Shown piece after piece: positions 1 through 64,000 of a DNA stretch of 64,000 nucleotides (positions are counted from its first letter, which is position 1; the number at the start of each line of letters is the position of its first letter). The translations under genes were made by a program, and so were the position numbers. This DNA comes from Chloroflexota bacterium. Its GTDB lineage: Bacteria; Chloroflexota; Anaerolineae; Anaerolineales; Villigracilaceae. Where the stretch lies: NCBI GenBank assembly GCA_021787595.1, contig JAJYLQ010000001.1:186001-250000 (forward strand), read 5' to 3'. The notes beneath the pieces are model-generated. The model made no database searches, was not told the DNA's origin, and saw only the letters and a program-made list of their open reading frames with translations.

Positions 1-2
1 TT

Positions 3-296
3 CTTTATGTCGAGGCATTGGACGCTACGAACAACCAAGCCGAGCGCATGATTCGTCCCGCCGTCAACGCCCTGCGCCCTTCCAGGGTCATCCGAAAAAC
101 CAATGGCTGCAACCAAACCCAATCGGGAGCCGAGACGCATGCGATTCTTTCGAGCATCCTGGGGACTGCTCATCAACATTCTGTTCCATTCTTGGATTAC
201 CTTGTTCAACTGCAACGAGCGGGTCAGGCGCCGCCGCTCGCTTCATATTCTTCCTTTCCATCTCAAGCCTCTGTTGTGTCTCCAACACCACGGTAA
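3..296 (+). CDS. IS66 family transposase, C-terminal fragment (cut by window edge)
   Basis: The frame is open from the left edge and encodes the end of an IS66-type DDE transposase. The stretch EATNNQAER-like (here LDATNNQAERMIRPAV), then a Gly/Thr-rich turn, THAILSSILGTA and FLDYLVQLQRAG is the family's conserved tail. In this family the Glu of the NNQAER region completes the DDE triad that cuts and joins the element ends. Only about 97 residues are visible, so it cannot be told whether the rest of the gene is intact. The tail after LQRAGQAPP does not look conserved and the usual short C-terminal extension follows. No IS66 accessory genes (orfA/orfB) are visible; they would lie to the left. 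The right inverted repeat was not identified. Confidence 0.85.
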   Translation, partial: LYVEALDATNNQAERMIRPAVNALRPSRVIRKTNGCNQTQSGAETHAILSSILGTAHQHSVPFLDYLVQLQRAGQAPPLASYSSFPSQASVVSPTPR

Positions 297-359
297 ACAC
301 ATACATAAAGCAACCTTAATAAACGAGCGCAACTTACGATTTTTAGAAAGGAAGCTTTT

Positions 360-791
360 ATGGGCAAAAATCTGATCGCCAAAGCATCAATAAGTATCAA
401 TGCGTCCAGCGCAAAAGTCTGGGACGCGCTGGTCAATCCCCAATCCATCAAACAATATATGTTCGGCACAAATGTTGTCTCGGACTGGCAGGAAGGAAGC
501 CCGATTTTCTGGAGGGGTGAATGGCAGGGCAAGCCGTACGAAGACAAAGGCAAAATCATCCAACTCAAGCCAGGACAAAAAATTCAATATACTCATTTCA
601 GTCCCCTTTCCGGCGTTCCCGACAAACCCGAAAACTATCACACGGTAACGGTCGAATTATCAGCCGACGGAAATCAAACTCACGTTTTGCTGACTCAGGA
701 TAATAATGCCAACGAAGAGGAGCGCTCACATTCCGAAAAGAATTGGGAGATGATGCTCACAGAGTTGAAGAAGTTCATGGAAAACAAATAA
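360..791 (+). CDS. SRPBCC family protein (AHSA1/START-like)
   Basis: A 143-residue protein with the layout of the SRPBCC/AHSA1 family. It has an N-terminal strand with SINASSAKVWDALVNP (the typical 'pathogen-allergen' opening), a central WQEGSPIFWRGEW strand pair, and a C-terminal helix from about residue 120 (EKNWEMMLTELKKFMENK). Family members bind small hydrophobic ligands in a deep cavity; the ligand here cannot be told. The start is the ATG at 360, preceded by an AAGGA Shine-Dalgarno 7 nt upstream. The next two plus-strand genes are DHFR-like reductases, an association common among small stress or antibiotic-detoxification genes, but no shared pathway can be shown. Length is normal for the family. 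Confidence 0.85.
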   Translation: MGKNLIAKASISINASSAKVWDALVNPQSIKQYMFGTNVVSDWQEGSPIFWRGEWQGKPYEDKGKIIQLKPGQKIQYTHFSPLSGVPDKPENYHTVTVELSADGNQTHVLLTQDNNANEEERSHSEKNWEMMLTELKKFMENK

Positions 792-851
792 AATCGGATT
801 CCAGTTTATAGTTAAAAAGATCAAAAATCGAGATTCTTACAGGTGAATGAC

Positions 852-1412
852 ATGAGAAAACTGTTTTCGTTCAACATGGTATCGCTCGACGGTTTCTTTG
901 AGGGGGCGTCAAAATGGGACCTCAGTTGGCACAGCGTGGACGCCGAATTCAATGAATTCGCCATCGCCCAGCTCAACGAAATCGGCGCGCTTCTCTTCGG
1001 ACGAGTGACGTACGAGGGCATGGCAAGTTACTGGTCCTCTCCTGACGCGGCGAAGAACGACCCGGTTGTCGCCGGTCTGATGAATCAAATCCCCAAAATC
1101 GTCTTTTCAAAAACGCTGGACAAAGCCGAATGGAAAAACACGCAACTGGTCAAAGATCACGTTGCCGACGAAATCTCAAAACTGAAAAAGCAGTCAGGCA
1201 AGGACCTTGCCATTTTCGGCAGCGCCAACTTGATGTCCGGGCTGATGCGGATGGATTTGATTGACGAACACCGCGTCATGGTCAATCCCGTGATTCTGGG
1301 CAGCGGCACTCCTCTATTCCAAACAAAAGACAAAATCAATTTGAAACTTCTAAAGACAAGATCATTTAATAACGGGAATATTCTGCTTACCTATCAGTCG
1401 AATGGAAAATAG
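852..1412 (+). CDS. Dihydrofolate reductase family protein (RibD C-terminal-like)
   Basis: A 186-residue protein of the RibD-C/DHFR-like fold. It opens with RKLFSFNMVSLDGFFEG, the strand and 'SLDGF' turn typical of this family, and later has LLFGRVTYEGMASYW, the NADPH-contacting strand and helix, and IFGSANLMSGLMR with a final EHRVMVNPVILGSG block. Members reduce pterin- or riboflavin-type substrates with NADPH, but most stand-alone copies have no assigned substrate. A GTG at 843 is in frame, yet the AGGTGA at 841-846 is well placed for the ATG at 852, so 852 is preferred. The adjacent downstream gene is a second, divergent member of the same family, 15 bp away, so the two are probably co-transcribed. 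Confidence 0.88.
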   Translation: MRKLFSFNMVSLDGFFEGASKWDLSWHSVDAEFNEFAIAQLNEIGALLFGRVTYEGMASYWSSPDAAKNDPVVAGLMNQIPKIVFSKTLDKAEWKNTQLVKDHVADEISKLKKQSGKDLAIFGSANLMSGLMRMDLIDEHRVMVNPVILGSGTPLFQTKDKINLKLLKTRSFNNGNILLTYQSNGK

Positions 1413-1427
1413 CCAAAGGAGAATGCC

Positions 1428-2045
1428 ATGGGAAAAGTCACAACCGGATTTTCGATGTCGTTGGATGGGTTCGTGGCCGGACCGAACGACAGCCCGGAAA
1501 ATTCCCTAGGCGATGGTGGCGACCGGCTCTTCAAGTGGTACTTCAGCGGCGATGCCACGCACGAAGTCCCGGGCGGCAATCGCACGTTCAAGATGTCGAA
1601 AGAAGGCGCGGACATGATCCAGGAAGCCAGCCAATCCGCGGGCGTATTAGTGACCGCGCGTCGAACATTCGACATCGCCCACGCCTGGGGCGGAAAACAT
1701 CCCATGAATGTGCCGATCGTTGTCGTTACCCATCGCGTCCCGCAGGAATGGGTCAATAAGCCCGGATCACCTTTCACGTTCGTGACGGACGGTGTTGAAA
1801 GCGCCATAGAAAAGGCCAGACAAATTGCAGGCGAGAAGACCGTCGTCGTCGGCGCGCCGAGCGTCGTGAAGCAATGTCTCCAGGCCGGGCTGATGGACGA
1901 AATCCACATTGACCTTATTCCCACGCTTCTCTTTGACGGCATTTCGCTGTTCGATCATTTGGGAATCAAACCTGTGGATTTAGAAATAGTTGAAGTGAAT
2001 GCAACTGCGGAGGTCGTTCATATCACCTTCCGCGTCATCAAGTAG
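1428..2045 (+). CDS. Dihydrofolate reductase family protein (second, larger paralogue)
   Basis: A 205-residue RibD-C/DHFR-fold protein starting KVTTGFSMSLDGFVAGPNDS, the family's hallmark N-terminus. It contains VLVTARRTFDIAHAWGG (nucleotide-contacting segment) and a C-terminal block VVVGAPSVVKQCLQAGLMDEIHIDLIPTLL. The longer loop between the first strand and the first helix distinguishes it from the neighbour at 852. A strong AAAGGAG sits 7 nt before the ATG. The gene is the second of a probable two-gene operon and is likely NADPH-dependent by family. Its substrate is unknown. A divergence this large argues for two separately acquired genes rather than a recent tandem duplication. Confidence 0.88.
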   Translation: MGKVTTGFSMSLDGFVAGPNDSPENSLGDGGDRLFKWYFSGDATHEVPGGNRTFKMSKEGADMIQEASQSAGVLVTARRTFDIAHAWGGKHPMNVPIVVVTHRVPQEWVNKPGSPFTFVTDGVESAIEKARQIAGEKTVVVGAPSVVKQCLQAGLMDEIHIDLIPTLLFDGISLFDHLGIKPVDLEIVEVNATAEVVHITFRVIK

Positions 2046-2065
2046 ATGATGTTCCAAAGGCAGCA

Positions 2066-2197
2066 GTGAGGATCAAGATAACTCAAGATAAATACGCGAA
2101 CATTAACGGACTCAAACTATATTTCATAATAAAAGTCAACCGATGATTCTGTTTCATGGTGGCTTCTGCATAATCAGCGGAAAAAGAATGATATAAA
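2066..2197 (+). pseudogene. Remnant of an alpha/beta-hydrolase N-terminus (frameshifted)
   Basis: From a possible GTG at 2066 the frame reads ...DKYANINGLKLYF, the typical first strand of small alpha/beta hydrolases. Two bases out of frame at 2143 follows MILFHGGF, the 'LLHGG' oxyanion-hole motif of the same family, before stop codons end both frames. The order and spacing match an intact hydrolase start whose middle was deleted and shifted. No further hydrolase sequence follows, so this is a short relic only. Confidence 0.5.
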
Positions 2198-2227
2198 TCT
2201 TGAGCATTCCTCGCAAACATACATAAC

Positions 2228-2266
2228 AAAAGAGACTGGCAATTTTGAGCCAGTTTCTTTTTGTTT
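2228..2266. terminator. Intrinsic terminator after the DHFR-like pair
   Basis: AAAAGAGACTGGC pairs with GCCAGTTTCTTTT around a loop of about 8 nt (one G-U pair), followed by a T-rich tract. The A-run on the left side would make it work on the minus strand as well. Confidence 0.75.
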
Positions 2267-2299
2267 CATTTTCTGTCATCGCCAGCCATGATTCGCTTT

Positions 2300-2308
2300 T
2301 GATATAAT
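2300..2308 (+). promoter_or_regulatory. Extended -10 promoter for rubrerythrin
   Basis: TGATATAAT, an extended -10 box (TGn plus TATAAT), lies about 65 bp upstream of the rubrerythrin start. No good -35 box is seen, as is usual with an extended -10. It follows directly after the terminator at 2228, so the gene is probably transcribed alone. Apart from the hydrolase relic, the terminator and this box, nothing else was seen in 2046-2373. Confidence 0.5.
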
Positions 2309-2373
2309 AAATTTGTGATGGATTTCCCAATATAAATCGGCCCGTAAAAATCTCATCTCATAAGGAGAATGTT

Positions 2374-2871
2374 ATGGCAACTACAATTGATAATTTGAAA
2401 GAAGCATTCGCTGGAGAAAGTCAGGCGAATCAAAAATATCGCGCTTTTGCAAAGAAAGCCGAGCAGGATGGATTCCCCAATATCGCTCGTCTCTTCCGCA
2501 CCGCCGCCGAGGCGGAACGCATCCACGCTGAAGGACATTTGAAGGCGATGGAGGAGCTTTGCTCGACCATCGAAAATCTGCAAACTGCGATCCAGGGCGA
2601 GACGTACGAATACACCAAAATGTATCCGCCGATGCTCGAGCAGGCAAAAGCCGACGATCACCAAGCCAGGCGGATGTTCGGCTATGCGCTCGAGATCGAG
2701 GAAGTCCATGCCAAATTGTATAAGCTGGCATTGGAAGCTGTGATGCAGGGCGAGGACTTAACGGAAACCGAATTTTATCTCTGCCCGGTTTGCGGACGAA
2801 TCGAATTTGGAAAGCCGACCGAAGCGTGTCCCACCTGCGGGACAAAGCCCGACAAATTCATTTTGATATAA
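2374..2871 (+). CDS. Rubrerythrin
   Basis: A 165-residue rubrerythrin: an N-terminal four-helix ferritin-like domain (about residues 1-135) joined to a C-terminal rubredoxin-like knuckle. The diiron ligands are visible as Glu in AFAGESQAN, EAERIHAEGH (ExxH) and EIEEVHAKLY (ExxH). The iron-sulfur knuckle is CPVCG...CPTCG near residues 139-157. These enzymes reduce hydrogen peroxide with electrons from rubredoxin or NADH donors and protect anaerobic or microaerobic cells. Length is close to the short ('classical minus spacer') form. An AAGGAG lies 8 nt before the ATG. An own promoter upstream and a strong terminator downstream suggest a single-gene unit. Confidence 0.95.
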   Translation: MATTIDNLKEAFAGESQANQKYRAFAKKAEQDGFPNIARLFRTAAEAERIHAEGHLKAMEELCSTIENLQTAIQGETYEYTKMYPPMLEQAKADDHQARRMFGYALEIEEVHAKLYKLALEAVMQGEDLTETEFYLCPVCGRIEFGKPTEACPTCGTKPDKFILI

Positions 2872-2883
2872 ACAATACAGTGC

Positions 2884-2915
2884 AAGAGACCAGTCGCAGC
2901 GACTGGTCTCTTTTT
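2884..2915 (+). terminator. Rubrerythrin terminator
   Basis: A 12-13-bp perfect stem, AAGAGACCAGTCG/CGACTGGTCTCTT, with a 3-nt CAG loop and a following run of five T. It starts 12 bp after the stop codon. Confidence 0.9.
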
Positions 2916-2935
2916 AATTAGCGGTGTAATGTGCC

Positions 2936-3010
2936 GCGTGGCAATCTCCTGTTTGAAGGTTATCTGAGATTGCCGCGTCGTGGCGCCATGGCGCCACTCC
3001 TCGCAATGAC
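2936..3010. repeat. Dispersed palindromic repeat, family B (GGCAATCTCC / CTCGCAATGA)
   Basis: The stretch reads GTGGCAATCTCC ... GAGATTGCCGCGTCGTGGCGCC ATGGCGCCACTCCTCGCAATGA in pieces, with an inner GGCGCCATGGCGCC palindrome. The same modules in rearranged order occur at 42011-42095 and, in a short form, at 5790-5834. Confidence 0.7.
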
Positions 3011-3027
3011 AACTAATAATGAGTATT

Positions 3028-3139
3028 AATAATTGATGTTACGCGGTTTTCCTCCCTCATCCCCGGCCCTTCCCCCAAAAGGGGAAGGGAACCCCCTCCC
3101 ATAGGGAGAGGGGAGGGTGAGGGTGCGTAACATCAGTTA
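3028..3139. repeat. Composite MITE-like element carrying repeat A (copy A1)
   Basis: Outer inverted repeats (left TTGATGTTACGC at 3033-3044, right GCGTAACATCAG at 3125-3136) enclose the repeat-A core, CCCTCATCCCC ... GGGTGAGGG with inner GGGGAAGGG and CTCCC/GGGAG palindromes. The right end reaches the stop codon of the HAD gene. Seven cores of this kind occur in the window. Confidence 0.7.
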
Positions 3140-3793
3140 ATAAAGAAACTTTCGAAGATCGAAATCTGTCAGAGATTTCAGAATCAAATCTGCACCATCA
3201 ATTTTCAATAAAGATGTAGTCGGGTTTGGCACGGCCACAACGAAAATCCCGGCGGACTTCGCGGCCTTCACGCCGTTGGGCGAATCTTCGAAGACAATCG
3301 CCTCGTCCGCAGCAACACGTAATTCATGCAGCGCTCTGATAAACAAATCCGGATTCGGTTTGGTGCGGCCCGGCGCGACATCGTCGGCGCAGATGACCCT
3401 GTCGAAATGGCGGGCCAGCCCAAGCCGGGAAAGATGCGTATCCACCCACGAATGCGGCGAACTCGACGCGACGGCAAGTCTGATCGCGCGATGTTTCGCG
3501 TCGCGGATGAGATCAACGACACCGGGAAGAATCGGCTGGCGAAGGGTCTGCGCGTCGCTCTCCGACCTTTGACGGGCGCGCAGGTCATCGAGTTGGATCG
3601 CGTCCCCGGCCTGATCCCGCAAATGCTCCGCCGCGTCGAAGTTCGAAATGCCATAGCCGCCGACGATCTTTCCCCATTCGTCCTGCGGAAAAGGCAATCC
3701 ATATTCGGAATAGATTTTCCGCCAGGCTTGAACTTCCGGCGTTTCGGTGTCGAGAATCAAACCGTCGAAGTCGAAGATGAGGGCATGGATCAT
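3137..3793 (-). CDS. HAD family hydrolase (beta-phosphoglucomutase-like)
   Basis: A 218-residue HAD-superfamily hydrolase of subfamily IA. Motif I is DFDGLILDTE near residue 8 (nucleophile and acid/base Asp). Motif II is the SSS of VASSSPHSW, motif III the Lys of RTKPNPDLF, and motif IV EDSPNGVKAAKSAG. The cap lies between motifs I and II, as in beta-phosphoglucomutase and 2-deoxyglucose-6-phosphate phosphatases. The exact substrate cannot be read from sequence. The start at 3793 is only 2 bp after the stop of the upstream LLM oxidoreductase gene, so the two form an operon. The C-terminus abuts a palindromic composite element, which overlaps the stop codon. Confidence 0.9.
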   Translation of the reverse strand: MIHALIFDFDGLILDTETPEVQAWRKIYSEYGLPFPQDEWGKIVGGYGISNFDAAEHLRDQAGDAIQLDDLRARQRSESDAQTLRQPILPGVVDLIRDAKHRAIRLAVASSSPHSWVDTHLSRLGLARHFDRVICADDVAPGRTKPNPDLFIRALHELRVAADEAIVFEDSPNGVKAAKSAGIFVVAVPNPTTSLLKIDGADLILKSLTDFDLRKFLY

Positions 3794-3795
3794 TT

Positions 3796-4728
3796 TCAGT
3801 TTGCAAAATGCGGCATGATGTCCCAGACGAGACGCTCGAGCGTCTCGAAATCATTTTTGTATGCGCTCATGATGAAAAGCTGCGAGCCGATATCCTGATA
3901 GTGCCCAATCAAATCGGCGGCCTGCGCGACGGTGACAGCAAGGCCGCGAAACGGCTGAGGCGCTTCGAGACGTTCCATTTTGGCTTTGAGTTCGGCTTCG
4001 TTCCTGGCAATCAGCATCGCAGTCAGATTCGTGCGCTCGATGGTGTTGTAATCGCGGCCAGCCGCGTCACAATGTTTTTTCAGAACATCAAATTTCTTTT
4101 TGACGGTATCCGGGTCGCCAAAGATGTTGCAAACATCGCCCCAACGCGCGACGGCGCGTAACGTCAATTGCTCACCGCTTCCGCCGATCATGATGGGCGG
4201 ATGCGGCTTCTGCACCGGCTTCGGTTCGAGGATGGCATCTTTGATGTGGAAATATTTTCCGTCGAACGTTGCGCGCGGCTCGCGCCACATCGCGAGGGCA
4301 ATCTGAATTGCTTCTTCCATCTGAGCGATGCGGACGGCAGGCTTTTCGGGAAACTCCCAGCCGTATTGGTTGTATTCCTGAACGTTCCAGCCCGCGCCGA
4401 TTCCAAACGTGAGACGGCCATGGCTGATAATGTCCACGCCGGCCGCGATCTTTGCCAGATGTGCCGGGTTGCGATACGCCACTGAGGTAACCAGCGTTGC
4501 CAGCCGAATCTTGCTGGTGACCGCCGCCAGCGCCGCGAGCGTTGACCAGCCTTCCATGAACGGTTCGTCCGCTTCGCCGACGCCGCGGATCTGGATCAGA
4601 TGATCCATCAGCGAAAACCAACTGAAGCCGTGCATCTCCGCCCATTGCGCCTTGCGCTTGACTTCGTCGAAGATTTGATGCGGGTCCGAACCAAACAGCC
4701 ACGAGGGATTGTGTATGCCGAATTTCAT
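3796..4728 (-). CDS. LLM class F420-dependent oxidoreductase
   Basis: A 310-residue luciferase-like (TIM-barrel) oxidoreductase. MKFGIHNPSWLFGSDP opens the barrel. LAALAAVTSKIRLATLVTSVAYRNPAHLAK and GRLTFGIGAGWNVQEYNQYG are the two segments most typical of the F420-using subgroup, and PPIMIGGSGEQLTLRAVARW is the cofactor-binding C-terminal strand. By family it transfers hydride between F420H2 and an unknown substrate; the F420 preference is inferred, not shown. The ATG at 4728 has AGGAG 5 nt upstream and is preferred over the in-frame TTG at 4743. A TATAAT box (minus strand, 4754-4749) lies about 20 nt upstream of the start. The downstream partner is a HAD phosphatase. Confidence 0.9.
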   Translation of the reverse strand: MKFGIHNPSWLFGSDPHQIFDEVKRKAQWAEMHGFSWFSLMDHLIQIRGVGEADEPFMEGWSTLAALAAVTSKIRLATLVTSVAYRNPAHLAKIAAGVDIISHGRLTFGIGAGWNVQEYNQYGWEFPEKPAVRIAQMEEAIQIALAMWREPRATFDGKYFHIKDAILEPKPVQKPHPPIMIGGSGEQLTLRAVARWGDVCNIFGDPDTVKKKFDVLKKHCDAAGRDYNTIERTNLTAMLIARNEAELKAKMERLEAPQPFRGLAVTVAQAADLIGHYQDIGSQLFIMSAYKNDFETLERLVWDIMPHFAN

Positions 4729-4806
4729 GAGGTCTCCTGACAAATCATATTATAAGAGGGTTTGAAACAAAGGTGATCAAGCACTGAGCCAATTTCGGGA
4801 CTGTGA

Positions 4807-4842
4807 TTGACAGCCGTACAAAACCATGCTATTCTGTACGGC
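4807..4842 (+). promoter_or_regulatory. Toxin-antitoxin promoter with inverted-repeat operator
   Basis: A consensus -35 TTGACA (4807-4812), a 17-bp spacer and the -10 TATTCT (4830-4835, preceded by TG) form a near-ideal sigma-70 promoter. A perfect inverted repeat, GCCGTACA (4813-4820) and TGTACGGC (4835-4842), starts right after the -35 and covers the end of the -10. This is the layout expected for autorepression by the RHH antitoxin made just downstream. Confidence 0.8.
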
Positions 4843-4855
4843 AGAAGAGGCAACC

Positions 4856-5101
4856 ATGCAAGAGACAAAATTAACCATCCGCCTGCCGCGCGAACTGTTG
4901 GAAAATGCCAAGCGCTACGCCCGCCAGCAAAACACGACGCTGACCAAATTGGTCAGCGAATATTTGCAGCATATCCCTGCGTCTGACCCGACGCTCAATA
5001 ATGCGCCGCTCGTCCGCAAGCTTTCGGGCACGCTCTCGAACAAGGTTTCCATTGCCGATTACAAGAGGCATCTCGAAGAAAAATATGGCCGCAAAAATTA
5101 A
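4856..5101 (+). CDS. Antitoxin of a RHH/PIN module (DUF6364-like)
   Basis: An 81-residue protein. Residues 1-40 (METKLTIRLP-like opening MQETKLTIRLPRELLENAK, then RYARQQNTTLTKLVSEYL) form a ribbon-helix-helix DNA-binding unit. The C-terminal part, ending KRHLEEKYGRKN, would be the toxin-wrapping tail. The start at 4856 follows an AGAGG; a further in-frame ATG at 4826 lies inside the promoter and is rejected. The stop codon lies 17 bp inside the next gene, so antitoxin and toxin are translationally coupled. Autoregulation through the inverted repeat 14 bp upstream is inferred from the layout and from known RHH antitoxins such as FitA and VapB. Confidence 0.85.
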   Translation: MQETKLTIRLPRELLENAKRYARQQNTTLTKLVSEYLQHIPASDPTLNNAPLVRKLSGTLSNKVSIADYKRHLEEKYGRKN

Positions 5102-5504
5102 AGTGTTCTTCGATCTGAATGTTATTCTGGATGTGCTGCAAAAGCGGGAACGCTTTTACGAAACTTCGTCTCAATTGCTCGCCTGTGCAGAAACAGGGCG
5201 CATCCAGGGATTCGTCGCGCCCCATTCGCTAACGACTCTTTATTACCTGATTGCAAAGGATCAATCTCCCGCTAAAGCACGCGTGATGCTGACCAGCCTC
5301 CTGCAAATCCTTTCCGTTGCGGCCATTGACCAGTCCACAATTGAACAAGCGCTTAACCTGCCTTACCGCGATTTCGAGGATGCGGTGCAAATGATGGCAG
5401 CTGTGCAATGCAAAGCTGATTATCTCGTCACGCGCAATGTACGTGATTTCGAGCCTGCACCAATTTCGGTGATACAACCAAGCGAGCTGATTGCGCTGGT
5501 GTAA
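5085..5504 (+). CDS. PIN-domain toxin (VapC-like ribonuclease)
   Basis: A 139-residue PIN-domain protein, the presumed RNase toxin of the pair. Acidic residues expected at the active site are visible: Asp of FFDLNVILDVL near residue 9, Glu in RERFYETSSQLL, Asp of RDFEDAVQMMAA (about residue 98) and Asp of YLVTRNVRDFE near residue 122. By family it cleaves RNA with Mg2+ and is inhibited by the antitoxin. The start (ATG 5085) overlaps the antitoxin gene by 17 bp and lacks an own strong Shine-Dalgarno, as is usual in coupled pairs. The VIxVLxxRxxF opening is typical of the PIN subgroup paired with DUF6364 antitoxins. Confidence 0.88.
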   Translation: MAAKIKVFFDLNVILDVLQKRERFYETSSQLLACAETGRIQGFVAPHSLTTLYYLIAKDQSPAKARVMLTSLLQILSVAAIDQSTIEQALNLPYRDFEDAVQMMAAVQCKADYLVTRNVRDFEPAPISVIQPSELIALV

Positions 5505-5520
5505 AAGCGAAGACGACCAG

Positions 5521-5727
5521 ATGAAACAGTGCTTTTGGGATGTTTTCGCCACCGTCGAAGGAAAACAACCGCTTGTGTTCAAGGGAAAGCTAATGGACGG
5601 ATGCTGGTCAGAAGGATGCCTTGTGACCGCTGAAAGTAAAGAAAGTACGTTAGCCGAAACGGGAATAAAATATGGCATCACCATGTACTTGATGGAATAC
5701 AAGATTATTGCCCGAAAGAAGAACTAG
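5521..5727 (+). CDS. Small protein of unknown function downstream of the toxin
   Basis: A possible 68-residue protein from the ATG at 5521, 16 bp after the PIN toxin stop. It is read as MKQCFWDVFATVEGKQP...MYLMEYKIIARKKN, with three cysteine-free strands in the middle and a basic tail. The upstream GAAGACGA is a weak ribosome-binding site. It could be a third gene of the toxin-antitoxin operon or a chance frame; no family is recognised. A strong hairpin follows 32 bp after its stop. Confidence 0.45.
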   Translation: MKQCFWDVFATVEGKQPLVFKGKLMDGCWSEGCLVTAESKESTLAETGIKYGITMYLMEYKIIARKKN

Positions 5728-5759
5728 CAGTCTCGCCCCGAATCAATAACAACAAAATA

Positions 5760-5782
5760 GGACGGCAGATAATCTGCCGTCC
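5760..5782. terminator. Hairpin between the toxin-antitoxin operon and nuoN
   Basis: GGACGGCAGAT pairs with ATCTGCCGTCC around a 1-nt centre (a larger real loop). No good T-tract follows, so it may be a palindromic repeat with terminator-like action between two convergent units. Confidence 0.5.
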
Positions 5783-5789
5783 CAATAAT

Positions 5790-5834
5790 TTAAGTACGAG
5801 ATTGCCACGACACGCCTTGCGTGTCTCGCAATGA
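5790..5834. repeat. Dispersed palindromic repeat, family B (short copy)
   Basis: GAGATTGCCACGACACGC CTTGCGTGTCTCGCAATGA (in two pieces) matches the ends of the copy at 2936-3010. ACACGC/GCGTGT forms the inner hairpin. It abuts the nuoN stop codon at 5837. Confidence 0.65.
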
Positions 5835-5836
5835 TA

Positions 5837-7309
5837 TTAGAAGAGTTTCAACACTGCCTGACTTGCCCAATCAAACAATGGTGCGGGGACGAGGCTGACA
5901 ATTACTGTCAGCACTGCCGCCAATCCCCACGTGAGGTTGAGCCACGGTTCGCTGGTGGTTTCCGGTTCGCCCTCACGCATGTACATTGTCACGACCACGC
6001 GCAAGTAGTAGTAGGCGGAGATGAGCGAGGTCAGCACGCCAATGACGGCCAGCAGATAGAACTGCCCGGCAATGGCGGCGCGGAAGAGATAGAACTTGCC
6101 CACAAAGCCAAGCGTCGGCGGGATGCCAGTGAGCGAAAACATGAAGACCGTCATCGCCGCGGCGAGGGCGGGATGTTTTCGCCCAATGCCCGCGTAATCA
6201 GCAATCTCCAATCCGCGCTGCCCTGAGCCTGTCGAAGGGTTGCCTTCAGCTTTTTCAAGCGCGATCACAACCGCCCACGCGCCGAAGTTGGTCAGCGCGT
6301 AAGAGACGAGATAGAAAAGCCCAGCGGCAACGGAAGTCGCGACCACGCCTTTCTGTCCATACGGCACGAACGCCATCAGAATATAACCCGCGTGTGCAAT
6401 GCTTGAATAAGCCAGAAGCCGCTTGATATTCGTCTGCGCGATGGCGATTATATTTCCCACAATCATCGTCAACGCGGAGATGACCGCGATGATCGGGGTT
6501 ATGTCAGAAGCCAGTGAGGGAAATGCCAACGAGAAGACACGCAATAACGCGGCAAAGCCCGCGATCTTTGCGCCCGCAGCCATGAACGCCGTCACCGCAG
6601 AAGGCGCGCCTTGATACACATCGGGAGTCCACATGTGGAAGGGAACGGCCGCGACCTTGAAGCCGAGTCCGACCAGGATGAGGGCTGAGCCTATCGTAAG
6701 CAGGAGCAGGCTCGAGGTCCCGGATGATGCGGCATTCGCTGCGCTCACGATGCCAGCCAGGGAAGTGGTCCGCGTCGCGCCGAAGACCAGCGCAATCCCA
6801 TAAACAACAAATCCGGTCGAGAATGCGCCGAGCAAAAAATATTTGAGTCCCGCTTCCTCCGAATTGACATTGGGACGAGCGAAGGCGGCCAGCACGTAAA
6901 GCGGAATCGAAAGCATCTCCAGCGCAAGAAAGACGATGATGAGGTCGGCAGCTTGAGCCATCAGCATCATGCCGACGACGCTGAAGAGCAAAAGTGTGTA
7001 GTATTCGCCGCGTTCGATGCCCATGCGTTTGACATAACCGTACGCCAGCGCAATGCCAAACAGGCCGGAGACGAGGAGCAGCGCATTGACGAAGGTCGAG
7101 AAACCATCGAGAACAACCATGTTGTTAAAACTCGTCCCGGTGGCGCCGACCTGCGAAAGCGTGATGCCGAGTGAAATCGCCAGACCCAGCGCGGCAAGCA
7201 AGGCTGTGATGCCTTTGTTCTTGACGAAGAGATCAACCAGCAGAAGCAGGCACGCCCAAACCGTCAGAACGAGAAGCGGAAGAATGATAGAGAAATTGAG
7301 AGGTGGCAT
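5837..7309 (-). CDS. nuoN: NADH-quinone oxidoreductase subunit N
   Basis: A 490-residue, Mrp-antiporter-like membrane subunit of complex I, with about 14 hydrophobic helices; it carries one of the proton paths. Typical pieces are LALEMLSIPLYVLAA, GFKVAAVPFHMWTPDVYQGAP (the Lys and Pro of the broken helix) and SLTGIPPTLGFVGKFYLF. The start is the ATG at 7309 with GGAGG 7 nt upstream. A longer frame reaching 7360 merely translates repeat A and is rejected. Residues 356-364 (NPSTGSGQR) come from an inserted palindromic sequence in the loop between helices. It is the last gene of the nuo operon. Confidence 0.96.
   Translation of the reverse strand: MPPLNFSIILPLLVLTVWACLLLLVDLFVKNKGITALLAALGLAISLGITLSQVGATGTSFNNMVVLDGFSTFVNALLLVSGLFGIALAYGYVKRMGIERGEYYTLLLFSVVGMMLMAQAADLIIVFLALEMLSIPLYVLAAFARPNVNSEEAGLKYFLLGAFSTGFVVYGIALVFGATRTTSLAGIVSAANAASSGTSSLLLLTIGSALILVGLGFKVAAVPFHMWTPDVYQGAPSAVTAFMAAGAKIAGFAALLRVFSLAFPSLASDITPIIAVISALTMIVGNIIAIAQTNIKRLLAYSSIAHAGYILMAFVPYGQKGVVATSVAAGLFYLVSYALTNFGAWAVVIALEKAEGNPSTGSGQRGLEIADYAGIGRKHPALAAAMTVFMFSLTGIPPTLGFVGKFYLFRAAIAGQFYLLAVIGVLTSLISAYYYLRVVVTMYMREGEPETTSEPWLNLTWGLAAVLTVIVSLVPAPLFDWASQAVLKLF
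6219..6244. repeat. In-frame CCTGAGCCTGTCGAAGGG repeat inside nuoN
   Basis: On the plus strand, CCCTGAGCCTGTCGAAGGG lies within nuoN and encodes the NPSTGSGQ stretch on the minus strand, between ALEKAEG and GLEIADYAG. A related sequence, CCCTGAGCAGAGGTCGAAGGG, lies inside the kinase-like gene at 56083. This GTCGAAGGG palindrome is a known kind of dispersed repeat in Chloroflexota genomes (recalled, not checked). Confidence 0.65.
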
Positions 7310-7318
7310 ATCGTCTCC

Positions 7319-7372
7319 TCCCTCACCCCATCCCCTCTCCCAATTTTGGGAGAGGGGCAAGGGGTGAGGGAA
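7319..7372. repeat. Repeat A, copy A2 (between nuoN and nuoM)
   Basis: TCCCTCACCCCATCCCCTCT and, after a short loop, GGGAGAGGGG...GGGGTGAGGGA form a long imperfect hairpin that fills almost the whole nuoM-nuoN gap. Confidence 0.8.
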
Positions 7373-7375
7373 AGA

Positions 7376-8902
7376 TTATCTCATTGCCAGCGCGGCGGCC
7401 TGGAAGGCGGCGGTGAGCTTGTCCACGGACGGGGCCATCAAGTGGAAAAACGGCGCGGGATAAAGGCCAATCCAGAAGATGAAAATCAGCAGCGGGACAA
7501 TCGTAACGATTTCGCGCCAGTTCAAATCGCGCAAAGCATGACCATGCTTCCTGACTTCTTCCACGATGGAACCTTCCGGGCCCATGAACATTTTTTGGAA
7601 CATGTACAAAATATAAACCGCGGCCATGATGACGCCCAGCGCAGCAAAGCCTGCATACCACGGCGAGTTGAGAACCGTCGAGCCGAACGCGCCGAGCAAA
7701 ATCGTGAACTCGCCGACAAAGCCATTCAAGCCGGGCAAGCCCATCGAAGAAAGCGAAACGATGAGGAAGATCGTGCCGAAGATCGGCGTGACCTTCCACA
7801 ATCCGCCATAGACTTTGAATTCGCGCGTGTGCGTCTGCTCGTAGATCATGCCGACCAGCAGGAACAATGCGCCCGTGCTGAGTCCATGATTGATCATCTG
7901 CAAAATGCCGCCTTGAATTCCCTGCGGATTGAGGGCGAACAGACCCAGCATGACGAAACCAAGATGGCTGACAGATGAATACGCAACCAGTTTTTTGATG
8001 TCTGCTTGCGCGTACGAAACTGCCGCGCCATAAATGATCCCGATCACGGCCAGTACCGCGATCACCGGCGCGGCCTGGACTGCGGCCTGCGGGAACAGGG
8101 TCAGATTGAAGCGCAGGAAGCCGTACGTTCCCATCTTCAGCAAAACGCCTGCCAGAATGACAGAACCAGCGGTCGGGGCCTCGACGTGGGCATCGGGCAG
8201 CCACGAATGGAGCGGCCACATCGGGACTTTGATCGCGAACGCGGCAGCGAAGGCAATGAACAGCCACAACTGCGTGTGCGGGTCAATGCCGCCTTTGGCG
8301 ATCAAATCGGGAACCGAGAATGTGCCCTGATAAATTCCGAGCCACAAGATCGCCAGCAGCATCAGGATCGAACCGGCCATCGTATAAAGGAAGAACTTGA
8401 GCGCGGCATAGATGCGGCGCGGTCCGCCCCAGATGCCGATCAGGAAATACATTGGGACGAGGGTAAACTCCCAGAAGATGTAGAAGAGGAATAAATCCTG
8501 CGCGAGGAATACGCCCGTCATGCCGACTTCGAGCAGTAGGAAGAACAGCAAAAATTCCTTGACGCGTTCTTCGACCGCTGTCCACGTGGAAAGGATGGAA
8601 ATCGGCGAGAGGAACGTCGTCAGCAAAACGAGGAGGATGCTGAGTCCGTCTATGCCCAGATAATATTGAATGTTCCACCCGGCGACGGTGATCCAATTGT
8701 ATTTGGCGACCAGCTGCAAATCCGGATTGGAGGCGTTGAACATCGTCAGCACCCAGATCGAAATCAAGAACGTGATGAGCGATGCGATGAGCGCCGTCCA
8801 ACGCAGGGCATTTTTCTTGTCGCCTGGAATGAACAACAAAACAAGCACGCCCAAAAGCGGGAAGAAGGTCATGAGCGTGAGGGGTTGGAGGATAAATTCC
8901 AT
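7376..8902 (-). CDS. nuoM: NADH-quinone oxidoreductase subunit M
   Basis: A 508-residue antiporter-like membrane subunit of complex I. Hallmarks are LLLEVGMTGVFLAQDLFLFYIFWEFTLVPMYFLIG (the Glu of the first conserved helix), AFAIKVPMWPLHSWLPDAHVEAPT, SSVSHLGFVMLGLFAL and INHGLSTGALFLLVG. These carry the Lys and Glu residues of the proton channel. Length is normal. The start ATG at 8902 begins MEFILQPLTLMTFFP. Repeat A copies fill both flanking gaps, 66 bp towards nuoN and 63 bp towards nuoL, leaving little room for other signals. Confidence 0.97.
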   Translation of the reverse strand: MEFILQPLTLMTFFPLLGVLVLLFIPGDKKNALRWTALIASLITFLISIWVLTMFNASNPDLQLVAKYNWITVAGWNIQYYLGIDGLSILLVLLTTFLSPISILSTWTAVEERVKEFLLFFLLLEVGMTGVFLAQDLFLFYIFWEFTLVPMYFLIGIWGGPRRIYAALKFFLYTMAGSILMLLAILWLGIYQGTFSVPDLIAKGGIDPHTQLWLFIAFAAAFAIKVPMWPLHSWLPDAHVEAPTAGSVILAGVLLKMGTYGFLRFNLTLFPQAAVQAAPVIAVLAVIGIIYGAAVSYAQADIKKLVAYSSVSHLGFVMLGLFALNPQGIQGGILQMINHGLSTGALFLLVGMIYEQTHTREFKVYGGLWKVTPIFGTIFLIVSLSSMGLPGLNGFVGEFTILLGAFGSTVLNSPWYAGFAALGVIMAAVYILYMFQKMFMGPEGSIVEEVRKHGHALRDLNWREIVTIVPLLIFIFWIGLYPAPFFHLMAPSVDKLTAAFQAAALAMR

Positions 8903-8916
8903 GTGAACCTCGTCAG

Positions 8917-8961
8917 GCCCTCACCCTTTCCTCTCCCAGTGGGAGAGGAAAGGGTGAGGGG
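8917..8961. repeat. Repeat A, copy A3 (between nuoM and nuoL)
   Basis: GCCCTCACCCTTTCCTCTCC followed by AGTGGGAGAGGAAAGGGTGA forms an almost perfect 20-bp stem with a tiny loop. Confidence 0.8.
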
Positions 8962-8965
8962 AATT

Positions 8966-11095
8966 TTATTTCAACAACAAATATCCCAAAATTGCAACGA
9001 CGCCGATGAGAACAAACAGCGCGTAACTGCGGACAAAGCCGTTCTGGAAGCGGCGCAAACCGGCGGCAGCATTCTTCGTCCATTCGCCGAGGCCGTTGAA
9101 GAACGCGTCAATGCCGCGCTGATCCGCATAACGGTTGAGCATGACGTTGCTCAGCCAGTTATACGCGCCAGCAATGACTTTCTCGTGGAACCAATCGTGC
9201 CAGAATTTCCAGTCAATCACGTCTGCGGTGAAACGCGTGATGTCCACATAACGATCAATGAATAAAGCCTTGTAACCTTCGTCCACGAACCACTTGCGTT
9301 CCATGCCGGTAAAGATCGGGCCGAACATTTTCTTGAGCGGATCCGCCTCGCCCGCTTTGAGCGGCTCGCGCCCGTAAAGAAGCCAGGAAATGAAAATGGC
9401 GATCAGTGCCAGCGCGGTGGAAGTCAACGCGACGCTCATGACGAATTCGCCGGGCTCGATGAACTCGACGGTATGTTCGAGCCATTTGGTCAACGTCTCG
9501 ACGCCGGGCAGATTCAATGCGCCCCCGACGACCGACAAAGCGGCCAGCACCATCAACGGTATAGTGATCACCTTCGGGCTTTCTTCCGCTTTCGCGGCGG
9601 CCTCGTGACGCGGCTTGCCAAAGAACACCATCCAAATCTGGCGGCCCATGTAGAACGCGGTGAAGAACGCAGCAATGGTCAGCAGCCAATAAACAGCGCT
9701 GAAACCTCCGCTGAACGCATTGGCAAGGATTTCGTCCTTCGACCAAAAACCCGCGAATGGGAAGACACCAGCCAACGCCAACGCGCCGGTCAAATAAACC
9801 CAAAACGTAACCGGCATGGTCTTGCGAAGCCCACCCATGTTACGCATATCGCCGGGATCGAACGCTTCTTCGCGATGACCTGCATCCTCCCTCGCCCCTT
9901 CACCCCTCTCCCCCTGGGAGAGGGGACGGGGGTGAGGTGATAATGGCGAGTGGTGAGCCAGATGATGATGTCCGCGTTCCATGCCGAGGATGACGGAACC
10001 AGCTGAGAGAAAGAGCAATCCCTTAAAGAAAGCATGTGTGATGAGATGGAACATTCCCGCCGCGAACGCGCCCATGCCAACGCCAGCCACCATGAATCCA
10101 AGCTGGCTGATCGTCGAATAAGCGAGAACCTTTTTGATGTCGTATTGACCCACGGCAATCGTCGCGGCGAACAGGGCAGTCAACGCGCCGACCATCGCCA
10201 CGATGAATTGCGCGGCAGGCACGGTCACATACAACGCAGCGGAACGCGTAACAAGATAAACACCTGCGGTCACCATCGTCGCGGCATGGATCAAAGCCGA
10301 GACCGGAGTCGGGCCCGCCATCGCGTCGGGCAGCCAGACGAAGAGCGGAATTTGCGCCGATTTGCCGGTCACTCCAAGCAACAAGAAAAGCGTGATGGCT
10401 GTGATCAAACCCGGATTGCTCGCGGCAATCGCGGGCGCTTGTTGAAAGACCTGGTCGAATTGGAGGCTGTGGAACGCCCAGAACATCAGGAACGAAGCGA
10501 TCAAGAAACCAAAGTCACCGATGCGGTTGGCGATCATGGCTTTCTTGGCAGCATTGGAATTCGCCCATGAGGGGCGGCCAAGCGTGTCCATCTCGTACCA
10601 GAAGCCGATCAACAGGAAGGAACAAAGTCCCACGCCCTCCCAGCCGACGAACAACATCAGGTACGAGTCGCCGCCCACGAGGATCATCATGGCGGCGATG
10701 AACAGGTTGAGGAAAACGAAGAAACGGCGGAACCGCTTGAGGTCGTTCTTGAAGCGCACATCCTCGCGCATGTATCCGATGGCGTAGATGTGGATCAGCG
10801 TCCCGACGCCGGAGACGACCAGCATCATCGTCGTGGATAACGTATCGACGCGGAACGTCCAATCGAGCTGCAGAGTCCCGATATGGATCCACTCGCCAAT
10901 CGTCCAGCGCACCGCTTCGGGATGCTGTGTCAGCGAATAAGCCAGCAAAACAGAAACAACAAACGCAAGTCCCGAGGCGAGGCTGGCTGCCATGCCGATA
11001 ACCTTTTCACTGAACCGGCCGCCGAAAATAATATTGACCAGGAGGCCAATGACCGGGAAAAAGACAATCCAGGGAGCGAGATAGAAGAACGTCAT
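8966..11095 (-). CDS. nuoL: NADH-quinone oxidoreductase subunit L
   Basis: A 709-residue antiporter-like subunit at the distal end of the complex I membrane arm, ending in the long amphipathic helix region. Recognisable parts are FVGWEGVGLCSFLLIGFW, GKSAQIPLFVWLPDAMAGPTPVSALIHAATMVTAGVYL in pieces, ITHAFFKGLLFLSAGSV and DMRNMGGLRKTMPVTFW. Residues about 386-403 (PRPLSQGERGEGARED) are a translated repeat-A insertion in the hydrophilic loop just before MRNMGGL. The frame stays open, so the protein should be made with an extra 18 or so residues. It starts 3 bp after nuoK. Confidence 0.96.
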   Translation of the reverse strand: MTFFYLAPWIVFFPVIGLLVNIIFGGRFSEKVIGMAASLASGLAFVVSVLLAYSLTQHPEAVRWTIGEWIHIGTLQLDWTFRVDTLSTTMMLVVSGVGTLIHIYAIGYMREDVRFKNDLKRFRRFFVFLNLFIAAMMILVGGDSYLMLFVGWEGVGLCSFLLIGFWYEMDTLGRPSWANSNAAKKAMIANRIGDFGFLIASFLMFWAFHSLQFDQVFQQAPAIAASNPGLITAITLFLLLGVTGKSAQIPLFVWLPDAMAGPTPVSALIHAATMVTAGVYLVTRSAALYVTVPAAQFIVAMVGALTALFAATIAVGQYDIKKVLAYSTISQLGFMVAGVGMGAFAAGMFHLITHAFFKGLLFLSAGSVILGMERGHHHLAHHSPLSPHPRPLSQGERGEGAREDAGHREEAFDPGDMRNMGGLRKTMPVTFWVYLTGALALAGVFPFAGFWSKDEILANAFSGGFSAVYWLLTIAAFFTAFYMGRQIWMVFFGKPRHEAAAKAEESPKVITIPLMVLAALSVVGGALNLPGVETLTKWLEHTVEFIEPGEFVMSVALTSTALALIAIFISWLLYGREPLKAGEADPLKKMFGPIFTGMERKWFVDEGYKALFIDRYVDITRFTADVIDWKFWHDWFHEKVIAGAYNWLSNVMLNRYADQRGIDAFFNGLGEWTKNAAAGLRRFQNGFVRSYALFVLIGVVAILGYLLLK
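9888..9939. repeat. Repeat A, copy A4, inside nuoL
   Basis: CTCGCCCCTTCACCCCTCTC and CTGGGAGAGGGGACGGGGGT with a GAGGTG tail form the repeat-A hairpin within the coding region, in frame and without stop codons. Confidence 0.8.
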
Positions 11096-11098
11096 GGG

Positions 11099-11401
11099 TT
11101 ATCCCTTGAGGTTGTTCATTTCATCAATGTTGATGCTGTGCTTCGTGCGGAAGATCGCCACGATCAAAGCCAGGCCGACCGCCACCTCCGCCGCCGCGAC
11201 CGTCATCACGAAGAAGACGAAGATCTGGCCTTCGAGAATCTGATACACGCGCGTGAACGCAACGATTGCGAGGTTGGCCGCGTTCAACATCAACTCAATG
11301 GACATGAAAATGATCAGCGGGTTGCGGCGGACCAACACGCCCAATGCGCCGATGGTAAAGAGGATGGCTGAAAGAGCAATGTAATAATTTATAGGAATCA
11401 T
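11099..11401 (-). CDS. nuoK: NADH-quinone oxidoreductase subunit K
   Basis: A 100-residue, three-helix membrane subunit of complex [41 protein letters not shown] contains (in pieces) the conserved Glu pair of helices 2 and 3, and [20 protein letters not shown] is the last helix. Length is exactly that of the family. It overlaps nothing but sits 3 bp before nuoL, so those two are coupled. Upstream, however, a 263-bp composite repeat separates it from nuoJ, which is unusual because nuoJ and nuoK usually abut. Confidence 0.97.
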
Positions 11402-11664
11402 AAGTGTTATCAGGTTACATTGGTAATTGGTGATTAGTATTACAGCGCAAAGTTAGAGTTTTGAGGGTTCTGCTCATGGCTTTTCTACCGTTTTCGCCCT
11501 CATCCCCAACCCTTCCCCCAAATGGGGAAGGGAGTCTCCTCTCCCTTTGGGAGAGGGAAAGGGTGAGGGAGAATTGGCAGGGAACGATTGCTCAACCTTG
11601 CGCTGTAATGTTAGTAATTCGTGATGTGTAAAATGCCTGCAGATCACGCATCACGTATTACGTT
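11402..11664. repeat. Composite MITE-like insertion between nuoJ and nuoK, carrying repeat A copy A5
   Basis: Outer inverted repeats ATTACAGCGCAAAG (near 11440-11453) and CTTGCGCTGTAAT (near 11598-11610) flank a repeat-A core at 11497-11570. Outside these lie GGTAATTGGTGATTAG (11422-11437) and a TAATTCGTGATG stretch that resembles its inverse. No coding frame is seen. The layout, nested inverted repeats with a core, parallels the element at 3028-3139. Confidence 0.7.
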
Positions 11665-12183
11665 TTACTTTCCCTGCCCTCCTTTCTCTTTGATCGTCAA
11701 CACAATCGCGCCGACCATGGCAATCAGCAGCAAAACAGATGTGACTTCGAACGGCAGCAGATATTGATTGAACAACGCCTGCCCCACCGCCTGCGGACTT
11801 CCGAAGGTTTGAACCGGCTGAGGAATGGTCCCGCTCGTAACCTTGCGGAAGAAAAGCAGGTAGCCCGCCTCGCCCGCCAAAATCAAAGCGAGGACAAAAG
11901 CCAGCGGCCTCTGCCACGGGAGCGCCTTCGACACCGGCAATGTTTCCGTTCCCAAAAGCATGATGACGAACAGGAACAGAACCATGATGGCGCCCGCGTA
12001 CACGCTGACCTGCGTCAGGGCAATGAACGGCGCGTCCAACAGAATATAGAAGACCGCCACCGTCCCAAAGTTCAGCACGAGGAACAGCGCCGAATATACC
12101 ACGTTGCGGCCGAGCAGCATGCCCAATGCGGCGGCAATCGCAATCAATGCAAGAACGAAAAAGGCAATCAAATCAGGCGTCAT
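11665..12183 (-). CDS. nuoJ: NADH-quinone oxidoreductase subunit J
   Basis: A 172-residue membrane subunit with five hydrophobic helices. ALGMLLGRNVVYSALFLVLNFGTVAVFYILLDAPFIALTQVSVYAGAIMVLFLFVIMLLG holds (in pieces) the highly conserved helix 3 region with its pi-bulge, and the last helix is TSVLLLIAMVGAIVLTIKEKG. It takes part in the coupling of quinone reduction to proton movement. It starts 2 bp after nuoI and is followed by the composite repeat insertion, so expression of nuoK and the genes beyond it depends on reading through that element. Confidence 0.96.
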   Translation of the reverse strand: MTPDLIAFFVLALIAIAAALGMLLGRNVVYSALFLVLNFGTVAVFYILLDAPFIALTQVSVYAGAIMVLFLFVIMLLGTETLPVSKALPWQRPLAFVLALILAGEAGYLLFFRKVTSGTIPQPVQTFGSPQAVGQALFNQYLLPFEVTSVLLLIAMVGAIVLTIKEKGGQGK

Positions 12184-12185
12184 GC

Positions 12186-12689
12186 TTAATCCTGTGGATC
12201 CTTCATGTCCGGGACCGAACGCGTGAACACTCCCGATGGAGTCTTCTGCGGCGTGGTCTGCGCCTCGGCAGGCGCGGGTTCGAGCAGCATGTTCTTATCG
12301 TAGATCGCCTCGCGGCGGTCGGTGAAGCTCAACTCGTAATTATCGCCAAGCACGATGGCTTCCGTCGGGCAGGCATCTTCGCAAAAACCGCAATAGATGC
12401 AGCGCAGCATGTTGATCTCATACGTGGACGCGTAGCGTTCACCGGGCGAGAAGCGCTTCTCGTCTGTGTTTTCCGAGGCTTCGACGAAGATCGCATCCGC
12501 GGGGCAGGCCGCGGCGCACAACGCGCATCCGATGCACTTTTCGAGTCCGTTATCGTAGCGCTTCAACACGTGACGTCCGCGGAAACGCGGGCGGACGGGC
12601 CGCTTCTCCTCCGGGTATTGAACGGTCACCGGCCGCTCGAACATGGACCTGAGCGTCGTGCCGAGGCCGCGCGTCAATTCTCTAAGCAT
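12186..12689 (-). CDS. nuoI: NADH-quinone oxidoreductase subunit I
   Basis: A 167-residue ferredoxin-like subunit carrying two [4Fe-4S] clusters (N6a, N6b) that hand electrons to NuoB. The motifs [19 protein letters not shown] and [19 protein letters not shown] show all eight cysteines. The N-terminus [34 protein letters not shown] is the usual membrane-binding and lysine/arginine-rich segment. The start overlaps the nuoH stop by 8 bp, so the pair is coupled. The C-terminal tail is rich in Glu, Pro and Thr and not conserved. Confidence 0.97.
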
Positions 12690-13824
12690 GAGCCACCTTC
12701 CTTCGCAGTGACATATTTACCAGTAAAACCGCAATCAAACCGGCAAGGATGGACAACACCGGTATCGTCCAAATGTAGATTGCTCCGAATTGGTTTGCGA
12801 GCAAAATGCCCAGTGCGGTGATGAAGACCAGGGCCAATGACAATGGCAATAAAACCTTCCAGCCGAACGCCATGAGGCGGTCATAGCGAATACGCGGCCA
12901 CGTGGCGCGCACCCAAATCATCAGGAACAACAGCACGACGACTTTCAACAAAAGGTAGATCGGACCAAGCCACCAAAAATGATCCACGCTGAAGACCGTG
13001 CCTTGCAAAAACCAAAATTCGCGGAAGCCCCCGAAGAACAAGGTCGCCGCGATCATGCTGATGACGATCATCTTTTCGTATTCGGCCATGAAGAACAGCG
13101 CGAACTTCATGCCGGAATATTCGCTGTGATAACCCGCCGCCAGTTCCTGCTCCGCTTCGGGCATGTCGAACGGCGCGCGGTTGACCTCCGCCAGCGTCGT
13201 GACCATGAAGATCAACGCGCCCACCGGCTGGATGACCACAAACCAAACGCTTTTCTGCGCTTCGACGATATCGAGCAGGCTCATCGAATTGCCGAGCAAA
13301 ATGGCGATGACAAAACAAAGTCCGAGTGACAATTCATAGGAGATCATCTGCGCCGACGAGCGCAGCCCGCCGAGCATGGCGTATTTGTTATTGGATGACC
13401 AGCCCGCCAGCACAATCCCATAAACAGCAATCGAGGCGATGGCCGTCAAATACAGCACGCCCACGTTGATATCGGAAACATACAACGTGACCGGGCGATT
13501 CAGAAATGGTAACGTAAACTGCGTCCCCAGCGGAATGACCGCCGCGAGGATCATGGCCGGCACAACCGTCATGATCGGCGCGAGAACGAACAACACCTTG
13601 TCCGCTTTGGCCGGCGTGAGCTCTTCCTTGAAAATCAATTTGACCGCGTCGGCAACCGGCTGAAAGAAACCCTGCGGTCCCGCGCGGTTCGGGCCAATCC
13701 GCGTTTGGATGCGGGCCAGGGCGCGGCGCTCGTATAACGTCAAATAAGCAAAGCCGGTGAGGACGGCAAAGATCAGGATAAACCCCTTGATGATAAATTC
13801 AATCCATAACGCAAGATCCATCAT
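12682..13824 (-). CDS. nuoH: NADH-quinone oxidoreductase subunit H
   Basis: A 380-residue membrane subunit that joins the two arms of complex I and forms part of the quinone chamber. Hallmarks are [36 protein letters not shown] and [20 protein letters not shown] with its invariant charged residues, then [19 protein letters not shown]. The double Met start at 13824 overlaps the nuoG stop by 4 bp. Length is slightly longer than in E. coli through an extra C-terminal helix, as in many Chloroflexota and cyanobacteria-like complexes (family knowledge, not checked). Confidence 0.97.
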
Positions 13825-16298
13825 GCCCTCACTGAAACTTTTTTGGCGGCCTTCAGGCTGGCCTCGGCCGGAGCGGAAATGGGCAATCCCATCGAGCGCG
13901 GCACCAGCACCACGCCGGTCGAGATCGTTTCATCAATCTTCACGACCACGTCTTCGCTGACGCCGTCGAGACTCAGCTTCACACGCTCGCCCGCCTCGAC
14001 GCCGAGCTGTTCCGCGGCGGATGGATGCAGCGCGACGAACGCCTCGCCGATTCTTTGATTCAACAATTTTGCGGATTCGACCGTCACGCCGCGATCATAG
14101 AGTTTGGTGACGGGAACTGCCAGCAATTTCTTTTCCTTCGGACGAAGTTCTTCCACTTTCTGGACCCGAGGCAGGGTGAACTTTTCCGAACGGTCCGCGG
14201 CGCTCGACAATTGGACGCCCAGGCCAAACTTGTTCTCATAGGTCGTGCCTCCGTAATACAAATCGCCGCGTCCGACAATTGGCCGCTGAGGTTTGACCTC
14301 CGCGAGTTTTGCGTAATTCAAACCCGCAAACGATTTGATATCTTCGGCAAGGATGTCAAACACGACGGATGCCGATGTGCCTTCGAGAATGACGCTCGCC
14401 TGCCTTGCAACTTGCGACGTGATCGCGAAATCGGGCCTGGTCCCGTCCAGCGCGGGAACCGCCGGATAGAAGCGCTGGACGCGCCGCTCACCGGATGTGA
14501 ACGTGCCTTCGCGTTCGGTGTAAGCCTGTGCGGGCAGAACAACATCCGCAAGTTTCGCTGTTTCGGTTTCGAACAAATCCTGTGCGATGACGAATTCCGT
14601 GCCGTGAAGAGCCCTCACCAGCGCGGGATCATCACCCGCAGGGTCCGCGCCGACCACGTAAACCGTCTTGCCTTTGAGCGCGCCCACCAGATTTTCTTCG
14701 GGGCGGAAACCAATTTCCCACGCGCCCTGATCATTTGCGCGCTGCCAAACGCCGATCAAGCCGTTGTTCGGTTTGCCAGCATGTTCCGTGTCATTTAGCG
14801 CGCGGGCGCAAGCCGTAGCCAGCGCTGTCGAACCGTCGAGGCCAAGACCATCGCTTCCGAACAAGATTACAGCATTCTCGGCCTTGGCAAAGGCATCGCC
14901 GACCTTGCCTTTCTTCGTCAGGTCGTGAACGGTCCTGACTTCATCGCCATAAGAATAGCGGATCACAAAGGATGCGTAGCGATCAAGCTTGGTCTCGCGC
15001 GGGTTGGCGACGATCAACGCTGCGCCGCGCTGGACCGCCTGCTTGACTCGCAAATACCAGACTGGCGCTTCTTCATATAAATCAGATGCGACAACCACAA
15101 TGGTGGTGCCTGCGCCCATTGCTCCGAAATTCGTCCCCTGCCCAACGCCGACCAGTGAAACCAGATCGCCGCCGCCCATGTGAGTGTACAAAACCGCCTT
15201 ACCTTCAACCTGGTCGGCAAATGATTTCAAGTTGAACAAATCCTCGTTCGACAATCGTCCCGAAGCCAACACAACCAAATCTTTTTTGGCTTTGGCGATC
15301 GCTTCGCCCGCGGCTTGAGTCGCCGCATCCCATGAAGCGCGTGATAATTTTCCATCCTTGCGGATCAGCGGCTTGCTCAAACGCTTTTCACTTTCCGCGT
15401 AGTGATAAGCGAAGCGGCCCTTGTCGCACATCCAAATCTCGTTGACTTCCTCATTCTGCCGCGGCATCACGCGCTTGATGACGATCTTGCCGTCGCTCAT
15501 CGCCTCGCGGCGCGTGTTGAAGGTGATGTTGCAGCCCACCGGGCACTGCGAGCAGATCGAAGCGGACGAACTCAATTCCCACGGACGCGCGCCAAAGCGG
15601 AAGTCCGCCGTGGTCAGCGCGCCGACGGGACAAATGTCGGTGGTGTTGCCCGAGAAAACGGAATCAAATCCCGGGTCCGATAAGGAGACGATCTGGGTCG
15701 AGCGGCCGCGCTCGTCGAAGCCAAGCACCGCATCGCCCGCGACCTCATCCTGAAAACGAATGCAGCGCGCACACTGGATGCAGCGTTCCTGGTCGAGATA
15801 GATCAATTCGCCAAGCGGGACCATTTTGGCGAGATGCATTTTCTCGTCAAATAAGAAGCGGCTCTTTCCCGGACCGTAAGCCATCGTCAGGTTCTGAAGC
15901 GGACACTCGCCGCCCTTGTCGCAGATCGGGCAGTCGAGCGGATGAGACGTGAGCAAAAATTCAATCGTGCTTTTTTGTCCTGCTTCGGCCTTCTCGGATT
16001 GTGTGTAAACCACCATTCCCTCCGAAACGGGATTGGTGCACGCCGTTTCGAGCTTGGGCAAAAACTGTAATTTGGGTTCGCCCTTATCATCGAGGATCGG
16101 CTTGCCCGTGGTGCGATCCATCACCGGACGCCCAATCTCGACGAGGCACATGCGGCACATGCCGACCGGTTCCATTTTTGGATGATAGCAAAAGACTGGA
16201 ATATCAATTCCTGCTTCTTTCGCAGCATCCACCACCAGCATTCCATCAGGAACGGTGACTTGCTTTCCATCTATCGTTAGCGTTACCTGTTTCGTCAT
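13821..16298 (-). CDS. nuoG: NADH-quinone oxidoreductase subunit G
   Basis: An 825-residue iron-sulfur subunit. Its N-terminus has a [2Fe-2S] ferredoxin domain (CYHPKMEPVGMCRMC...C near residue 38), a His/Cys [4Fe-4S] site (HPLDCPICDKGGECPLQ, about 105-120), a second site (CIQCARC...CPVGAL) and the ICSQCPVGCN entry to the molybdopterin-oxidoreductase-like domain. The latter has lost its cofactor in this family. The ATG at 16298 (MTKQVTLTIDGKQVTVPDG) is chosen, since the upstream frame to 16331 only translates repeat A. It overlaps nuoH by 4 bp. Confidence 0.96.
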   Translation of the reverse strand: MTKQVTLTIDGKQVTVPDGMLVVDAAKEAGIDIPVFCYHPKMEPVGMCRMCLVEIGRPVMDRTTGKPILDDKGEPKLQFLPKLETACTNPVSEGMVVYTQSEKAEAGQKSTIEFLLTSHPLDCPICDKGGECPLQNLTMAYGPGKSRFLFDEKMHLAKMVPLGELIYLDQERCIQCARCIRFQDEVAGDAVLGFDERGRSTQIVSLSDPGFDSVFSGNTTDICPVGALTTADFRFGARPWELSSSASICSQCPVGCNITFNTRREAMSDGKIVIKRVMPRQNEEVNEIWMCDKGRFAYHYAESEKRLSKPLIRKDGKLSRASWDAATQAAGEAIAKAKKDLVVLASGRLSNEDLFNLKSFADQVEGKAVLYTHMGGGDLVSLVGVGQGTNFGAMGAGTTIVVVASDLYEEAPVWYLRVKQAVQRGAALIVANPRETKLDRYASFVIRYSYGDEVRTVHDLTKKGKVGDAFAKAENAVILFGSDGLGLDGSTALATACARALNDTEHAGKPNNGLIGVWQRANDQGAWEIGFRPEENLVGALKGKTVYVVGADPAGDDPALVRALHGTEFVIAQDLFETETAKLADVVLPAQAYTEREGTFTSGERRVQRFYPAVPALDGTRPDFAITSQVARQASVILEGTSASVVFDILAEDIKSFAGLNYAKLAEVKPQRPIVGRGDLYYGGTTYENKFGLGVQLSSAADRSEKFTLPRVQKVEELRPKEKKLLAVPVTKLYDRGVTVESAKLLNQRIGEAFVALHPSAAEQLGVEAGERVKLSLDGVSEDVVVKIDETISTGVVLVPRSMGLPISAPAEASLKAAKKVSVRA

Positions 16299-16309
16299 AA
16301 GTCTCCGTT

Positions 16310-16356
16310 CCCTCACCCTGCCCTCTCCCAATGGGAGAAGGGACAGGGGTGAGGGG
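16310..16356. repeat. Repeat A, copy A6 (between nuoF and nuoG)
   Basis: CCCTCACCCTGCCCTCTCCC and, after AAT, GGGAGAAGGGACAGGGGTGA give the repeat-A hairpin, filling the 63-bp gap between the nuoF stop and the nuoG start. Confidence 0.8.
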
Positions 16357-16361
16357 AAACA

Positions 16362-17603
16362 TTATTTTGTAAAATCCTGCGCGAACCTTTCGATGCCCGT
16401 GACCACTGCCATCGTGGAGAATTCACCCAATGGACAAAGGCATTTGTTCTGCATCTGTTTGGCAACGTTCAAAAGTAAATCCACGTTGTCAGTCGAATGC
16501 CCGCCGTCACGAATATCTTCGATCAAATGCATCATCCAATACGTGCCCTCGCGGCACGGCGTGCATTTGCCGCAGGATTCATGTTTGAAGAAATGGATGG
16601 TCTTGTTGATGACCCAGTCCATCGAGACGGTGTCGTCAATCACGATCACGGACGCCGATCCGAGGTCCGCGCCGAGCGTACGGACAGCGGCGTAGTCCAT
16701 TTGCGTATCGAGAACTTTTTCATCCGCAGCGATGAATGAAGATGACGCGCCCGCAGGCATGATGGCCTTGACCGGGCGGCCTTCCTGAACGCCGCCGCCG
16801 TGTTCATAGATCAGCTGGCGGAAGGTTGTGCCAAAAGGCAATTCATAATTTCCGGGCTTGCGAACACGGCCCGAAAGCGAAAAGACTTTCACGCCCGCGC
16901 TGTCCGGCGTTCCCATGTTTTTATACCAGTCCGCGCCGTTGGCAAGAATCATCGGCAAGTTGGTCAACGTTTCGACGTTATTCACGACCGTCGGCTTGCC
17001 GTATAAACCATAAACTGCCGGGAACGGCGGGCGGATGCGCGGCGTTCCGCGTTTGCCTTCGATGGACTCGAGCATGGCCGTCTCTTCGCCGCAGATGTAT
17101 GCGCCCGCGCCGAGATGAGTGTAAATATGAAGCGAATAATCCGTGCCGAAAAGATTCTCGCCGAGAACACCGGCTTCTCCCATCTCCGCGATCTTCTCAT
17201 CGAGGAATTTCGCGACCTGCCAGAACTCGCCGCGCAGATAAACGTACGCGGCGTTCGCGCCGACCGCGTAGGAAGCAATCGCAACGCCCTCCAAAAACTG
17301 GAACGGATTGCTTTCCATGATCTCGCGGTCCTTGAACGTGCCCGGCTCGGACTCGTCCGCGTTGGCAACCACGTAATGCGGCCAGATCTTGTTATCAATG
17401 AACGACCACTTCACGCCGGTCGGGAAGCCTGCGCCGCCGCGCCCGCGCAGCCCGGAAGCCTTGACCGCGTCGGTCACTTCGCCCGGCTTCATCTTCGTGA
17501 CCACTTTTTTGAACGCCTCGAAGCCGCCGTTGCTCTTATATACATTCAGTTTGTTGATATCGGGGATGTCCCGATGACGCAATAGGATATGTGTCATAAG
17601 CAT
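16362..17603 (-). CDS. nuoF: NADH-quinone oxidoreductase subunit F
   Basis: A 413-residue subunit that binds NADH and FMN and carries cluster N3. Visible motifs are GLRGRGGAGFPTGVKW (NADH/FMN loop), ANADESEPGTFKDREIM, CGEETAMLESIEGKRG, PTVVNNVETL and the [4Fe-4S] motif ESCGKCTPCREG...C. The ATG at 17603 follows directly after the TAG of the MNT gene (TAGATG), so translation is probably coupled to it. A second ATG 6 nt on (17597) is the more usual-looking start, MTHILLRHRD. The neighbour upstream should be nuoE, but a HEPN/MNT pair intervenes. Confidence 0.97.
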   Translation of the reverse strand: MLMTHILLRHRDIPDINKLNVYKSNGGFEAFKKVVTKMKPGEVTDAVKASGLRGRGGAGFPTGVKWSFIDNKIWPHYVVANADESEPGTFKDREIMESNPFQFLEGVAIASYAVGANAAYVYLRGEFWQVAKFLDEKIAEMGEAGVLGENLFGTDYSLHIYTHLGAGAYICGEETAMLESIEGKRGTPRIRPPFPAVYGLYGKPTVVNNVETLTNLPMILANGADWYKNMGTPDSAGVKVFSLSGRVRKPGNYELPFGTTFRQLIYEHGGGVQEGRPVKAIMPAGASSSFIAADEKVLDTQMDYAAVRTLGADLGSASVIVIDDTVSMDWVINKTIHFFKHESCGKCTPCREGTYWMMHLIEDIRDGGHSTDNVDLLLNVAKQMQNKCLCPLGEFSTMAVVTGIERFAQDFTK

Positions 17604-17936
17604 CTATTCTGCCAATGGGATGATCTGTCCTTCACGGCGAGCAATTTCGATGATCCAGCTGCTATTGCTTTCATTATATTGTTTTACTCCAACTGCAATC
17701 GGTTCAATACGGCTATCAATATCAGCAGCAACATGCCATAGCTTATCAATATCGCGCCGTTTAGGTCGTTTCTTATCGAAGGACGAAGACACAACAAGCA
17801 AATCTATGTCGCTCCATTCACTGAACTTCCCTGTCGCATAGGAACCAAATATCACACCTGCCGAAACAGGAATACCGTGTTCAGAGAGAGCATGCAGATA
17901 TTTTTTGACAATTTTTACAACAGACTTATTAACCAT
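17604..17936 (-). CDS. MNT-type nucleotidyltransferase antitoxin, inserted in the nuo operon
   Basis: A 110-residue minimal nucleotidyltransferase. GSYATGKFSEWSDIDLLVV shows the GS-x10-DxD catalytic motif, and a third acidic residue would be the Asp of AADIDSRIEPIAV near residue 73. In HEPN/MNT pairs such proteins transfer AMP to the HEPN partner or bind it and so silence it. The gene starts 22 bp inside the HEPN gene and its TAG directly touches the ATG of nuoF. It is AT-richer than the surrounding nuo genes, which suggests acquisition. The pair sits precisely between nuoE and nuoF. Confidence 0.85.
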   Translation of the reverse strand: MVNKSVVKIVKKYLHALSEHGIPVSAGVIFGSYATGKFSEWSDIDLLVVSSSFDKKRPKRRDIDKLWHVAADIDSRIEPIAVGVKQYNESNSSWIIEIARREGQIIPLAE

Positions 17937-18310
17937 TCAAGCGTTCCTTTTGCTCGACGCATATAATACTTGGATTCCGTCAACGAAATTGGAGTGGGTA
18001 AAGTATCGGTATAACGACCTTCGATATTGAACTCATTGACTTCAGCCAGAACTTGTTTATGTTCTACCTTCAACTCAATCTCAGCTATTTCTGCCAGTCG
18101 AATCAAGTTGTGAATTTTTGGTGGCATTTTGCCTGTTTGTTTGACTACATGCGCCTTAACCGCTTTTTCCAATGACAAGTGCACGGCGAACAAGCCCAAC
18201 ATAACTCGTTTACCTTTAATAAGATACAAAGCGTCATCCCATGAAGCCAATGCACCATCACGCCAATGAGTTATTTGTTTTTCTACATCAAACTCCGACT
18301 CGTCGCTCAT
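17915..18310 (-). CDS. HEPN-domain protein, inserted in the nuo operon
   Basis: A 131-residue HEPN-domain protein. WRDGALASWDDALYLIKGKRVMLGLFAVHLSLEKAVKAHVV (seen in pieces) is the typical first half, PPKIHNLIRLAE the middle helix, and FNIEGRYTD the Rx(Y) motif of the HEPN superfamily. Many HEPN proteins are metal-independent RNases with an R-x4-6-H site. Here a His in that exact spacing is not evident, so RNase activity is uncertain. It starts 15 bp after nuoE and overlaps the MNT gene by 22 bp. It could be a toxin-antitoxin pair or a HEPN/MNT unit with another role. Confidence 0.8.
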   Translation of the reverse strand: MSDESEFDVEKQITHWRDGALASWDDALYLIKGKRVMLGLFAVHLSLEKAVKAHVVKQTGKMPPKIHNLIRLAEIAEIELKVEHKQVLAEVNEFNIEGRYTDTLPTPISLTESKYYMRRAKGTLEWLISLL

Positions 18311-18325
18311 GTTTTTCTTTACACG

Positions 18326-18829
18326 CTACGAATTGCTTTCGGCTTTTCTCAACGCCTCGATCAATTCCATCGTCTTATCTACATTCATATCTTCGTAATA
18401 CTTCAATCCGTCGCCGCTTTGGATCTGGAACATCGGCGCACGATCACAGGCCGCGAGACAAGTCACCGCTTCGAGCGTGACCAAGCCATCGGCGGTCGTC
18501 TCGCCGACTTTGATCCCAAGGTTGGAGCATAACGACTCCATGAATTGATCCGCGCCGCGCAACGCGCAGGGCAGATCGGTGCAAACCTGCATCCGATACT
18601 TGCCCTCTTTTTTATCGTGATACAAAGTGTAAAAGCCAACCACCGAGCCGACATCCGTCACGCTGATCTCAAGCGCATCGGCAATGTCCTGCATCGCTTC
18701 TTTTGTGATGTAACCGTCTTCGCGTTGCGCGAGATACAGCAGCGGCATCACCGCCGAGCGTTTATGTTCGGGCGGATACTTCGCCAGAATTTGTTTGACT
18801 TCTTTGGGATATTTTTCAGCGAGACTCAT
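18326..18829 (-). CDS. nuoE: NADH-quinone oxidoreductase subunit E
   Basis: A 167-residue thioredoxin-fold subunit carrying the off-path [2Fe-2S] cluster N1a. The four ligands are the Cys pair in QVCTDLPCAL (C-x4-C, near residue 80) and in CLAACDRAP (C-x3-C). The N-terminal helical part has KYPPEHKRSAVMPLLYLAQREDGYI, typical of the family. The start overlaps the nuoD stop by 4 bp (ATGA). Its usual direct partner NuoF is encoded 723 bp further on, beyond the HEPN/MNT insertion. Confidence 0.97.
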   Translation of the reverse strand: MSLAEKYPKEVKQILAKYPPEHKRSAVMPLLYLAQREDGYITKEAMQDIADALEISVTDVGSVVGFYTLYHDKKEGKYRMQVCTDLPCALRGADQFMESLCSNLGIKVGETTADGLVTLEAVTCLAACDRAPMFQIQSGDGLKYYEDMNVDKTMELIEALRKAESNS

Positions 18830-20061
18830 CGGTCAATGTCTCCGAGAACGATGTCAGTGGAAGCGAGGATGGCTATCAAATCGGCCACCAGGTGTCCCCT
18901 GACGATTTGAGGTACCACCGAAAGGTTATCGAACGAAGGCGTGCGCCAATGGACGCGGTATGGTTTGGGGCCGCCGTCACCTTCCAGGTAAACGGCCAGT
19001 TCGCCGCGCGGGGATTCAACCGCACTGTAAATGGAAGCCTTCGGCGCGGGGAAGCCTTCCGTCCACAACTTGAAGTGATGGATCAGCGCCTCCATGCTGG
19101 TGCCGATCTCGGAGCGCGGCGGCGTGACGAATTTGCGGTTGTCGCTGCGGACAGGGCCCATCGGCAATTTGTCCAATGCCTGTTCGACGATCTTCAACGA
19201 TTCACGCAGCTCCTGCACGCGGACAACATAACGCGCGTAGGTATCGCCTTTTGTATCGGTCGGCACATTGAAATCATATTGTTCATAACCCATGTACGGA
19301 CGCGCCTTACGCAAATCCCAATTGACGCCGGAAGCGCGCAGCATTGGTCCGGTCACGCCGTGTTGAAGCGCGGTCGCCGCGTCGAGTTTGCCGATGCCCA
19401 CCGTCCGGTCGAGCCAGAGCGGATTCTTCGTCAACAAAGCTTCATATTCATCAATGCGCTTCGGGAGCAACTTAATGAAATCGCGCACCGCGGCTTCGAA
19501 TTCCACCGGCACATCGCGCCACACACCGCCGGGGCGGAAGTACGTCACCATCATGCGCTGGCCGGAGACCATCTCGAAGATGTCGAGGATAATTTCGCGC
19601 TCGCGGAAACAATAGAGGAAGACCGACATCGCCGCCAGGTCGAGCGCTGTGGTGCCAAGCCAGACCAAATGCGAGGCGATGCGCTGCAGTTCGGTCAGGA
19701 TCACGCGCAAAGCCTGCGCGCGCGGCGGCACGTCGAGGCCGACCAATTTCTCGACCGCCATCACATACGCAAGGTTATTGCCCATGTTGTTCATATAATC
19801 CAGGCGGTCGGTCATCACTTCGGCCTTGAGATACGTCTTGGCTTCCATGTTCTTCTCGATGCCTGTGTGCAAATAACCGATCTCTGGGATGCAGTTAACA
19901 ATGACTTCGCCGTCCAGTTCGAGCACCAGGCGTAGAACACCGTGCGTAGAGGGATGCTGCGGCCCCATGTTCAAGATCATGGTCTCGCCCGAAACGGCGC
20001 GTTCCGAAACTAAATGTTTATAGGGCCCGACAGGAATCTCCTGCAGTTGATATTCACTCAT
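18826..20061 (-). CDS. nuoD: NADH-quinone oxidoreductase subunit D
   Basis: A 411-residue 49-kDa subunit, derived from [NiFe]-hydrogenase large subunits, that forms the quinone-binding site with NuoB. The signatures are MGPQHPSTHGVLRLVLELDGE, GYLHTGIEKNMEAKTYLKAE and IDRTVGIG-like DRTVGIGKL, plus RIAPAGEVYS-like RVHWRTPSF near the end. The hydrogenase cysteines are absent, as expected. It is followed without gap by nuoE and preceded by a 52-bp gap with a GAAGATT/AATCTTC hairpin (20085-20101). Confidence 0.97.
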   Translation of the reverse strand: MSEYQLQEIPVGPYKHLVSERAVSGETMILNMGPQHPSTHGVLRLVLELDGEVIVNCIPEIGYLHTGIEKNMEAKTYLKAEVMTDRLDYMNNMGNNLAYVMAVEKLVGLDVPPRAQALRVILTELQRIASHLVWLGTTALDLAAMSVFLYCFREREIILDIFEMVSGQRMMVTYFRPGGVWRDVPVEFEAAVRDFIKLLPKRIDEYEALLTKNPLWLDRTVGIGKLDAATALQHGVTGPMLRASGVNWDLRKARPYMGYEQYDFNVPTDTKGDTYARYVVRVQELRESLKIVEQALDKLPMGPVRSDNRKFVTPPRSEIGTSMEALIHHFKLWTEGFPAPKASIYSAVESPRGELAVYLEGDGGPKPYRVHWRTPSFDNLSVVPQIVRGHLVADLIAILASTDIVLGDIDR

Positions 20062-20113
20062 GACTTTTCCTTGTCAATCCTTGCGAAGATTTGGAATCTT
20101 CACAGGTTGAGTT

Positions 20114-20632
20114 CTATTCCTTGACATACGGTTTACGCACGTCAATCTCTTCAAAGTTGAACGTAAACTGCGGCTCTTCATAGCCCAGCGGAAAATCCTT
20201 GCGGAGCGGATGCCCGTCCAGGTCATCGGGCAGAAGAATGCGGCGCGGATCGGGATGGCCTTCGAATTCGATCCCGAACATATCCATGATCTCGCGCTCG
20301 CGCCAGTTCGCAGCCGCAAACACGCCGGTCGCGGTCGGGACCTTGAGCCGGCTTCCGTTCACCGGGACTCTCAACTGCACCGACAGATTCCGCGCCAGCG
20401 ATGTAAGCTGGTAGATCACATGAAAACGCGGACGCGAAGCATCCTGCGGCCAGTAATCCACCGCCGTCATGGCGGAGAGCAGCGCAAATTCGTGCGCATC
20501 GCGCAAAAGCGTCAACGCCTCGATAATGTGTTCCGGTTTGACAAAGACGTGCGCTTCGCCGCGAAACTCTTCGAGCGTTGCGCCGAATTTTTCTTGTAAT
20601 GTTTGGACGATCTTTTCGAGTTTAGTGTCCAT
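20114..20632 (-). CDS. nuoC: NADH-quinone oxidoreductase subunit C
   Basis: A 172-residue 30-kDa-type subunit of the peripheral arm. The C-terminal signature is NWREREIMDMFGIEFEGHPDPRRILLPDDLDGHPLRKDFPLGY, seen in pieces, which packs against NuoD. The N-terminal half is the variable alpha/beta domain. NuoC and NuoD are separate genes here, unlike the fused NuoCD of E. coli. The upstream 61-bp gap to nuoB contains an AT-rich imperfect palindrome (TTCGATACTCGAAATTCGA with ATCGAATATCGAATT). The ribosome-binding site (TAGAGAT) is weak. Confidence 0.96.
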   Translation of the reverse strand: MDTKLEKIVQTLQEKFGATLEEFRGEAHVFVKPEHIIEALTLLRDAHEFALLSAMTAVDYWPQDASRPRFHVIYQLTSLARNLSVQLRVPVNGSRLKVPTATGVFAAANWREREIMDMFGIEFEGHPDPRRILLPDDLDGHPLRKDFPLGYEEPQFTFNFEEIDVRKPYVKE

Positions 20633-20693
20633 TGATCTCTATCCACACAGTCATTTCAATTCGATACTCGAAATTCGATCATCGAATATCGAA

Positions 20694-21182
20694 TTACGCT
20701 TTCGCTGCATCCTTGAACCTTTCACCCTTGACCTTTTCGGACAAAGTCAGCACACCGTGGATCAAAGCCTCCGGTCGCGGCGGGCAGCCAGCCACGTAAA
20801 CATCAACAGGCACTACTTCGTCCACGCCCTGGACAATGGCGTAATTATTGAACACGCCGCCGCACGAAGCGCAATCGCCCATGGCGATCACCCATTTCGG
20901 TTCGGGCATCTGGTCATACAAACGGCGCAGGACCGGCGCCATTTTGCGCGAGACCCGTCCCGCCACGATCATCAAATCCGATTGCCGCGGGCTGGGGCGC
21001 ATCAGCTCCATCCCAAAACGGCTCATGTCGTAACTTGCGGCCTGCGCCGCCATCATTTCGATGGCGCAGCAAGCCAGTCCGAACAACATCGGCCACATGG
21101 CATTCGTACGCGCCCAGTTCACGGCAGTTTCGAGCGTGGTCGTCACCACGCCCATGTTGCCGAGTTTCTGCTCTACTCCCAT
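20694..21182 (-). CDS. nuoB: NADH-quinone oxidoreductase subunit B
   Basis: A 162-residue subunit holding the terminal [4Fe-4S] cluster N2 that reduces quinone. The four cysteines appear in [11 protein letters not shown] (adjacent pair), GDCASCGG and [34 protein letters not shown] is the family core. The gene overlaps nuoA by 10 bp. The start at 21182 gives [18 protein letters not shown]; the second Met (residue 10) is possible but less well placed. Confidence 0.97.
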
Positions 21183-21529
21183 TCAAGCGCTCCTTTCTTC
21201 CACGCGTAAATGTAACCAATCAACAGGATAACGATAAAGATAGCCATCTCGGCCAGCCCAAACAGTCCAAGCTGACGGAAGACGACCGCCCACGGGAGGA
21301 AGAAGATGACTTCGATATCGAACAGGATGAACAGGACCGCGATCAAATAAAAGCGCACCGGCATGCGCCGCGTCCCGGGACCGATGGGTGCGATTCCCGA
21401 TTCGTAAGGCTCAGATTTGACGCTGGATCTTTTCTTCGGTCCGAACAATTCCCCCAAACCAATCGCAATCACTGCAATGACCGTTGCCAATGCGATCATA
21501 ACTCCAATGGCGATGTACTCGAGCAACAT
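21173..21529 (-). CDS. nuoA: NADH-quinone oxidoreductase subunit A
   Basis: A 118-residue, three-helix membrane subunit. The loop [45 protein letters not shown] holds (in pieces) the conserved ESG and FDIEV residues near the quinone site. The ATG at 21529 has GAGGT 4-5 nt upstream and is preferred over the GTG at 21535. As first gene of nuoA-N it should be led by the promoter and palindrome at 21651-21687. The 266-bp gap to rpoD contains only that control region and the rpoD terminator. Confidence 0.95.
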
Positions 21530-21650
21530 AGACACCTCAAAGAGAATACGCTTTAAGGCCTATCGGGAACAATGGCAACCTGGAGTCAGCGGAGATCGTC
21601 TAAATTCGACGGCAATCAGCCGGGCTCGTTTTCCTCGGACAGGCCCAAGT

Positions 21651-21687
21651 TGTGCAAACTTGCACACTGGCGATGAAGTATATCATA
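21651..21687 (-). promoter_or_regulatory. Putative nuo promoter with operator palindrome
   Basis: On the minus strand a -10-like TATACT lies at 21681-21676 (overlapping TATGAT at 21687-21682). Just downstream, where transcription would begin, is the perfect palindrome TGTGCAA-AC-TTGCACA (21651-21666 on the plus strand). A palindrome at +3 to +18 would suit a repressor. No convincing -35 was found, so the -10 assignment is tentative. Confidence 0.5.
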
Positions 21688-21761
21688 AGAGGCCTGGCCG
21701 GGACAGACAATGTGTCGCATTTCACAAAAACGGATGGCGATGGTCCTCTTGAATGGGATAC

Positions 21762-21789
21762 AAAAAGAGCAGCCGTTTCCGGCTGCTCC
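21762..21789 (-). terminator. rpoD terminator
   Basis: Read on the minus strand, GAGCAGCCG-GAAA-CGGCTGCTC is followed by TTTTTG: a 9-bp perfect stem with a GNRA-like tetraloop and a T-run, 7 bp after the sigma-factor stop codon. Confidence 0.92.
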
Positions 21790-21795
21790 GAAGCA

Positions 21796-23409
21796 TCAGC
21801 CCAGATAATCCTTCAGAGCCCTGCTGCGGCTCGGATGCCGCAATTTACGCAGCGCCTTCGCCTCGATCTGGCGAATGCGTTCGCGCGTCACGTTGAAATA
21901 CCTGCTGACTTCCTCCAACGTGTGATCTTTGCCATCCATCAAACCAAAGCGCAATTCGAGCACCTGCCGCTCGCGTTCCGAGAGTCCTTCCAGCGCGTGC
22001 TGGACTTCCTCGCGCAACATCTCGCGCGCCGCGGCATCCATCGGCGATGGCGCGTCTTCGTCCTCGATGAAATCGCCAAGCTGACTCGAATCCTCATCCC
22101 CCACCGGGCCTTCGAGCGAGACCGGCTCCTCGGCAGAACGCAGCACGCGGTCGATCTTTTGAGTGGCAACTTCGAGCCGGCGCTGCAGCGAAGAGTCCAG
22201 CGGCTTTTCTTCCGCCTGCGCGCGCAGAATGGACTGCACATCCGCCGCATGCATATAACCTACTTCGAGCGCCAATTCACTGGTGGTCGGCTCACGGCCC
22301 AATTCCTGAGTCAGCTCGCGCTGCGCGCGCAGGATGCGCGAGATGGATTCGAACAAATGCACCGGGATGCGAATCGTGCGCGCCTGCTCTGCAATCGAAC
22401 GGTTGATGGATTGCCGGATCCACCACGTGGCATACGTGCTGAATTTGAAGCCGCGGCGCGGGTCGAACTTGCCCACCGCGCGCAACAAGCCGAGGTTGCC
22501 TTCCTGGATCAGATCGAGGAGCGAAATGCCGCGTCCAAGATATTTCTTCGCAACGCTGACCACCAATCGCAAGTTGGCGCGGACGATCGCGTGGTTCGCC
22601 TCCTCAGCGCGGGCTTGCGCGGAATCCAGCTCGTTGGCGAGAATCTTTTCCTTCGGCAGATTCCGGTAAAGGGTCCGCAAGACCGGCAGTTTTCGACAAT
22701 CGGTGACGGAACGCGAAAGCCAGTCCGCATAATCCACCGGCAAAAGATAAAGGCAAAGAAAAACGCTGTACGCTTTTCGCACCATGCTGTCCCACAGCGG
22801 ATCATGCCCCCAACGGTCGTTGGCAAGGAACGCGCGCAGATACGAAGGCTCGTCGAATTCCCAGCCTTCGTGAAGCGACTGCGCCTCGGACAAGGTCGAA
22901 CAAAGATCGGGCAATTCCGTATCGAGGCGTCTGGCATCTTCGCCAAAACGTTTCCATGCTGTGATCAGTTCGGAGAGCAGGCTGTGATATACCGCCATCG
23001 CCGGCTGGAGGCCTTTGCGAACGGGACGGCGGCGGAAAGTTCCGATCCAGCGGCTGGCCTCGATCAGAGTCGCGAGGCGGAACTCGCTGTCGGAATCGAG
23101 CAGCTGCACCTGACCGATCTCGCGCAAATACAGTCGCACCGGGTCTTCGGATAATTCCGCCGCGATCTCAGGGCGGCGCTCATCGAACAAATCCTCTTCG
23201 ATGAGTTCTTCCTCCTCCGATTGGCTCAAATCCGGTTCAGGCTCGGACGCGGATTCTTCCGCATTGAGTTCCTCCTCGACATCGGCTTCCTCGAACAGTT
23301 CCCCGGCCGGTCGCCTGCGCCCGCGCGAAGTTTCCGGCGCGGCATTCTTCTTTTGCGTCCCGCCTGTTCGAGCTTTGGTTTTGCGGTTGGCCTTTTTCTT
23401 TGCGGTCAT
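21796..23409 (-). CDS. rpoD: RNA polymerase primary sigma factor
   Basis: A 537-residue SigA/RpoD. An acidic and basic, low-complexity N-terminus (about 1-88) stands where region 1.1 would be. Region 1.2 is [16 protein letters not shown] (89-104). Regions 2.1-2.4 run from [17 protein letters not shown] to [20 protein letters not shown] (about 278-333). Region 3 follows, and region 4.2 ends [20 protein letters not shown]. Between residues 115 and 265 is a non-conserved spacer. A 20-residue or so insertion ([20 protein letters not shown]) sits between regions 3.0 and 3.2, before [20 protein letters not shown]. It follows dnaG by 39 bp, as in the classical macromolecular-synthesis operon. Confidence 0.95.
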
Positions 23410-23448
23410 TTTTCCCTTCGCCCTGACTTACCCAAAAAACCATGACGT

Positions 23449-25356
23449 CTATTCGAGCCGCTTCAACGACATCTTATGAGTCAGCTCGTCCAAAACGCGT
23501 TTCATCTGCATAAGCTTTACTTCTTCCTTTTGATAAAGCGTAACGGTATCCTTGTCGCCCTGATCCTGCGCTTCCTGCTGCAAAAACCGATATTGGATCA
23601 GCATTTGACTGATGGCTTCGAAGCGCATTCTCTTCACGCTGCGAAGCAGGTCCTCCACCAGCTTTTCTTCCACGGGGTCGAGCTTTTCGGTCTGCGACAG
23701 CAATTCACGCGAAAGACCGCGCAGCGATTCGGGCAGCGCTTCTGCGACGAACTCGTGATGCTCGGCCCGATCCTGCTCGACGGCCTCACGAATAAGTCCG
23801 AACAACATCTGGTAATCAGTATACTCGAAATCCTGCGCCGACAGAGTAGTAAGTCCGTACTGCCCCAGTTTGCGGTCGAGCCGGTACAGCAGCTCGGGCC
23901 TGCGGAACAAAACCCCGATGAGATACGCCTCGACCTTTTGACTGGACGATACCGCCACCGCAACCGGCGCGGACTCCCGGACCGCTTCCCGTTTAATCGG
24001 CCTCGTCCGCCTCGCACGTGGACCCTGAACCTGTGTGCCAACCAACGCGCTTTCACTGACCCTCAGCATTCGCGCCAATTGCTGGCGGTATGTGTCGCGT
24101 TCCATTGCGTTGGGCAAATCTTCGATCAGCGGCAGGATTTGGGCCGCGATTTGATTCTTCATTTTCGGGTCTTTCAAATCGCGCCCCGACGCGAGCGTCT
24201 CCATCACATGCGTGACGATGGGCTTGGCATTCTCGATCAAGCGCGGCCATTCCTCTTTATCGCGCGCCGCGATTTCATCCGGGTCGAGATTGTCAGGCAT
24301 CGCCGCCACGCGCAGATCCGCCTGCAGACGCGCTTCGTTGCGTAACAATCCGCGCGCGTCGAAGCCAAGCTCACCTTCGTGATCCATGGCGGCGCGCGCC
24401 GCGTCCAGGCCGCGCAGCACAGCTTTTTGTCCCGCGGTGTCGGGGTCGAGCGCCAGCACAATTCGACGCGTGAAGCGTTTCAGCAGACGCAGCTGATCTT
24501 CGGTCAGCGCCGTGCCCATCGGCGAGACGACATTTTCGTATCCCGCCTGGTGCAAAGCGATGACGTCCAAATAGCCCTCGACGATCACAGCCTGATCGGC
24601 GGCGCGGATTGGTTTGCGCGCCCGGTCCAATCCGTAAAGCAAGCGGCCTTTTGAAAAGACCGGCGTTTCAGGTGAATTCAAAAATTTTGGAATATCGTCT
24701 GGGTCAACGATGCGCGCGCCGAAACCAGCCATCTCCCCTTTTTCATTACGGATCGGAATCATGATGCGGTGGCGAAAACGGTCGAATCGTCTGCCGCTTT
24801 CATTCTCGGAAAGCAACCCCGCGTCGAACACATCCTGCTCCGAGTAGCCGCGCTGCGTGAAATGCTTCAAGGCGTTGTCGAAGCCCTGGGGCGCGTAGCC
24901 CAGCCCAAACGTCTCGATGGCTGCGTCGGTCAGTTTGCGCTTCTCGCGGAGATACGTCAAAACGCCGGCGTTGCTGAGAAGATGACCGCGATAAAAGATC
25001 AGCGCGTCCTCGAGCAGTTTCCGCAGATGATCGTAGGCTTCCTTTTGCTCCGGTTTTTCCGGCTGATACGTTGGGACTTCCACGCCCGCGCGCGCCGCAA
25101 GTTTTTGAAGCGCTTCCCTGAAATCAATCCCCTCTTTCTTCATCACGAACTTGAAGATGTCGCCGCCCTCGTTGCATTCGCCGAAGCAGCGCCACGTGCC
25201 CGTCTCCGGCCAGACGACGAATGCCGGGGTGTGTTTGTTCGCATGAAACGGGCAGAAGCCTGTGTAGTTCTTTCCAGTCTTGCGCAGCTTGACGCCGGCC
25301 TCGGAGACGAGGTCAACAATATCAATGCGCGATTTGATTTCGTCGGTAGCGGACAT
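23449..25356 (-). CDS. dnaG: DNA primase
   Basis: A 635-residue primase. The N-terminal zinc domain (residues 20-75) reads TGFCPFHANKHTPAF...WRCFGECNEGGD. The second zinc pair is C-x3-C, one residue longer than the usual C-x2-C. Next are the DnaG N-terminal core (LTYLREKRKLTDAAIETFGLG), the Toprim motifs AVIVEGYLDVIALHQAG and VLALDPDTAGQKA, and a divergent C-terminal helicase-binding region. The ATG at 25356 (MSATDEIKSRID) is chosen; a frame back to 25410 runs through the promoter. No Shine-Dalgarno is seen and the 5' leader would be very short. Confidence 0.95.
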   Translation of the reverse strand: MSATDEIKSRIDIVDLVSEAGVKLRKTGKNYTGFCPFHANKHTPAFVVWPETGTWRCFGECNEGGDIFKFVMKKEGIDFREALQKLAARAGVEVPTYQPEKPEQKEAYDHLRKLLEDALIFYRGHLLSNAGVLTYLREKRKLTDAAIETFGLGYAPQGFDNALKHFTQRGYSEQDVFDAGLLSENESGRRFDRFRHRIMIPIRNEKGEMAGFGARIVDPDDIPKFLNSPETPVFSKGRLLYGLDRARKPIRAADQAVIVEGYLDVIALHQAGYENVVSPMGTALTEDQLRLLKRFTRRIVLALDPDTAGQKAVLRGLDAARAAMDHEGELGFDARGLLRNEARLQADLRVAAMPDNLDPDEIAARDKEEWPRLIENAKPIVTHVMETLASGRDLKDPKMKNQIAAQILPLIEDLPNAMERDTYRQQLARMLRVSESALVGTQVQGPRARRTRPIKREAVRESAPVAVAVSSSQKVEAYLIGVLFRRPELLYRLDRKLGQYGLTTLSAQDFEYTDYQMLFGLIREAVEQDRAEHHEFVAEALPESLRGLSRELLSQTEKLDPVEEKLVEDLLRSVKRMRFEAISQMLIQYRFLQQEAQDQGDKDTVTLYQKEEVKLMQMKRVLDELTHKMSLKRLE

Positions 25357-25369
25357 GGGTGCTGAAAGA

Positions 25370-25398
25370 ATTATAGACGCGCTTCGATGGATTGGCAA
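25370..25398 (-). promoter_or_regulatory. dnaG-rpoD promoter
   Basis: Read on the minus strand: -35 TTGCCA (25398-25393), a 17-bp spacer and -10 TATAAT (25375-25370). The start codon is only 13 nt beyond the -10, giving a predicted leader of about 6 nt with no ribosome-binding site. Confidence 0.75.
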
Positions 25399-25460
25399 AT
25401 CTTGAAGCAAATGTCAGGGTTTTTTTAAATGAAAGAGACAATCCCATCTGGAGGCACACC

Positions 25461-25838
25461 ATGTTTAACCGTTTCGGCAGCATATCCATCCCCAAGGTTG
25501 ACAGCGCCTCGCTGCTGGTATTCTGGCTGGTCGTTGTCAACCTGGCTTTCAACGTATTGTCCAATGCCAGTTTCCGCGTCTCGGCCATGAGTGCCACATG
25601 GCGCGGGCTGCTCATCTGGCAGGTCGTCGGCAACCTGGCCGGTTTCGTCACGGTCATCACGCTGACGTGGCTGTTGAAGTACATGCCGTTGAGCATCGCC
25701 TTCCCGCTCACGACCGGCTTGACGGTGCTTGGTGTGCAAATGGTCGCGGCCAGTTGGATCTTCCACGAGCCCATCTCGGAACGTCAATGGCTCGGGACGC
25801 TGGCAGTCGTGATCGGCATCTGGCTGATACGACGATAA
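25461..25838 (+). CDS. Small EamA/SMR-like membrane transporter protein
   Basis: A 125-residue integral membrane protein with four hydrophobic helices: FWLVVVNLAFNVLSN, LIWQVVGNLAGFVTVITLTWLL, LSIAFPLTTGLTVLGVQMVAA and QWLGTLAVVIGIWLIR. The last two, with FHEPISERQW between them, are the half-repeat of EamA/DMT and SMR transporters. Being half-sized, it would act as a dimer. The substrate is unknown. GGAGG lies 6 nt before the ATG at 25461, so the longer frame from 25392 is not used. It diverges from dnaG; the region between holds the dnaG promoter. Confidence 0.75.
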   Translation: MFNRFGSISIPKVDSASLLVFWLVVVNLAFNVLSNASFRVSAMSATWRGLLIWQVVGNLAGFVTVITLTWLLKYMPLSIAFPLTTGLTVLGVQMVAASWIFHEPISERQWLGTLAVVIGIWLIRR

Positions 25839-25850
25839 CATCAGCAATAA

Positions 25851-25922
25851 ATCCATCCACAGAGTTCGCAGATTACGCCGATTTTTTCTTATCGTATCCG
25901 TGAAATCTGCGTTAATTTGCGG
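25851..25922. repeat. Imperfect palindromic repeat (CGCAGATTACGC ... CTGCGTTAATTTGCGG)
   Basis: CACAGAGTTCGCAGATTACG and AATCTGCGTTAATTTGCGGA lie inverted around an AT-rich centre. Such AAATCTGCGT-type palindromes are frequent intergenic repeats in this kind of genome (recalled). Only one copy is seen here. The right arm runs to within 10 bp of the next start codon. Confidence 0.5.
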
Positions 25923-25932
25923 ATTGCATCAA

Positions 25933-26514
25933 ATGAACCCTCTTCGTTCCATCATCCGCCGCTTCGACGACTGGCTGAGTCACGTGGAAGGCGTCGAGCC
26001 GTTCACGGACGATCCGCAGTGCATCATGCGGATACAGACCGGCCAGATCGAACATGACATCATATTTTCCAATCGGACGATTCGTTCCGGATCACGAGCG
26101 CTCTTCCTCCACTTTTGGAACAATCACATGCCGATCCTCCCGGACGGTGGGCCGGACCTTGCTTACGGATTAAGATTCCAGCGAGCGATCGTCCATTCGA
26201 TGAAATTGATCGCGCAGCACATTCAAAACGAACCGTCTTTGGACGAAATCCAGATCGTCGGCGGAATCACAACATTCATCTCGCGCGAGCAGGCTGACGG
26301 CGGCCGCGCGACGTTCCAGCATCTTGGCTTTACGATCTTCCCCTATCACCGCGTCCTCGGAGCGTTCGGCGAATTCTGGGAAAACTTCTATGGCTGGTGG
26401 CTGATGTGGACATACAACCCCGTCAGCGCGCGCTATAGAAAAATGTTCGAAATGCAGCGCACGGAATTTTGGATGACGAAGGAAAACTTTCTGGATCGGT
26501 TCGGAAAAAAGTAG
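25933..26514 (+). CDS. Conserved-looking protein of unknown function
   Basis: A 193-residue soluble protein, not recognised. It starts MNPLRSIIRRFDDWLSHVEG and contains CIMRIQTGQIEHDIIFSNRTIRSGSRALFLHFWNNHMP (in pieces), SRALFLHFWNNHMPILPDGG, and an aromatic-rich end (FGEFWENFYGWWLMWTYNPVS). No signal peptide or membrane segment is visible. The many His, Trp and Arg residues in LHFWNNHM might mark an active or ligand site, but that is guesswork. A remote resemblance to Bacillus YkoP-like proteins came to mind and could not be tested. There is no Shine-Dalgarno, and a palindromic repeat reaches close to the start. Confidence 0.6.
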   Translation: MNPLRSIIRRFDDWLSHVEGVEPFTDDPQCIMRIQTGQIEHDIIFSNRTIRSGSRALFLHFWNNHMPILPDGGPDLAYGLRFQRAIVHSMKLIAQHIQNEPSLDEIQIVGGITTFISREQADGGRATFQHLGFTIFPYHRVLGAFGEFWENFYGWWLMWTYNPVSARYRKMFEMQRTEFWMTKENFLDRFGKK

Positions 26515-26538
26515 AGACGGCCAAATGGCCGTCTCTAC
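26504..26538 (-). terminator. Terminator of the low-complexity protein gene
   Basis: Read on the minus strand: GTAGAGACGGCC-ATTT-GGCCGTCTCTAC followed by TTTTTT, a 12-bp perfect stem. It overlaps the stop codon of the plus-strand gene ending at 26514. The TAGAGACGGCC palindrome is also a repeat type. Confidence 0.85.
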
Positions 26539-26560
26539 TGGCGAAAGGAGGAAGGGGCGC

Positions 26561-27010
26561 TTAGTGACCGAGGCTTACGCCCGCGTTCGAATCAGACTGT
26601 CCGCCAAAGAGCAGGTTCAGGAACAAGCTGCTGCCTGTGGCATTGACCGAAGTCTGCGTGTTCGCGTTGGCGTTTGCGCCGGCATTTGTCTGGCCATTGC
26701 CCTTGAGCAGGTTCTTTAACGCCGCACCCAGATTCGCTCCGCCGCCGGCATTACCGGATGCGGAAGCAGAACTTGAAACGGAACTGTGCGAATGGGACGA
26801 AGCGCTGGCGCCGGCATTCGCCGAAGTCTGCGCCGAGGCGTTGGCTGTGGCATTCGAAGCGGTCTGCATTCCAAAGTCCGCGGCTTGAGCGACAATGCCT
26901 TCCACGCGCTGAAGAGTCTGTTCAGCCTTGCTGCGAACACTTCCATTGAGGCCGGCGGTCACGCCGAAACTCAATATCAGGGACAGAACTATTTGAGCGA
27001 TCGTTTTCAT
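26561..27010 (-). CDS. Exported low-complexity Ala/Asn/Ser/Gly-rich protein
   Basis: A 149-residue protein with a signal peptide (MKTIAQIVLSLILSFGVTAG, cleavage about residue 20-26). Then comes a short helical part (SKAEQTLQRVEGIVAQAADFG) and a long tail of about 100 residues built almost only of Ala, Asn, Ser, Gly, Thr and Gln, such as ANASAQTSANAGASASSHSH and GQTNAGANANANTQTS. Two hydrophobic patches, GAALKNLLKG and SLFLNLLFGG, interrupt it. The ATG at 27010 has an ideal GGAGGT 8 nt upstream. No family is recognised. It may be a surface or matrix protein. A strong terminator follows. Confidence 0.75.
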   Translation of the reverse strand: MKTIAQIVLSLILSFGVTAGLNGSVRSKAEQTLQRVEGIVAQAADFGMQTASNATANASAQTSANAGASASSHSHSSVSSSASASGNAGGGANLGAALKNLLKGNGQTNAGANANANTQTSVNATGSSLFLNLLFGGQSDSNAGVSLGH

Positions 27011-27209
27011 GGAAATACCTCCGGGTTGGATTCGATTTTCGTTGCTGCAGTCGTTCATTCCAGATAACGAGGCATCACCGCAAATGTTATGCAACAATAG
27101 AAATCAGGGCCATTGGGGTTTGCCGTGAATGTCAGCCGTTTGATTGCCTATTGTGGAAATGTAACTGTTCAGGCTACCATGTCATTCTGAGCAGAGCCCC
27201 CTTTGCAGC

Positions 27210-27244
27210 GCCTAACCGAGCTTCGCAATTGGTTAGGCTCTTTA
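27210..27244. terminator. Hairpin GCCTAACC ... GGTTAGGC
   Basis: An 8-bp perfect stem with a 13-nt loop and a CTCTTT end on the plus strand. It lies downstream of the minus-strand gene at 27274 but has its T-tract on the plus side, so its role is unclear. The flanking CATTCTGAGCAGAGC looks like part of another dispersed repeat. Confidence 0.35.
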
Positions 27245-27273
27245 CCCAAACATCAAGGTATCCAACACTTAAC

Positions 27274-27792
27274 TCAACGCGTCCAGACAAAAGTCATCAG
27301 CTGTTCTCCCGTCGTCGCATCCAACACTACATCAAACTCATTACTTGTTGCGTGAGGACCATTCGGCGATCCAACGGACTGCGAATAAACTCCCACATAC
27401 GTCACAATCCAGACCAATCGTGGATTGAGAAATGTTGGATCAACTTTTTCCCCGGCTTGAGCAGAGGATCGCAATAGTAGGTTGCCAAGTCGGCCCAAAT
27501 TTGCAGTGATACCAATTAGGCTTTTGGTATATTGCAAATTTGGAAACTGCTTATTTGCTGCGTCAATGGCTTGGTCTCTCGAGATGATAGTTTGAGTGAT
27601 TGTGGCTGGGTCAACAGGCTCGAATGTCCAATTCTCCTTTGCTAAATCCTGTTTTAATACGTTTCCATCTGGAAGATTGGATTGGGCCAGGGCCGGGGTT
27701 AATTTGTTAGCATAGGCGTGTCCCAAAAACCACCCTATACCAGCCAGGATTACCAAAACGCCAATCAATATTAATACGGTTTTCTTTTGCAT
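27274..27792 (-). CDS. Membrane-anchored protein with PepSY-like C-terminus
   Basis: A 172-residue protein with one N-terminal membrane helix (MQKKTVLILIGVLVILAGIGWFLGHAYANK, in pieces) and an exterior domain. The end, LVWIVTYVGVYSQSVG...NEFDVVLDATTGEQLMTFV, resembles the PepSY fold, in which the 'DATTGE' hairpin is typical. PepSY domains inhibit peptidases or sense periplasmic signals. SRDQAIDAANKQFPN is a second PepSY-like helix. AGGAG lies 8 nt before the ATG at 27792, which favours it over the ATG at 27798. It follows the frameshifted exported gene on the same strand and may be in one transcript with it. Confidence 0.65.
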   Translation of the reverse strand: MQKKTVLILIGVLVILAGIGWFLGHAYANKLTPALAQSNLPDGNVLKQDLAKENWTFEPVDPATITQTIISRDQAIDAANKQFPNLQYTKSLIGITANLGRLGNLLLRSSAQAGEKVDPTFLNPRLVWIVTYVGVYSQSVGSPNGPHATSNEFDVVLDATTGEQLMTFVWTR

Positions 27793-27838
27793 GTTCATAT
27801 CTCCTGATGCAGAAATACTTGTGCAAAACAACTCTGCC

Positions 27839-28505
27839 TCATTGTGTCCAGTTATCTTCCCAAGTATCTGGGTAAGTAAAGCCAGCGCTGGCATGATAGG
27901 AAGTCCCCGGGGATACATATATTGACAAGCTGTTTGTGTTCACCTGAAACCAGCCAGACCCATCTTGAAAACTGAGGTCGGTCATTCGGAAATGTGACGT
28001 TCCAGTGCCACCAAGCTGAATAGACGTGTCGGTTGTTTCACCAAAATACTGCTCATCGGATGTTGTAGTGAAACCAAGTGTACTTGTAGAAGCACAATCT
28101 TTCTGTGTGCCATCAATGTATCCGCACCAATAAATACTAGATCGCTGGATTTTATATTCGTGGACGTTACTATTGATAGTACCGTAGGTGAAACGACAGT
28201 AATTACCACATCCATTCCAATATTCAACGAAATAGGATGGGGCGCTATCTGATGATGTTCTTAAGCCACCCTGCTTGAATGTAAGCGCTTGACCCTCCTG
28301 CCATAACCCATTCCGTGGAGAAACCGCCTGATACTGGAACATTGGGATTGCCATAAGGGAGGCGAGCCGAGACCCCGGTCGCTGATGACGCATAATCATG
28401 GTATCCTGCAAAGTAGTTGCCTGCGGCCTTAACTGGGGTAATACTGCCAATTACAAAACCAACCAACAATGCAAGCACCATTGAGAAAAGCAAACGCCAA
28501 CGCAT
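27839..28505 (-). pseudogene. Exported protein gene with a single-base frameshift
   Basis: Two frames on the minus strand join into one protein of about 221 residues. The first (from ATG 28505) has a signal peptide, MRWRLLFSMVLALLVGFVIG...PVKA, then AGNYFAGYHDYASSATGVSARLPYG. It stops at 28245. The second frame continues the same kind of sequence from about 28262: RTSSDSAPSYFVEYWNGCGNYCRFTYG and so on to SAGFTYPDTWEDNWTQ at 27839. Removing one base in TGGCTTAAGA near 28262 restores one reading frame (AGW-LRTSSD). Two Cys pairs suggest an extracellular, disulfide-bonded domain; no family is recognised. AGGAG precedes the start. The break may be a true mutation, an assembly error or, less likely, a recoding site. 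Confidence 0.65.
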
Positions 28506-28512
28506 GTTATGC

Positions 28513-28637
28513 ACTCCTTTCGCAGTAGAGAAACATTTAACCACCTCTTTCACTCTACTCCTTTTGGAGTCGTTTGTCACTGGAATTAATACCAGTTCTT
28601 TTCCTGGGAATTATTCGAGGTTGTCAGACAAACGACG
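28513..28637 (-). promoter_or_regulatory. Duplicated leader, copy 1 (in front of the frameshifted exported gene)
   Basis: This stretch matches 31603-31730 over about 120 bp. Read on the minus strand it holds, in order: the last codons of a response-regulator gene (CTGACAACCTCGAATAA), a near-palindrome CTGGTATTAATTCCAG, a -35-like GTGACA, a 17-bp spacer with the dyad ACTCC-AAAA-GGAGT, a -10-like TAGAGT, and the ribosome-binding site. No regulator gene precedes it here, so this copy is the derived one. Confidence 0.75.
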
Positions 28638-28639
28638 CG

Positions 28640-28917
28640 GCCGCGATTTCCAAAGAAAATTCCCGGAATTCACAAAATCAGTCTGGAGTTTCCCGGCTGA
28701 ATCTGCAAAAAAGATCGGACACCCTGCGCCGTTTCTAGCTGAGCTGCCGTATCGTTTGATTCAACTTTATACATTCTCAAATGAAATTATTCTTGATCCG
28801 TTTATGGGATCAGGCCAAACCGCGCTGGCGGCGATAAAGGCGAACCGGCATTATGTGGGATATGAAACGAATGAAGAATATTTAGTACTGGCACAAAAGC
28901 GAATCCGTCAGAAGTGA
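28640..28917 (+). pseudogene. DNA methyltransferase, C-terminal fragment
   Basis: About 92 residues of the end of a site-specific DNA methyltransferase (N4-cytosine/N6-adenine type, beta class). VWSFPAESAKKIGHPAPF and ELPYRLIQLYTF precede the AdoMet-binding motif DPFMGSGQTALAA, followed by YVGYETNEEYLVLAQKRI. The DPPY catalytic motif and the target-recognition domain, which should lie upstream, are missing. The frame begins exactly where the duplicated leader ends, so the fragment was cut at that junction. No start codon or ribosome-binding site fits, so it is unlikely to be expressed. It is presumably the relic of a restriction-modification or orphan methylase gene. Confidence 0.8.
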
Positions 28918-28932
28918 TGATTCTTCAGCCCA

Positions 28933-30084
28933 TCAATTTCGGTACTCCAAAAGCAAATAATCTCGGCCAACCCAATCGCTTGGCAGATTATACGTTTTGA
29001 TAATATTCCCATCAGGCGTTATCAAAAATACGCGACTATGTGTGCCGATTAGGAAATTATCTCCGAAGGGAGAGATTATGAAAGTTGCATCGGCTTCATT
29101 CTTTAGAAAATCTTCCGGGTTTATCACTGGCTTAAGTGTGGACATATTTATCAACATGGCTGGCGCTGGACCCTCACAAGGGCATCTTCTACTGTAATAC
29201 CATATGCCGTGATATTGATACTGTTTGGCAGTTTGTGTTGAATAAGTTAATGCATCGGAATTGGATATGGGGATAGAAAGAGTAATTTTTTGTGTCTGTA
29301 AATCAAAAACGTCCAAAATATTAGTATAAGTCAGTGTTATGCTGTTGCCAACAGGCTCCAAATATAAATGTCTTATATCTTGGTCAACAGCGATGAAAAA
29401 CCATTCTCCTTCCAATGGGACGCTCAATATCTTTTCCTCCACGATCCCAGAATCAGTATTGACAAGAAATACTTTTATTTGCTTGCTTCCATTTTGAAGA
29501 AGGCCGTTTGTGCTGATTGCGGCAATCTTGGAATCTTTTGTTTCAATAAAATCTAATATATGGCTTTTAAGATCAGCAATTGTTTTTATGGAGAAATCGT
29601 TTTGAACAACGCTGATTTTTCCGTTGGCTGTGGATAAAATCAACTTACCCTGAACTATGCTTGCCATTCCTGGCCCCAATCCACCAATAAATGACGAAGG
29701 GTCGAGAATTTGAACTTGACTTTTCTCGAGATTAACTTTTGCAAGGTATTGCCCTGTACTTCCGCTTAAAAGTGCATAGAATGTCGAATTATTGTCGTAG
29801 TATGCGAAACCAATCCGGAGCGGATGTTGTAAGGGATCATTAGCCTGCTTGATCTCGCTACCAAGATCGAGATCATGGAAACAACTCGAATCATCTAGGC
29901 AATTGAAATGCAATGTAGAGCCATCTAGGTAAATAGCTGCGATTGGAATGGGGGCCGCCGTGGTTTTGTCTAATGGACTCCTATTGCTAAATTCAGTAAA
30001 AAAAATGAAACCCGCGGCAATAACCAACAAGATGCCAGTTATTGGAAGAATGAAATTAATTAGGTATTTGTTCATTGTTAACAT
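28933..30084 (-). CDS. Membrane-anchored extracellular protein, possibly beta-propeller-like
   Basis: A 383-residue protein with an N-terminal membrane anchor (YLINFILPITGILLVIAAGF, about residues 7-29) and a large exterior domain. The domain has repeated short strands of the kind GKLILSTANGKISVVQND, KIAAISTNGLLQNGS and FLITPDGNIIKTYNL, which suggest a WD40/YVTN-like propeller, but no specific family is recognised. A RRCPCEGPAPAML segment carries a Cys pair. The start may be 30084 or, 9 nt further on, 30075; neither has a clear Shine-Dalgarno. A 13-bp hairpin (30105-30156) lies between it and the amidase gene upstream, on the same strand. The gene is AT-rich compared with the nuo operon. Confidence 0.6.
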   Translation of the reverse strand: MLTMNKYLINFILPITGILLVIAAGFIFFTEFSNRSPLDKTTAAPIPIAAIYLDGSTLHFNCLDDSSCFHDLDLGSEIKQANDPLQHPLRIGFAYYDNNSTFYALLSGSTGQYLAKVNLEKSQVQILDPSSFIGGLGPGMASIVQGKLILSTANGKISVVQNDFSIKTIADLKSHILDFIETKDSKIAAISTNGLLQNGSKQIKVFLVNTDSGIVEEKILSVPLEGEWFFIAVDQDIRHLYLEPVGNSITLTYTNILDVFDLQTQKITLSIPISNSDALTYSTQTAKQYQYHGIWYYSRRCPCEGPAPAMLINMSTLKPVINPEDFLKNEADATFIISPFGDNFLIGTHSRVFLITPDGNIIKTYNLPSDWVGRDYLLLEYRN

Positions 30085-30104
30085 CCGGTATCTCGACTAA
30101 AATA

Positions 30105-30156
30105 CACCGCCTTTGCCAATTTCAAGTATAGATTCAGAATCTCGGCGAAGGCGGTG
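30105..30156 (-). terminator. Long hairpin between amidase and membrane-anchored protein genes
   Basis: CACCGCCTTTGCC (30105-30117) pairs with GGCGAAGGCGGTG (30144-30156), one G-U pair, around an inner AGATTC-A-GAATCT hairpin. On the minus strand GTATTTTAG follows, a weak T-tract. It is a terminator or a stable RNA structure between two same-strand genes. Confidence 0.5.
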
Positions 30157-30226
30157 AGTCTGAGAAAAAACTTGGAAAAGGTTTATGCTGCATTATTTAG
30201 GAACAACCTCCTTCTAGGTCGAGCCG

Positions 30227-31597
30227 TTAATGAAACAGATTATCGGCGATGTGCCAAAAATACTGAAGTGTTGGGAAGGAACCCAAATATGCATTCTTTC
30301 TATCATTTGTATGTCCGCTAAAGTAAGGCACAGCTCCTATCTGCGTGACCATTACAACATGCCCAGCCCCATGATTCCTCCCTCCAGCAGGATAGTAACT
30401 ATCCGTTATGAGATCGCCTAACTGTAAGGAACCGGCACTAGCGTATTGAGTAGTCGCACCCCAAGTATTGTCTAGCCAATAAAATAGTCCCTGTGGGCTT
30501 GAACTGTAGCCAGAAACTCTCCAGCCATACGTTCCGGGTGAAGGAGTGAAATTCCAAATGGTGTCTGTTGGAAATCCACCCTGCCTCAGAGCTTGGGATA
30601 TATAATCTGCACAATCATTGCATGTTTGCGTGGTATATGTCCAAACATTTTTGTAGGCAGCAAGTTGATTATAGTAGGAGGTATCCATATAATATGTTCC
30701 GCCATACGTACAAGTTTTGGATACGTTGGCTCCAACATAAGTATAAGCGTAATTACTGGCAGATGTTCGACCGTAGGTAAAACTCGAAGTGACTACTAAA
30801 GGCGATGGCCCTCCATCTGATTTTATGTAATCATCTAGTAATTGTTTCCCCAGAACATCAATCGGTGTATGATACAGTTTATATCCGAACATCCGTGTAA
30901 AGTCGGGCTTTGTCCTGACAGGGCCATCCTTTACCCAAGATACATTGTCAACCCCATTTTCATTGTCAATCTCTCTATCAGTAAATTCGTCTTTAGTAAA
31001 TTGTGGTTGCCCACCTTTCAAACTTATATCAATGCTATGATGTATTCTAAATGTAGTTTCTGCGCCGTTGGAAATTGAATAATTGACTGCATTGGTCGTG
31101 CTTGTGATGTACCGCTCTAGGGCCTGCTTTACATTCTCATTTTCAGTATTAGATATTGCCCAGCGAGCGGCAGGAATCATAGGATAATCATCCGATTGAC
31201 TAAAATTTGGATAACCAAACGTTGTTACTGTTTCCTCCAATTCAATATGAAATGTGTCGGTCGTTGCGATGACTTGAGCAGTTTCCATGGAAAACATTGA
31301 ATTTATGGATATCAGGTTAGTATGCATCCCAATGCTATAGAATTCCCTGTAGTAATTCCTTCGCTCCTGAATTAAAGCAGCCATGGGGCCTGAGTAAAAT
31401 GATGGACGCGAAGTCTCGCCTATATTCAGTTGCTGGCTGTAATCGGCCAGCATTGTTTTTATGTTGTCAGGGACATTGCCAACAGGCAGGACTTGTCGCG
31501 GTCTTGTAAAGCCGCTCGTTATAGTAAAGACAAATGCCGCCAGAAGAAACATCTTTACGAGCGACAAAATGCCTTTGGTCGTTAGGTTGTATTTCAT
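30227..31597 (-). CDS. Exported protein with C-terminal amidase (Amidase_6/NlpC-P60-like) domain
   Basis: A 456-residue exported protein. After a signal peptide (SLVKMFLLAAFVFTITSGFT, about residues 12-31) comes a poorly conserved domain of about 240 residues. Then follows a domain with YYNQLAAYKNVWTYTTQTCNDCADYISQALRQGGFPTD...W. The Cys of CADYISQAL and the His of GAGHVVMVTQIG match the nucleophile and His of the Amidase_6 (DUF-type 'putative amidase') family, which is related to NlpC/P60 peptidases. Such enzymes cut amide bonds in peptides or peptidoglycan stems; the substrate here is unknown. AAAGGAG lies 6 nt before the ATG. The leader is the second copy of the duplicated control region. 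Confidence 0.8.
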   Translation of the reverse strand: MKYNLTTKGILSLVKMFLLAAFVFTITSGFTRPRQVLPVGNVPDNIKTMLADYSQQLNIGETSRPSFYSGPMAALIQERRNYYREFYSIGMHTNLISINSMFSMETAQVIATTDTFHIELEETVTTFGYPNFSQSDDYPMIPAARWAISNTENENVKQALERYITSTTNAVNYSISNGAETTFRIHHSIDISLKGGQPQFTKDEFTDREIDNENGVDNVSWVKDGPVRTKPDFTRMFGYKLYHTPIDVLGKQLLDDYIKSDGGPSPLVVTSSFTYGRTSASNYAYTYVGANVSKTCTYGGTYYMDTSYYNQLAAYKNVWTYTTQTCNDCADYISQALRQGGFPTDTIWNFTPSPGTYGWRVSGYSSSPQGLFYWLDNTWGATTQYASAGSLQLGDLITDSYYPAGGRNHGAGHVVMVTQIGAVPYFSGHTNDRKNAYLGSFPTLQYFWHIADNLFH

Positions 31598-31602
31598 TGC
31601 AA

Positions 31603-31730
31603 ACTCCTTTTGTGGTAGTAGAGAAATGTGTGGCCACCACTTTCACTCTACTCCTTTTGGAGTCGTTTGTCACTGGAATTAATTCTAGTCTTCGACTGGG
31701 AATTATTCGAGGTTGTCAGGCAAATTTTTG
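31603..31730 (-). promoter_or_regulatory. Duplicated leader, copy 2 (between response regulator and amidase)
   Basis: The original-looking copy: it starts within the last codons of the response-regulator gene and runs to the amidase ribosome-binding site. It has the same parts as copy 1: palindrome core GAATTAATTC, -35-like GTGACA, a 17-bp spacer with ACTCC-AAAA-GGAGT and -10-like TAGAGT. The constant parts are more alike than the adjoining coding sequences. Confidence 0.75.
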
Positions 31731-32344
31731 TGTGCCCAAGCCACGGCCGCCTGGCGCGAACGGACTTCCAGTTTTTCCAGAATATTTGTGACATGGTAGG
31801 CAACTGTTTTGGATGTGATTCCTATGGCTTTTGCGATATCCGCGTTGCTCAAGCCCTCCGCCAGCAGCCTCAGGATATCCTGTTCGCGTTTCGTCAGGCT
31901 TTTCCACTTTCGACCGTCGGTCGCCTGCCAGTGGAGCACCCGCCCCATTTGTTCCTGTGTAAAGAGGCTCTCGCCGCCTGCCGCGCGGCGGATGCCAGCG
32001 ATCAGGTCCTCGGCACACTGGCTTTTCGTGAGAAAACCCGCCGCGCCCGCCTCCATCATGCCCACCAGGTAGAAATCGCGGTCGTGCATGGTCAATATAA
32101 GCGTCACGGTTTCGGGGTAATGGGCGCGTGCCCATTCGTGGACTTCGAATGCGGAAAGCCCCGGCATTTTGAGATCGAGCAAGAGAATGTCCGGGTGCAA
32201 TTCTGCGACCATCTTCTGCGCTTCGGTTCCATCCTGCGCTTCGCCGACGGTTTGCATATCCGCGGCCTGTTCGAGGATGGAGCGAATGCCTGAGCGGGCA
32301 ACGGGATGGTCGTCTGCGATCAGGACGGTAATCTTCTCATCCAT
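31703..32344 (-). CDS. NarL/LuxR-family response regulator
   Basis: A 213-residue response regulator. The receiver domain (1-120) has the acidic pair in VLIADDHPVARSGI, the phospho-acceptor Asp in DILLLDLKMPG near residue 55, Thr/Ser of LILTMHD and Lys of FLTKSQ. The GerE/LuxR helix-turn-helix (about 148-205) reads LTKREQDILRLLAEGLSNADIAKAIGITSKTVAYHVTNIL. No sensor kinase gene lies in the window, so it is an orphan here. The ATG at 32344 has GGGAG 4 nt upstream and a TACAAT box about 27 nt before it. It may act on the duplicated leader just downstream (inference). Confidence 0.92.
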   Translation of the reverse strand: MDEKITVLIADDHPVARSGIRSILEQAADMQTVGEAQDGTEAQKMVAELHPDILLLDLKMPGLSAFEVHEWARAHYPETVTLILTMHDRDFYLVGMMEAGAAGFLTKSQCAEDLIAGIRRAAGGESLFTQEQMGRVLHWQATDGRKWKSLTKREQDILRLLAEGLSNADIAKAIGITSKTVAYHVTNILEKLEVRSRQAAVAWAHKNLPDNLE

Positions 32345-32460
32345 TTTCTCTCCCTTGTTTATGAAAAACAATTGTAGCAGCCGGTTGCTGAACACGACTG
32401 TACCAATTTTACCTTATGAAACTACCCCTGGAGGCCGCATTTCATTTCGGTTAACCCTAG

Positions 32461-32466
32461 TATAAT
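32461..32466 (+). promoter_or_regulatory. -10 box directly before yqeY (leaderless candidate)
   Basis: TATAAT is followed by exactly 7 nt and the ATG at 32474, so transcription should begin at or next to the start codon. No clear -35 is seen. Confidence 0.6.
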
Positions 32467-32473
32467 GATCCCC

Positions 32474-32920
32474 ATGGACATCAAAACTCAACTGACCGAA
32501 GCCATGAAGCAGGCCATGAAATCCCGCGACGAAGTCGGCAAGCGGACGACGCGCATGGCGCTGGCAAACATCAAACAAGCGGAAGTGGATAAGCAGATCA
32601 CGCTCGACGATGCGGCGGTCATCTCGTTATTGCAGAAGGAGATCAGGAATCGCCGCGAGGCCGTGGAGGAGGCAAAGAGGGCCAACCGCCCCGATTTGAT
32701 CGCGGACAACGAAGCTGAGATCAAAGTGATCGAAGCCTTCCTGCCAAAAGCCATGAGCACGGACGAACTGCGCGCGCTGGCGCAGGCCGCGATTGCCGAG
32801 ACGGGCGCGGCCTCGCAATCCGACATGGGCAAGGTGATGAAGGCGCTGATGCCCAGGGTCGCGGGACGCGCCGCGGGCGATCAGGTCAGTGCGGTGGTGA
32901 AGGAATTGCTGACGAAGTAG
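32474..32920 (+). CDS. GatB/YqeY domain-containing protein
   Basis: A 148-residue YqeY-type protein, homologous to the C-terminal tRNA-binding tail of GatB. The pattern MDIKTQLTEAMKQAMKSRDEVGKRTTRMALANIKQAE opens the helical N-terminal half (in pieces), and SDMGKVMKALMPRVAGRAAGDQVSAVV is the conserved end. The stand-alone protein's task is unknown; binding to tRNA or the amidotransferase is assumed by homology. An ATG at 32465 is in frame but lies inside the -10 box, so 32474 is preferred. It is followed by a 76-bp gap with a GAACCGCGA/TCGCGGTT hairpin before pgpH. Confidence 0.9.
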   Translation: MDIKTQLTEAMKQAMKSRDEVGKRTTRMALANIKQAEVDKQITLDDAAVISLLQKEIRNRREAVEEAKRANRPDLIADNEAEIKVIEAFLPKAMSTDELRALAQAAIAETGAASQSDMGKVMKALMPRVAGRAAGDQVSAVVKELLTK

Positions 32921-32996
32921 AACCGCCGCATCGAACCGCGAGGATCGCCGGGAGCGCAATGCGCCTCGCCGCAGGCTTCGCGGTTATTATTTTATT

Positions 32997-35123
32997 ATGG
33001 TCGAACGTCCTCTCGTTTCAAGACAGATTCACGCCCTGCAAATCTTTCTTCTGATCGCGGTCGCGATCGTGTCGTTCGCCGCGCTGACCTCGCCGTTGAG
33101 TCTCCGCCCGGCGGCGCTACCGCTCAAAGTCGGTGACGTCGCGCCGCGGGCGCTGCAGGCCCCCTACGATTTCGAATATGTGAGCCAGGTGCGGACGACG
33201 GAAATGCGGGACATTGCCGAGAAGGCGGTTCAACCCGTTTACACGGATCCTGACCCGGTCATCGCGCGCCAGCAGATTGACCGGCTCGATGCCACTCTCC
33301 AGCACATTTCCCTGATCCGGGCCGATACCACAACGACCCCTGCCCAACAGCAATCGGAACTGGCCTCGTTGAGTGATATTACCCTGAGCGCGGATGGCAT
33401 CCAGCAAATTCTGTCCATGCCGGACACGCGCTGGAACGCCGTTCAGAGGGAAGCTTTACGCGTGCTGGAGCAGGTGATGCGTACTCCGATCCGCACCGAC
33501 ATGCTCGACTCGGTCAAGGCAGGCATTCCTTCGCAAGTCAGCCTGGCGCTCAGCGAACAGGACGCGGAGTTGACCGCGGCATTCGTCAGCGCATTCGTGA
33601 TCCCCAACAGCCAGTACAGCGCCGATTTGACGGCAGCCGCTCAAAAGTCCGCGCGTGATGCGGTGGCGCCTGTCGTGCAATCCTATAAAGCGGGCGAGAC
33701 GATTGTGGCGAACGGCGAGATCGTCACGCCGGCAGACATGGAAGCTTTGGAACAATTCGGTTTGATCCGTTCGGACCAGCCGCTGGAAACGTATCTTGGC
33801 GCAGGCGCGGTAACGCTGCTAATGGTCACTTTTCTTGGCCTTTATTTCGCGCGCCGGCAGCGCGTCCTGTTTTTATCCGAGCCGCGCAGTTTGCTGATCC
33901 TGATTTATCTCTTTCTGGGTTTCGTCGCCGGCGCACGTCTGGTCATTCCCAACCGCGCGATCCTTCCCTATGTCTATCCCCTGCCCGCCTTTGGACTTTT
34001 GCTTGCAACATTATTTGGAACAGAGACCAGTGTGATCTTTTCTTTCGCGGCGTGCCTGCTGGCAACCTATGGCCTGCCCAACACGCTGGAATTGATGACG
34101 TTTTATTTGCTGTCCACTTTATGCGGCGTGTTGATGCTTGGGCCGGCGCGCCGTTTCTGGGCGTTCTTTCGCAGCGGATTGATCGTAGGCGGTGCGGGCA
34201 TTGCCGCGCTCCTGGCGTATCGTTTGCCGTCCGCTTCGATTGACTGGATCGGCCTGGCGACGCTGGCAGGCGCGGCACTGCTCAACGGCATTGCTTCCGC
34301 CAGCCTTGCGCTGCTGCTGCAATATCTGCTGGCGCAATTCCTCGGCCTGCCCACAGCTCTTCAGCTTATCGAGATTTCCCGCCCGGATTTTCCGCTTCTG
34401 CAAATGTTCCTGCGCAACGCGCCGGGAACCTACCAGCACAGTTTGCAGGTTTCCAACCTGGCCGAACAGGCCGCGGAAAAGATCGGCGCAGATACGCTGC
34501 TGACGCGCGTCGGCGCGCTTTTCCACGACATCGGCAAGGCCGCGGATGCTTCGTTCTTCATCGAGAACCAGGCACCCGGCCATATCAATACGCATACCGA
34601 CATTACACCGGAGGAAGCCGCGGAAAAGATCATCGGGCACGTTCACGCGGGAGTCAAACTGGCGCATAGATACCGCCTGCCGCGCCGCATTGACGACTTT
34701 ATCCTCGAGCATCACGGCACGATGCTGACGCGTTATCAATACAACCAGGCGCTCGAAAAGGCAGGCGGCGACGCGTCGAAGGTGGATATCGAAAAATTCC
34801 GCTACCCGGGGCCGCGTCCGCGTTCGCGCGAGACGGCCCTGTTGATGCTGGCTGATTCCGTCGAAGCGCGGGCCCGCGCCGAAGCGCCTGAAAACGAGGA
34901 AGGTTTGCGGGCGATCGTTGCCTCTGTGATCGAGCGCGCACAAAAGGAAGGCCAGCTCGATAACACGCAGCTGACCCTGCGCGACCTGAGCCTTGCCACC
35001 GATTCGTTCGTCGGCGCCTTGCGCGGCACCTATCATCCGCGCATTCAATATCCATCCGCCGAACCCCCGCCGGCTTCCGCACCGGCGCTGACCACGCCGC
35101 TCAAAGAAGATAAGTCCAAATGA
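32997..35123 (+). CDS. pgpH: Cyclic-di-AMP phosphodiesterase, 7TM-HD (PgpH type)
   Basis: A 708-residue membrane protein. After one membrane helix (about 15-35) comes an extracellular 7TMR-HDED domain (to about 265; VRTTEMRDIAEKAVQPVYTD is typical). Then there are seven membrane helices (about 270-460), followed by a cytosolic HD domain. The metal-site motif is LFHDIGKAADASFF near residue 511, with NAPGTYQHSLQVSNLAEQAA before it and EHHGTMLTRYQY after it. By family it hydrolyses c-di-AMP to pApA. The next gene, ybeY, overlaps by 4 bp (ATGA), matching the widespread pgpH-ybeY-dgkA order. A TATTAT lies 6 nt before the ATG, so it may have its own leaderless promoter. Confidence 0.93.
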   Translation: MVERPLVSRQIHALQIFLLIAVAIVSFAALTSPLSLRPAALPLKVGDVAPRALQAPYDFEYVSQVRTTEMRDIAEKAVQPVYTDPDPVIARQQIDRLDATLQHISLIRADTTTTPAQQQSELASLSDITLSADGIQQILSMPDTRWNAVQREALRVLEQVMRTPIRTDMLDSVKAGIPSQVSLALSEQDAELTAAFVSAFVIPNSQYSADLTAAAQKSARDAVAPVVQSYKAGETIVANGEIVTPADMEALEQFGLIRSDQPLETYLGAGAVTLLMVTFLGLYFARRQRVLFLSEPRSLLILIYLFLGFVAGARLVIPNRAILPYVYPLPAFGLLLATLFGTETSVIFSFAACLLATYGLPNTLELMTFYLLSTLCGVLMLGPARRFWAFFRSGLIVGGAGIAALLAYRLPSASIDWIGLATLAGAALLNGIASASLALLLQYLLAQFLGLPTALQLIEISRPDFPLLQMFLRNAPGTYQHSLQVSNLAEQAAEKIGADTLLTRVGALFHDIGKAADASFFIENQAPGHINTHTDITPEEAAEKIIGHVHAGVKLAHRYRLPRRIDDFILEHHGTMLTRYQYNQALEKAGGDASKVDIEKFRYPGPRPRSRETALLMLADSVEARARAEAPENEEGLRAIVASVIERAQKEGQLDNTQLTLRDLSLATDSFVGALRGTYHPRIQYPSAEPPPASAPALTTPLKEDKSK

Positions 35124-35569
35124 TCCATATCGAATCTTCGAGCGAATTTGGAACCGTTGGATCGAATTTGATCGGGAGGGCGGCGCAGGCGGCTCTCGAA
35201 CACCAAGCTGCGGAGGGCGACATCACAGTTGTTTTGACGGACGACGCGCAGCTGCATGAACTAAACCGCGACTATCTCGGAGTCGACGCGCCGACCGATG
35301 TGCTGTCCTTTCCCGCCTCCGAAACGGATCCGGAAACGGGCGCGCCCTACCTGGGCGATATCCTCATCTCCATCCCCCGCGCCGGGACGCAGGCGCTCGC
35401 CGCGGGCCATCCGCTCGAATCAGAAGTCCAACTGCTGGTTGTGCATGGCGTATTGCATTTGCTTGGATACGATCACGCGGAGCCGGAGGAGAAATCAAAG
35501 ATGTGGAAAGCGCAGGATGAGACTCTGAAATTGCTGGGCTTGGAGAAAATCCAAATCCGCGAGGAATAA
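35120..35569 (+). CDS. ybeY: Endoribonuclease YbeY (rRNA maturation)
   Basis: A 149-residue zinc-dependent endoribonuclease involved in maturing the 3' end of 16S rRNA and in ribosome quality control. The zinc site HGVLHLLGYDH (H-x3-H-x5-H, about residues 108-118) is complete. LNRDYLGVDAPTDVLSFP is the other conserved block. The start codon overlaps the stop of pgpH (ATGA), so the two are coupled. Length is typical. Confidence 0.95.
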   Translation: MIHIESSSEFGTVGSNLIGRAAQAALEHQAAEGDITVVLTDDAQLHELNRDYLGVDAPTDVLSFPASETDPETGAPYLGDILISIPRAGTQALAAGHPLESEVQLLVVHGVLHLLGYDHAEPEEKSKMWKAQDETLKLLGLEKIQIREE

Positions 35570-35572
35570 TCG

Positions 35573-35631
35573 CCAATTACCAATCACGGATTGTGCAATT
35601 GGTGATTGGTAATTCGTCATTGGTAATTTGA
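35573..35631. repeat. AT-rich palindromic repeat (AATTACCAATCA / TGATTGGTAATT)
   Basis: AATTACCAATCACGGATT and AATTGGTGATTGGTAATTCG lie inverted, followed by a third ATTGGTAATTTG. They fill the gap between ybeY and the dgkA-like gene. The word GGTAATTGGTGATTAG at 11422-11437 belongs to the same type. Confidence 0.65.
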
Positions 35632-36018
35632 ATGTGGAACTTTCTTAAGACCCGCGCTCATTCTTTTCGCCACGCGTTCAACGGCTGGTGGTATGCGCTT
35701 CGCACGCAGCGAAATGCGTGGATCCACGCCGTCATCGCGACGCTCGTATTCATCGTGTCGGCATGGCTCGGGATTTCGCGGCAGGAATGGGCAATCATTA
35801 TTTTGACAGCCACGATGGTCTTTGCGGCGGAATTCATCAACACCGCCATCGAGGCGGTCGTGGATTTGGCCAGCCCGGAAAAACATCCGCTTGCCAAAGT
35901 CGGCAAGGATGTCGGCGCGGCCGCGGTGCTGGTCGCCGCACTGGCCGCCATATTGATTGGACTGTTGATTTTGGGCCCACCCCTATGGGAAAAGTTGAGT
36001 TCGTTTTTTAATCACTGA
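35632..36018 (+). CDS. Diacylglycerol/undecaprenol kinase family protein (DgkA type)
   Basis: A 128-residue membrane kinase. The core AAEFINTAIEAVVDLASPEKHPLAKVGKDVGAAAVLVAALAA (seen in pieces) shows the catalytic Glu of 'EFINTAIE' and the KxxKD(V/I)GAAAV motif. Three hydrophobic helices are present. Gram-positive-type members phosphorylate undecaprenol; E. coli's acts on diacylglycerol. Which lipid is used here is not clear. The gene follows ybeY and a palindromic repeat. Confidence 0.9.
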   Translation: MWNFLKTRAHSFRHAFNGWWYALRTQRNAWIHAVIATLVFIVSAWLGISRQEWAIIILTATMVFAAEFINTAIEAVVDLASPEKHPLAKVGKDVGAAAVLVAALAAILIGLLILGPPLWEKLSSFFNH

Positions 36019-36075
36019 GGCCACGAAGGAACGCAAAGGAAAACACTTGGTGCGCCTTCGTGTCCTTTGTGGTGA
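36019..36075. repeat. Dispersed palindromic repeat, family C (CCACGAAGG / CCTTCGTGTCC)
   Basis: GGCCACGAAGGAACGCAAAG ... TGCGCCTTCGTGTCCTTTG(TGGTG) is an imperfect palindrome, found again at 44714-44792 and 62787-62862. It ends 2 bp before the ribosome-binding site of the next gene. Confidence 0.7.
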
Positions 36076-36088
36076 GAAGGAGAGAGTC

Positions 36089-36943
36089 ATGACTTTATCA
36101 TTTCGTTTCGGCACCGTCGGTTCGCCGATTGGCACACCCAAGAAACCGGGCGGATCGGCTGGCGCGATCCAGTTCAGCAAATCCATCGGATTGAAAGCAT
36201 TTGAACTCGGCTGGGTTCAATCTGTGAGAGTCTCTGAAGAAACGTGCGCGGCGATCCAAAAAATTTCGGGTGAAGAAGATGTGGCAGTCAGTGTCCACGC
36301 GCCGTATTTTATCAATTTGAACGCGACCGATGAAGAGTGGCCGAAGTCCCGCAAGCGTCTGATGGACGCCGCGCATTATGGAAATCTTGCTGGCGCGACG
36401 GATATTATTTTTCATCCCGGTTCCTATTTTGAGAATCCGCCTGCCAAAGTGTTGAAGATCGCTATCCCGCGCCTGAAAGGTTGCGCGGATGAACTTCGTA
36501 AAGCGGGCAACCCGGTCATCCTCCGGCCTGAGACGATGGGAAAATCCGCCATGCTCGGTTCATTCGAGGACACACTCGAAATGTCGAAGGCCATCGAAGG
36601 TGTGTTGCCGTGCCTTGACTTTGCCCACTTGCACGCACGCCCCGGCGACGGAACGATGAACAGTTACGAGGAATGGTCCGCTTTATTGAAGGCGTATGAA
36701 AAGGCGCTGGGGAAAGCCGCATTGAAAAAGATGCACATCCATCTTTCGGGAATCGAATATGGCCCGAAAGGCGAGAAGAATCATCTGAAGCTGAAAAAAG
36801 CGGACTTGGATTTGAAAGCTTTATTCCGCGCCTTGTACGATCACGGTTGTGCGGGGCGGATCTTATGCGAGAGTCCCATCATGGAAGAAGATTCACTTAA
36901 TATGAAAAAAGCGTGGATGAAAGTAAGCGGCGAAAAGGAATAA
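36089..36943 (+). CDS. AP endonuclease family 2/TIM-barrel protein (endonuclease IV-like)
   Basis: A 284-residue TIM-barrel protein of the xylose-isomerase-like fold. SVHAPYFINLNATDEEW, DIIFHPGSYF, VILRPETMGKSAMLG, LDFAHLHARPGDG and KKMHIHLSGIEYG place the zinc-binding His, Glu and Asp residues in the order of endonuclease IV (Nfo), which cuts DNA at abasic sites. The N-terminus is a little shorter than in E. coli Nfo and the AP site contacts cannot be judged. AAGGAG lies 7 nt before the ATG at 36089, after a family C palindrome. Endonuclease IV is the likeliest call; a sugar isomerase is the alternative. Confidence 0.8.
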   Translation: MTLSFRFGTVGSPIGTPKKPGGSAGAIQFSKSIGLKAFELGWVQSVRVSEETCAAIQKISGEEDVAVSVHAPYFINLNATDEEWPKSRKRLMDAAHYGNLAGATDIIFHPGSYFENPPAKVLKIAIPRLKGCADELRKAGNPVILRPETMGKSAMLGSFEDTLEMSKAIEGVLPCLDFAHLHARPGDGTMNSYEEWSALLKAYEKALGKAALKKMHIHLSGIEYGPKGEKNHLKLKKADLDLKALFRALYDHGCAGRILCESPIMEEDSLNMKKAWMKVSGEKE

Positions 36944-36994
36944 AACTAAAGATATCGTTTCGCACGAATCCAGTCGTCAGTTCTCTTCAAACGA

Positions 36995-37237
36995 CTATTC
37001 CCCTTTTGGGGGTATCCAGTCCATCGCGATACGCCATTCGCTTCTCAAGACAGCCGCATAAATCTCGCCAGCTTTGGCAGAACCGTTGGTCGCATCGAGA
37101 ATCGCCTGCGAACGCGCGGCGCGAGCCGTCAACCCTCGCCGGCGTGCGACTTCGCCAAGCATTTGCCATTTCCCGCTGGTCATCTTGCGCAGAACGACAA
37201 ATCCTGGTGCGTGAACCCGCCTGCCTTTTGCGTTCAT
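36995..37237 (-). CDS. Small conserved-looking protein (80 residues) of unknown function
   Basis: From the ATG at 37237, with a textbook AGGAG 7 nt upstream, an 80-residue protein runs: MNAKGRRVHAPGFVVLRKM, then SGKWQMLGEVARRRGLTARAARSQAI and AGEIYAAVLRSEWRIAMDW. The 'ARxxGLTARAARxxAI' segment looks like a small nucleic-acid-binding helix and is remembered from other Chloroflexota proteins of unknown role, without a name. Much longer frames that reach 37417 have no start signal. The 120-bp upstream region has no clear promoter. Confidence 0.6.
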   Translation of the reverse strand: MNAKGRRVHAPGFVVLRKMTSGKWQMLGEVARRRGLTARAARSQAILDATNGSAKAGEIYAAVLRSEWRIAMDWIPPKGE

Positions 37238-37358
37238 GGAAAAACTCCTGTCCGATTTCCGATAAAGTTGCTTTGCAAGACAAAAAGTGAAGCCTGCGGA
37301 TATCAATCTAATCTGTGCGTAAAGTTCGACCCGCGGCGTACCAATATCGTATGGTGCT

Positions 37359-37787
37359 TTATCGCTGAAGGATAACCTTCGATGTCTCGGCATTGACCGG
37401 CGCGGAGGTATGTTCATGAATGATCTTCCATGTACCGTCTTTTTGCTTCAGTACCCATGTCAGCCGATTTTGCATTGCACGCAATTCCTTGCCTTCAGCC
37501 GACACACCTTTGTAAGTGATAAACCCATGTGCCATTGCGAGCTTGTCTGTCGCTGATATTTCAACATTATCTACTTCGACATCCACTCGATCCGTACCTA
37601 GTGAATTGAACCAGTCCATTACCATTCCGCGCCATGCCTCGATGCCGTTATACGACCATTTTTCCCACAGGTCGAAGACGCGCACTTCTTGATCGTACAA
37701 ACTTACAAACGCGTCCACATCTTTTGCAAATACGGCGGATTTGTAGGCATCCAGAACTTGCATGACCGTTTTTTCAAGTTCGTTCAT
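37359..37787 (-). CDS. NTF2-like (SnoaL/DUF4440) protein
   Basis: A 142-residue cone-shaped NTF2-fold protein. It opens LEKTVMQVLDAYKSAVFAKDVDAFVSLYDQEVRVFD, with the helix pair and first strand of DUF4440/SnoaL-like proteins, and ends with strands LTWVLKQKDGTWKIIHEHTSAPV, where the conserved WKI-HEH stretch is typical. Family members serve as ketosteroid-isomerase-like enzymes or as binding proteins; the ligand is unknown. The gene begins 12 bp after the stop of the ABC permease gene and may be the last gene of that operon. Confidence 0.88.
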   Translation of the reverse strand: MNELEKTVMQVLDAYKSAVFAKDVDAFVSLYDQEVRVFDLWEKWSYNGIEAWRGMVMDWFNSLGTDRVDVEVDNVEISATDKLAMAHGFITYKGVSAEGKELRAMQNRLTWVLKQKDGTWKIIHEHTSAPVNAETSKVILQR

Positions 37788-37799
37788 TTGTGTTTCCTT

Positions 37800-38579
37800 T
37801 CACCGGTTCTGTTCTTTCCGCACGAACATGAATGTGCCAATAAATAAAAATATCAAAAAGACAACGGCCATCAATGTCAGGTTATATGCGGGCCCTTGCA
37901 CAATGGCATTGGCGTAATCTGTGCGTCCAATGTAAAAGATATCGCGGGTTAAATCCACGGCGTAACGCATCGGCGAAATGCGGGAAAGAAAATCGAGATA
38001 CCAGGGCAGGGATTGCATCGGATTGAAAACGCCTGCGAGGAAGAATTGCGGCAGCATGATATATGGGAAAACCTGATCCGCCGTCCGCCGATTGTTCAGG
38101 TTCGAGAGAATGATCACGCCGAAGGCCGCGCCGAATAGACAAGTCACAATGCCCGACCAGCCCAGACCGATCAATTGTGCAATGGAAAGCCTTACTCCTA
38201 CGAACAAACCAAAAGCGACAACGCCAATCGCCTGCACCATCGCGACCAGCGTCTCACCGACGATCTTCCCAAGAATGATCGTGTAACGCGAAATGGGCGA
38301 GACAAAGACTTCCTGGCTGAAGTCGTTCTCGCGGTCGTCAATCAGCGAGATGACGCCCATTGCGGCGGACTGGAACAAAGTCTGCGCGAAGACGCCCGTG
38401 AAAATGTAGGCGATGTAATCAAAGCTCGAGCCTGATCCAAGCGCGGCCTGCATACTTCCGCCGAGGATCACGATGAACAACAATGGAAACATCAACGATG
38501 AAATCAGCCGCGCGGGGTCGCGCAGTAATTTCATCAAATCGCGATACGCTAAGGTCAGGACTGCGTAAACTTCTCTCAT
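37800..38579 (-). CDS. ABC-2 type transporter permease
   Basis: A 259-residue permease of the ABC-2 family with six membrane helices. The amphipathic first part, VLTLAYRDLMKLLRDPARLISSLMFPLLFIVILGG, and the block NDFSQEVFVSPISRYTIILGKIVGETLVAM are typical of exporters for drugs, polysaccharides or lipids. The start overlaps the stop of the ATPase gene by 4 bp (ATGA). Substrate unknown. The transporter would be a dimer of this protein with two copies of the neighbour ATPase. Confidence 0.92.
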   Translation of the reverse strand: MREVYAVLTLAYRDLMKLLRDPARLISSLMFPLLFIVILGGSMQAALGSGSSFDYIAYIFTGVFAQTLFQSAAMGVISLIDDRENDFSQEVFVSPISRYTIILGKIVGETLVAMVQAIGVVAFGLFVGVRLSIAQLIGLGWSGIVTCLFGAAFGVIILSNLNNRRTADQVFPYIMLPQFFLAGVFNPMQSLPWYLDFLSRISPMRYAVDLTRDIFYIGRTDYANAIVQGPAYNLTLMAVVFLIFLFIGTFMFVRKEQNR

Positions 38580-39511
38580 GATTCCTTGATAATCTCCAGA
38601 TAAGCATCTTCGAGCGATGGGTCGTGTGTCTTGACGAGACTCAACGGAGTCTCGATGGCTTTGATGATCTTTTGGACATCGTTGCCGTGCAGGTTAATTC
38701 TGAACGAAGCCGTTTCGGTAAACTCGACTTTCAAGCGGCGCAGTTCATCCCGTAACTTATTTCGCTCCTGCGAGTCGATCAGCAGATACGTTTCGGTCAA
38801 TTGCGCTTTGACTTGATCCGGCGAGCCTTGCGCGACGATTCGTCCGCGGTTGATAATGCAGACTTGGTCCGCGCCCTCTGCCTCGTCCAGGTAATGAGTC
38901 GTGAGGAAGACCGTCGTGCCGCGTTCGCGCCGCACCCGGCTCAGATATTCCCACAGTGTGCGCCTGCTGAGCGGATCGAGACCGGAAGTTGGTTCGTCCA
39001 GAAAAAGAACGCCGGGTTTATGCAAAAGACTGCGAATGATCTCCAGCTTGCGCCGCATCCCGCCGGAGAATTTCTTTACCGGTTTTCCCATTTCGTTCTC
39101 CAATCCCAATAACGCGGCCAGCTCGGAAACTTGTTGTTTGTAGGCGCGCGGCATCGTGGAATAGGCTGGGCGGAATGGATACAGCCCATACAACACCGCG
39201 TGGAATCGGATATTCTCTTCCGCGGTGAGATTGAAATCGAGGCTCGGCTGCTGGAAGATGATGCCGATATTCTGGCGCACCGCGCTTTGCTCGCGGCGGA
39301 TGTCGTGCCCGACGATGCGCGCCGCTCCGGATGTGGCATTGAGCGTTGTGGTCAAAATGGAAATGGTCGTCGTTTTCCCCGCGCCGTTCGGGCCGAGCAA
39401 TGTAAAGAATTCGCCCGCTGCAACGGAGAAGGAAATTCCGTCCACCGCGTTTTCTTTTGCGCCGCGGTAACGCTTGGTCAGGTTTTCAACTTCGACAACA
39501 GGCTGAGTCAT
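38576..39511 (-). CDS. ABC transporter ATP-binding protein (DrrA-like)
   Basis: A 311-residue ATPase. Walker A GPNGAGKTTT, Q-loop FQQPSLDFNLTAEEN, signature KFSGGMRRKLEIIRSLLHKPG, Walker B VLFLDEPTSGLD and the His switch LTTHYLDEAE are all intact. The C-terminal 80 residues are the dimerising tail found in DrrA-type drug exporters. The ATG at 39511 is used; the upstream in-frame TTG at 39523 has no support. With the permease and possibly DUF2269 upstream it forms an operon. Confidence 0.95.
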   Translation of the reverse strand: MTQPVVEVENLTKRYRGAKENAVDGISFSVAAGEFFTLLGPNGAGKTTTISILTTTLNATSGAARIVGHDIRREQSAVRQNIGIIFQQPSLDFNLTAEENIRFHAVLYGLYPFRPAYSTMPRAYKQQVSELAALLGLENEMGKPVKKFSGGMRRKLEIIRSLLHKPGVLFLDEPTSGLDPLSRRTLWEYLSRVRRERGTTVFLTTHYLDEAEGADQVCIINRGRIVAQGSPDQVKAQLTETYLLIDSQERNKLRDELRRLKVEFTETASFRINLHGNDVQKIIKAIETPLSLVKTHDPSLEDAYLEIIKES

Positions 39512-39535
39512 GCTGGAATCCAAATTACTGTTCTT

Positions 39536-39994
39536 TCATCCCCACAGCGCTGGCTTGACCACCATGAGGAAGACAATGATGGTGACATCTGCGGCGACAA
39601 GAATTCCGAGTCGTCTGCCGCGTTTTGCGGCGGCTTGATAGTTGGGCGAATCGAATCCTTCGCTTTCCAAAAGCTGAGTCTGGCGTTTCGCGACCGGCGC
39701 ATAAAAAACGATTCCGAGCAGAGCGGCAATCGCGTACAGGATCAACGCGGTCAAAAGCCATGGCGTTGTCAGAGGGATGGGAAGAATGAACGCCATCGTT
39801 AGTCCGGTAATCAGAAGCAATCCATAACATGGATTGGCGACGCGGCTGTCAATCAATTTAATATTACGCAGAACAAAAGGGAGGGTTTTCGGTTCACGCG
39901 AAGCCTGTGCGATCCAGATTCCGTATGTGATGTTGGCCCCGACTGCGGTAATAGCCGAAAGCACGTGTATCCACTTTACCAGTAAGAACAACAT
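39536..39994 (-). CDS. DUF2269 family membrane protein
   Basis: A 152-residue membrane protein with four hydrophobic helices: LVKWIHVLSAITAVGANITYG, ANPCYGLLLITGLTMAFIL, WLLTALILYAIAALLGIVFY and LGILVAADVTIIVFLMVVKP. The opening KWIHVLSAI with its His is the DUF2269 hallmark (related to heme-binding, CopD-like membrane domains). Function unknown. The gene is 24 bp upstream of the ABC ATPase and likely the first gene of the operon. Confidence 0.85.
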   Translation of the reverse strand: MLFLLVKWIHVLSAITAVGANITYGIWIAQASREPKTLPFVLRNIKLIDSRVANPCYGLLLITGLTMAFILPIPLTTPWLLTALILYAIAALLGIVFYAPVAKRQTQLLESEGFDSPNYQAAAKRGRRLGILVAADVTIIVFLMVVKPALWG

Positions 39995-40075
39995 GGCAGC
40001 CTCATGATCCTGTTGGGATAAACAACTCGTTTCCGATTCTACCCAAGTTTGCCGAAGAATTCCACTGCTGTTTTT

Positions 40076-40096
40076 ACACGGTTTTTACAACCGTGT
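40076..40096. promoter_or_regulatory. Operator-like palindrome in the divergent region of the DUF2269 and esterase genes
   Basis: ACACGGTT-TTTAC-AACCGTGT is a perfect 8-bp inverted repeat with a 5-nt centre, in the 150-bp region between divergent genes. A -10-like TATAAA (40118-40123) for the esterase lies about 21 bp to its right. It could be an operator or a hairpin. Confidence 0.5.
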
Positions 40097-40144
40097 CATA
40101 CACTCTTTTCAACGATGTATAAAATTGGACGATGAGGAGTTCCC

Positions 40145-41161
40145 ATGAAGAAGAAATCGGTTTTTGCCTTGATTGTTGTGCTGGTCGTTTCGTCAGCGTG
40201 CAGTTCCTTGCACAGTGGATTGCCCCAACCGGTCCCACCGACTCAAAACCCGCCGAATCTCGCGACGGCCTATGCGTATCCGTCTGTGACGCCTTTGCCC
40301 ACGCCGTTGGGTTATTCCGTGCCGCCGACCGCACCATCCACGAAGGGAATGCCGGGCGCGAAGAAAAGCATTGCCGACCATGCCAGCAAGGTCTTGCGGG
40401 ATGTGACTTATTGCAGCGCGAGCGGTGTTGACTTGAAGATGGATGTTTATTTTCCAAAGAATGTAACTGGCCCGACGCCGTTGGCTGTTTTCGTGCATGG
40501 CGGCGGATGGACACAAGGAAACAAGTCCGGCCTTCCGGCTGGCGACGCCGTCGGCTTGCTGGATGCGGGCTTCACGGTGGCCTCATTGGATTATCGCCTC
40601 GCGCCGCAAGTTCAATTCCCGGCGATGATCGAAGATGTCAAATGCGCCATCCGGTCTTTCCGCGCCAATGCCAGCCAATATAACATTGATCCAAATAAGA
40701 TCGGCGTCTGGGGCGGGAGCGCGGGCGGGCATCTCGTCTCGCTGCTTGGCGTCACCGATCAAAGCGCGGGCTTCGATGTGGGACAATATCTCGACCAATC
40801 CAGCCGCGTGCAAGCCGTTGTGGATATGTTCGGCCCGGCGGATTTGGTAACAGGCTTTTCCAAAGCGTATGCAAATATGCGTGACACGGTTTTCGGAACG
40901 TTCGATCTTGCCAAGGCCAGCCCGGTGACTTACATCACTTCTGATGATCCGCCATTTCTGATTTTGCAGGGCGATGCGGACAAGACTGTCCCGCTGAGTC
41001 AATCCCAGGAGTTCTACGATAAATTGACCGCGGCGGGAGTCCCGGCCCAGCTCGTCATCGTTCACGGCGGACCTCATGGCTTGAACGCGCCCAATGAGAC
41101 CCCCTCGCGCCCTGAACTAACACAAATGATTGTGAATTTCTTCAGTCAGCATTTGAAATGA
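40145..41161 (+). CDS. Lipoprotein alpha/beta hydrolase (esterase, HSL-like)
   Basis: A 338-residue lipoprotein. The signal peptide has a lipobox (LVVSSACSS, Cys at about 20), then a Pro/Thr-rich linker to about residue 75. The hydrolase domain shows the oxyanion-hole HGGGWTQGN, the nucleophile elbow WGGSAGGHLVS (Ser near residue 198), the Asp of ILQGDADKTVP and the His of VHGGPHGLNA. These are the marks of carboxylesterases of the HSL/BD-FAE type. It would sit outside, tethered to the membrane. The gene is convergent with the DegV gene, separated by only 3 bp. Confidence 0.92.
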   Translation: MKKKSVFALIVVLVVSSACSSLHSGLPQPVPPTQNPPNLATAYAYPSVTPLPTPLGYSVPPTAPSTKGMPGAKKSIADHASKVLRDVTYCSASGVDLKMDVYFPKNVTGPTPLAVFVHGGGWTQGNKSGLPAGDAVGLLDAGFTVASLDYRLAPQVQFPAMIEDVKCAIRSFRANASQYNIDPNKIGVWGGSAGGHLVSLLGVTDQSAGFDVGQYLDQSSRVQAVVDMFGPADLVTGFSKAYANMRDTVFGTFDLAKASPVTYITSDDPPFLILQGDADKTVPLSQSQEFYDKLTAAGVPAQLVIVHGGPHGLNAPNETPSRPELTQMIVNFFSQHLK

Positions 41162-41164
41162 GGC

Positions 41165-42007
41165 TTACGCTCTCACCGAAGCAAACCCCAATCCATTCGG
41201 GCCGACGTGCGTGCCGATGACCGTCGTTACGTTGACCATCAAAATGTCACGCGGCACGGACTGGCTCATTTCATTCATAACCTGATTCAAAAACTCGCGG
41301 GCGCGCGGCTCGGCGTTGGTGTGAAGAATGGCCAGCCGTTCGAGCTTTCCGCCTGCGCGCATGAATGACATCATACGTTCATTGGCTTGCTTTGTTGTCC
41401 GCACCGCGCGGATGGCTTTGACTTGACCATCGGTCAGTTCAATCACCGGCTTGATGCTCAATAAACTTCCCAATAATGCAACCGTACCGGGAATGCGCCC
41501 GCTGCGGCGGACATATTCGATGGTGTCCAGCGCGGCGAAGACGTGCAGGCGCGAACGCGTCGATTCGATTGCGGCAAGCGCGGCGTCGAAACCATCGTCT
41601 GCGTTTTCAGCCGCGGCCAATACTTGAAAGCCGAGCCCGAGTGAAAGCGAGCGGCTATCCACAACTTTGACTCGATTAGGAAATTCGCTCGCTGCTTGTC
41701 GAGCCGTCCCGACCATCGAGGTTAGCGGCCCGGCGGCATGAATCGAAATGACTTGATCACAACCTTTGCTGAATAATCTTTGATAACGCAAGGCAAATTC
41801 CCCGATGGATGGTGCGGCGGTCGTCGGTGGAATTCTGAAATCAGGCAACCGTTTATAAAATTCTTCGCGCGAGATTCCTTCGCCGTCCGCGTATCCTTTG
41901 CCTTCGAGAATCAAAATGGACGGCACGACTTCGATGCCATATTGATCAACAAGATATTGCGGAAGATCGCAGGTGGAATCGGTAACGATGCCGAGTTTCA
42001 TAACCAT
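41165..42007 (-). CDS. DegV family protein (FakB-like fatty-acid-binding)
   Basis: A 280-residue DegV/EDD-fold protein that binds fatty acids for the FakA kinase in Firmicutes (FakB). The opening MKLGIVTDSTCDLPQ and the fatty-acid carboxylate contacts such as TTAAPSIGEF (TSxPS-like, T and S near residue 58) and the helix VISIHAAGPLTSMVGTARQAA are clear. The gene for the DAK2/FakA protein lies 152 bp upstream, on the same strand, which supports the call. Starts at 42007 or 42001 are both possible; a family B repeat lies where a ribosome-binding site would be. Confidence 0.88.
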   Translation of the reverse strand: MVMKLGIVTDSTCDLPQYLVDQYGIEVVPSILILEGKGYADGEGISREEFYKRLPDFRIPPTTAAPSIGEFALRYQRLFSKGCDQVISIHAAGPLTSMVGTARQAASEFPNRVKVVDSRSLSLGLGFQVLAAAENADDGFDAALAAIESTRSRLHVFAALDTIEYVRRSGRIPGTVALLGSLLSIKPVIELTDGQVKAIRAVRTTKQANERMMSFMRAGGKLERLAILHTNAEPRAREFLNQVMNEMSQSVPRDILMVNVTTVIGTHVGPNGLGFASVRA

Positions 42008-42008
42008 T

Positions 42009-42095
42009 ATGTTATTGCGAGGAGTGGCGCTAAAGCGCCACGACGAAGCACTGCGTTCTCTCAGTGTGGCAATCTCCTCATTGATGGTTCCACGA
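42009..42095. repeat. Dispersed palindromic repeat, family B (long copy)
   Basis: ATTGCGAGGAGTGGCGCTAA AGCGCCACGACG ... TGTGGCAATCTCCTCATTGA TGGTTC: the same modules as at 2936-3010, with the GGCGC-TAAA-GCGCC hairpin, in inverted order. It fills most of the gap between the FakA-like and FakB-like genes. Confidence 0.75.
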
Positions 42096-42159
42096 GATCG
42101 CTTCGCTCGCTGGGTCTCGATATGTGCTTCGCACTACTCGACCAGCGCTCGCCATGATT

Positions 42160-43830
42160 TTATTCTATCGAAACGATGAATTGATAATGCGGCTGCCCGC
42201 CGTCCTGCAATTCGATCTCGAGGTTGGGATAAACCTCGCGCACCACATCCACGATGCGATTCGCATCGGACTGGTTCATCTCTTCGCCATGGATCAACGT
42301 GACCAGTTCGTGTTCTTCAGCGTTGGCCTTCTTCAACAAATCGAGCAGGCCTTCTTCGACGGATTTTGCCGAAGCCACCAGCTTGCCGTCCAGCAAGGCA
42401 ATGACCTGGCCCTCTTTCACGTTCACGCCATCAATCTCGACCGAACGCGTCGCGGTCGTCACCTCGCCTGATTTGACGGAGGCCAAAGATTTGGTCATCT
42501 TCTCGGCAACGGAATCCAGCTCGCCGTCCGGGTTGTGAACGAGCATGGCGGCCAATCCCTGCGGCACCGATTTGCTCGGCACCACGGCCACTTTTTTCAC
42601 CGTCACATCTTTGGCCTGGTTGGCAGCCATCACAATATTTTTATTATTCGGGAGAATGATGACTTTATCCGTTGGCAGGTTTTCGAACGCCGACAAGATT
42701 TCCTGCGTGGACGGATTCATCGTCTGTCCGCCCTCGACGATGGCTGCCGCGCCGAGGCTGGCGAAGATGCGGCTCAATCCCGGACCGGGAGATACAACCA
42801 CCACTGCAATTTGATTCGGCTCGATCCTCGCCAGTTCGAGTTTCCCGCCGCGCGATCCGGCGTTGATATCTTCCATTTGCGCCACGAGGTTCTCCATGGC
42901 GACCTTTGTGATCGTGCCGATGTTCATGATGTAATCAATCGGCTCATAGCGTTTGTCGGTCGGCACGTGGATGTGCATGCGGTACATGCCTTCGCCTTCG
43001 CCCACTTGAATGGACGTGCCCATCGCTTCCAGTCTGTTATAGAACTTCTGCAGTTCGAAGTGACTGTTCGGGAAAAAATCCACGACGACTTCGAAGTCCT
43101 GGCCGTCTTCGACTTCCTGCATGGCATTCTCGAAATTCAAGGAGGAAAGCGGCTGGACGGTGGCAAGCGGCACATCGAGCGGCTCGCCGTTGATGTGCCG
43201 CATCATCCCCTCCAAAATATAAAATAGACCTTTGCCGCCGGAGTCAACGACACCAGCCTGTTTCAAAACCGGAAGCAATTCCGGCGTGTGATTGACGGCT
43301 TGGTCCGCGGCAGGCACGCATCTTGCCAGGACTTCAATCGGGTCCTGCGTTTCTGACAGCGCGGACTCCGCTGCGGCTGCCGCGTCCTTCGCGACGGTGA
43401 GGATGGTCCCCTCCACGGGTTTGACCACACCTTTATACGCGGTGTCGCGCGCTTCGACAAAGCCGCGCACGAGGGACGCCGCGTCGATCACCTCGCAATC
43501 CTGAAGTCCACGCGCGAAACCGCGCCACAACTGCGAAAGGATCACGCCCGAATTGCCGCGCGCGCCCATCAATGCGCCTTTGGCAACCATCGCCATCATC
43601 CGGCCTGCATGTCTCTCCGCCGAATCCTTGACCTCGTTCCAAGCTGAGGTCATGGTGAGCATCATGTTCGTTCCGGTATCGCCATCGGGAACAGGAAATA
43701 CATTCAATGAATTGACTGTTTGCTGGTTGGTCTTCAGCCACATCAAACCGGCTTCGACCAGATGCTTGACTGCCTGGCCGTCATAAGGCCGGTTACGCAA
43801 TCGCTCGAGGCGTGCACGATCCACACTCAT
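42160..43830 (-). CDS. DAK2-domain fatty-acid kinase (FakA-like)
   Basis: A 556-residue, two-domain protein. The N-terminal DhaL (DAK2) domain shows NSLNVFPVPDGDTGTNMMLTM, which coordinates Mg-ATP, and GARGNSGVILSQLWRGFA. The C-terminal DegV-like/middle part includes DSGGKGLFYILEGMMR and ELARIEPNQIAVVVVSPGPGLSRIF. In Firmicutes FakA phosphorylates fatty acids held by FakB. The neighbouring DegV protein and Asp23 protein fit that module. It starts 12 bp after the Asp23 gene. Confidence 0.92.
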   Translation of the reverse strand: MSVDRARLERLRNRPYDGQAVKHLVEAGLMWLKTNQQTVNSLNVFPVPDGDTGTNMMLTMTSAWNEVKDSAERHAGRMMAMVAKGALMGARGNSGVILSQLWRGFARGLQDCEVIDAASLVRGFVEARDTAYKGVVKPVEGTILTVAKDAAAAAESALSETQDPIEVLARCVPAADQAVNHTPELLPVLKQAGVVDSGGKGLFYILEGMMRHINGEPLDVPLATVQPLSSLNFENAMQEVEDGQDFEVVVDFFPNSHFELQKFYNRLEAMGTSIQVGEGEGMYRMHIHVPTDKRYEPIDYIMNIGTITKVAMENLVAQMEDINAGSRGGKLELARIEPNQIAVVVVSPGPGLSRIFASLGAAAIVEGGQTMNPSTQEILSAFENLPTDKVIILPNNKNIVMAANQAKDVTVKKVAVVPSKSVPQGLAAMLVHNPDGELDSVAEKMTKSLASVKSGEVTTATRSVEIDGVNVKEGQVIALLDGKLVASAKSVEEGLLDLLKKANAEEHELVTLIHGEEMNQSDANRIVDVVREVYPNLEIELQDGGQPHYQFIVSIE

Positions 43831-43842
43831 TAAATCTTTCTC

Positions 43843-44199
43843 CTAATCCGAATTGCTGACGCGCAGGCCAGCGACATGAATGTTGACTTCGTGAACCGGC
43901 ATCCCCAGCGCCTTTTCGACGTGGAATTTGACCGTGTTGGCAACGCTATCCGCCACCGTTGTGACGCGCGTGCCATATTCGATGATGATGTAGATGTCAA
44001 TGTCAATGTTCTCGCCATCGTAGCGCACGGAAACGCCGCGCGCCGGTTCGCGCGTGATCGTCTGCGCCAACCCCTCCGCCAGATTCTTCGGCGCGAGACC
44101 GACCACGCCGTACGATTCCAGCGTGGCATGATACGCGATCGCTGCGACCGCGCCCGGTGCAATGTGGATTCCGCCCAGTGAAGTAGTTTCTTCGCCCAT
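43843..44199 (-). CDS. Asp23/Gls24 family envelope stress protein
   Basis: A 118-residue Asp23/Gls24-type protein: SLGGIHIAPGAVAAIAYHATLESYGVVGL, then VRYDGENIDIDIYIIIEYGTRVTTVADSVANTVKFHVEKALG (pieces). Family members lie near the cell envelope, and this one is the usual neighbour of FakA/DAK2 genes, here in the order asp23-fakA-fakB. The divergent gene is rpmB, and the 175-bp gap holds the rpmB promoter. A suitable ribosome-binding site (GGA) precedes the start. Confidence 0.9.
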   Translation of the reverse strand: MGEETTSLGGIHIAPGAVAAIAYHATLESYGVVGLAPKNLAEGLAQTITREPARGVSVRYDGENIDIDIYIIIEYGTRVTTVADSVANTVKFHVEKALGMPVHEVNIHVAGLRVSNSD

Positions 44200-44234
44200 G
44201 GTTTCCTCTCGTCCTTTTATTGTAACAAATTGCT

Positions 44235-44263
44235 TTGAGGAAGGTTACGTTCTGTGGTACAAT
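44235..44263 (+). promoter_or_regulatory. rpmB promoter
   Basis: -35 TTGAGG (44235-44240), a 17-bp spacer and -10 TACAAT (44258-44263), 112 bp before the rpmB start. The leader contains two perfect hairpins: CTTCCTGC-GCAAGG-GCAGGAAG (44296-44317) and GGCAGG-AAAACA-CCTGCC (44335-44352), the second just before the ribosome-binding site. Confidence 0.75.
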
Positions 44264-44374
44264 GCCCTGCCCTGTCGAACGAAGATGCAGGCGTTCTTCC
44301 TGCGCAAGGGCAGGAAGGCAATTGTAATCGTTAGGCAGGAAAAACACCTGCCATTTTGGAAAGGAACGTGTGCA

Positions 44375-44560
44375 ATGGCTAAATGTGCAAACTGCGGCAA
44401 GACCACCACTTTTGGGCATAACCGCTCGTTCTCCCTGCGCGCCACCAACCGGGATTTCAAACCCAATCTTCAAAAGGTGACGATCATGAAGAATGGCCGC
44501 AAGGTCAAACAGGTTTTGTGCGCCAAGTGCATCAAGGCGCTCGGTAAAGCGGCAGCGTAG
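44375..44560 (+). CDS. rpmB: Ribosomal protein bL28
   Basis: A 61-residue bL28. MAKCANCGKTTTFGHNRSFS and QKVTIMKNGRKVKQVLCAKC are typical. Two CxxC pairs (CANC near residue 4 and CAKC near residue 51) mark the zinc-binding form of the protein. AAAGG is 11-14 nt before the ATG at 44375. The leader with two hairpins may be an autoregulatory site for the protein, as is common for ribosomal genes, but no known motif was recognised. It is monocistronic: a terminator follows 18 bp later. Confidence 0.95.
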   Translation: MAKCANCGKTTTFGHNRSFSLRATNRDFKPNLQKVTIMKNGRKVKQVLCAKCIKALGKAAA

Positions 44561-44577
44561 TAATCTTCGATTGCCCA

Positions 44578-44607
44578 CAAAGTCATGGCGAAAGCCGTGA
44601 TTTTTGT
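44578..44607 (+). terminator. rpmB terminator
   Basis: TCATGGC-GAAA-GCCGTGA, one G-U pair, with an A-run before and TTTTTG after the stem. Confidence 0.85.
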
Positions 44608-44633
44608 TTAAGACCAATACCTCCGCCATTTGT

Positions 44634-44656
44634 GGGACAATTTGGCAAATTGTCCC
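44634..44656. other. Perfect 23-bp palindrome GGGACAATTTG-G-CAAATTGTCCC
   Basis: Two perfect 11-bp arms around one base. It lies between the rpmB terminator and the 3' end of rpe (convergent), and no gene start is nearby. No T-tract follows. It may be a protein-binding site, a remnant of another element or a hairpin. Confidence 0.6.
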
Positions 44657-44713
44657 TATGTTCGCCGCTCCCGATGCCGCATTGGCGAAAGTATTGTAAG
44701 ACGATTGCTTTTT

Positions 44714-44792
44714 TAAACACAAAGGACACAACGGACACGAAGAAAAAAAGGGTTCCCTTGCGCACCTTTGTGAACTTCGTGTTAAAAAGTTT
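44714..44792. repeat. Dispersed palindromic repeat, family C (copy 2)
   Basis: AACACAAAGGACACAACGGA CACGAAG ... GCGCACCTTTGTGAACTTCG TG: inverted ACACAAAGG/CCTTTGTG arms, as at 36019 and 62787. It reaches the rpe stop codon. Confidence 0.7.
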
Positions 44793-44796
44793 GTAG

Positions 44797-45489
44797 CTAC
44801 AACTCGCGGACGCGCTTCGCTGGAATTTGTTTCATCGCATCGCGCAATGCGCTGATCCCCGCTTCGATTCCATTTGGATGATCGAACACCGCATTGCCCG
44901 CGACGAAAACGTTTGCCCCGGCGTCTTTCATTTTAGGCAGCGTCTCAGCCGAGATGCCGCCGTCCACTTCGAGATACGCGGACGATTTTATTTTGTCCAA
45001 TTGTTTGCGAATTTCAGCCGCCTTTTCCGCGGTCTCGGGCAAAAAGGCCTGACCGGAGAATCCCGGGTTGACGCTCATCACCAAAACCAAATCCGCCAGA
45101 TGCAAAACCGGTTCGATGGCCGAAACGGGCGTGCCGGGATTCAACGTCACGCCAGCCAGACAGCCCAGCGATTTGATATGCTGCAGCGTTCTATGTATAT
45201 GCGGGCAGGTTTCCACGTGAACCGTCAGATGCGACGCGCCGGCTGTGGCGAATGCTTCGAGGTAACGTTCGGGCTGTTCGATCATCAGATGCACATCGAG
45301 CGGAAGTTTAGTCGCGCGCCTGAACGTCTCGACGAGGAACGGGCCCATCGTTATGTTCGGAACGAAGTGACCGTCCATTACGTCAACGTGGATCCAATCC
45401 GCGCCGGCGGATTCGCACGCGGTAATCGCCTCCTTGAGTCGAAGAAAGTCAGAGGCGACGATGGAGGGGGCAATAAGATATTGGGTCAT
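44797..45489 (-). CDS. rpe: Ribulose-phosphate 3-epimerase
   Basis: A 230-residue TIM-barrel enzyme that interconverts ribulose 5-phosphate and xylulose 5-phosphate in the pentose-phosphate pathway. IAPSIVASDFLRLKEA, WIHVDVMDGHFVPNITMGP (metal-binding His and Asp), PLDVHLMIEQPERYL, VMSVNPGFSGQAFLP and LEVDGGISAETLP make up the known set of motifs. Its start overlaps the stop of the kinase gene by 4 bp (ATGA). Length is normal. Confidence 0.97.
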   Translation of the reverse strand: MTQYLIAPSIVASDFLRLKEAITACESAGADWIHVDVMDGHFVPNITMGPFLVETFRRATKLPLDVHLMIEQPERYLEAFATAGASHLTVHVETCPHIHRTLQHIKSLGCLAGVTLNPGTPVSAIEPVLHLADLVLVMSVNPGFSGQAFLPETAEKAAEIRKQLDKIKSSAYLEVDGGISAETLPKMKDAGANVFVAGNAVFDHPNGIEAGISALRDAMKQIPAKRVREL

Positions 45490-46577
45490 TTTATCGGTGG
45501 ATTATACGTGAAATAAACCCACATCCAGAACGGGATCAATCCGAAGACAGCCACCAGTGCCAGCAGGCCAAGAGCCACGGAGCCCCAATCAATATCCGAA
45601 AGCAGTTCGGACCAATCGAAGGATTCGAATACTTGTTGGGTTGGCTGCGGAGGCACGGCGGGTTCGGGTGCAGGGACCGCTTCCCAGACGGAGGCCGGCG
45701 CGACTTCCGGGGTCAGGTTCAGCGGCGAAGCGGTTGGGATGTCGCGCTGCATTCCAAACTTCATCAGGACGCGCATCAGCTGGTCAGCCGTGCGGTAACG
45801 CGCAGCTGGTTCTTTGGACAAAACCTTCAAAATGATTTCTTCCAGCGCCTGCGGAATATCAGGCACATATTCGCTGGGCGGCACCGGGTCGGCATTCAAA
45901 TGCTGGCGTGCCAGCTCTTCGGCGGTCGAGCCGGTAAATGGCAGTGTGCCTGTCAGGATTTCATACAACACGACACCCAGCGAATACACATCGGAGGATG
46001 GGCTGGGCGCGTGGCCCGCGGCCTGCTCCGGCGAAAAGTATTGCGGCGAGCCCCACACCACATCCGTGCGCTCATCGGGGTTGATCGTTGCCAGCGCGCG
46101 CGCAATCCCAAAGTCCGTGACCTTGAGGCGTTGATCCGGCGTGACCAGCATGTTGTGCGGTTTGACGTCACAGTGGATGACGCCCGCGCGGTGAGCGTAT
46201 CCGATGCCCGCGCACGCCTGCACGATCAACGGGATCCCCTCCTCGACTGTGAAGCGGCCGCGCTTGCGAAGCAGGGACTTCAGGTCCGTACCCGGCACCA
46301 GTTCCATGACGATGAACGGCTGCCCGTTATCGAAACCGAAATCATAAACCGTGACAATGTTCGGGTGCGACAGATTCGCTACGGATTGCGCCTCATTGCG
46401 GAACTGCGCTTCAAAGTCCGGGTTGTGTTCGTGGTCGTCGCGCAAAACTTTGATCGCCACGTTGCGATTCAAAAGCATGTCGCGGGCGCGGTAGATGTTT
46501 GCCATGCCGCCCGTGCCAAAACGTTCGAGCAGCTGGTAACGATTGTTGAGCAAACGTCCTTCGCCATTTTGAAGCAT
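45486..46577 (-). CDS. Serine/threonine protein kinase, membrane-anchored
   Basis: A 363-residue Hanks-type kinase with a C-terminal membrane helix. Visible: the Gly-rich loop GTGGMANIY, Lys of VAIKVLRDD, catalytic loop VIHCDVKPHNMLV (Cys in place of the usual Arg of HRD), DFG in VTDFGIARA and GSPQYFSPEQA (activation-segment end). After the domain (to about residue 275) follows a Pro-rich linker and SVALGLLALVAVFGLIPFWMW. The short outside tail (TYNPPIK) rules out a large sensor domain. The start at 46577 lies 7 nt after a TATAAT, so the mRNA is probably leaderless. A longer frame to 46709 only translates the TTCTCCAT repeat. Confidence 0.9.
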   Translation of the reverse strand: MLQNGEGRLLNNRYQLLERFGTGGMANIYRARDMLLNRNVAIKVLRDDHEHNPDFEAQFRNEAQSVANLSHPNIVTVYDFGFDNGQPFIVMELVPGTDLKSLLRKRGRFTVEEGIPLIVQACAGIGYAHRAGVIHCDVKPHNMLVTPDQRLKVTDFGIARALATINPDERTDVVWGSPQYFSPEQAAGHAPSPSSDVYSLGVVLYEILTGTLPFTGSTAEELARQHLNADPVPPSEYVPDIPQALEEIILKVLSKEPAARYRTADQLMRVLMKFGMQRDIPTASPLNLTPEVAPASVWEAVPAPEPAVPPQPTQQVFESFDWSELLSDIDWGSVALGLLALVAVFGLIPFWMWVYFTYNPPIK

Positions 46578-46584
46578 CGAGGCG

Positions 46585-46767
46585 ATTATAACAGGGAGAC
46601 GAGAGTGGAGAATAGAGAATGGGGAATGGGGAATGGTAAATGGGGAATGGGGAATAGAAGCTGGAATCTGCTTCTCACTTCTCTCTTCTACCCATTTTCT
46701 ATTCTCCATTTTCTATTCTCCATCCTCCATCCTCTATTCTCCATCCTCCATCTTTATCCCTTATAAT
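46585..46767. promoter_or_regulatory. Divergent promoter region made of a TTCTCCAT-type minisatellite, with two leaderless -10 boxes
   Basis: TATAAT on the minus strand (46590-46585) is 7 nt before the kinase start. TATAAT on the plus strand (46762-46767) is 7 nt before the lipid-kinase start at 46775. Nearly all of 46605-46757 is a degenerate repeat of GAGAATGGGGAATGG on one side and CTATTCTCCATTTTCTATTC-like units on the other, i.e. a large imperfect inverted repeat. The -35 regions would fall inside it. Confidence 0.7.
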
Positions 46768-46774
46768 CCCACCC

Positions 46775-47719
46775 ATGCGTAATGGACTGCTTCTCTACAA
46801 TCCAGCCGCCGGGCGCGTGTCCGTCCGCACGTTCGTGCGCGGCATCATCCGCCCGTTGAAAGCCGCAGGCTGGCGCGTGGACATTGCCGAGACATTGAGC
46901 GGAAGCCATGCCACACAGGTGGCGCGTCACGCCGCGGACGAAAAATATGATGCCGTCTTCGCCATCGGCGGTGACGGGACCATCAGTCAAATTGCCAACG
47001 GATTGCTCAACTCTGAAACTGCACTGGGAGTTCTGCCTGCAGGCACGATGAACGTGTGGGCGATGGAACTTGGTCAGCACACGTTCGATTTACTGCATAA
47101 CCGCGCTTTGCAGCAGAACGCGCGCCTGCTTGCGGACGCGCCCATTTACCGCGTGGACGCAGGCTTGTGCAACGGCCGCGCGTTCCTGCTGTGGGCAGGC
47201 GTCGGCATTGATGCGATCACCATCCGGGCGCTCGAGCCGCGTCCGCGCCTTGCCAAATATGTTTCGGTGCCGCAATATTTTGCCGCGACGGTTTGGAATG
47301 TCGCCATCTGGCACGGCATGGATTTGCGCGTCTGGGCGGACGACCAGCGCGTGGAAGGACATTATCTTCTGGCGGTTGCAACGAACATCCGGCGTTATGT
47401 TGGTGGTATCGCCGTTCTTTCGCCGAACGCCTATCTCGACGACGGCGAAATGGACATCTGGCTGATGAGCGGAAACAACATCGCCGATGCGCTTCGCCAC
47501 TTCTTCGACCTGTTGGCGGGCCGCCATTTAAACAGTGACCAAGCGCGTTGTTTATCCTTCCGTTCCGCGCGGATCGAATCGGATACCGCGTTCTCGCTTC
47601 AAATGGATGGCGAGCCGATGCTGGGCGGCAAACAAGTCGAACTCAGGATCGAGAAACAAGCATTGAAGGTCATCATGCCGCCGAAAGGATTGGCTTTGCT
47701 CAAGGAAAAACATTCATGA
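46775..47719 (+). CDS. Diacylglycerol kinase family lipid kinase (YegS/BmrU-like)
   Basis: A 314-residue lipid kinase. LLYNPAAGRVSVRTFVRG opens the catalytic domain. The nucleotide site is VFAIGGDGTISQIANGLL (the GGDGT motif), and LGVLPAGTMNVWAMELG is the following conserved block. C-terminal part IESDTAFSLQMDGEPML matches the family end. It phosphorylates a lipid such as diacylglycerol or ceramide; the lipid is unknown. The ATG at 46775 follows a TATAAT by 7 nt (leaderless). The next gene overlaps its stop by 4 bp. Confidence 0.93.
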   Translation: MRNGLLLYNPAAGRVSVRTFVRGIIRPLKAAGWRVDIAETLSGSHATQVARHAADEKYDAVFAIGGDGTISQIANGLLNSETALGVLPAGTMNVWAMELGQHTFDLLHNRALQQNARLLADAPIYRVDAGLCNGRAFLLWAGVGIDAITIRALEPRPRLAKYVSVPQYFAATVWNVAIWHGMDLRVWADDQRVEGHYLLAVATNIRRYVGGIAVLSPNAYLDDGEMDIWLMSGNNIADALRHFFDLLAGRHLNSDQARCLSFRSARIESDTAFSLQMDGEPMLGGKQVELRIEKQALKVIMPPKGLALLKEKHS

Positions 47720-48789
47720 CGCGCCCCCAAAAGTTCCTTGCCGAGAATCCATTCAGTGTTTTGCTTTTGGCCCTGCCGCTGACGCTTGCCGCGCAATTGC
47801 TCGGCTGGTCCGCGATGGCAATTTTCATTCTGGCCGCGATCGGAATCATTCCGCTGGCCGCGTACATTGGTGAGGCGACCGATAATCTGGCTGCATACAC
47901 GAGTCCGCGCGTCGGCGCGCTGCTCAATGCCACGCTCGGCAACGCCGCGGAACTCATCATCACGATCACCGCAGTGCAGGCTGGTTTGCTGGAACTGGTC
48001 AAAGCGTCCATCACCGGTTCGATCATCGGCAACCTTTTGCTTGTGCTTGGATTTGCGATGGTATTCGGCGGCGTCAGGCACGGAATCCAAACATTCAACA
48101 AGCGCAATGCCAGCCGCAATGCCATCCTGTTGGTACTGGCAGTCGTCACGCTGATCATCCCATCGGCGTTCAGCCAATCCATTGCCGAGGTCAACAACGG
48201 TAACGTCGAGATCTTGAGCATCGGCGTGGCGATCATCATGCTGGCGTTATACGGCTTTGGCCTCTTCGATGCGTCGCATTCGAAAGAGAGTCCGTTATCT
48301 CATGCTTTGCCAAAAAACGATCTGCCCGGCTGGTCTCTCTGGCAGGTCATTGCCATTTTGGTCCTATCCACTTTAGGCGTGGTCTGGTTGAGCGAAACGC
48401 TGGTCCATTTGGCCGAAGAGGTCATCAAAGGTTTCGGCGTCTCCGAATTTTTCCTCGGCATCATCCTCGTGCCATTGATCGGCAACGTGGCCGAACATCT
48501 GGTCGCGGTGCAGATGGCGCTCAAAAACAAAATGGAACTCAGCACCGAGATCGCGATTTCATCGAGTTTGCAAATCGCATTATTCGTCGCGCCGCTGCTG
48601 GTCTTTATCAGCCTCCTGCTCGGTCATCCGCTTCAAATCATCTTCAATCGTTTTGAATTATTGGCGCTGTTGACGGCTGTGGTCATCTCCGCGCTGGTTT
48701 CCGCGGATGGCGAATCGACATGGCTCGAGGGCGTTGGCCTGCTGGCCGTCTATTTGATTTTTGGACTGGCATTTTTCTTATTACCATGA
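47716..48789 (+). CDS. Calcium/proton exchanger (CaCA superfamily)
   Basis: A 357-residue antiporter with about 11 membrane helices in two inverted halves. The ion-binding alpha repeats are ALLNATLGNAAELIITITAVQAG (first) and FFLGIILVPLIGNVAEHLVAVQMALKNKME (second, pieces), both with the conserved GNAxE/GNVAE. By family it swaps Ca2+ (or other cations) for H+ (YfkE/Cax type). The start ATG overlaps the stop of the lipid kinase (ATGA) and its end overlaps the SH3 gene in the same way. Confidence 0.94.
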   Translation: MTRPQKFLAENPFSVLLLALPLTLAAQLLGWSAMAIFILAAIGIIPLAAYIGEATDNLAAYTSPRVGALLNATLGNAAELIITITAVQAGLLELVKASITGSIIGNLLLVLGFAMVFGGVRHGIQTFNKRNASRNAILLVLAVVTLIIPSAFSQSIAEVNNGNVEILSIGVAIIMLALYGFGLFDASHSKESPLSHALPKNDLPGWSLWQVIAILVLSTLGVVWLSETLVHLAEEVIKGFGVSEFFLGIILVPLIGNVAEHLVAVQMALKNKMELSTEIAISSSLQIALFVAPLLVFISLLLGHPLQIIFNRFELLALLTAVVISALVSADGESTWLEGVGLLAVYLIFGLAFFLLP

Positions 48790-49259
48790 ACCGGAACACT
48801 CCGCCTTCTTTCATCAATGTTTGGACGGTCCTCGGTGCAATCGTTTTTGCCGGGATTCTGCTCATCACCACGTTGATCGCGATCAATTGGATTCAGCCGC
48901 ATCAAACCGGGACCGTTGGCTTTTCTCCCGCTGATCTGACCATCATCGCGCCCCCAACTCCCACCGTCAACGCGCCGACCGCGACTCCCGATGGAACCGT
49001 GACTCCCCCGCCGGATCAGATCGCGGTTGGGAGGTACGTCCAGATTTCCGGCACTGGCGGCGACGGATTGCGAATCCGCTCCGCGCCGGGTTTGAGCAGT
49101 GACACGGTTTTTCGCGGCGACGAATCCGAAACGTTCGTTGTGCAGAAAGGCCCGCAGCAAGCGGACGGTTATACCTGGTGGTATGTCGTCGCGCCGTACG
49201 ACAACACGCGCGCCGGCTGGGCCGCCGCAAATTACCTGGCGGTTGTGCCATCGCCGTAG
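48786..49259 (+). CDS. SH3-domain (SH3b-like) membrane-anchored protein
   Basis: A 157-residue protein with an N-terminal membrane anchor (VLGAIVFAGILLITTLIAI, about residues 15-34), a Pro/Thr-rich linker (APPTPTVNAPTATPDGTVTP) and a bacterial SH3 domain. The domain holds VQISGTGGDGLRIRSAPGLSSDTVF and YTWWYVVAPYDNTRAGWAAANYLAV. SH3b domains bind cell-wall or peptide ligands. Third gene of the coupled lipid kinase-exchanger-SH3 unit; the start overlaps the exchanger stop by 4 bp (ATGA). It lacks a catalytic domain and probably is a wall- or partner-binding anchor. Confidence 0.88.
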   Translation: MNRNTPPSFINVWTVLGAIVFAGILLITTLIAINWIQPHQTGTVGFSPADLTIIAPPTPTVNAPTATPDGTVTPPPDQIAVGRYVQISGTGGDGLRIRSAPGLSSDTVFRGDESETFVVQKGPQQADGYTWWYVVAPYDNTRAGWAAANYLAVVPSP

Positions 49260-49264
49260 ATTTT

Positions 49265-49292
49265 GTAAGGGCGGACCTGTGTGTCCGCCCTG
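49265..49292. repeat. Hairpin repeat AGGGCGGAC-CTGTGT-GTCCGCCCT
   Basis: A perfect 9-bp stem right after the SH3 gene. The GGGCGGACC/GTCCGCCC type is a common dispersed palindrome. On the plus strand no T-tract follows. Confidence 0.55.
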
Positions 49293-49326
49293 GACAACAC
49301 ATAGGTCTGCCCCGACGGAGAATATC

Positions 49327-49674
49327 ATGAACGAAAAACCGACCAACATTACGGTCAACAAGAAAACACGCGAGTTCACGATCAATTGGGAAGATGGGCA
49401 CGTCAGCACCTATCCGTTTGGATTACTGCGCGCGGCCTGTCCCTGCGCCTCATGCCGCGGCGGGCACGAAAACATGAAGTCCGAGCCGGGCGCGGACGTG
49501 TTCGATATCCAATTGGAAGATTCGCCGATGACGCGCATCAATGAGGTCAAGGCCGTTGGCTCCTACGCCCTGACCATCGTCTGGGAGGACGGCCACGACT
49601 ATGGGATTTACAACTGGCATTACCTGCGCGCATTGTGCCCATGCGAGGAAGATCGAGCGAGGTATGGACGATAA
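49327..49674 (+). CDS. DUF971 domain protein
   Basis: A 115-residue protein of the DUF971/GBBH-like N-terminal family. The fold has two similar WEDGH-type hairpins: INWEDGHVSTYPFGLLRAACPCASCRGG and IVWEDGHDYGIYNWHYLRALCPCEEDR (pieces). The CPCASC and CPC sites suggest metal or Fe-S binding, and DUF971 proteins are often linked with Fe-S cluster carriers (known for HCF101/ApbC partners). The ATG at 49327 has GGAG 7 nt upstream. A second, truncated copy of its 3' end lies at 50350-50445, beyond a toxin-antitoxin pair. Confidence 0.9.
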   Translation: MNEKPTNITVNKKTREFTINWEDGHVSTYPFGLLRAACPCASCRGGHENMKSEPGADVFDIQLEDSPMTRINEVKAVGSYALTIVWEDGHDYGIYNWHYLRALCPCEEDRARYGR

Positions 49675-49690
49675 CAAAATTCCAGCGTGC

Positions 49691-49696
49691 TATAAT
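49691..49696 (+). promoter_or_regulatory. -10 box of the MntA/HepT pair (leaderless candidate)
   Basis: TATAAT is followed by 7 nt and the GTG start of the antitoxin at 49704. No clear -35. Confidence 0.6.
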
Positions 49697-49703
49697 TTAA
49701 TCC

Positions 49704-50009
49704 GTGAGAAGCAGGAAGGTTATCTTCCCCCGCAAAAAGATTGCTGAATTCTGCGAACGTTGGGGAGTCACTGAGTTCTCGGTGTTTGGGTCTGTCCTGC
49801 GCGATGATTTCCGCCCTGATAGTGACATTGATGTGCTGTTAACGATTGATCCGCAGGCTCGCATCGGACTGTTTGAATTAGCGGATATGAAGATCGAACT
49901 GCAAGAGATGTTCAAGCGCCCCGTTGATCTGGTCGAGAAGGAAGGATTACGCAATCCCTATCGAAGACGCGAAATCCTGCGGACAGCGAAGGTTATTTAT
50001 GCCGCATGA
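49704..50009 (+). CDS. MntA-type nucleotidyltransferase antitoxin
   Basis: A 101-residue minimal nucleotidyltransferase with the motif GSVLRDDFRPDSDIDVLL (GS-x10-DxD) and a later Asp in PVDLVEKEGL. Known MntA antitoxins transfer AMP from ATP to a Tyr in the HepT toxin (RX4HXY motif). The start is a GTG, 7 nt after TATAAT and without a Shine-Dalgarno. It overlaps the downstream HEPN gene by 11 bp. Confidence 0.92.
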   Translation: MRSRKVIFPRKKIAEFCERWGVTEFSVFGSVLRDDFRPDSDIDVLLTIDPQARIGLFELADMKIELQEMFKRPVDLVEKEGLRNPYRRREILRTAKVIYAA

Positions 50010-50340
50010 TGAACCGGCTAAATCATATTTGTGGGATATGCGCGAATCTGCGCTGGAAATCGTCGAGTTCATGCGTGATGTAAAATTCCATGAGTTCGAG
50101 AAAAACAAAATGCTGCGCTCCGCAGTTGAAAGGCACCTGCTCGTGATCGGCGAGGCTGCGGTTCATATTTCTCCTCAATTTCGCAAACAACATCCTGAAA
50201 TCACATGGACAAGGTTGGTTGAATTGCGAAATATTTTGGCGCATGAATACGGAGAAACATTGTTGAATCGCGTCTGGGTCGCGGCCAGTCAAGGAGTGCC
50301 GGAATTACTTGTTGAATTAAAAAGGCTGCTTCCCGATTAA
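49999..50340 (+). CDS. HepT-type HEPN (DUF86) toxin
   Basis: A 113-residue DUF86/HEPN protein. ELRNILAHEYGE shows the full RX4HXY motif, needed in HepT for RNase action (Arg, His) and for silencing by AMPylation (Tyr). RHLLVIGEAAVHISPQF is the middle helix. The start at 49999 overlaps the antitoxin by 11 bp. It is followed within 10 bp by the DUF971 remnant. Confidence 0.93.
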   Translation: MPHDEPAKSYLWDMRESALEIVEFMRDVKFHEFEKNKMLRSAVERHLLVIGEAAVHISPQFRKQHPEITWTRLVELRNILAHEYGETLLNRVWVAASQGVPELLVELKRLLPD

Positions 50341-50349
50341 CCATCGCCG

Positions 50350-50458
50350 GGGATGACGGCCACGATTATGGAACCTCCGGCTGGCGTTATTTGCGCGCGT
50401 TGTGCCCATGCGAGGAAAATCGGAAAAAGCATGGAAAAATAAAACTGACGGTCACCTG
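50350..50458 (+). pseudogene. DUF971 3' remnant downstream of the toxin gene
   Basis: The plus-strand frame reads DDGHDYGTSGWRYLRALCPC, then EENRKKHGK, matching the last hairpin of the intact DUF971 protein at 49327-49674 (EDGHDYGIYNWHYLRALCPCEEDR). About two-thirds of the bases agree. The 5' part of this second gene is missing: it is replaced by the MntA/HepT module. Confidence 0.7.
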
Positions 50459-50480
50459 AGAAAGCGACCGTCAGTTTTTT
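50441..50480. terminator. Bidirectional terminator
   Basis: AACTGACGGTC and GACCGTCAGTT form an 11-bp perfect stem with a 12-nt loop. A T-run follows on the plus side (TTTTTT) and A-runs precede it, giving T-runs on the minus side. It lies between the convergent HEPN/DUF971-remnant and TPR genes. Confidence 0.85.
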
Positions 50481-52314
50481 ATGGCGTAGCTGTTGCTTCC
50501 GGCGTCGAAGTTTCAGTTGGCGTTGATGTATCTGTGCTCGAAACTTCACCCTTTGGCGTTCCTGTCGGCTCGATGGTTGGCGTGAGACTCGGTGTGAGCA
50601 ACGCTGACAATTGATCCTGCGCGTCCGTGCGCATCTGCGCGGTCATGTCCGACTCAGGCATCGAAAGCAAAGTCTGAAAATCTGAGATCGCATCGCCGAG
50701 ACTGCCGCGCTTCACCTGGCTTTTCGCGCGCCAGTAAATTGCCAGCGCCTTCTGCGTATCGTTCGTCACTTTGGACATCGAAGTTTCGGCCTGCAAATAA
50801 GCGCTGCCGAATTCGCCCATCCGGTAAAAGGTCTGCGTCAGGCCGATCTCCGCATCGAACGAATCGGGGTAATACTGAAGCGCGTCCTGGAAGTTTGTCT
50901 GTGCGGTTACCAGATTCCCAAGTTGAAGATTCGAATTGCCGAGATCAACATACACCTGCCGCTGGGTCGGATCGAGAGCTAGCGCCTTGTCGAGCGCATC
51001 CATCGCCGGTTTATAAGCGCCGGTTCTGGCATACGCCTGTCCAAGCGTTGCATACGCGCTGCCGTCTTCCGGTTCGTAGATCAAATACGTTTCCAGCGGC
51101 TTGATGGCATCCTGATATTGTTCGTTCGCCACGTAGGCCTGACCAAGAATAAGATACGACGGCAGGAGAGTCACATCAATGCTGTTGGCTTTTTCAGCGG
51201 CAGCCAGGCCTTTGGCATTATCGCCGTCCAAAATATAAGCCCGCGCATAAGCCATCTGCACCAGCGCCGAGTCCGGCATGAGCTGACTGGCTTTGATTAG
51301 ATCAGGAAATGCCAATGTCGCGTTCTTGTGGTCGAGGTTGTAGTTGGCGCGGTCAAGATATGTATCGCCGTAGTTTGGATCATATTGAATGGCCAGCGCG
51401 TAAAGTGCGGATGGATCCTTGCTTGGATCAATGCACGTGCTGGCGCGTGCCAGTCCCAAATACGCGGGAGCGAACTGATCGTTGATCTTCAACGCGTTGT
51501 TGTAATATTCCAGGGCTGAACGGCAGTCGCCTTTGAAGCGATAGGCCTCGGCGATGTAATAGGGAACATCCGCCGAAGTCGGCTCCGCGGTCGCAACCTG
51601 GTCCATTTCACTGATGAATTGATCCCAGTTTCCCTGCTGGTAATACGTTCTCGCCGCATTATAAATATCCTGCGAAAGCGGCGAGCGCGGCGTGTTGACG
51701 TAAAGCGGTGTGGCCGTGTATGAAACTCCAAACAGGATTGCCAGCGGAGTCGGCCCGGCGTGCGAGGCGGTCGCCTGCGGCGACGCGTTGATGAACGTTG
51801 GCGTGAGCGTAAACGTCGGCGATGGGCCGGCAGTGTAAGAAACGCCGGCCGGGCGAAACGCGCTGGTGCGCGGGGTCACAAAACCGAAGATGACAATGCC
51901 GACGATGACCAGTCCCGCCACCAGGACGCCAGCCAGCCGCGTCAACGGATTGGCAAATGCGGCGCGCAGGCCCTTTTCCTTTGGCCGTTCATGCGCCAGC
52001 AAAAGTTTCTCTTCCCACGCGCGCGGCCGGTTCAACGGAAACGGCTGGATGCCATCGTCGGGAGGCAAAGCTCCCAGCAGAACCAGGCCGCGTTTGGCGC
52101 TGCCATTTTCCGGGTCCAGTTTGAGCGCCGTTTGCAGACAATAGACGCGCTCCTTCGTCGTCTCGACCGCGGCGCTCAACCAGATCCAATACGTCGCGTT
52201 GTTCTGATCCGTCTTGAGCAGGCGCGTCAGGACATCCTTTGCGTGGGCCTTATCGCCGCGCCGCAGGGCGTCCACCGCGTCCTGGAACATGGAATCCAGT
52301 TCTTCATCCGCCAT
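50479..52314 (-). CDS. TPR-repeat membrane protein
   Basis: A 611-residue protein. Residues 1-90 hold a short TPR-like helical part (AVDALRRGDKAHAKDVLTRLLKTDQNNATYWIWLSAAVE), then a membrane helix (RLAGVLVAGLVIVGIVIFGFV, about 125-147), a Thr/Pro-rich linker and about ten tetratricopeptide repeats (250-560, e.g. GSAYATLGQAYARTGAYKPAMDALDKALALDP). The tail is a low-complexity Thr/Ser/Glu/Pro stretch. TPR arrays are protein-binding scaffolds outside the cell here. A TACAAT lies 8 nt before the ATG with TTGCGA 18 bp further up, so the leader is very short. Confidence 0.9.
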   Translation of the reverse strand: MADEELDSMFQDAVDALRRGDKAHAKDVLTRLLKTDQNNATYWIWLSAAVETTKERVYCLQTALKLDPENGSAKRGLVLLGALPPDDGIQPFPLNRPRAWEEKLLLAHERPKEKGLRAAFANPLTRLAGVLVAGLVIVGIVIFGFVTPRTSAFRPAGVSYTAGPSPTFTLTPTFINASPQATASHAGPTPLAILFGVSYTATPLYVNTPRSPLSQDIYNAARTYYQQGNWDQFISEMDQVATAEPTSADVPYYIAEAYRFKGDCRSALEYYNNALKINDQFAPAYLGLARASTCIDPSKDPSALYALAIQYDPNYGDTYLDRANYNLDHKNATLAFPDLIKASQLMPDSALVQMAYARAYILDGDNAKGLAAAEKANSIDVTLLPSYLILGQAYVANEQYQDAIKPLETYLIYEPEDGSAYATLGQAYARTGAYKPAMDALDKALALDPTQRQVYVDLGNSNLQLGNLVTAQTNFQDALQYYPDSFDAEIGLTQTFYRMGEFGSAYLQAETSMSKVTNDTQKALAIYWRAKSQVKRGSLGDAISDFQTLLSMPESDMTAQMRTDAQDQLSALLTPSLTPTIEPTGTPKGEVSSTDTSTPTETSTPEATATP

Positions 52315-52322
52315 CGTTGTTG

Positions 52323-52352
52323 ATTGTATTACAGGGCGGGTTGAATTCGCAA
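52323..52352 (-). promoter_or_regulatory. Promoter of the TPR protein (near-leaderless)
   Basis: Minus strand: -35 TTGCGA (52352-52347), 18-bp spacer, -10 TACAAT (52328-52323), then 8 nt to the ATG at 52314. Confidence 0.6.
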
Positions 52353-52362
52353 TACAGATTTG

Positions 52363-52935
52363 TTATTCATGAAAGTCCTCGACTTGATACACGAGAACTT
52401 CCAGGTGTTTGCGGCGCCATGTGTCCGGTGCGGCGCCCATTTTGTAGCACAGGTTGTCGAGGAATTCTGCCTTGTCTGGAATCTTTTCCCAGACTTGCGG
52501 AAGAAAAGTTGCGCGGCGGAAATTATCGCGCAGGATGATTCCGTCCATGTTTGGATGCAGTTTCGCGAGCAGGTCCCCGGCGTCGTTGTATTCGAGCCGC
52601 TCCGGGAGCGTGAGGCGGGAGACCTCGACTTCGATTTGATCCAACTCTGACGGCGTGACCGGCGGAAAGCGCGGGTCTTCGAGCGCCGCGGCGACGGCGT
52701 GTTCGCGCACGTCCTGCGCCAGCGGCTGGTACGGTTCCAGCGCGCCGATGCAGCCGCGCAAGTCGCCGCGGATTGTCAGCGTGACGAACGACGCGCCGTC
52801 TTCCCTCAAGCGCGTTGTCATGGATTTCAAATCCAGCGGCGGCAGCTTTTTGCCCCGCACGCCAAGCTCCATTGACTGGCGCGCAATACGAAGCAGGATT
52901 TGCTTTTCATCATCGGTCAATTTGTCCGCGCCCAT
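52363..52935 (-). CDS. AMMECR1 domain protein
   Basis: A 190-residue AMMECR1 protein. The core LRGCIGALEPYQPLAQDVREHAVAAALEDPRFPPVTPSELDQIEVEVSRLT (pieces) is almost identical in layout to the family. FLDNLCYKMGAAPDTWRRK is near the end. The family is found with radical-SAM and MEMO proteins (AmmeMemoRadiSam), but neither is near here. Biochemical role unknown. The following gene on this strand is the TPR protein's promoter region; upstream, 20 bp away, is the flavin reductase. Confidence 0.93.
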   Translation of the reverse strand: MGADKLTDDEKQILLRIARQSMELGVRGKKLPPLDLKSMTTRLREDGASFVTLTIRGDLRGCIGALEPYQPLAQDVREHAVAAALEDPRFPPVTPSELDQIEVEVSRLTLPERLEYNDAGDLLAKLHPNMDGIILRDNFRRATFLPQVWEKIPDKAEFLDNLCYKMGAAPDTWRRKHLEVLVYQVEDFHE

Positions 52936-52955
52936 TTTTCATGTCCTTCGAAAAT

Positions 52956-53441
52956 CTACTCTGCCAGCTTGTGATACAGGCGGTTGTGGTACACCAGCGG
53001 CTGGCCTTCTCCGATTCCGCGCGCCGCAAGGACCTCCGCAATGAACATTGTATTCGGGCCGACTTTTATGCTTTGCGTTACGCGGCAGTCGAACGAAGCC
53101 AAACCATTTTTGAGCAGCGGCGCGCCGGTTACGAGAGTCTCGGTTTCGAGGCCAGCCATTCGATTTTGGGATTCGGGCGTGCGCCCTGCGAAGCGGTCGG
53201 CAATTTCGTATTGATCGTAAGAAAGGAGGGTCACTCCGAAAGCCTGTGCGCGTTCGACCAGTTCGCGCGTGTGAGTATCGCCTTGCAATGAAATGATGAT
53301 CAGCGGCGGGTCGAGCGAAACCGATGTGAATGAATTGACCGTCATGCCGTGCTGTTCGCCTGCGTGTGCGGCCGTCACCACCGTCACGCCGGAAGTCCAG
53401 GCGCGCATGGCGGCGCGCAATTGTTCGGGATTAAGCGCCAT
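52956..53441 (-). CDS. Flavin reductase family protein
   Basis: A 161-residue flavin-binding protein of the HpaC/ActVB type. It starts LNPEQLRAAMRAWTSGVTVVTA, followed by GMTVNSFTSVSLDPPLIIISL (FMN-binding loop) and FGVTLLSYDQYEIADRF, with GDHTIFIAEV-like GPNTMFIAEVLAARG. It reduces FMN or FAD with NAD(P)H for a partner oxygenase, or acts as a stand-alone oxidase; no oxygenase lies near. It starts 20 bp upstream of the AMMECR1 gene and probably forms an operon with it. Confidence 0.93.
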   Translation of the reverse strand: MALNPEQLRAAMRAWTSGVTVVTAAHAGEQHGMTVNSFTSVSLDPPLIIISLQGDTHTRELVERAQAFGVTLLSYDQYEIADRFAGRTPESQNRMAGLETETLVTGAPLLKNGLASFDCRVTQSIKVGPNTMFIAEVLAARGIGEGQPLVYHNRLYHKLAE

Positions 53442-53621
53442 TGTGTGTCTCCGTGTAATTTCATCATAATTGCGAGGGGAGGCAGCGTCAAGATGGCTAA
53501 TGCGCGGAAAATTCCGGACTTGGGTTTAAGTGACAGACATCGTTTGTGCGATTCGGGAAAGAACTCTGTGGTTTAATAGACCTGTTAGACTATTTAGACC
53601 TGTAAAACCTGGAGACCTTTC

Positions 53622-54959
53622 ATGCCCGAAGCTACATTCCATTTTCCGCGCGGATTTTTATGGGGCACTGCCACCGCGGCGCATCAAGTCGAAGGCAACA
53701 ACACCAACAATCAATGGTGGAAGTGGGAGCAGGATGGACACACGCTGGCAAAGTCGGGGCCGGCCTGCGACTGGTGGGGCGGACGCTGGCGCGAGGATTT
53801 CGACCGCGCCGCCGAGGCGGGCCAGAACGCGCACCGCTTTTCTGTCGAGTGGAGCCGCATCCAGCCCGCGCCTGATAAATGGGATGAAGATGCGCTGGAA
53901 AAATATCGCGCGATGCTGCGCGGTTTGCATGAGCGCGGCCTGACGCCGATGGTCACGCTCCATCATTTCACCGATCCGCTTTGGCTGACAGACCCTTCGG
54001 TCGCAGGGCGCGGCTGGGAATCAGAAGACATCGTTCCGTTGTTCGAGAAATTTGTCCGCAAGACAGTGGACGCGCTCAAAGAATATTGCACATTATGGTG
54101 CACGATCAATGAGCCGAATGTTTATGCATTAAGTGGGTACCTCACCGGCGACTTTCCGCCCGGCGTCAATGATCTCAAACGCGCCATTCAAGTTGAAGCC
54201 AACATGGTACGCGCCCACGTCGCCGCGTATCATGCCATTCATCAAGTCCAGATGGAATCACGCGTCGGCTATGCCTTGCACTATCGCCCAATGGTAGCGA
54301 AGAATAAATGGTCGCCGTTGGATGCGCTGATGCGGAGCATCCGTTACGAGGGACTCAACATGGCGTTCCCGTCCGCCATCAGCACAGGCGTGTTGAAGTC
54401 GCCGGTCATGAAGGTCAATATTCCCGAAGCCAAAAACGCGCAGGATTATTTCGGTCTCAACTATTATTCGAGGGACACGATTTGGTTCAACATCCGCAAA
54501 GCCAATGAGTTATTCACGGACAGCGGTTTTGCAGACGACGCGGATTTCAGCGACGGCAATTACATTGCCAACGTGCCCGAAGGTTTTTATGATTCGATCA
54601 AATGGGCGGTGCGGACGTATCCGAACACGCCCATCCTCGTGACCGAAAACGGGATCGAGTGCGCTGATGATCACATTCGTCCGCGCTATCTTGCGCAGCA
54701 CATTCATCAGATGTGGCGCGCGGTGAATTTCAATTGGCCAGTCAAGGGATATTTCCACTGGTCGCTGGTGGACAACTTCGAATGGGAGCGCGGCTGGTCT
54801 CAGCGCTTCGGACTTTGGGCCCTGGACCCGGAGACTCAGAAACGCACCCGGCGCCCCAGCGCGGACCTGTATGCGGCCATCTGCAAAGAGAACGGACTCT
54901 CGTCTGAGATGGTGTCCAAGTATTGCCCAGAAGTATTCGAAAAGATATTTCCCTCATAG
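53622..54959 (+). CDS. Beta-glucosidase (glycoside hydrolase family 1)
   Basis: A 445-residue GH1 enzyme. FPRGFLWGTATAAHQVEGNN opens the barrel. The acid/base Glu is in CTINEPNVYALSGY, the nucleophile Glu in ILVTENGIECADD, and WSLVDNFEWERGWSQRFGL closes the active site. Cytosolic (no signal peptide), it would hydrolyse beta-glucosides or galactosides. TGGAG lies 10 nt before the ATG at 53622; upstream are TAGACCTGTTAGAC-type short repeats (53577-53605). Length is normal. Confidence 0.97.
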   Translation: MPEATFHFPRGFLWGTATAAHQVEGNNTNNQWWKWEQDGHTLAKSGPACDWWGGRWREDFDRAAEAGQNAHRFSVEWSRIQPAPDKWDEDALEKYRAMLRGLHERGLTPMVTLHHFTDPLWLTDPSVAGRGWESEDIVPLFEKFVRKTVDALKEYCTLWCTINEPNVYALSGYLTGDFPPGVNDLKRAIQVEANMVRAHVAAYHAIHQVQMESRVGYALHYRPMVAKNKWSPLDALMRSIRYEGLNMAFPSAISTGVLKSPVMKVNIPEAKNAQDYFGLNYYSRDTIWFNIRKANELFTDSGFADDADFSDGNYIANVPEGFYDSIKWAVRTYPNTPILVTENGIECADDHIRPRYLAQHIHQMWRAVNFNWPVKGYFHWSLVDNFEWERGWSQRFGLWALDPETQKRTRRPSADLYAAICKENGLSSEMVSKYCPEVFEKIFPS

Positions 54960-55013
54960 ACCGTGGACGGTGGACCATGGACGGTCAACGGTTACAGTCC
55001 ACCGTCATTTTCC
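54958..55013. repeat. GGACGGTGGAC-type palindromic repeat
   Basis: ACCGTGGACGGTGGACCATG, GACGGTCAACGG and CAGTCCACCGTC form overlapping direct and inverted GTCCACCGTC/GACGGTGGAC units right after the GH1 stop. It is a further palindromic repeat type, one copy in the window. Confidence 0.55.
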
Positions 55014-55018
55014 GCATC

Positions 55019-55909
55019 ATGAAATTTAGTTTTTCTTCCCCACAAGTCGTTTGCCGCCCCGCCCTGCCGCTCGATCGCGCCGATGTTTTCGAGTTCACCA
55101 AATTCATCTGGGAAGGACACGATTACATCCGATACGTTTGGGACGAATGGTTCGCCGATCCGCATGGCTTATTGGCCGTTGCCGAGTACGGCGGACGCGC
55201 AGTTGGCATGGCAAAAATCACGCTGGTTTCAAAGGGCCAGTGGTGGCTTGAAGGCTTTCGCGTCGACCCGAAGGTGCAGGGCTTGAAGGTTGGTTCGCGC
55301 ATTCATGAATATGTCAATGGTTGGTGGGACGAATATGGCGATGGCACAGTCCGATTGATGACCAGTTCGGAACGCGTTCAGGTTCACCATTTATCTGAAC
55401 GAACCGGCTTTATCAAGGTGGGCGAGGTGAACAGTTATTCCGCCCCGGCGCTCGATGAAAGGACAGATTCGTTTTCACCCGTTCGTCCTGATGAACTCAA
55501 CACCGCTTTGGACTTTGCGACTGCCAGCGGGCCTTATCAACTCGATCACAGCCTGATGGACATCGGCTGGACACAAGCCGCGCTCGATGGGATTTTCATG
55601 AAGCAGTTGATCGTCGAAGAAAAGGTTTTTTGGTGGCGCGGGCGGGATGGATTGTTCATCAAATGGGATGACGAGGATGAGGATGGCAATACAGTCCTTG
55701 GCGTCAGCCTGCCCGCCTGCAGGCTTGAATTTCTGCCTGAACTTTTGACGGACCTCCGCCGCTTCGCATTTGCAAAAAACCGTGTATCTGTTTTCGGAAT
55801 TGTTTATGTCAACCCACGAATTGAATTTGCGCTGAAGAAAGCAGGCTTTCGTTCGTCCTGGGATTCGACAGCCTATATTTATGAGCGGCGCCATCCTGAA
55901 CGGCCATGA
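55019..55909 (+). CDS. GNAT family N-acetyltransferase
   Basis: A 296-residue acetyltransferase. The first GNAT domain shows GLLAVAEYGGRAVGMAKITLVSKGQWWLEGFRVDPKVQGLKVGSRIHEYV (pieces), where QGLKVGSR is the acetyl-CoA-binding (Q/RxxGxG/A-like) loop. The C-terminal half has a second, weaker GNAT-like fold (GIVYVNPRIEFALKKAGFRSSWD). Substrate unknown. The gene starts within 60 bp of the GH1 stop, inside the GGACGGTGGAC repeat, and overlaps the next gene by 4 bp. It may partner with the kinase-like protein in a small-molecule modification unit. Confidence 0.88.
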   Translation: MKFSFSSPQVVCRPALPLDRADVFEFTKFIWEGHDYIRYVWDEWFADPHGLLAVAEYGGRAVGMAKITLVSKGQWWLEGFRVDPKVQGLKVGSRIHEYVNGWWDEYGDGTVRLMTSSERVQVHHLSERTGFIKVGEVNSYSAPALDERTDSFSPVRPDELNTALDFATASGPYQLDHSLMDIGWTQAALDGIFMKQLIVEEKVFWWRGRDGLFIKWDDEDEDGNTVLGVSLPACRLEFLPELLTDLRRFAFAKNRVSVFGIVYVNPRIEFALKKAGFRSSWDSTAYIYERRHPERP

Positions 55910-56817
55910 GGCTCGATCTTCCATCTGATTTCGTTCAGACCATTCGAAATACATTCGCCGAGGATGGATATGGATTCCTAAATGATTTGCCGGCATTGGT
56001 GGATGAAGCCGCACGTCGCTGGAATCTGAAAGACATTCAACCGGTTTCCAATCTCTCTTATAACTTTGTCGCGTTTGCAACCCGCCCTGAGCAGAGGTCG
56101 AAGGGCAATGTCGTTCTCAAAATCGGCGTTCCGAATCGCGAACTGACCAGCGAGATGGCCGCGCTGCGTTTCTTCGATGGCAAGGGCGCAGTCCGCCTGC
56201 TGGGAGCAGACGAAGCGCGCGGCATGTTCCTGATGGAACGCGTCCAGCCGGGCGAAATGCTGGCGTCGCTCGATGACGATGAAGCGGCCACTTACATTGC
56301 GGCGGAGGTGATGTTGAATCTCCGGCGGCCCGCGCCGATGGAAGGCGCGTTCATCAACCTGTCAGACTGGTTCAAAGGCTTCGAGAAACTGCGCGCCCGC
56401 TTCGAGGGCGGGACGGGTCCGCTTGAGAAAAGCCTGGTCGAGAGGGCAGAACGGGCTGTTCGCGAATTTTTCAGCGAGGAGTACGCGCCGATGCTCATCC
56501 ACGGCGATTTGCATCACTTCAACATCCTTTCATCGAAGGACCGTTGGCTGGCGATTGACCCAAAAGGCGTGATCGGTCCCGCCGCGTACGAGGTCGGGCC
56601 GTTGCTTATCAATCCGTGGGGCAATGGAACAAAAATATCGCAGCACACGGAAAGGCGGATTGCGATTTTATCGGAGCGGCTTGGCTTTGAGCGCGAACGA
56701 ATCCTGGAATGGGGATTGGCACATGCGGTCCTTTCGGCCTGGTGGAGTTTGGATGACAACATGGACTGGACATTTGCGATGGCATGTGCCGGAATCTTTT
56801 CAGAGATAAGGCCATAA
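55906..56817 (+). CDS. Aminoglycoside/hydroxyurea phosphotransferase-like kinase (APH(6) type)
   Basis: A 303-residue protein of the APH(6)/hydroxyurea kinase family. VVLKIGVPNRELTSEMAALRFFDGKGAVRLLGAD holds the ATP-binding Lys and Glu (pieces). MLIHGDLHHFNIL is the catalytic loop and AIDPKGVIGPAAYEVGPLL the metal-binding DPKG. Related enzymes phosphorylate streptomycin; in environmental bacteria the true substrate is often unknown. Residues about 59-67 (RPEQRSKGN) come from an inserted CCTGAGC...GTCGAAGGG repeat in a loop before the ATP-binding strand. The start overlaps the GNAT stop by 4 bp. Confidence 0.88.
   Translation: MRLDLPSDFVQTIRNTFAEDGYGFLNDLPALVDEAARRWNLKDIQPVSNLSYNFVAFATRPEQRSKGNVVLKIGVPNRELTSEMAALRFFDGKGAVRLLGADEARGMFLMERVQPGEMLASLDDDEAATYIAAEVMLNLRRPAPMEGAFINLSDWFKGFEKLRARFEGGTGPLEKSLVERAERAVREFFSEEYAPMLIHGDLHHFNILSSKDRWLAIDPKGVIGPAAYEVGPLLINPWGNGTKISQHTERRIAILSERLGFERERILEWGLAHAVLSAWWSLDDNMDWTFAMACAGIFSEIRP
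56083..56108. repeat. In-frame CCTGAGCAGAGGTCGAAGGG repeat inside the APH-like gene
   Basis: CGCCCTGAGCAGAGGTCGAA with GGGCAATG resembles the nuoN insertion (6219-6244), with AGAG replacing CT in the centre, and is read in frame. Confidence 0.6.
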
Positions 56818-56823
56818 AACACA

Positions 56824-56847
56824 ACAGTCCCGCGAACGCGGGACTGT
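56824..56847 (-). terminator. Hairpin after the small membrane protein gene
   Basis: ACAGTCCCGCG and CGCGGGACTGT form an 11-bp perfect stem. On the minus strand it is followed by TGTGTTTTATGG, a weak T-tract. Confidence 0.7.
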
Positions 56848-56866
56848 CTGTAAAAAATAACGCGGT

Positions 56867-57025
56867 TTACATGCCGAGGAAGGTAAAGACCGCCACACCG
56901 AGAGCCAGCAATGCGCCTATGTAATTAATCGGCGCGGCCATCAGCGAAGGCACAAATGCGCCAAGTCCGTACCACAAGAAGAAAAGAACCAGACACCAGT
57001 TAGCGATCTTATTCTGCATTTTCAT
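56867..57025 (-). CDS. Small membrane protein (52 residues)
   Basis: An unrecognised 52-residue protein on the minus strand. From the ATG at 57025 it reads MKMQNKIANWCLVLFFLWYG, then LGAFVPSLMAAPINYIGALL and ALGVAVFTFLGM: two membrane helices (about residues 8-28 and 33-51) with little else. AAAGGAG sits 8 nt before the start, a very good ribosome-binding site, and a hairpin follows the stop codon. The amino-acid pattern is that of small inner-membrane proteins of unknown role. A homologue search would decide. Confidence 0.7.
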   Translation of the reverse strand: MKMQNKIANWCLVLFFLWYGLGAFVPSLMAAPINYIGALLALGVAVFTFLGM

Positions 57026-57120
57026 TTGACACTCTCCTTTGGCGAAAGGGTTTGACTGTCCAAATCGGGCAGTTCTATCTAATTAACCCTGCTTTGAAGC
57101 GGGGGATACGTGCTGCGTGG

Positions 57121-57182
57121 TACAATCAAAAAGACATTTCTCTGAGTCGCAGCCTGCCGCGACCGACTGCGGGAGGCTTTTT
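57121..57182 (+). promoter_or_regulatory. Promoter and possible attenuator of the ABC exporter
   Basis: -10 TACAAT (57121-57126) is followed by a leader of about 58 nt. Near its end a 9-of-10-bp hairpin, AGCCTGCCGC (57151-57160) with GCGGGAGGCT (57169-57178), is directly followed by TTTTT, an intrinsic terminator 8 nt before the ATG at 57190. A terminator between promoter and start codon suggests regulated read-through. Confidence 0.65.
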
Positions 57183-57189
57183 ACGCCCC

Positions 57190-59022
57190 ATGACGACCCT
57201 CACTGCCCCTGCCGAATTCACTCTTACCCGTAAATCCACTGAACGCACCCAAGGCCCAGCCCGCTGGATCTGGTCACATGCCATGCGCTACTGGCCGATC
57301 CTGCTGATACTGGTGATTGGCGCGATCGGCAATGCCGCGCTGGCCTCCGCCGTGCCGGTGCTGGTGGGCAATGCTTTCAATGACATGCTCACCTGTGCTG
57401 CCTGCGGCACTGGCGCAGGCAAGCTCAACCCGGCTTTGGCCATTTTGATTCCGCTGGCATTGATCCTCGGTGCTTCGCAGATCGTGCGCGGCGTCCTGCA
57501 ATTTGGGCGCAACTTCGGCGCGGAATTGATGGCCCAGCGCATCGAACGCGATATCCGCGACGGGCTTTACGTTTCGCTGCTCGGCAAGAGCATGACGTTC
57601 CACAACCTGCAGCCGGTTGGCGACACGATGGCGCGCGCAACCAACGACGTGCGCGAAGTCAACTTCATGTTCAGCCCGGGCGCGAACCTCGTCATTGGTT
57701 CAGGATTGTTCATCATCATCCCGTTCTTCGTGATCCCACAATACAGCCCCGCGCTTCTGCTCACACCCGTCTTGTTCTGCATCGGTTATTTCGTTTCATT
57801 GTGGCATTATCTCAAAACGATGTCTCCGGTCACGGACGATGTGCGCCAGACCTTTGGAGAGATGAACACGCACCTCTCGGAGACGCTGGACGGCGTCGAG
57901 ATCATGAAAGGCGCGGCGCAGGAAGTCGCCGAGACCGAAACCTTCGTCACCCACGCGCGGCGCGTGCGCGATGCTTTTGTGCAACAAGGCGACATCGAAG
58001 CGCGCTTCATCCCGAACCTGCTGATGGGACTCGTCTATGCGGGCGGGCTTTTCCACGCGCTGATTCTGTTCCGCGCCGGGACGATCAACATCGGCGATGT
58101 GGTTGCATACTTCGGCCTGCTCCGCATGTTGGAATTCCCAACCTTTTCATCCGCCATGGCATACACGCAGATTTCACTGGGGATTTCCGGCGCGCGCCGG
58201 ATTTTGGAATTGATCAACCTCGAAACGAATCTCGATCAAAACGCGTCGGGCCGGACTTCGACCATGCGCGGCGAAATCGAATTTCGCGGCGTCTCGTTTG
58301 CATACCCTCACCCCATTCCCTCTCCCAGTGGGAGAGGGGCAAGAGGTGAGGGCGAAGAAGTCCTTCAGGATATTTCCTTCCACGTCAAACCCGGACAGAC
58401 CGTTGCCCTCGTCGGGCAGACAGGCGCGGGCAAAACATCCCTCGTCCGATTGATCAACCGCACGTATGACACCACGCACGGGCAGGTTTTCGTAGATGGC
58501 GTGGATGTCCGCGATTGGAATCTCGCCTCGCTTCGTTCGCAAATCTCGATGATCGAGCAGGATATCTTTTTGTTCTCGCGCTCCATCAGCGACAACATTG
58601 CCTTTGGCAAACCCGGCGCAACACGCGAAGAAGTTTTATACGCCGCGAACGGCGCGCAGGCGCACGAGTTCATCGAAACGTTCGATCAGGGTTACGAAAC
58701 CGTCATCGGTGAGCGCGGCGTGACTCTGTCGGGAGGCCAGCGTCAACGTCTGGCGCTGGCACGCGCCTTTTTAACGGATCCCCGCATCCTCATCCTGGAT
58801 GATTCGACTTCGGCCATTGATTCCGCCACCGAAGATAAAATCCAACGCGCAATTGCAAATGCTGCCAAAGGCCGCACAACGATCCTCATCACGCATCGTC
58901 TGTCGCAAATCCGCTGGGCTGATCTCATCCTCGTCCTGCGAAAAGGAAAAATCGCCGCCATGGGCACGCACGATGAATTGATGAAAACGTCCGAGGCGTA
59001 TTCGAGAATATTTAGAGAATGA
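57190..59022 (+). CDS. ABC exporter subunit 1 (half-transporter with degenerate ATP site)
   Basis: A 610-residue type IV ABC exporter half: six membrane helices (about 45-340), then an ATPase. Walker A is GQTGAGKTSL, signature LSGGQRQRLALARA, Walker B ILILDDSTSAID (Asp replaces the catalytic Glu) and the His switch ITHRLSQ. With the next gene it should form a heterodimer; the degenerate site matches the non-canonical LSMGQ of that partner. Residues 372-388 (HPIPSPSGRGARGEGEE) are a translated repeat-A insertion directly after the A-loop Tyr (FAYP). A longer frame to 57052 crosses the promoter, so ATG 57190 is used. Confidence 0.94.
   Translation: MTTLTAPAEFTLTRKSTERTQGPARWIWSHAMRYWPILLILVIGAIGNAALASAVPVLVGNAFNDMLTCAACGTGAGKLNPALAILIPLALILGASQIVRGVLQFGRNFGAELMAQRIERDIRDGLYVSLLGKSMTFHNLQPVGDTMARATNDVREVNFMFSPGANLVIGSGLFIIIPFFVIPQYSPALLLTPVLFCIGYFVSLWHYLKTMSPVTDDVRQTFGEMNTHLSETLDGVEIMKGAAQEVAETETFVTHARRVRDAFVQQGDIEARFIPNLLMGLVYAGGLFHALILFRAGTINIGDVVAYFGLLRMLEFPTFSSAMAYTQISLGISGARRILELINLETNLDQNASGRTSTMRGEIEFRGVSFAYPHPIPSPSGRGARGEGEEVLQDISFHVKPGQTVALVGQTGAGKTSLVRLINRTYDTTHGQVFVDGVDVRDWNLASLRSQISMIEQDIFLFSRSISDNIAFGKPGATREEVLYAANGAQAHEFIETFDQGYETVIGERGVTLSGGQRQRLALARAFLTDPRILILDDSTSAIDSATEDKIQRAIANAAKGRTTILITHRLSQIRWADLILVLRKGKIAAMGTHDELMKTSEAYSRIFRE
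58304..58351. repeat. Repeat A, copy A7, inside ABC exporter gene 1
   Basis: ACCCTCACCCCATTCCCTCTC and CCAGTGGGAGAGGGGCAAGA with GGTGAGGG: the repeat-A hairpin within the coding frame, in the nucleotide-binding domain, and without stop codons. Confidence 0.8.
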
Positions 59023-59029
59023 ATTGCAG

Positions 59030-59100
59030 GGGCGCAGCAGGACGAGCTTTCGCCTGAATCTTTATGACTTCGCTGCGCCCCCTACCGCCCCTACCGGAGA
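59030..59100. repeat. GGGGCGCAGC palindromic repeat between the two ABC genes
   Basis: GGGGCGCAGC (59030-59039) and GCTGCGCCCC (59073-59082) are perfect 10-bp inverted arms with about 33 bp between. They are followed by a CCTACCGCC repeat and then the ribosome-binding site of gene 2. Confidence 0.6.
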
Positions 59101-59104
59101 TATC

Positions 59105-60919
59105 ATGAGTTTCTTTGCCGGTCTCAACGCCGAAAAATATGACCGCCAATATTCCGACCGCCAGCTGCTGGGCCGGATCATTGATTATTTCAAGCCGCAG
59201 AAAAAGCGGTTCATTTGGGTTTCGGTTTTGGTCATTTTGATCGCCTCGATTGCCGCAGCCTTGCCGGTGATCGTCAGCCAGATCGTGAACCTGCTCAATG
59301 CGGAACCAAGCCTTCAGGCCGTCACATTGGCGGGACTGGCATTGGCCGTCATCGGGGTCAGCACGTGGGCGTTGAACTGGGCGCGCCGCAGCCTGGTGGT
59401 GCGCGCGGTGGGTGATGTTGTGCTGGCGTTGCGCACCGAGGCTTTCGATGCCGCCGCGGAACATGATTTATCCTTCTATGATCAATTTTCTTCGGGCCGC
59501 ATCGTCTCGCGCATCACATCGGATACGAACGATTTCGGCCAACTGGTGGTCATCGTCACGGACGTCAGCGCGCAGCTGGTGACCGCCATCATCCTCGGCG
59601 TGGTCATGTTCCAGACCGAATGGCACATGGCGCTGATCATGTATGCCTTTGTGCCGGTCATGTTCGTGGTTACATCGGCCTATCGAAATCTTGCGCGGCG
59701 CGCCACGCGCAGCGGCATGCAAGCCATGGCGGAAGTCAATCAAGCGATAAAAGAAACCGTCAGCGGAATCGCGATTGCCAAGAACTTCCGCCAGGAGCAA
59801 AGCATCTTCGAGATTTTCGACTTGGCCAATCAGCAATCGTACCGGGTCAATGTCCAGCGCGGACTCGTGTTATCGCTGGTCTTTCCAACGCTCAACGCCG
59901 TAAGCGGAATCTTTGTTGCCATTTTGGTTTATGCGGGCGGCATGGGAATCGCGCAGGGCGTCATCACGGCTGGCGCGTGGTATCTTTTCATCCTGAGTCT
60001 CGACAGCTTTGTCAATCCGATCTCGAACGTGTCCGCATTTTGGGCGCAGATTCAGCAGGGGCTGTCCGCTGCGGAACGCGTCTTCGCTTTGGTGGACGCG
60101 GACCCGAATGTGGTTCAAATTGATAAACGCAACATTCCGAGGCTGAAAGGCGAAGTCTGCTTCGAGCATCTCGACTTCCGCTATACGGATAAAGAGCCGG
60201 TCTTGACGGATTTCGACCTTTGCATCCAGGCCGGGGAGAATCTCGCCCTCGTCGGCCACACCGGCGCAGGCAAGTCTTCGATTGCCAAGTTGATCGCGCG
60301 CTTCTACGAATTCCAGGGCGGCCGCCTGCTGATTGACGGCATGGACATTCGCACTTTCGATTTGCAAAAATATCGAAAGCAATTGGGAATCGTTTCGCAG
60401 GTTCCATTTTTGTTTTCGGGAACGGTTGCCGATAACATTCGCTATGCGCTGCCATCCGTGACCGAGGCGGGGATGCTGGCGATGGCAAACCGCATCGGTG
60501 ATGGCGAATGGCTGGAGACTCTGCCCGAAGGTTTGAACACCGAAGTCGGCGAGCGCGGCAACCGCCTCTCGATGGGACAGCGCCAGCTCGTCGCGTTGAT
60601 GCGCGTACTCGTCCAGCAGCCCGCCATCTTCATTCTGGATGAAGCCACCGCCAGCATTGACCCGTTCACAGAATGGCAAATCCAGCAGGCGTTGAATCTG
60701 ATCTTGTCGAATTCCACGAGTATCCTCATCGCCCATCGTCTCTCGACCGTCAAAGCCGCTGATAGAATTGTGGTGATGGAAAAAGGAAGTATCATTCAGG
60801 AAGGGAACCACGCGTCCCTGCTTCGGCAGGGAGGGCATTATGCCATGCTCTATAATACGTACTTCAGGCATCAAAGCCTGGCGTATGTGGAGCAGGCAAG
60901 GGAGTTGGTAGAAAAATGA
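59105..60919 (+). CDS. ABC exporter subunit 2 (half-transporter with active ATP site)
   Basis: A 604-residue partner of the preceding half-transporter. Six membrane helices (about 40-320) precede the ATPase. Walker A is GHTGAGKSSI, Walker B IFILDEATASID with the catalytic Glu, and the signature is LSMGQRQLVALMRV, deviating from LSGGQ. This is the pattern of heterodimeric exporters with one degenerate ATP site (as in BmrCD/TM287-288-type transporters, family knowledge). Substrate unknown (lipid or drug). GGAGA lies 5-6 nt before the ATG at 59105. Confidence 0.95.
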   Translation: MSFFAGLNAEKYDRQYSDRQLLGRIIDYFKPQKKRFIWVSVLVILIASIAAALPVIVSQIVNLLNAEPSLQAVTLAGLALAVIGVSTWALNWARRSLVVRAVGDVVLALRTEAFDAAAEHDLSFYDQFSSGRIVSRITSDTNDFGQLVVIVTDVSAQLVTAIILGVVMFQTEWHMALIMYAFVPVMFVVTSAYRNLARRATRSGMQAMAEVNQAIKETVSGIAIAKNFRQEQSIFEIFDLANQQSYRVNVQRGLVLSLVFPTLNAVSGIFVAILVYAGGMGIAQGVITAGAWYLFILSLDSFVNPISNVSAFWAQIQQGLSAAERVFALVDADPNVVQIDKRNIPRLKGEVCFEHLDFRYTDKEPVLTDFDLCIQAGENLALVGHTGAGKSSIAKLIARFYEFQGGRLLIDGMDIRTFDLQKYRKQLGIVSQVPFLFSGTVADNIRYALPSVTEAGMLAMANRIGDGEWLETLPEGLNTEVGERGNRLSMGQRQLVALMRVLVQQPAIFILDEATASIDPFTEWQIQQALNLILSNSTSILIAHRLSTVKAADRIVVMEKGSIIQEGNHASLLRQGGHYAMLYNTYFRHQSLAYVEQARELVEK

Positions 60920-60934
60920 AACAGGGATTTTCCG

Positions 60935-61579
60935 TTGATTAACCTGATCGAACTGCTGCACAGTTTTCTTGCCGCCATCAAAAGCGGCGAACTGCCCCAG
61001 CTTGGATACTGGACTTATATCTTGTTGGCGGCGCTGGTTGCGGTCGAGGGGCCGATCGCTACGTTGCTGGGAGCCGCTGCGGCGTCCGCGGGATTGATGC
61101 GGCCGCTGCTGGTCTTTTTATCCGCGGCCATCGGAAATCTGACCGCCGATTCGCTTTGGTATTCGCTCGGCTATATGGGCAAGAAGGATTGGATCCTGCA
61201 TTTTGGAAAACGGCTTGGCCTGCGCGAGAGTCTCATCGAACATCTGAAACGCAACATGGTCAAGCACGCCACGAAGGTTCTCTTCCTCGCCAAGCTGACG
61301 GTCAGCTTTGTGATTCCCTCGTTGGTCGCGGCCGGTCTGCTGCGCGTCCCGTGGAAGCGCTGGTTTCCCGCGCTGGTCCTCGCTGAAACGTTATGGACCG
61401 GTTCGCTCGTGCTGATCGGATATTACACGACCGAAGCGCTTAAGCGCGTGGAGCAAAGAGTCGAATATGTCGCGTTGGCTGCGTCGGTCATCTTCGTCAT
61501 GCTGGTCATCATCGGGGGACGGCGTTTGGTAAAAGAATGGGACAAAGACAACCCTGAACCAGAACCTGTTGAAAAATAA
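60935..61579 (+). CDS. DedA/SNARE-associated family membrane protein
   Basis: A 214-residue DedA-family membrane protein. LVAVEGPIATLLGAAAASAG, LSAAIGNLTADSLWYSLGYMGKK, VLFLAKLTVSFVIPSLVAAGLLRVPWKRW and YYTTEALKRVEQR give the known layout of the fold, with the re-entrant hairpin GPIATLLGAAAA. DedA proteins act in lipid movement and membrane stress (UPTase/flippase-like). The start is a TTG at 60935 with AGGGA 7 nt upstream; no in-frame ATG fits. It starts 15 bp after the ABC gene and likely shares its mRNA. Confidence 0.9.
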   Translation: MINLIELLHSFLAAIKSGELPQLGYWTYILLAALVAVEGPIATLLGAAAASAGLMRPLLVFLSAAIGNLTADSLWYSLGYMGKKDWILHFGKRLGLRESLIEHLKRNMVKHATKVLFLAKLTVSFVIPSLVAAGLLRVPWKRWFPALVLAETLWTGSLVLIGYYTTEALKRVEQRVEYVALAASVIFVMLVIIGGRRLVKEWDKDNPEPEPVEK

Positions 61580-61600
61580 TGAGATCGGGAAAAATCGTCC

Positions 61601-62779
61601 ATGCGCATTTTGATTGCGAGCACAACCTATCATCCGGCTTTGAACGGACAGGCGATCTTCGTCGTCAACCTTGCCGAAGGATTGGCCGCGCGCGGCCACG
61701 AAGTTCTGGTCGCCTTTCCATTTGGCGAAGCCCTCAATAACCAAAGGCATAACGTTCGCCTCGAGGGAATAAAATCATTCAGCCTGGGTGCGGTGCATGG
61801 GGATTCCTTTGCGCCTTTCTTTCCAGGCATAGCGGTACGAAAAATCTTTGATGAATTTCAGCCGGATATTGTTCACATTCAGGATCACTATCCGGTTTGC
61901 CGCGCAACCGTGTTCGAAGCGCGCCGGCGGCATTTGAAAATCATCGGCACGAATCATTTCATGCCGGAGAATCTCGCGCCGTACGTTCCGGGTTTGTCGA
62001 AAATCAAACCGGTCTACAACTGGATTTTATGGCGCTGGATGCTGGAAGTGTACAACCGCGTCGATGTGGCGACCGCGCAATCGCGCGTGGCGGCTGAATT
62101 GGTCCGCCGGCAGGGATTGCAGATTCCCATTCTGCCGGCTTCCTGCGGGATTGACCTGCGCCGCTTCCATCCGGACCCGAAAACGGATCGCGCGGCCTGC
62201 CGCTTACGCTACGGAATCGACCCCGATAAAATCATCTTCCTCTTCGTCGGCCGCGTGGACAAGGAAAAGCGCGTGGACGTTTTGCTCCACGCGATGAGCT
62301 TGATTAAGCGCGACGATATTCAACTCGTCATCGCCGGACACGGAGCAGCAGCCAATGAATTTCAGAATTTGGCTAAGAGTTTAAATTTGGGTGAACGCGT
62401 ACGTTTTACCGGCTTTATTCCCGACTTGCCTGATTTATTGAACAGCGTGGATGTTTTTACCATGCCCAGCGAAGCAGAATTGCTGAGCATCGCATCCCTC
62501 GAAGCGATGGCCTGTGCGCGCCCGGTTTTGTTGGCGGACGCTGTCGCGCTTCCCGATCTGGTCACGCCGGGACAAAACGGCTATTTGTTCAAACCGGGCG
62601 ATGCCAACGACGCGGCTTGTTATATGGAAATGCTGGTCAATCAACGCAGTCAATGGGAACGGATGGGCAAAGCCAGTCTGGAAAAAGCCCAATATCACAG
62701 CCTGGAAAATACGATACAGCGTTACGAAAAGTTGTACCAGCTTGTTCTAGCGAACGAACCGCCAACGACAGATTTGTAA
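61601..62779 (+). CDS. Glycosyltransferase family 4
   Basis: A 392-residue GT4-type glycosyltransferase (GT-B fold). The N-terminal domain begins RILIASTTYHPALNGQAIFVVNLAEGLAARGHEV and has PDIVHIQDHYP and IGTNHFMPENL (acceptor side). The C-terminal domain has IIFLFVGRVDKEKRVDVLLHA and the E-x7-E motif of SEAELLSIASLEAMACARPV. The layout resembles diacylglycerol or phosphatidylinositol glycosyltransferases, but sugar and acceptor cannot be told. With a DedA protein and an ABC exporter upstream it may belong to lipid or envelope export. It starts 21 bp after DedA. Confidence 0.94.
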   Translation: MRILIASTTYHPALNGQAIFVVNLAEGLAARGHEVLVAFPFGEALNNQRHNVRLEGIKSFSLGAVHGDSFAPFFPGIAVRKIFDEFQPDIVHIQDHYPVCRATVFEARRRHLKIIGTNHFMPENLAPYVPGLSKIKPVYNWILWRWMLEVYNRVDVATAQSRVAAELVRRQGLQIPILPASCGIDLRRFHPDPKTDRAACRLRYGIDPDKIIFLFVGRVDKEKRVDVLLHAMSLIKRDDIQLVIAGHGAAANEFQNLAKSLNLGERVRFTGFIPDLPDLLNSVDVFTMPSEAELLSIASLEAMACARPVLLADAVALPDLVTPGQNGYLFKPGDANDAACYMEMLVNQRSQWERMGKASLEKAQYHSLENTIQRYEKLYQLVLANEPPTTDL

Positions 62780-62786
62780 AACAAAA

Positions 62787-62862
62787 TTAACCACAAAGGG
62801 CGCGAAGGAAAATCTTTTTCTTACTTTGTGTACTTCGTGCCCTTCGTGGTTAAAAGAATCTT
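62787..62862. repeat. Dispersed palindromic repeat, family C (copy 3)
   Basis: TTAACCACAAAGGGCGCGAA GGAAAA ... GTACTTCGTGCCCTTCGTGG TTAAAAG: long inverted arms, ACCACAAAGGGC-/-GCCCTTCGTGGT-like, between two convergent genes. It probably also ends transcription. Confidence 0.75.
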
Positions 62863-62881
62863 TTCAATTTTCTCGTTACAA

Positions 62882-63733
62882 CTATCCAAACAAAGCAATC
62901 ACCAAAATCCCGGCGAAGATGACCACCGCGCCGATGACGCGCGTCCCGCCGAGTTTTTCTCCGAGAAACTGCCAGCCCGCGAACGCCGCCATCACCACGC
63001 TGACTTCGCGCACCGCGCCCGCATATCCCAGCGGCGCAATGCTGTATGCCCACAGCGCCAGCGAATACGCGCCAATCGTCAGGATGCCAATGGCCGCCAG
63101 CGGCCACAGATGAGCCGACAGTTCATCCTTTAATTGATTCCAGCCATAATATCGAAGAATCAACGGCGCGGTAAATGCGGGAACGCAGAGAAAGAGCAAG
63201 ATAACATAAGGTAAAGCCGCGGTTTGTTTGACCGCGATTCCATCCAGCGTGGAATAGATCGAGATCAACAAAGCCAGCAGAAGCGCCAGCAAAATTCCGC
63301 GCGCATGCGGCTTGTTGTGCGTCTGGAATAAACTGCTTCCGCCCACGAGCAATAGTCCAGCAATGATGACCATAATGCCAATCAAGCCGCCAAAGGTGAA
63401 TCGTTCGCCGAGGAATACCGCCGCCCAAATCGCAATGAACGCCGGCGCGGCGCCGCGGCCCATCGGATAAACCAGCGAGAAATCCGAATCTCTGTAAGCC
63501 TCCGCCAGCACAACGTAATATGCAATTTCAAACAATGCGCTGATGACAAGAATGTGCCAGACGGCCTGTGAGGGAAAACCGATGAGGTAGACAGCTGGCG
63601 TGAATACAAGGAAACCAATGATGGCACTCCACCACGTTGCCATATATTTTTCGCCCGCCTGCTTGAGCAATAGATTCCATGTGGTGTGCAAGACGGCGGC
63701 GGCCAGCAATAATCCAATTGCGGAAAGCGGCAT
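62882..63733 (-). CDS. EamA family (DMT) transporter
   Basis: A 283-residue transporter with ten membrane helices in two EamA repeats. The first ends in VYPMGRGAAPAFIAIWAAVFLGERFTFGG; the second ends in YAGAVREVSVVMAAFAGWQFLGEKLGGTRVIGAVVIFAG (pieces). The two GE/ER-type ends with Glu are characteristic. Substrate unknown (metabolite or sugar export). The start overlaps the stop of the Nudix gene by one base (TGATG), so the two are translationally coupled. Confidence 0.92.
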   Translation of the reverse strand: MPLSAIGLLLAAAVLHTTWNLLLKQAGEKYMATWWSAIIGFLVFTPAVYLIGFPSQAVWHILVISALFEIAYYVVLAEAYRDSDFSLVYPMGRGAAPAFIAIWAAVFLGERFTFGGLIGIMVIIAGLLLVGGSSLFQTHNKPHARGILLALLLALLISIYSTLDGIAVKQTAALPYVILLFLCVPAFTAPLILRYYGWNQLKDELSAHLWPLAAIGILTIGAYSLALWAYSIAPLGYAGAVREVSVVMAAFAGWQFLGEKLGGTRVIGAVVIFAGILVIALFG

Positions 63734-64000
63734 CAGGAAATTCCAATTTGACTCAAATAAGCGCGAATGGAAAATGCCGTGTAAGAATCAACTTCCAGTC
63801 CTTCCAATGCTTTTGCTTTTCGCGGATCGATCCAAATAAATTCTTCTGCCTCATCATTCAAGACAACATCGCCTTTGTCCATTTTGGCCGTGAAATCCAG
63901 GAAAATGAAATGGCGCGGTTTCCAGAATTGTTCATCGTAAACACATTCCTGCCAGCACAGGAATTCGAGATCGCGAATCTCGAGCCCGGTTTCCTCGCGG
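63733..64000 (-). CDS. Nudix hydrolase, partial (5' end outside the window)
   Basis: The last 88 residues of a Nudix-type protein read from the right edge. REETGLEIRDLEFL is the end of the Nudix box (REUXEEXGU), so the catalytic helix is cut at the window edge. Downstream strands are HFIFLDFTAKM and EAEEFIWIDPRKAKALEG, both typical of the family. Its substrate (a nucleoside diphosphate derivative) is unknown. It lies directly upstream of the EamA gene with a one-base overlap, so both are in one operon. Confidence 0.88.
   Translation of the reverse strand, partial: REETGLEIRDLEFLCWQECVYDEQFWKPRHFIFLDFTAKMDKGDVVLNDEAEEFIWIDPRKAKALEGLEVDSYTAFSIRAYLSQIGIS

Follow-up and report, generated by a model that had tools for sequence, protein, structure and literature searches.

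Why does a two-gene HEPN/MNT unit stand among the genes for complex I, exactly between nuoE and nuoF, how did it come to be there, and how is nuoF read behind it? On the minus strand of the window (the whole stretch of DNA that was analysed, 64,000 nucleotides), nuoB (20694-21182), nuoC (20114-20632), nuoD (18826-20061), and nuoE (18326-18829; PF01257, E = 5.6e-48) are followed by a gene for a 131-residue HEPN protein, the putative toxin (17915-18310; PF05168, E = 3.8e-13), a gene for a 110-residue MNT protein, the putative adenylyltransferase antitoxin (17604-17936; PF01909, E = 6.1e-10), nuoF (16362-17597; PF01512, E = 4.7e-44), and nuoG. Pfam agreed for all five of the genes submitted, nuoD to nuoF, and together with the coordinates confirmed the placement given in an earlier note on this DNA, including the 15-bp spacing between nuoE and the HEPN gene. 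The HEPN and MNT genes overlap by 22 bp (17915-17936), a length that is identical in the other intact nuo-located pairs examined. The Shine-Dalgarno sequence of MNT, AAGGA (17945-17949), lies within the 3' codons of HEPN, as it does in 19 of 21 relatives, and is retained at loci with a broken HEPN. The 4.08-Mb genome has ten HEPN (PF05168) matches and a single copy of the nuo-located pair. The description of a toxin-antitoxin-type unit in a nuo operon as unusual was supported, and a literature search, thin on subscription journals, found no published description of HEPN/MNT in nuo.

Both borders of the insert differ from those of an empty junction. The nuoE gene of the window ends in EALRKAESNS*, compared with ..EVK* at empty sites, and with these last codons altered the usual nuoF Shine-Dalgarno sequence carried there is gone. 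In its place stand the MNT stop codon TAG and a 6-nt leader (17598-17606, here TAGATGCTT; elsewhere mostly TA(A)GAGACYT); the leader between MNT and nuoF is usually AGAGACTT or AGAGACCT and is AGATGCTT in the window. The TAG does directly abut an ATG, at 17603, from which the open reading frame was called (16362-17603), but the claim that nuoF starts there probably does not hold: relatives begin at the second ATG (17597), 6 nt downstream, with the conserved start MTHILLRH, and the usual TAG-AGACTT-ATG has turned into TAG-ATGCTT-ATG in the window genome. The ATG at 17603 is probably a local addition rather than the conserved nuoF start. Two further features of the window were observed. An imperfect direct repeat, 839 bp apart, flanks the pair (17504-17548 within nuoF codons, NVYKSNGGFEAFKK; 18343-18387 at the nuoE 3' end, NVDKTMELIEALRK) and may be due to chance, and nuoL (8966-11095) contains a low-complexity insert (HHHLAHHSPLSPHPRPLSQGERGEGAREDAGHREE) that resembles an intergenic-type repeat read in frame.

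Class of the two proteins and selection on their genes

Class II HEPN/MNT pairs combine PF05168 with PF01909 (PMC7641770, 2020; the HEPN-T of PMC3710099, 2013), and their HEPN lacks RX4HXY but has a conserved Tyr (PMC7641770). The HEPN of the window scored 50.1 bits against PF05168 (cut-off 22), lacks RX4HXY, and has invariant H44, H67, R99, and Y100, R99-Y100 being constant in 21 homologues; its AlphaFold model (pLDDT 92.9) matches TT1696 (1ufb, TM 0.79) and the archaeal HEPN ST0689 (1wol). In the MNT protein the GSX10DXD motif (GSYATGKFSEWSDID) is intact, with G31, S32, D43, and D45 invariant in 17 homologues. It matches the NCBIfam MntA_antitoxin model with E = 5.5e-8 at 32.6 bits, which is under the cut-off of 60, and the solved MntA structure 5yep with E = 0.0024. 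A defence-system label was rejected, as the PADLOC models gave no match to HEPN and only generic candidate models matched MNT. By its motifs and predicted fold, the pair of the window is a Class II HEPN/MNT module. By 2020 no biochemical work on Class II pairs had appeared, and their toxin-antitoxin status was said to need further study (PMC7641770), so the toxin label is a putative one; the absence of RX4HXY from HEPN likewise counts against the toxin-antitoxin reading. Both genes are under purifying selection, with dN/dS values of 0.04-0.15 where dS is unsaturated.

Recurrence at the junction and movement between lineages

When 150 family genomes were searched with HEPN, 37 had some match, and every match better than E = 1e-20 directly follows nuoE. 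The nuoE-nuoF junctions were also read whatever their content, in almost all genomes that yielded a nuoE contig (142 junctions): 103 were empty, 22 held the pair lineage of the window, 13 had short non-coding gaps, two held a divergent HEPN, one a DUF4258 insert (G015), and one an MNT-tail remnant alone (G033, L131). None of the other five genomes in the genus of the window has an insert here. Two genomes from a second family of the order also carry the pair between nuoE and nuoF, and in a GTDB scan with the MNT alignment this arrangement occurred in Chloroflexota records only. Complex I genes have a further insertion site, as a related pair lies between nuoL and nuoM (L172, VGOD01000120, 3031-3830), beside a repeat-rich ORF and one that is DUF3800-like. 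Few related pairs stand outside nuo (L174, L183, L232, and L237).

The comparison of relatives' nuo operons that had been proposed thus found the pair to recur, in 22 of 142 junctions and in records outside the sample. A chimeric assembly or binning artefact, which might be suspected because the sources are mostly MAGs and the insert is lower in GC than its neighbours, was rejected on the strength of this recurrence: many independent MAGs, which differ in study and habitat of origin, show the same architecture on contigs of up to megabase size (3.1 Mb for G041 C1), leaving the artefact with a negligible probability. The earlier note had held that uniqueness to one assembly, or inertness together with absence from sister strains, would count against its reading. 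The insertion is not confined to one assembly, and the pair is indeed absent from sister genomes; in view of the dN/dS values of 0.04-0.15, this absence points to mobility and not to inertness.

The junction also has other occupants. In G015 (L123) a 570-bp gap encodes a DUF4258 protein (Pfam E = 1.6e-17) together with a small CxxC protein that has no match in Pfam; the two may form a further toxin-antitoxin pair. The junction thus accepts unrelated two-gene inserts. A divergent HEPN, in which the invariant Arg is gone (RY to LY), was found in G102 (L116), in G040 (L152), and as the first HEPN of L120 (G079). In G102 and G040 it lacks an MNT partner and ends in the last MNT codons (PLAE* or PLAK*), as though a deletion had fused the two genes; a HEPN kept without MNT speaks against the toxin-antitoxin reading, although this one no longer has R99. 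In G011 (L142) a complete HEPN-MNT pair is preceded by an additional MNT tail, which the 3' end of nuoE enters out of frame, and this tail reads as a sign of tandem duplication or of repeated insertion with deletion. In one MAG, G141, there are two related nuoEF loci (L058 and L069), of which one has the pair and the other a scar; they come from mixed strains or are two copies. Scar gaps (L049, L069, L112, L212, and others) contain short repeats of the AATTACC or TGCGTA type. That the site takes other inserts (the DUF4258 and CxxC genes in G015, the divergent HEPN in G102 and G040) and that HEPN has decayed at 6 of 22 sites would suit a neutral passenger, tolerated at an insertion hot spot and without toxin-antitoxin function. 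We consider this quite unlikely, however, as both genes have dN/dS values as low as given above, GSX10DXD and R99-Y100 are invariant, and the 22-bp overlap is conserved.

The history of the pair does not follow that of its neighbours. On the nuoEF tree, the distribution of 21 pair carriers needs 20 changes, as against a mean of 19.9 for shuffled labels, and at least 17 changes are forced by well-supported branches. The nuoEF tree rejects a group made up of the window and the two owners of the pairs nearest to its own, G130 and G054 (p-AU 7e-65); the pair, in turn, rejects a union of G054 and G114 (p-AU 4e-4), sisters on nuoEF that hold deeply different pairs. GC is lower in the insert than in nuoE in 21 of 21 cases. 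All nuo-located pairs in the tree fall into one well-supported clade of 27 rows (98/91), which includes L172, L174, and L183, and a single clade of nuoE-F pairs was not rejected (p-AU 0.443). Carriers scattered like shuffled labels, together with the conflict between the pair and nuoEF trees, indicate that the pair moves between lineages. We conclude that the HEPN/MNT pair has been gained and lost repeatedly at one exact site and moves between lineages.

An ancestral pair with vertical inheritance and many losses would be compatible with the result that all nuoE-F copies may be one clade and with the existence of scars, such as the MNT-tail remnants in G033 and G011; true losses of the pair leave scars. 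Empty sites, however, keep the ancestral nuoE tail and are therefore not simply deletions: the intact tail and the Shine-Dalgarno sequence common to empty sites (88 of 89) are not restorable by deletion. Since the tree conflict is strong and the sisters G054 and G114 have such different pairs, this explanation is already disfavoured, and we regard it as improbable.

For a pair that moves, the flanks indicate how much is carried along. When occupied genomes are compared with their empty sisters, the drop in identity is confined to the final ∼45 bp of nuoE and the opening ∼30 bp of nuoF, and long-tract homologous replacement of nuoEF was accordingly rejected. Occupied genomes are more alike than they are to their empty sisters at the nuoE EALRK codons (15 of 17 pairs, p = 4e-4) and at nuoF codons 2-7 (15 of 17 pairs, p = 0.003); segments further out showed no such excess likeness. 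The flank common to carriers is thus only about 5 nuoE and 6 nuoF codons (about 15-20 bp on each side), and we read these ends as parts that hitch-hike with a mobile unit some 750 bp long. The likeness on the nuoF side could also stem from convergence once the Shine-Dalgarno sequence was lost, but that on the nuoE side hardly could. Between nuoE and nuoF there is only HEPN and MNT and no recombinase or endonuclease of the unit's own, and no inverted terminal repeat was found at the pair. A phage or plasmid vehicle was rejected after searches of viral contigs, plasmids, and phages gave no match. Spread would most likely proceed by host recombination at the conserved nuoE and nuoF sequence beside the insert.

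Transcription of the pair and translation of nuoF

The earlier note had left the pair either dependent on the nuo promoter or with its own promoter inside nuoE. The minus strand from nuoD to HEPN contains no promoter-like site, the count of sites being below that of shuffles, and an internal promoter was rejected; the sole promoter-like site of the region on this strand is upstream of nuoA, which fits a pair carried on the nuo transcript.

At translation level the insert brings a marked change. A strong nuoF Shine-Dalgarno sequence is present within the nuoE tail at 88 of 89 empty sites (anti-SD energy: median -10.9, all <= -4.0) and at none of 21 occupied sites (-1.7 to -2.9); what the cassette puts in its place is an MNT stop codon shortly ahead of the nuoF ATG. 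This stop and the nuoF ATG are 4-9 nt apart in occupied genomes, and the spacing between nuoE and HEPN varies widely. The suggestion that nuoF may be translated by coupling to the antitoxin gene was therefore upheld at the level of probability: by sequence context, nuoF translation is probably coupled to MNT by termination-reinitiation. Such coupling is not obligatory, since 11 of 14 sites with a scar or another insert have neither a nuoF Shine-Dalgarno sequence nor the pair and yet keep nuoF; three related scar genomes do have the Shine-Dalgarno sequence.

Decay of the pair is one-sided. HEPN is broken and MNT intact at 6 of the 22 sites (by deletion in G112 and G121, by loss of the N-terminus in G035 and G041, by a frameshift in G054, and by a stop codon in G032), and the reverse was found at none; for six of six decays to fall in HEPN, p is about 0.03 by gene length alone. 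This count includes only junctions found through nuoE and excludes loci found with the MNT query, which are biased to intact MNT. The pattern fits a toxin and its antitoxin but also an MNT gene retained for nuoF, as coupling to nuoF alone could maintain MNT.

The further proposal that complex I output is tied to the pair was not borne out, given that most relatives manage without the pair, that gain and loss are rapid, and that HEPN often decays. The same observations weigh on a domesticated regulator, in which the pair would tune respiration, through adenylylation of a complex I subunit by MNT (or binding of nuo mRNA by HEPN), and would owe its retention to this role. Strong purifying selection, the near-exclusive residence of the clade in nuo with one further copy between nuoL and nuoM (L172), and the retention of MNT where HEPN is lost would agree with such a role. 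Turnover is rapid, however, with most close relatives lacking the pair, HEPN decays often, the clade has members outside nuo (L174, L232, and L237), and an unrelated two-gene insert occupies the same site in G015, all of which make a domesticated regulator unlikely.

Proposed mechanism and comparison with known systems

The reading that we favour, with a probability of roughly two in three, is that of a Class II HEPN/MNT module, probably a toxin-antitoxin system, which behaves as a recombining cassette on the nuo transcript and to which nuoF translation is probably coupled through MNT. In the mechanism that we propose, HEPN and MNT would be transcribed from the nuo promoter, MNT would be translated from its own Shine-Dalgarno sequence inside HEPN, and nuoF would mostly be translated by ribosomes that end MNT and then reinitiate. 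MNT, by its putative activity, would adenylylate and silence HEPN, with the invariant Tyr100 as a possible target. A damaged antitoxin gene would in that case mean both a freed toxin and less NuoF, and this would account for decay that strikes HEPN and spares MNT. A bolder version, which we put forward only tentatively, is a toxin-antitoxin cassette resembling a homing element: spreading horizontally into one junction, it would cost nuoF its ribosome-binding site and make nuoF dependent on antitoxin reading, so that the host would be doubly locked in, loss of the antitoxin both freeing the toxin and cutting complex I.

If this were true, toxin-antitoxin modules could persist on a chromosome by parasitising an operon, with a fixed site, borrowed host transcription, and an antitoxin gene that takes over translation of the next respiratory gene. 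The junction offers a clean system for asking whether the abundant Class II HEPN/MNT pairs act as toxin-antitoxin systems in the first place, for which the decay of HEPN with MNT staying argues, and how a gene pair that lacks a recombinase reaches the same site repeatedly on flanks of ∼15-20 bp.

The window pair resembles known Class II HEPN/MNT pairs in its PF05168 HEPN without RX4HXY, the conserved Tyr, the MNT motif GSX10DXD, and the fold match. It differs from them in residing at one fixed junction inside a core respiratory operon and in removing the downstream Shine-Dalgarno sequence; moreover, MNT is almost always 5' of HEPN (PMC3710099), whereas HEPN stands 5' of MNT here. With the type VII HepT/MntA system of Shewanella oneidensis (Class I, DUF86 HEPN) it shares the two-gene HEPN and MNT composition and a weakly MntA-like MNT, but its HEPN belongs to another Pfam family (PF05168 only), lacks RX4HXY, and is a poor structural match to HepT. 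Compared with self-mobile elements such as transposons, integron cassettes, and homing elements, the window-type pair shows recurrent gain at one site and has no recombinase of its own. Toxin-antitoxin genes also occur embedded in operons of the host or of mobile elements, restriction-modification operons and Tn3 transposons being examples. Like such operon-embedded genes (cf. PMC7157771), the window pair rides on another transcription unit; unlike them, its host unit is nuo, its site is constant, and the pair itself provides the immediate upstream context of a respiratory gene.

Follow-up and report, generated by a model that had tools for sequence, protein, structure and literature searches.

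Response regulators of the NarL/FixJ type combine a receiver with a GerE domain, use inverted-repeat half-sites near position -42 and have a target gene adjoining the regulator. Tandem arrays of variable exported-protein modules are known from orphan cdiA-CT/cdiI and rhs-CT loci, in which each module follows a repeated remnant of a resident gene; the remnant is coding sequence of the delivery protein, and the orphans are regarded as silent, stored or retained for immunity (PMC4927057). Here we describe a locus from a Chloroflexota bacterium that resembles both, and our literature search found no paper on such a combination in Anaerolineae or Chloroflexi. A repeat pair at this locus is best read as putative copies of the operator-promoter belonging to the response regulator next to it, within a Chloroflexi-type bacterial lineage. 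We consider it probable that the locus is an array of exported-protein cassettes under response-regulator control, which grew by tandem duplication and then underwent cargo turnover.

The window, as we call the whole 64,000-nucleotide stretch analysed, had been predicted to hold direct repeats of about 120 bp, 3093 bp apart. An ungapped search found two direct copies at the predicted places (28524-28632 and 31617-31724) as two blocks of 89% identity each, with a start-to-start offset of 3093 that becomes 3092 owing to a 1-nt indel. With the left copy as BLAST query against the whole genome, the right copy was recovered at 85% identity over 120 bases (E 5.9e-33), a value that excludes a chance origin of the pair. 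Both copies were said to hold the last codons of the regulator, and CTGACAACCTCGAATAA is indeed present in the left and the right repeat, forming the 3′ end of the regulator gene in the right one. The regulator tip of the left copy spans about 22 nt (28611-28632) and is followed by a methyltransferase fragment that, as expected, lacks its 5′ part and covers positions 132-221 of the 221 in the Pfam N6_N4_Mtase profile. This remnant, a membrane-anchored protein and an exported Amidase_6 protein make up the interior, in agreement with the original prediction (Table 1).

Table 1. Features of the repeat region, in window coordinates; operators and promoters are predicted.
Feature	Position	Strand	Details
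Cargo A2, membrane-anchored PepSY-domain protein	27274..27792	-	
Cargo A1, exported-protein gene	27839..28505	-	Signal peptide from ATG at 28505; frame broken near 28250; overlapping ORFs 28245-28580 and 27839-28450
Left repeat (P_A)	28504..28632	-	Orphan regulator 3′ tip (28632-28611), operator, promoter and leader; model match 28544-28628, 86 bits
Promoter of P_A	28552..28580	-	GTGACA (28580-28575), 17 nt, TAGAGT (28557-28552)
Operator half-sites of P_A	28580..28607	-	CCAG 28607-28604, CTGG 28595-28592, CCAG 28583-28580; family alignment
N6/N4 DNA methyltransferase 3′-end remnant	28633..28917	+	No start, indels; DNA homology from about 28644
Cargo B2, membrane-anchored protein	28933..30084	-	No Pfam match
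Cargo B1, exported protein	30227..31597	-	Signal peptide and Amidase_6 domain; ORF list, Pfam
Right repeat (P_B)	31603..31730	-	Regulator 3′ tip, operator, promoter and leader of the cargo at 31597; model match 31637-31720, 75 bits
Promoter of P_B	31645..31673	-	GTGACA (31673-31668), 17 nt, TAGAGT (31650-31645)
Operator half-sites of P_B	31673..31699	-	CCAG 31699-31696, CTAG 31688-31685, CCAG 31676-31673; family alignment columns 22-25, 34-37, 46-49
NarL/FixJ-type response regulator	31703..32395	-	Likely start ATG at 32344; Response_reg and GerE domains; Asp in LLLDLKMPG
yqeY homologue, right-hand flank	32465..32920	+	Directly downstream of intact methyltransferase in sister genomes (empty site)

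The regulator had been called LuxR-type. Its GerE/LuxR-type helix-turn-helix agrees with that name, but it is a response regulator with a receiver domain and not an autoinducer-binding LuxR (Pfam: Response_reg, 3.7e-24, then GerE, 1.3e-20). The phospho-acceptor Asp is kept in the window regulator (LLLDLKMPG) and is replaced by E in the relative from genome G055 and by G in that from G005. The last codons and the stop codon of the gene overlap the predicted operator; in some regulators the stop codon is shifted and the encoded tail altered with the operator retained.

The source genome contains five copies of the repeat: two lie in the window, contig C10 has two more, and contig C3 has a related one. 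A search of 152 family genomes gave 36 matches in 21 of them. We read 34 copies in detail in 19 genomes (the source genome and 18 relatives); the genomes compared are mostly draft metagenome assemblies. Nineteen of these copies are linked to a response regulator gene and 15 are orphans. Each copy contains the last regulator codons and three regularly spaced half-sites (CCAG-N8-CTGG-N8-CCAG) across the stop codon, followed at a near-fixed distance by a -35/-10 promoter and then, nearly always, by a signal-peptide gene. In both P_A and P_B the GTGACA and TAGAGT hexamers have sigma-70-type spacing (16-18 nt). A -10 box with at least 4/6 matches together with a -35 box with at least 3/6, 22-24 nt from the third half-site, was found in 33 of the 34 copies, against a rate of 3% at random positions tested with identical geometry. 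The spacer itself is only 46-61% conserved, and a plain consensus promoter scan of the region on its own did not rise above shuffles. We also considered the repeat as a small leader ORF (31467-31673 and 28245-28580, with a common N-terminus); the reading frame common to both opens with the GTG of the -35 box and is accounted for by the promoter.

The half-sites vary in concert, as CCAG/CTGG/CCAG, CTAG/CTAG/CTAG, ATAG/CTAT/ATAG and ACAG/CTGT/ACAG. The observed half-site match was reached by 4 of 20000 shuffles of distinct triples, which ignore kinship, and such concerted change between loci is as expected of a protein operator. The two half-sites closest to the -35 box have their midpoint about 42 bp upstream of where transcription is expected to start, which is the usual place for an activator, so that the gene following the regulator's own is most likely turned on by it. 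From position, conservation and concerted change, we infer that the three half-sites are the predicted binding site of the response regulator and that binding there would activate.

In 13 of the 15 orphans, the convergent neighbour's 3′ end is joined in antisense orientation to the regulator 3′ tip; this neighbour is lon in one (sister) genus and a DNA methyltransferase in the source genome. A neighbour tip is not recognisable in C10 copy D or in the G005 orphan, which carries about 240 nt of regulator sequence. Across the copies, tips range from about 14 to 270 nt for the regulator and from about 17 to 150 codons for the neighbour, and the junctions differ from lineage to lineage in each lineage examined. 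At the G170 and G055 junctions, the two checked base by base, we found 4-5 nt of microhomology. The regulator 3′ end is always included in the copies because the predicted operator driving the cargo overlaps its stop codon. The G086 array lies upstream of lon, which requires an additional rearrangement, and its junction holds a 10-nt stretch that we count against the best explanation.

The empty single-copy state expected of tandem duplication is present in relatives at both the methyltransferase-yqeY site (G002 and G005) and the lon-SDR site (lon-SDR-pepP in G012, G205 and G081). An intact methyltransferase with no repeat, named in the original prediction as evidence against it, is thus what G002 and G005 have at this site; it documents the empty state and leaves the repeat unrefuted. 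Duplication itself had been one of the two origins put forward, and it gained support: at least six genomes carry tandem repeats of the unit between two 3′ ends, the junctions are specific to each lineage examined, and sister genomes have empty sites. In the source genome, the synteny of methyltransferase and yqeY is split between C10 and the window. The full methyltransferase persists on C10 beside a second stretch of the array, and the window remnant has 85-87% DNA identity to the C10 copies and 75-76% to sister-species orthologues. A chromosomal rearrangement probably cut the array, placing the full methyltransferase on C10 with the regulator still adjoining yqeY in the window.

Cargo families recur in differing orders, beneath regulator-linked or orphan promoters. 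Adjacent cargo sets are mostly unrelated, and promoter and flank tips are common to the units. Promoter copies inside one array have a mean identity of 86% despite unlike cargo, and the promoters of the same cargo in two genomes are 66% alike, the background level. We identified no toxin domain or immunity pair among the array cargo, and a Pfam scan of 61 cargo proteins found no full-length cdiA/rhs among the array genes examined. A PDB sequence search with the amidase gave no match, and structure predictions were of low confidence (pLDDT 48 for one cargo protein and 35 for the amidase). A glycoside hydrolase assignment for one C10 cargo was dropped, being without Pfam support. An anti-phage defence island was likewise rejected; PADLOC matches were few, with one member each and mostly to ATPase-type models, and were ascribed to the cargo ABC ATPase.

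We propose that the operator begins inside the regulator's stop codon and that the regulator would activate the gene after its own. An extra gene set obeying the regulator would need a copy of the promoter and would therefore carry the regulator 3′ tip. The segment from the convergent neighbour's 3′ end to the regulator 3′ end would be tandemly duplicated through short-homology recombination, leaving both flanking genes whole and a junction of regulator tip fused to neighbour tip. Afterwards the cargo would diverge, be exchanged or decay, with the promoters within the array remaining alike. Since adjacent cargo is mostly unrelated, plain tandem duplication must precede replacement or capture, and this is the order that we infer. 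More tentatively, through its overlap with the operator the regulator 3′ end might serve as a built-in docking point at which exported-protein sets are added, swapped and kept under one sensor with no dedicated recombinase, a reading that we hold to be rather doubtful.

Cargo could instead enter by homologous recombination, for example when a single crossover integrates DNA of related cells or when such DNA is exchanged, via the regulator 3′ end and promoter, with tandem duplication playing a minor part. This route accommodates cargo families common to several genomes at different array positions, the long regulator sequence without neighbour tip in the G005 orphan, and a pair of cargo genes in G168 that are alike over the signal peptide only. 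However, the promoters of shared cargo are only background-alike between genomes, so there is no visible sign that cargo and promoter moved together, and recurrent fusion to a neighbour 3′ end is a prediction of tandem duplication; we regard entry by this route as possible but unlikely. Much less probable is the other origin in the original prediction, a mobile element or cassette put in at the regulator 3′ end by a site-specific recombinase, with the repeats as att sites. The repeats do flank a unit and contain a gene 3′ end, and a partial integron-type integrase (122 bits, below the family cut-off) lies at C10:6-197, at the contig start and some 114 kb away from the C10 array. Against this, the varying tips and 4-5 nt microhomology leave no constant crossover point, the promoter that makes up the repeat varies between genomes and tracks the resident regulator, and a fused neighbour 3′ end is unexpected from att recombination. 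No recombinase gene was found among the array ORFs examined in the window, and a search of viral contigs gave no repeat match. Integron cassettes were rejected as well, with no integron integrase over the family cut-off in the genome, where there is a distant partial match only, and with the repeat at the wrong cassette end.

Two inverted repeats, one of 13 bp with 80% of cells paired and another with 96%, could both form in RNA, as mutually exclusive hairpins of an attenuator or riboswitch-like leader in the regulator transcript. The conserved -35/-10 elements lie at a near-constant distance downstream of these hairpins, which RNA from there would lack, the window has no Rfam match, and the operator position suits an activator, making an RNA element improbable. 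There is a similarly small chance that the copies are neutral leftovers, decaying and functionless relics of segmental duplication. Breakage is indeed seen in some units (the remnant of the methyltransferase, the disrupted frame of cargo A1 and a G171 promoter without cargo), but most orphan cargo genes are intact, and orphans conserve the tip, operator and -10 box (0.87, 0.79 and 0.89) as well as regulator-linked copies do (0.89, 0.79 and 0.79). An assembly artefact could be suspected in a draft genome of 63 contigs with the array halves on two of them; it is extremely improbable, as both arrays are placed deep within long contigs (266 and 148 kb), the copies have only short exact stretches in common, and independent assemblies show the same architecture.

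A copied operator-promoter gives a simple reason why duplication of a gene's 3′ end can recur with no mobile element involved: the terminal part of the regulator gene would double as the control site for the gene that comes next. Provided that every copy is driven by the regulator, the members of this bacterial group would extend an existing sensory circuit with exported proteins by duplication alone. The docking-point reading, if true, would make this a regulon that organises itself and serves interactions at the surface or between cells, a presumed role of the exported proteins. The operator can serve as a search handle for a large set of uncharacterised Anaerolineales exported proteins, and the concerted change of its three half-sites makes regulator-operator co-evolution directly testable.

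Like orphan CDI/Rhs arrays, the locus has tandem variable exported-protein modules that recur in different orders with a remnant before each; unlike them, it has no identified toxin domain/immunity pair and no recognised transposase or integrase in the window array, and the remnant is a predicted regulator operator-promoter, so that each module should be expressed and regulated. Integron arrays share the exchangeable cassettes with one short repeat per cassette, but the array here has no adjoining integrase, its repeats are promoters that lie at cassette 5′ ends, and variable junctions are fused to neighbour 3′ ends. Ordinary short-homology tandem duplication shares the 4-5 nt microhomology, the whole flanking genes and one remnant per duplication, whereas here the cargo of neighbouring units is mostly unrelated and promoters are alike within the array. 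The closest regulatory parallel is a NarL/FixJ-type response regulator with an adjacent target promoter, with receiver and GerE domains, inverted half-sites near -42 and an adjoining target gene; the locus departs from the usual form in that the operator overlaps the regulator stop codon and operator copies head further sets of exported-protein genes.

Both ~120-bp repeat copies of the original prediction were found where it had placed them. The window is part of contig C41. Searched against the whole genome, the left copy recovered the right one (85% identity over 120 bases, E 5.9e-33) plus a further two lying 2.2 kb apart on contig C10; a covariance model added a fifth on contig C3. The gene beside the right copy, predicted to be a LuxR-type regulator, encodes a response regulator, having both a receiver and a GerE domain. 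Behind the left copy, the first gene (window 27839-28580, minus strand) is frame-broken near 28250, either naturally or by assembly error. The finding is real and goes beyond a single 3-kb duplication in interest: exported-protein cassettes form an array in which a copy of the regulator's predicted operator-promoter precedes every one of them.

Using alignments of first 15 and later 34 copies, sampled across this genome and 18 relatives, we observe that the element begins within the last codons of the regulator. A 13-pair inverted repeat spans the regulator stop codon (80% of cells paired), and is followed by a second, ACTGG-N8-CCAGT (96% paired), after which come the -35 and -10 hexamers. In every copy the -10 starts 22-24 nt past the third half-site, the distance being 22 nt in 25 of the 34. 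A fixed-position hexamer test was passed by 33/34 copies versus 3% of random places, the copies being homologous and thus not 34 independent trials, and the inter-hexamer spacer is conserved at only 46-61%. With transcription assumed to start 7 nt past the -10, the second inverted repeat would be centred at about -42. Activators that contact RNA polymerase at the -35 usually sit near this position. All three half-sites covary between loci (4 of 20000 shuffles, relatedness not corrected for). Several regulators have a shifted stop codon and a different encoded tail but retain the predicted operator, which indicates that the DNA rather than the encoded peptide is what is maintained. The layout recurs in a lone copy outside the family, in G328 of the same class (locus L131), whose inverted repeat is almost perfect and whose promoter hexamers read GTGACA-17-TAGGAT.

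For nearly every one of the 34 copies, the gene that follows begins 113-258 nt from the element start and encodes a signal peptide or lipoprotein signal, as judged from hydrophobicity; the exceptions are G171, with no cargo ahead of lon, one G168 copy, and G002. Only a few of 61 cargo proteins have Pfam names: Amidase_6, DUF2690, PepSY, MucB/RseB-like, LolA-like, Ig-like, beta-propeller, and an ABC transporter ATPase closest to lantibiotic-protection transporters. One set (L039:11010-14824 and L090:6208-10031) opens with a small, beta-rich exported protein, behind which lie such ABC transporter genes; a bacteriocin-like role is possible.

Nineteen of the 34 copies lie behind a regulator gene (one cut at a contig end, one frame-broken). 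Of the 15 orphans, 11 join the antisense 3′ end of lon, 2 that of the methyltransferase, and 2 neither. Their junctions contain ~14-270 nt of the regulator and ~17-150 codons of the neighbour, and at every fused junction the two tips face opposite ways, away from each other. Where comparison with both parents was possible (G170 and G055), 4-5 nt are shared by the two parents at the crossover. This pattern reads as the signature of tandem duplication from within one gene's 3′ end to within the other's; each duplication would leave both flanking genes whole and one tip of each behind. Of the two origins first proposed for the repeats, duplication is supported by the tip-fusion junctions, and att-type insertion was rejected in favour of the cassette array. 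Two loci differ in arrangement: in L096 (G199) an orphan promoter and cargo are still between lon and an SDR gene with no regulator gene left at the locus, and the array of L037 (G086) is found upstream of lon and not between lon and SDR, its junctions nonetheless bearing lon 3′ tips. The latter placement needs an additional rearrangement or loss of a lon copy.

The methyltransferase fragment in the window is explained by the C10 locus, where the window order of methyltransferase tail (+), cargo (-), promoter and regulator (-) is matched. The remnant has 85-87% identity to the C10 copies versus 75-76% to the sister species, and so was duplicated in this lineage.

Features of the C10 locus (L006), in order
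Feature	Position	Strand
Full methyltransferase	5149-6132	+
Two exported-protein genes, between full methyltransferase and promoter copy C		-
Promoter copy C, then truncated regulator		regulator -
Methyltransferase 3′ half, after truncated regulator	8274-8729	+
Two exported-protein genes, then promoter copy D, after methyltransferase 3′ half		genes -
Lipoprotein gene, between promoter copy D and methyltransferase tail		
Methyltransferase tail, then another lipoprotein gene	11287-11385	tail +

Empty sites were observed at both kinds of locus. In the sister genomes G002 and G005, yqeY and pgpH directly follow the methyltransferase; in genus g8, an SDR gene and pepP directly follow lon in G012, G205 and G081, which lack the element there, and G170, G055, G184, G185 and G203 have a regulator with an array or single cassette between lon and SDR. 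The module therefore came in on at least two occasions and at separate sites, in each case between a pair of co-directional genes and convergent with the first of them. In the sister genome G003 the methyltransferase-yqeY site holds a different 5.8-kb insert (L095, 1139-6942) without the promoter element, whose products are exported proteins rich in repeats and one that resembles alpha/beta-hydrolases.

Cargo and promoter have separate histories. One cargo pair adjoins the regulator in G086 and G203 and lies behind an orphan promoter in G170; the ABC-transporter set lies behind an orphan promoter in G055 and is linked to the regulator in G170; and another family is regulator-linked in G168 and, by position, orphan-driven in G005, another genus. 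Promoters of one array have a mean identity of 86% despite unlike cargo; between genomes, promoters heading the same cargo share 66% identity, versus 67% for unrelated pairs. Promoters are thus alike by array, not by cargo, and track the resident regulator. Cargo may come in through homologous exchange at these promoter repeats or through illegitimate events of other kinds. Within one G168 array, a pair of cargo genes (L088:2191-2463 and 14663-15694) matches at 86% across the signal peptide and is unrelated beyond it, a pattern that a swap of the mature part would give. The array regulators of L039 (G055; E in VFEPS) and L091 (G005; G in LLLGMETPG) have lost the phospho-acceptor aspartate, and may thereby be kinase-independent.

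The ancestral order cobA-cyclase-methyltransferase-yqeY-pgpH is broken at the array in this genome: the methyltransferase side is on C10, adjoining mutS2, and the yqeY side is on C41, adjoining sequence that in G002 is ~95 kb away. The array is therefore located at the breakpoints of a chromosomal rearrangement, plausibly generated by recombination between array copies.

The element was matched in 21 of 152 genomes of the family (E <= 0.01) and in 10 of 396 genomes of a class-wide sample (E <= 1e-5), 3 of these in other families with one copy apiece. Nearly all named public records in which the core pattern occurs are metagenome assemblies of Anaerolineales/Anaerolineae, and none of the viral contigs searched carries the element. 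A partial integron-type integrase match (C10:6-197, L132; 122 bits over 64 residues) is cut by the contig start, and an integron may lie beyond this contig end. Nearest in form to the cassette array are the arrays of orphan CDI/Rhs modules, which repeat coding sequence and whose orphans are considered silent (PMC4927057); here, in contrast, the repeated part is the regulator's predicted operator-promoter.
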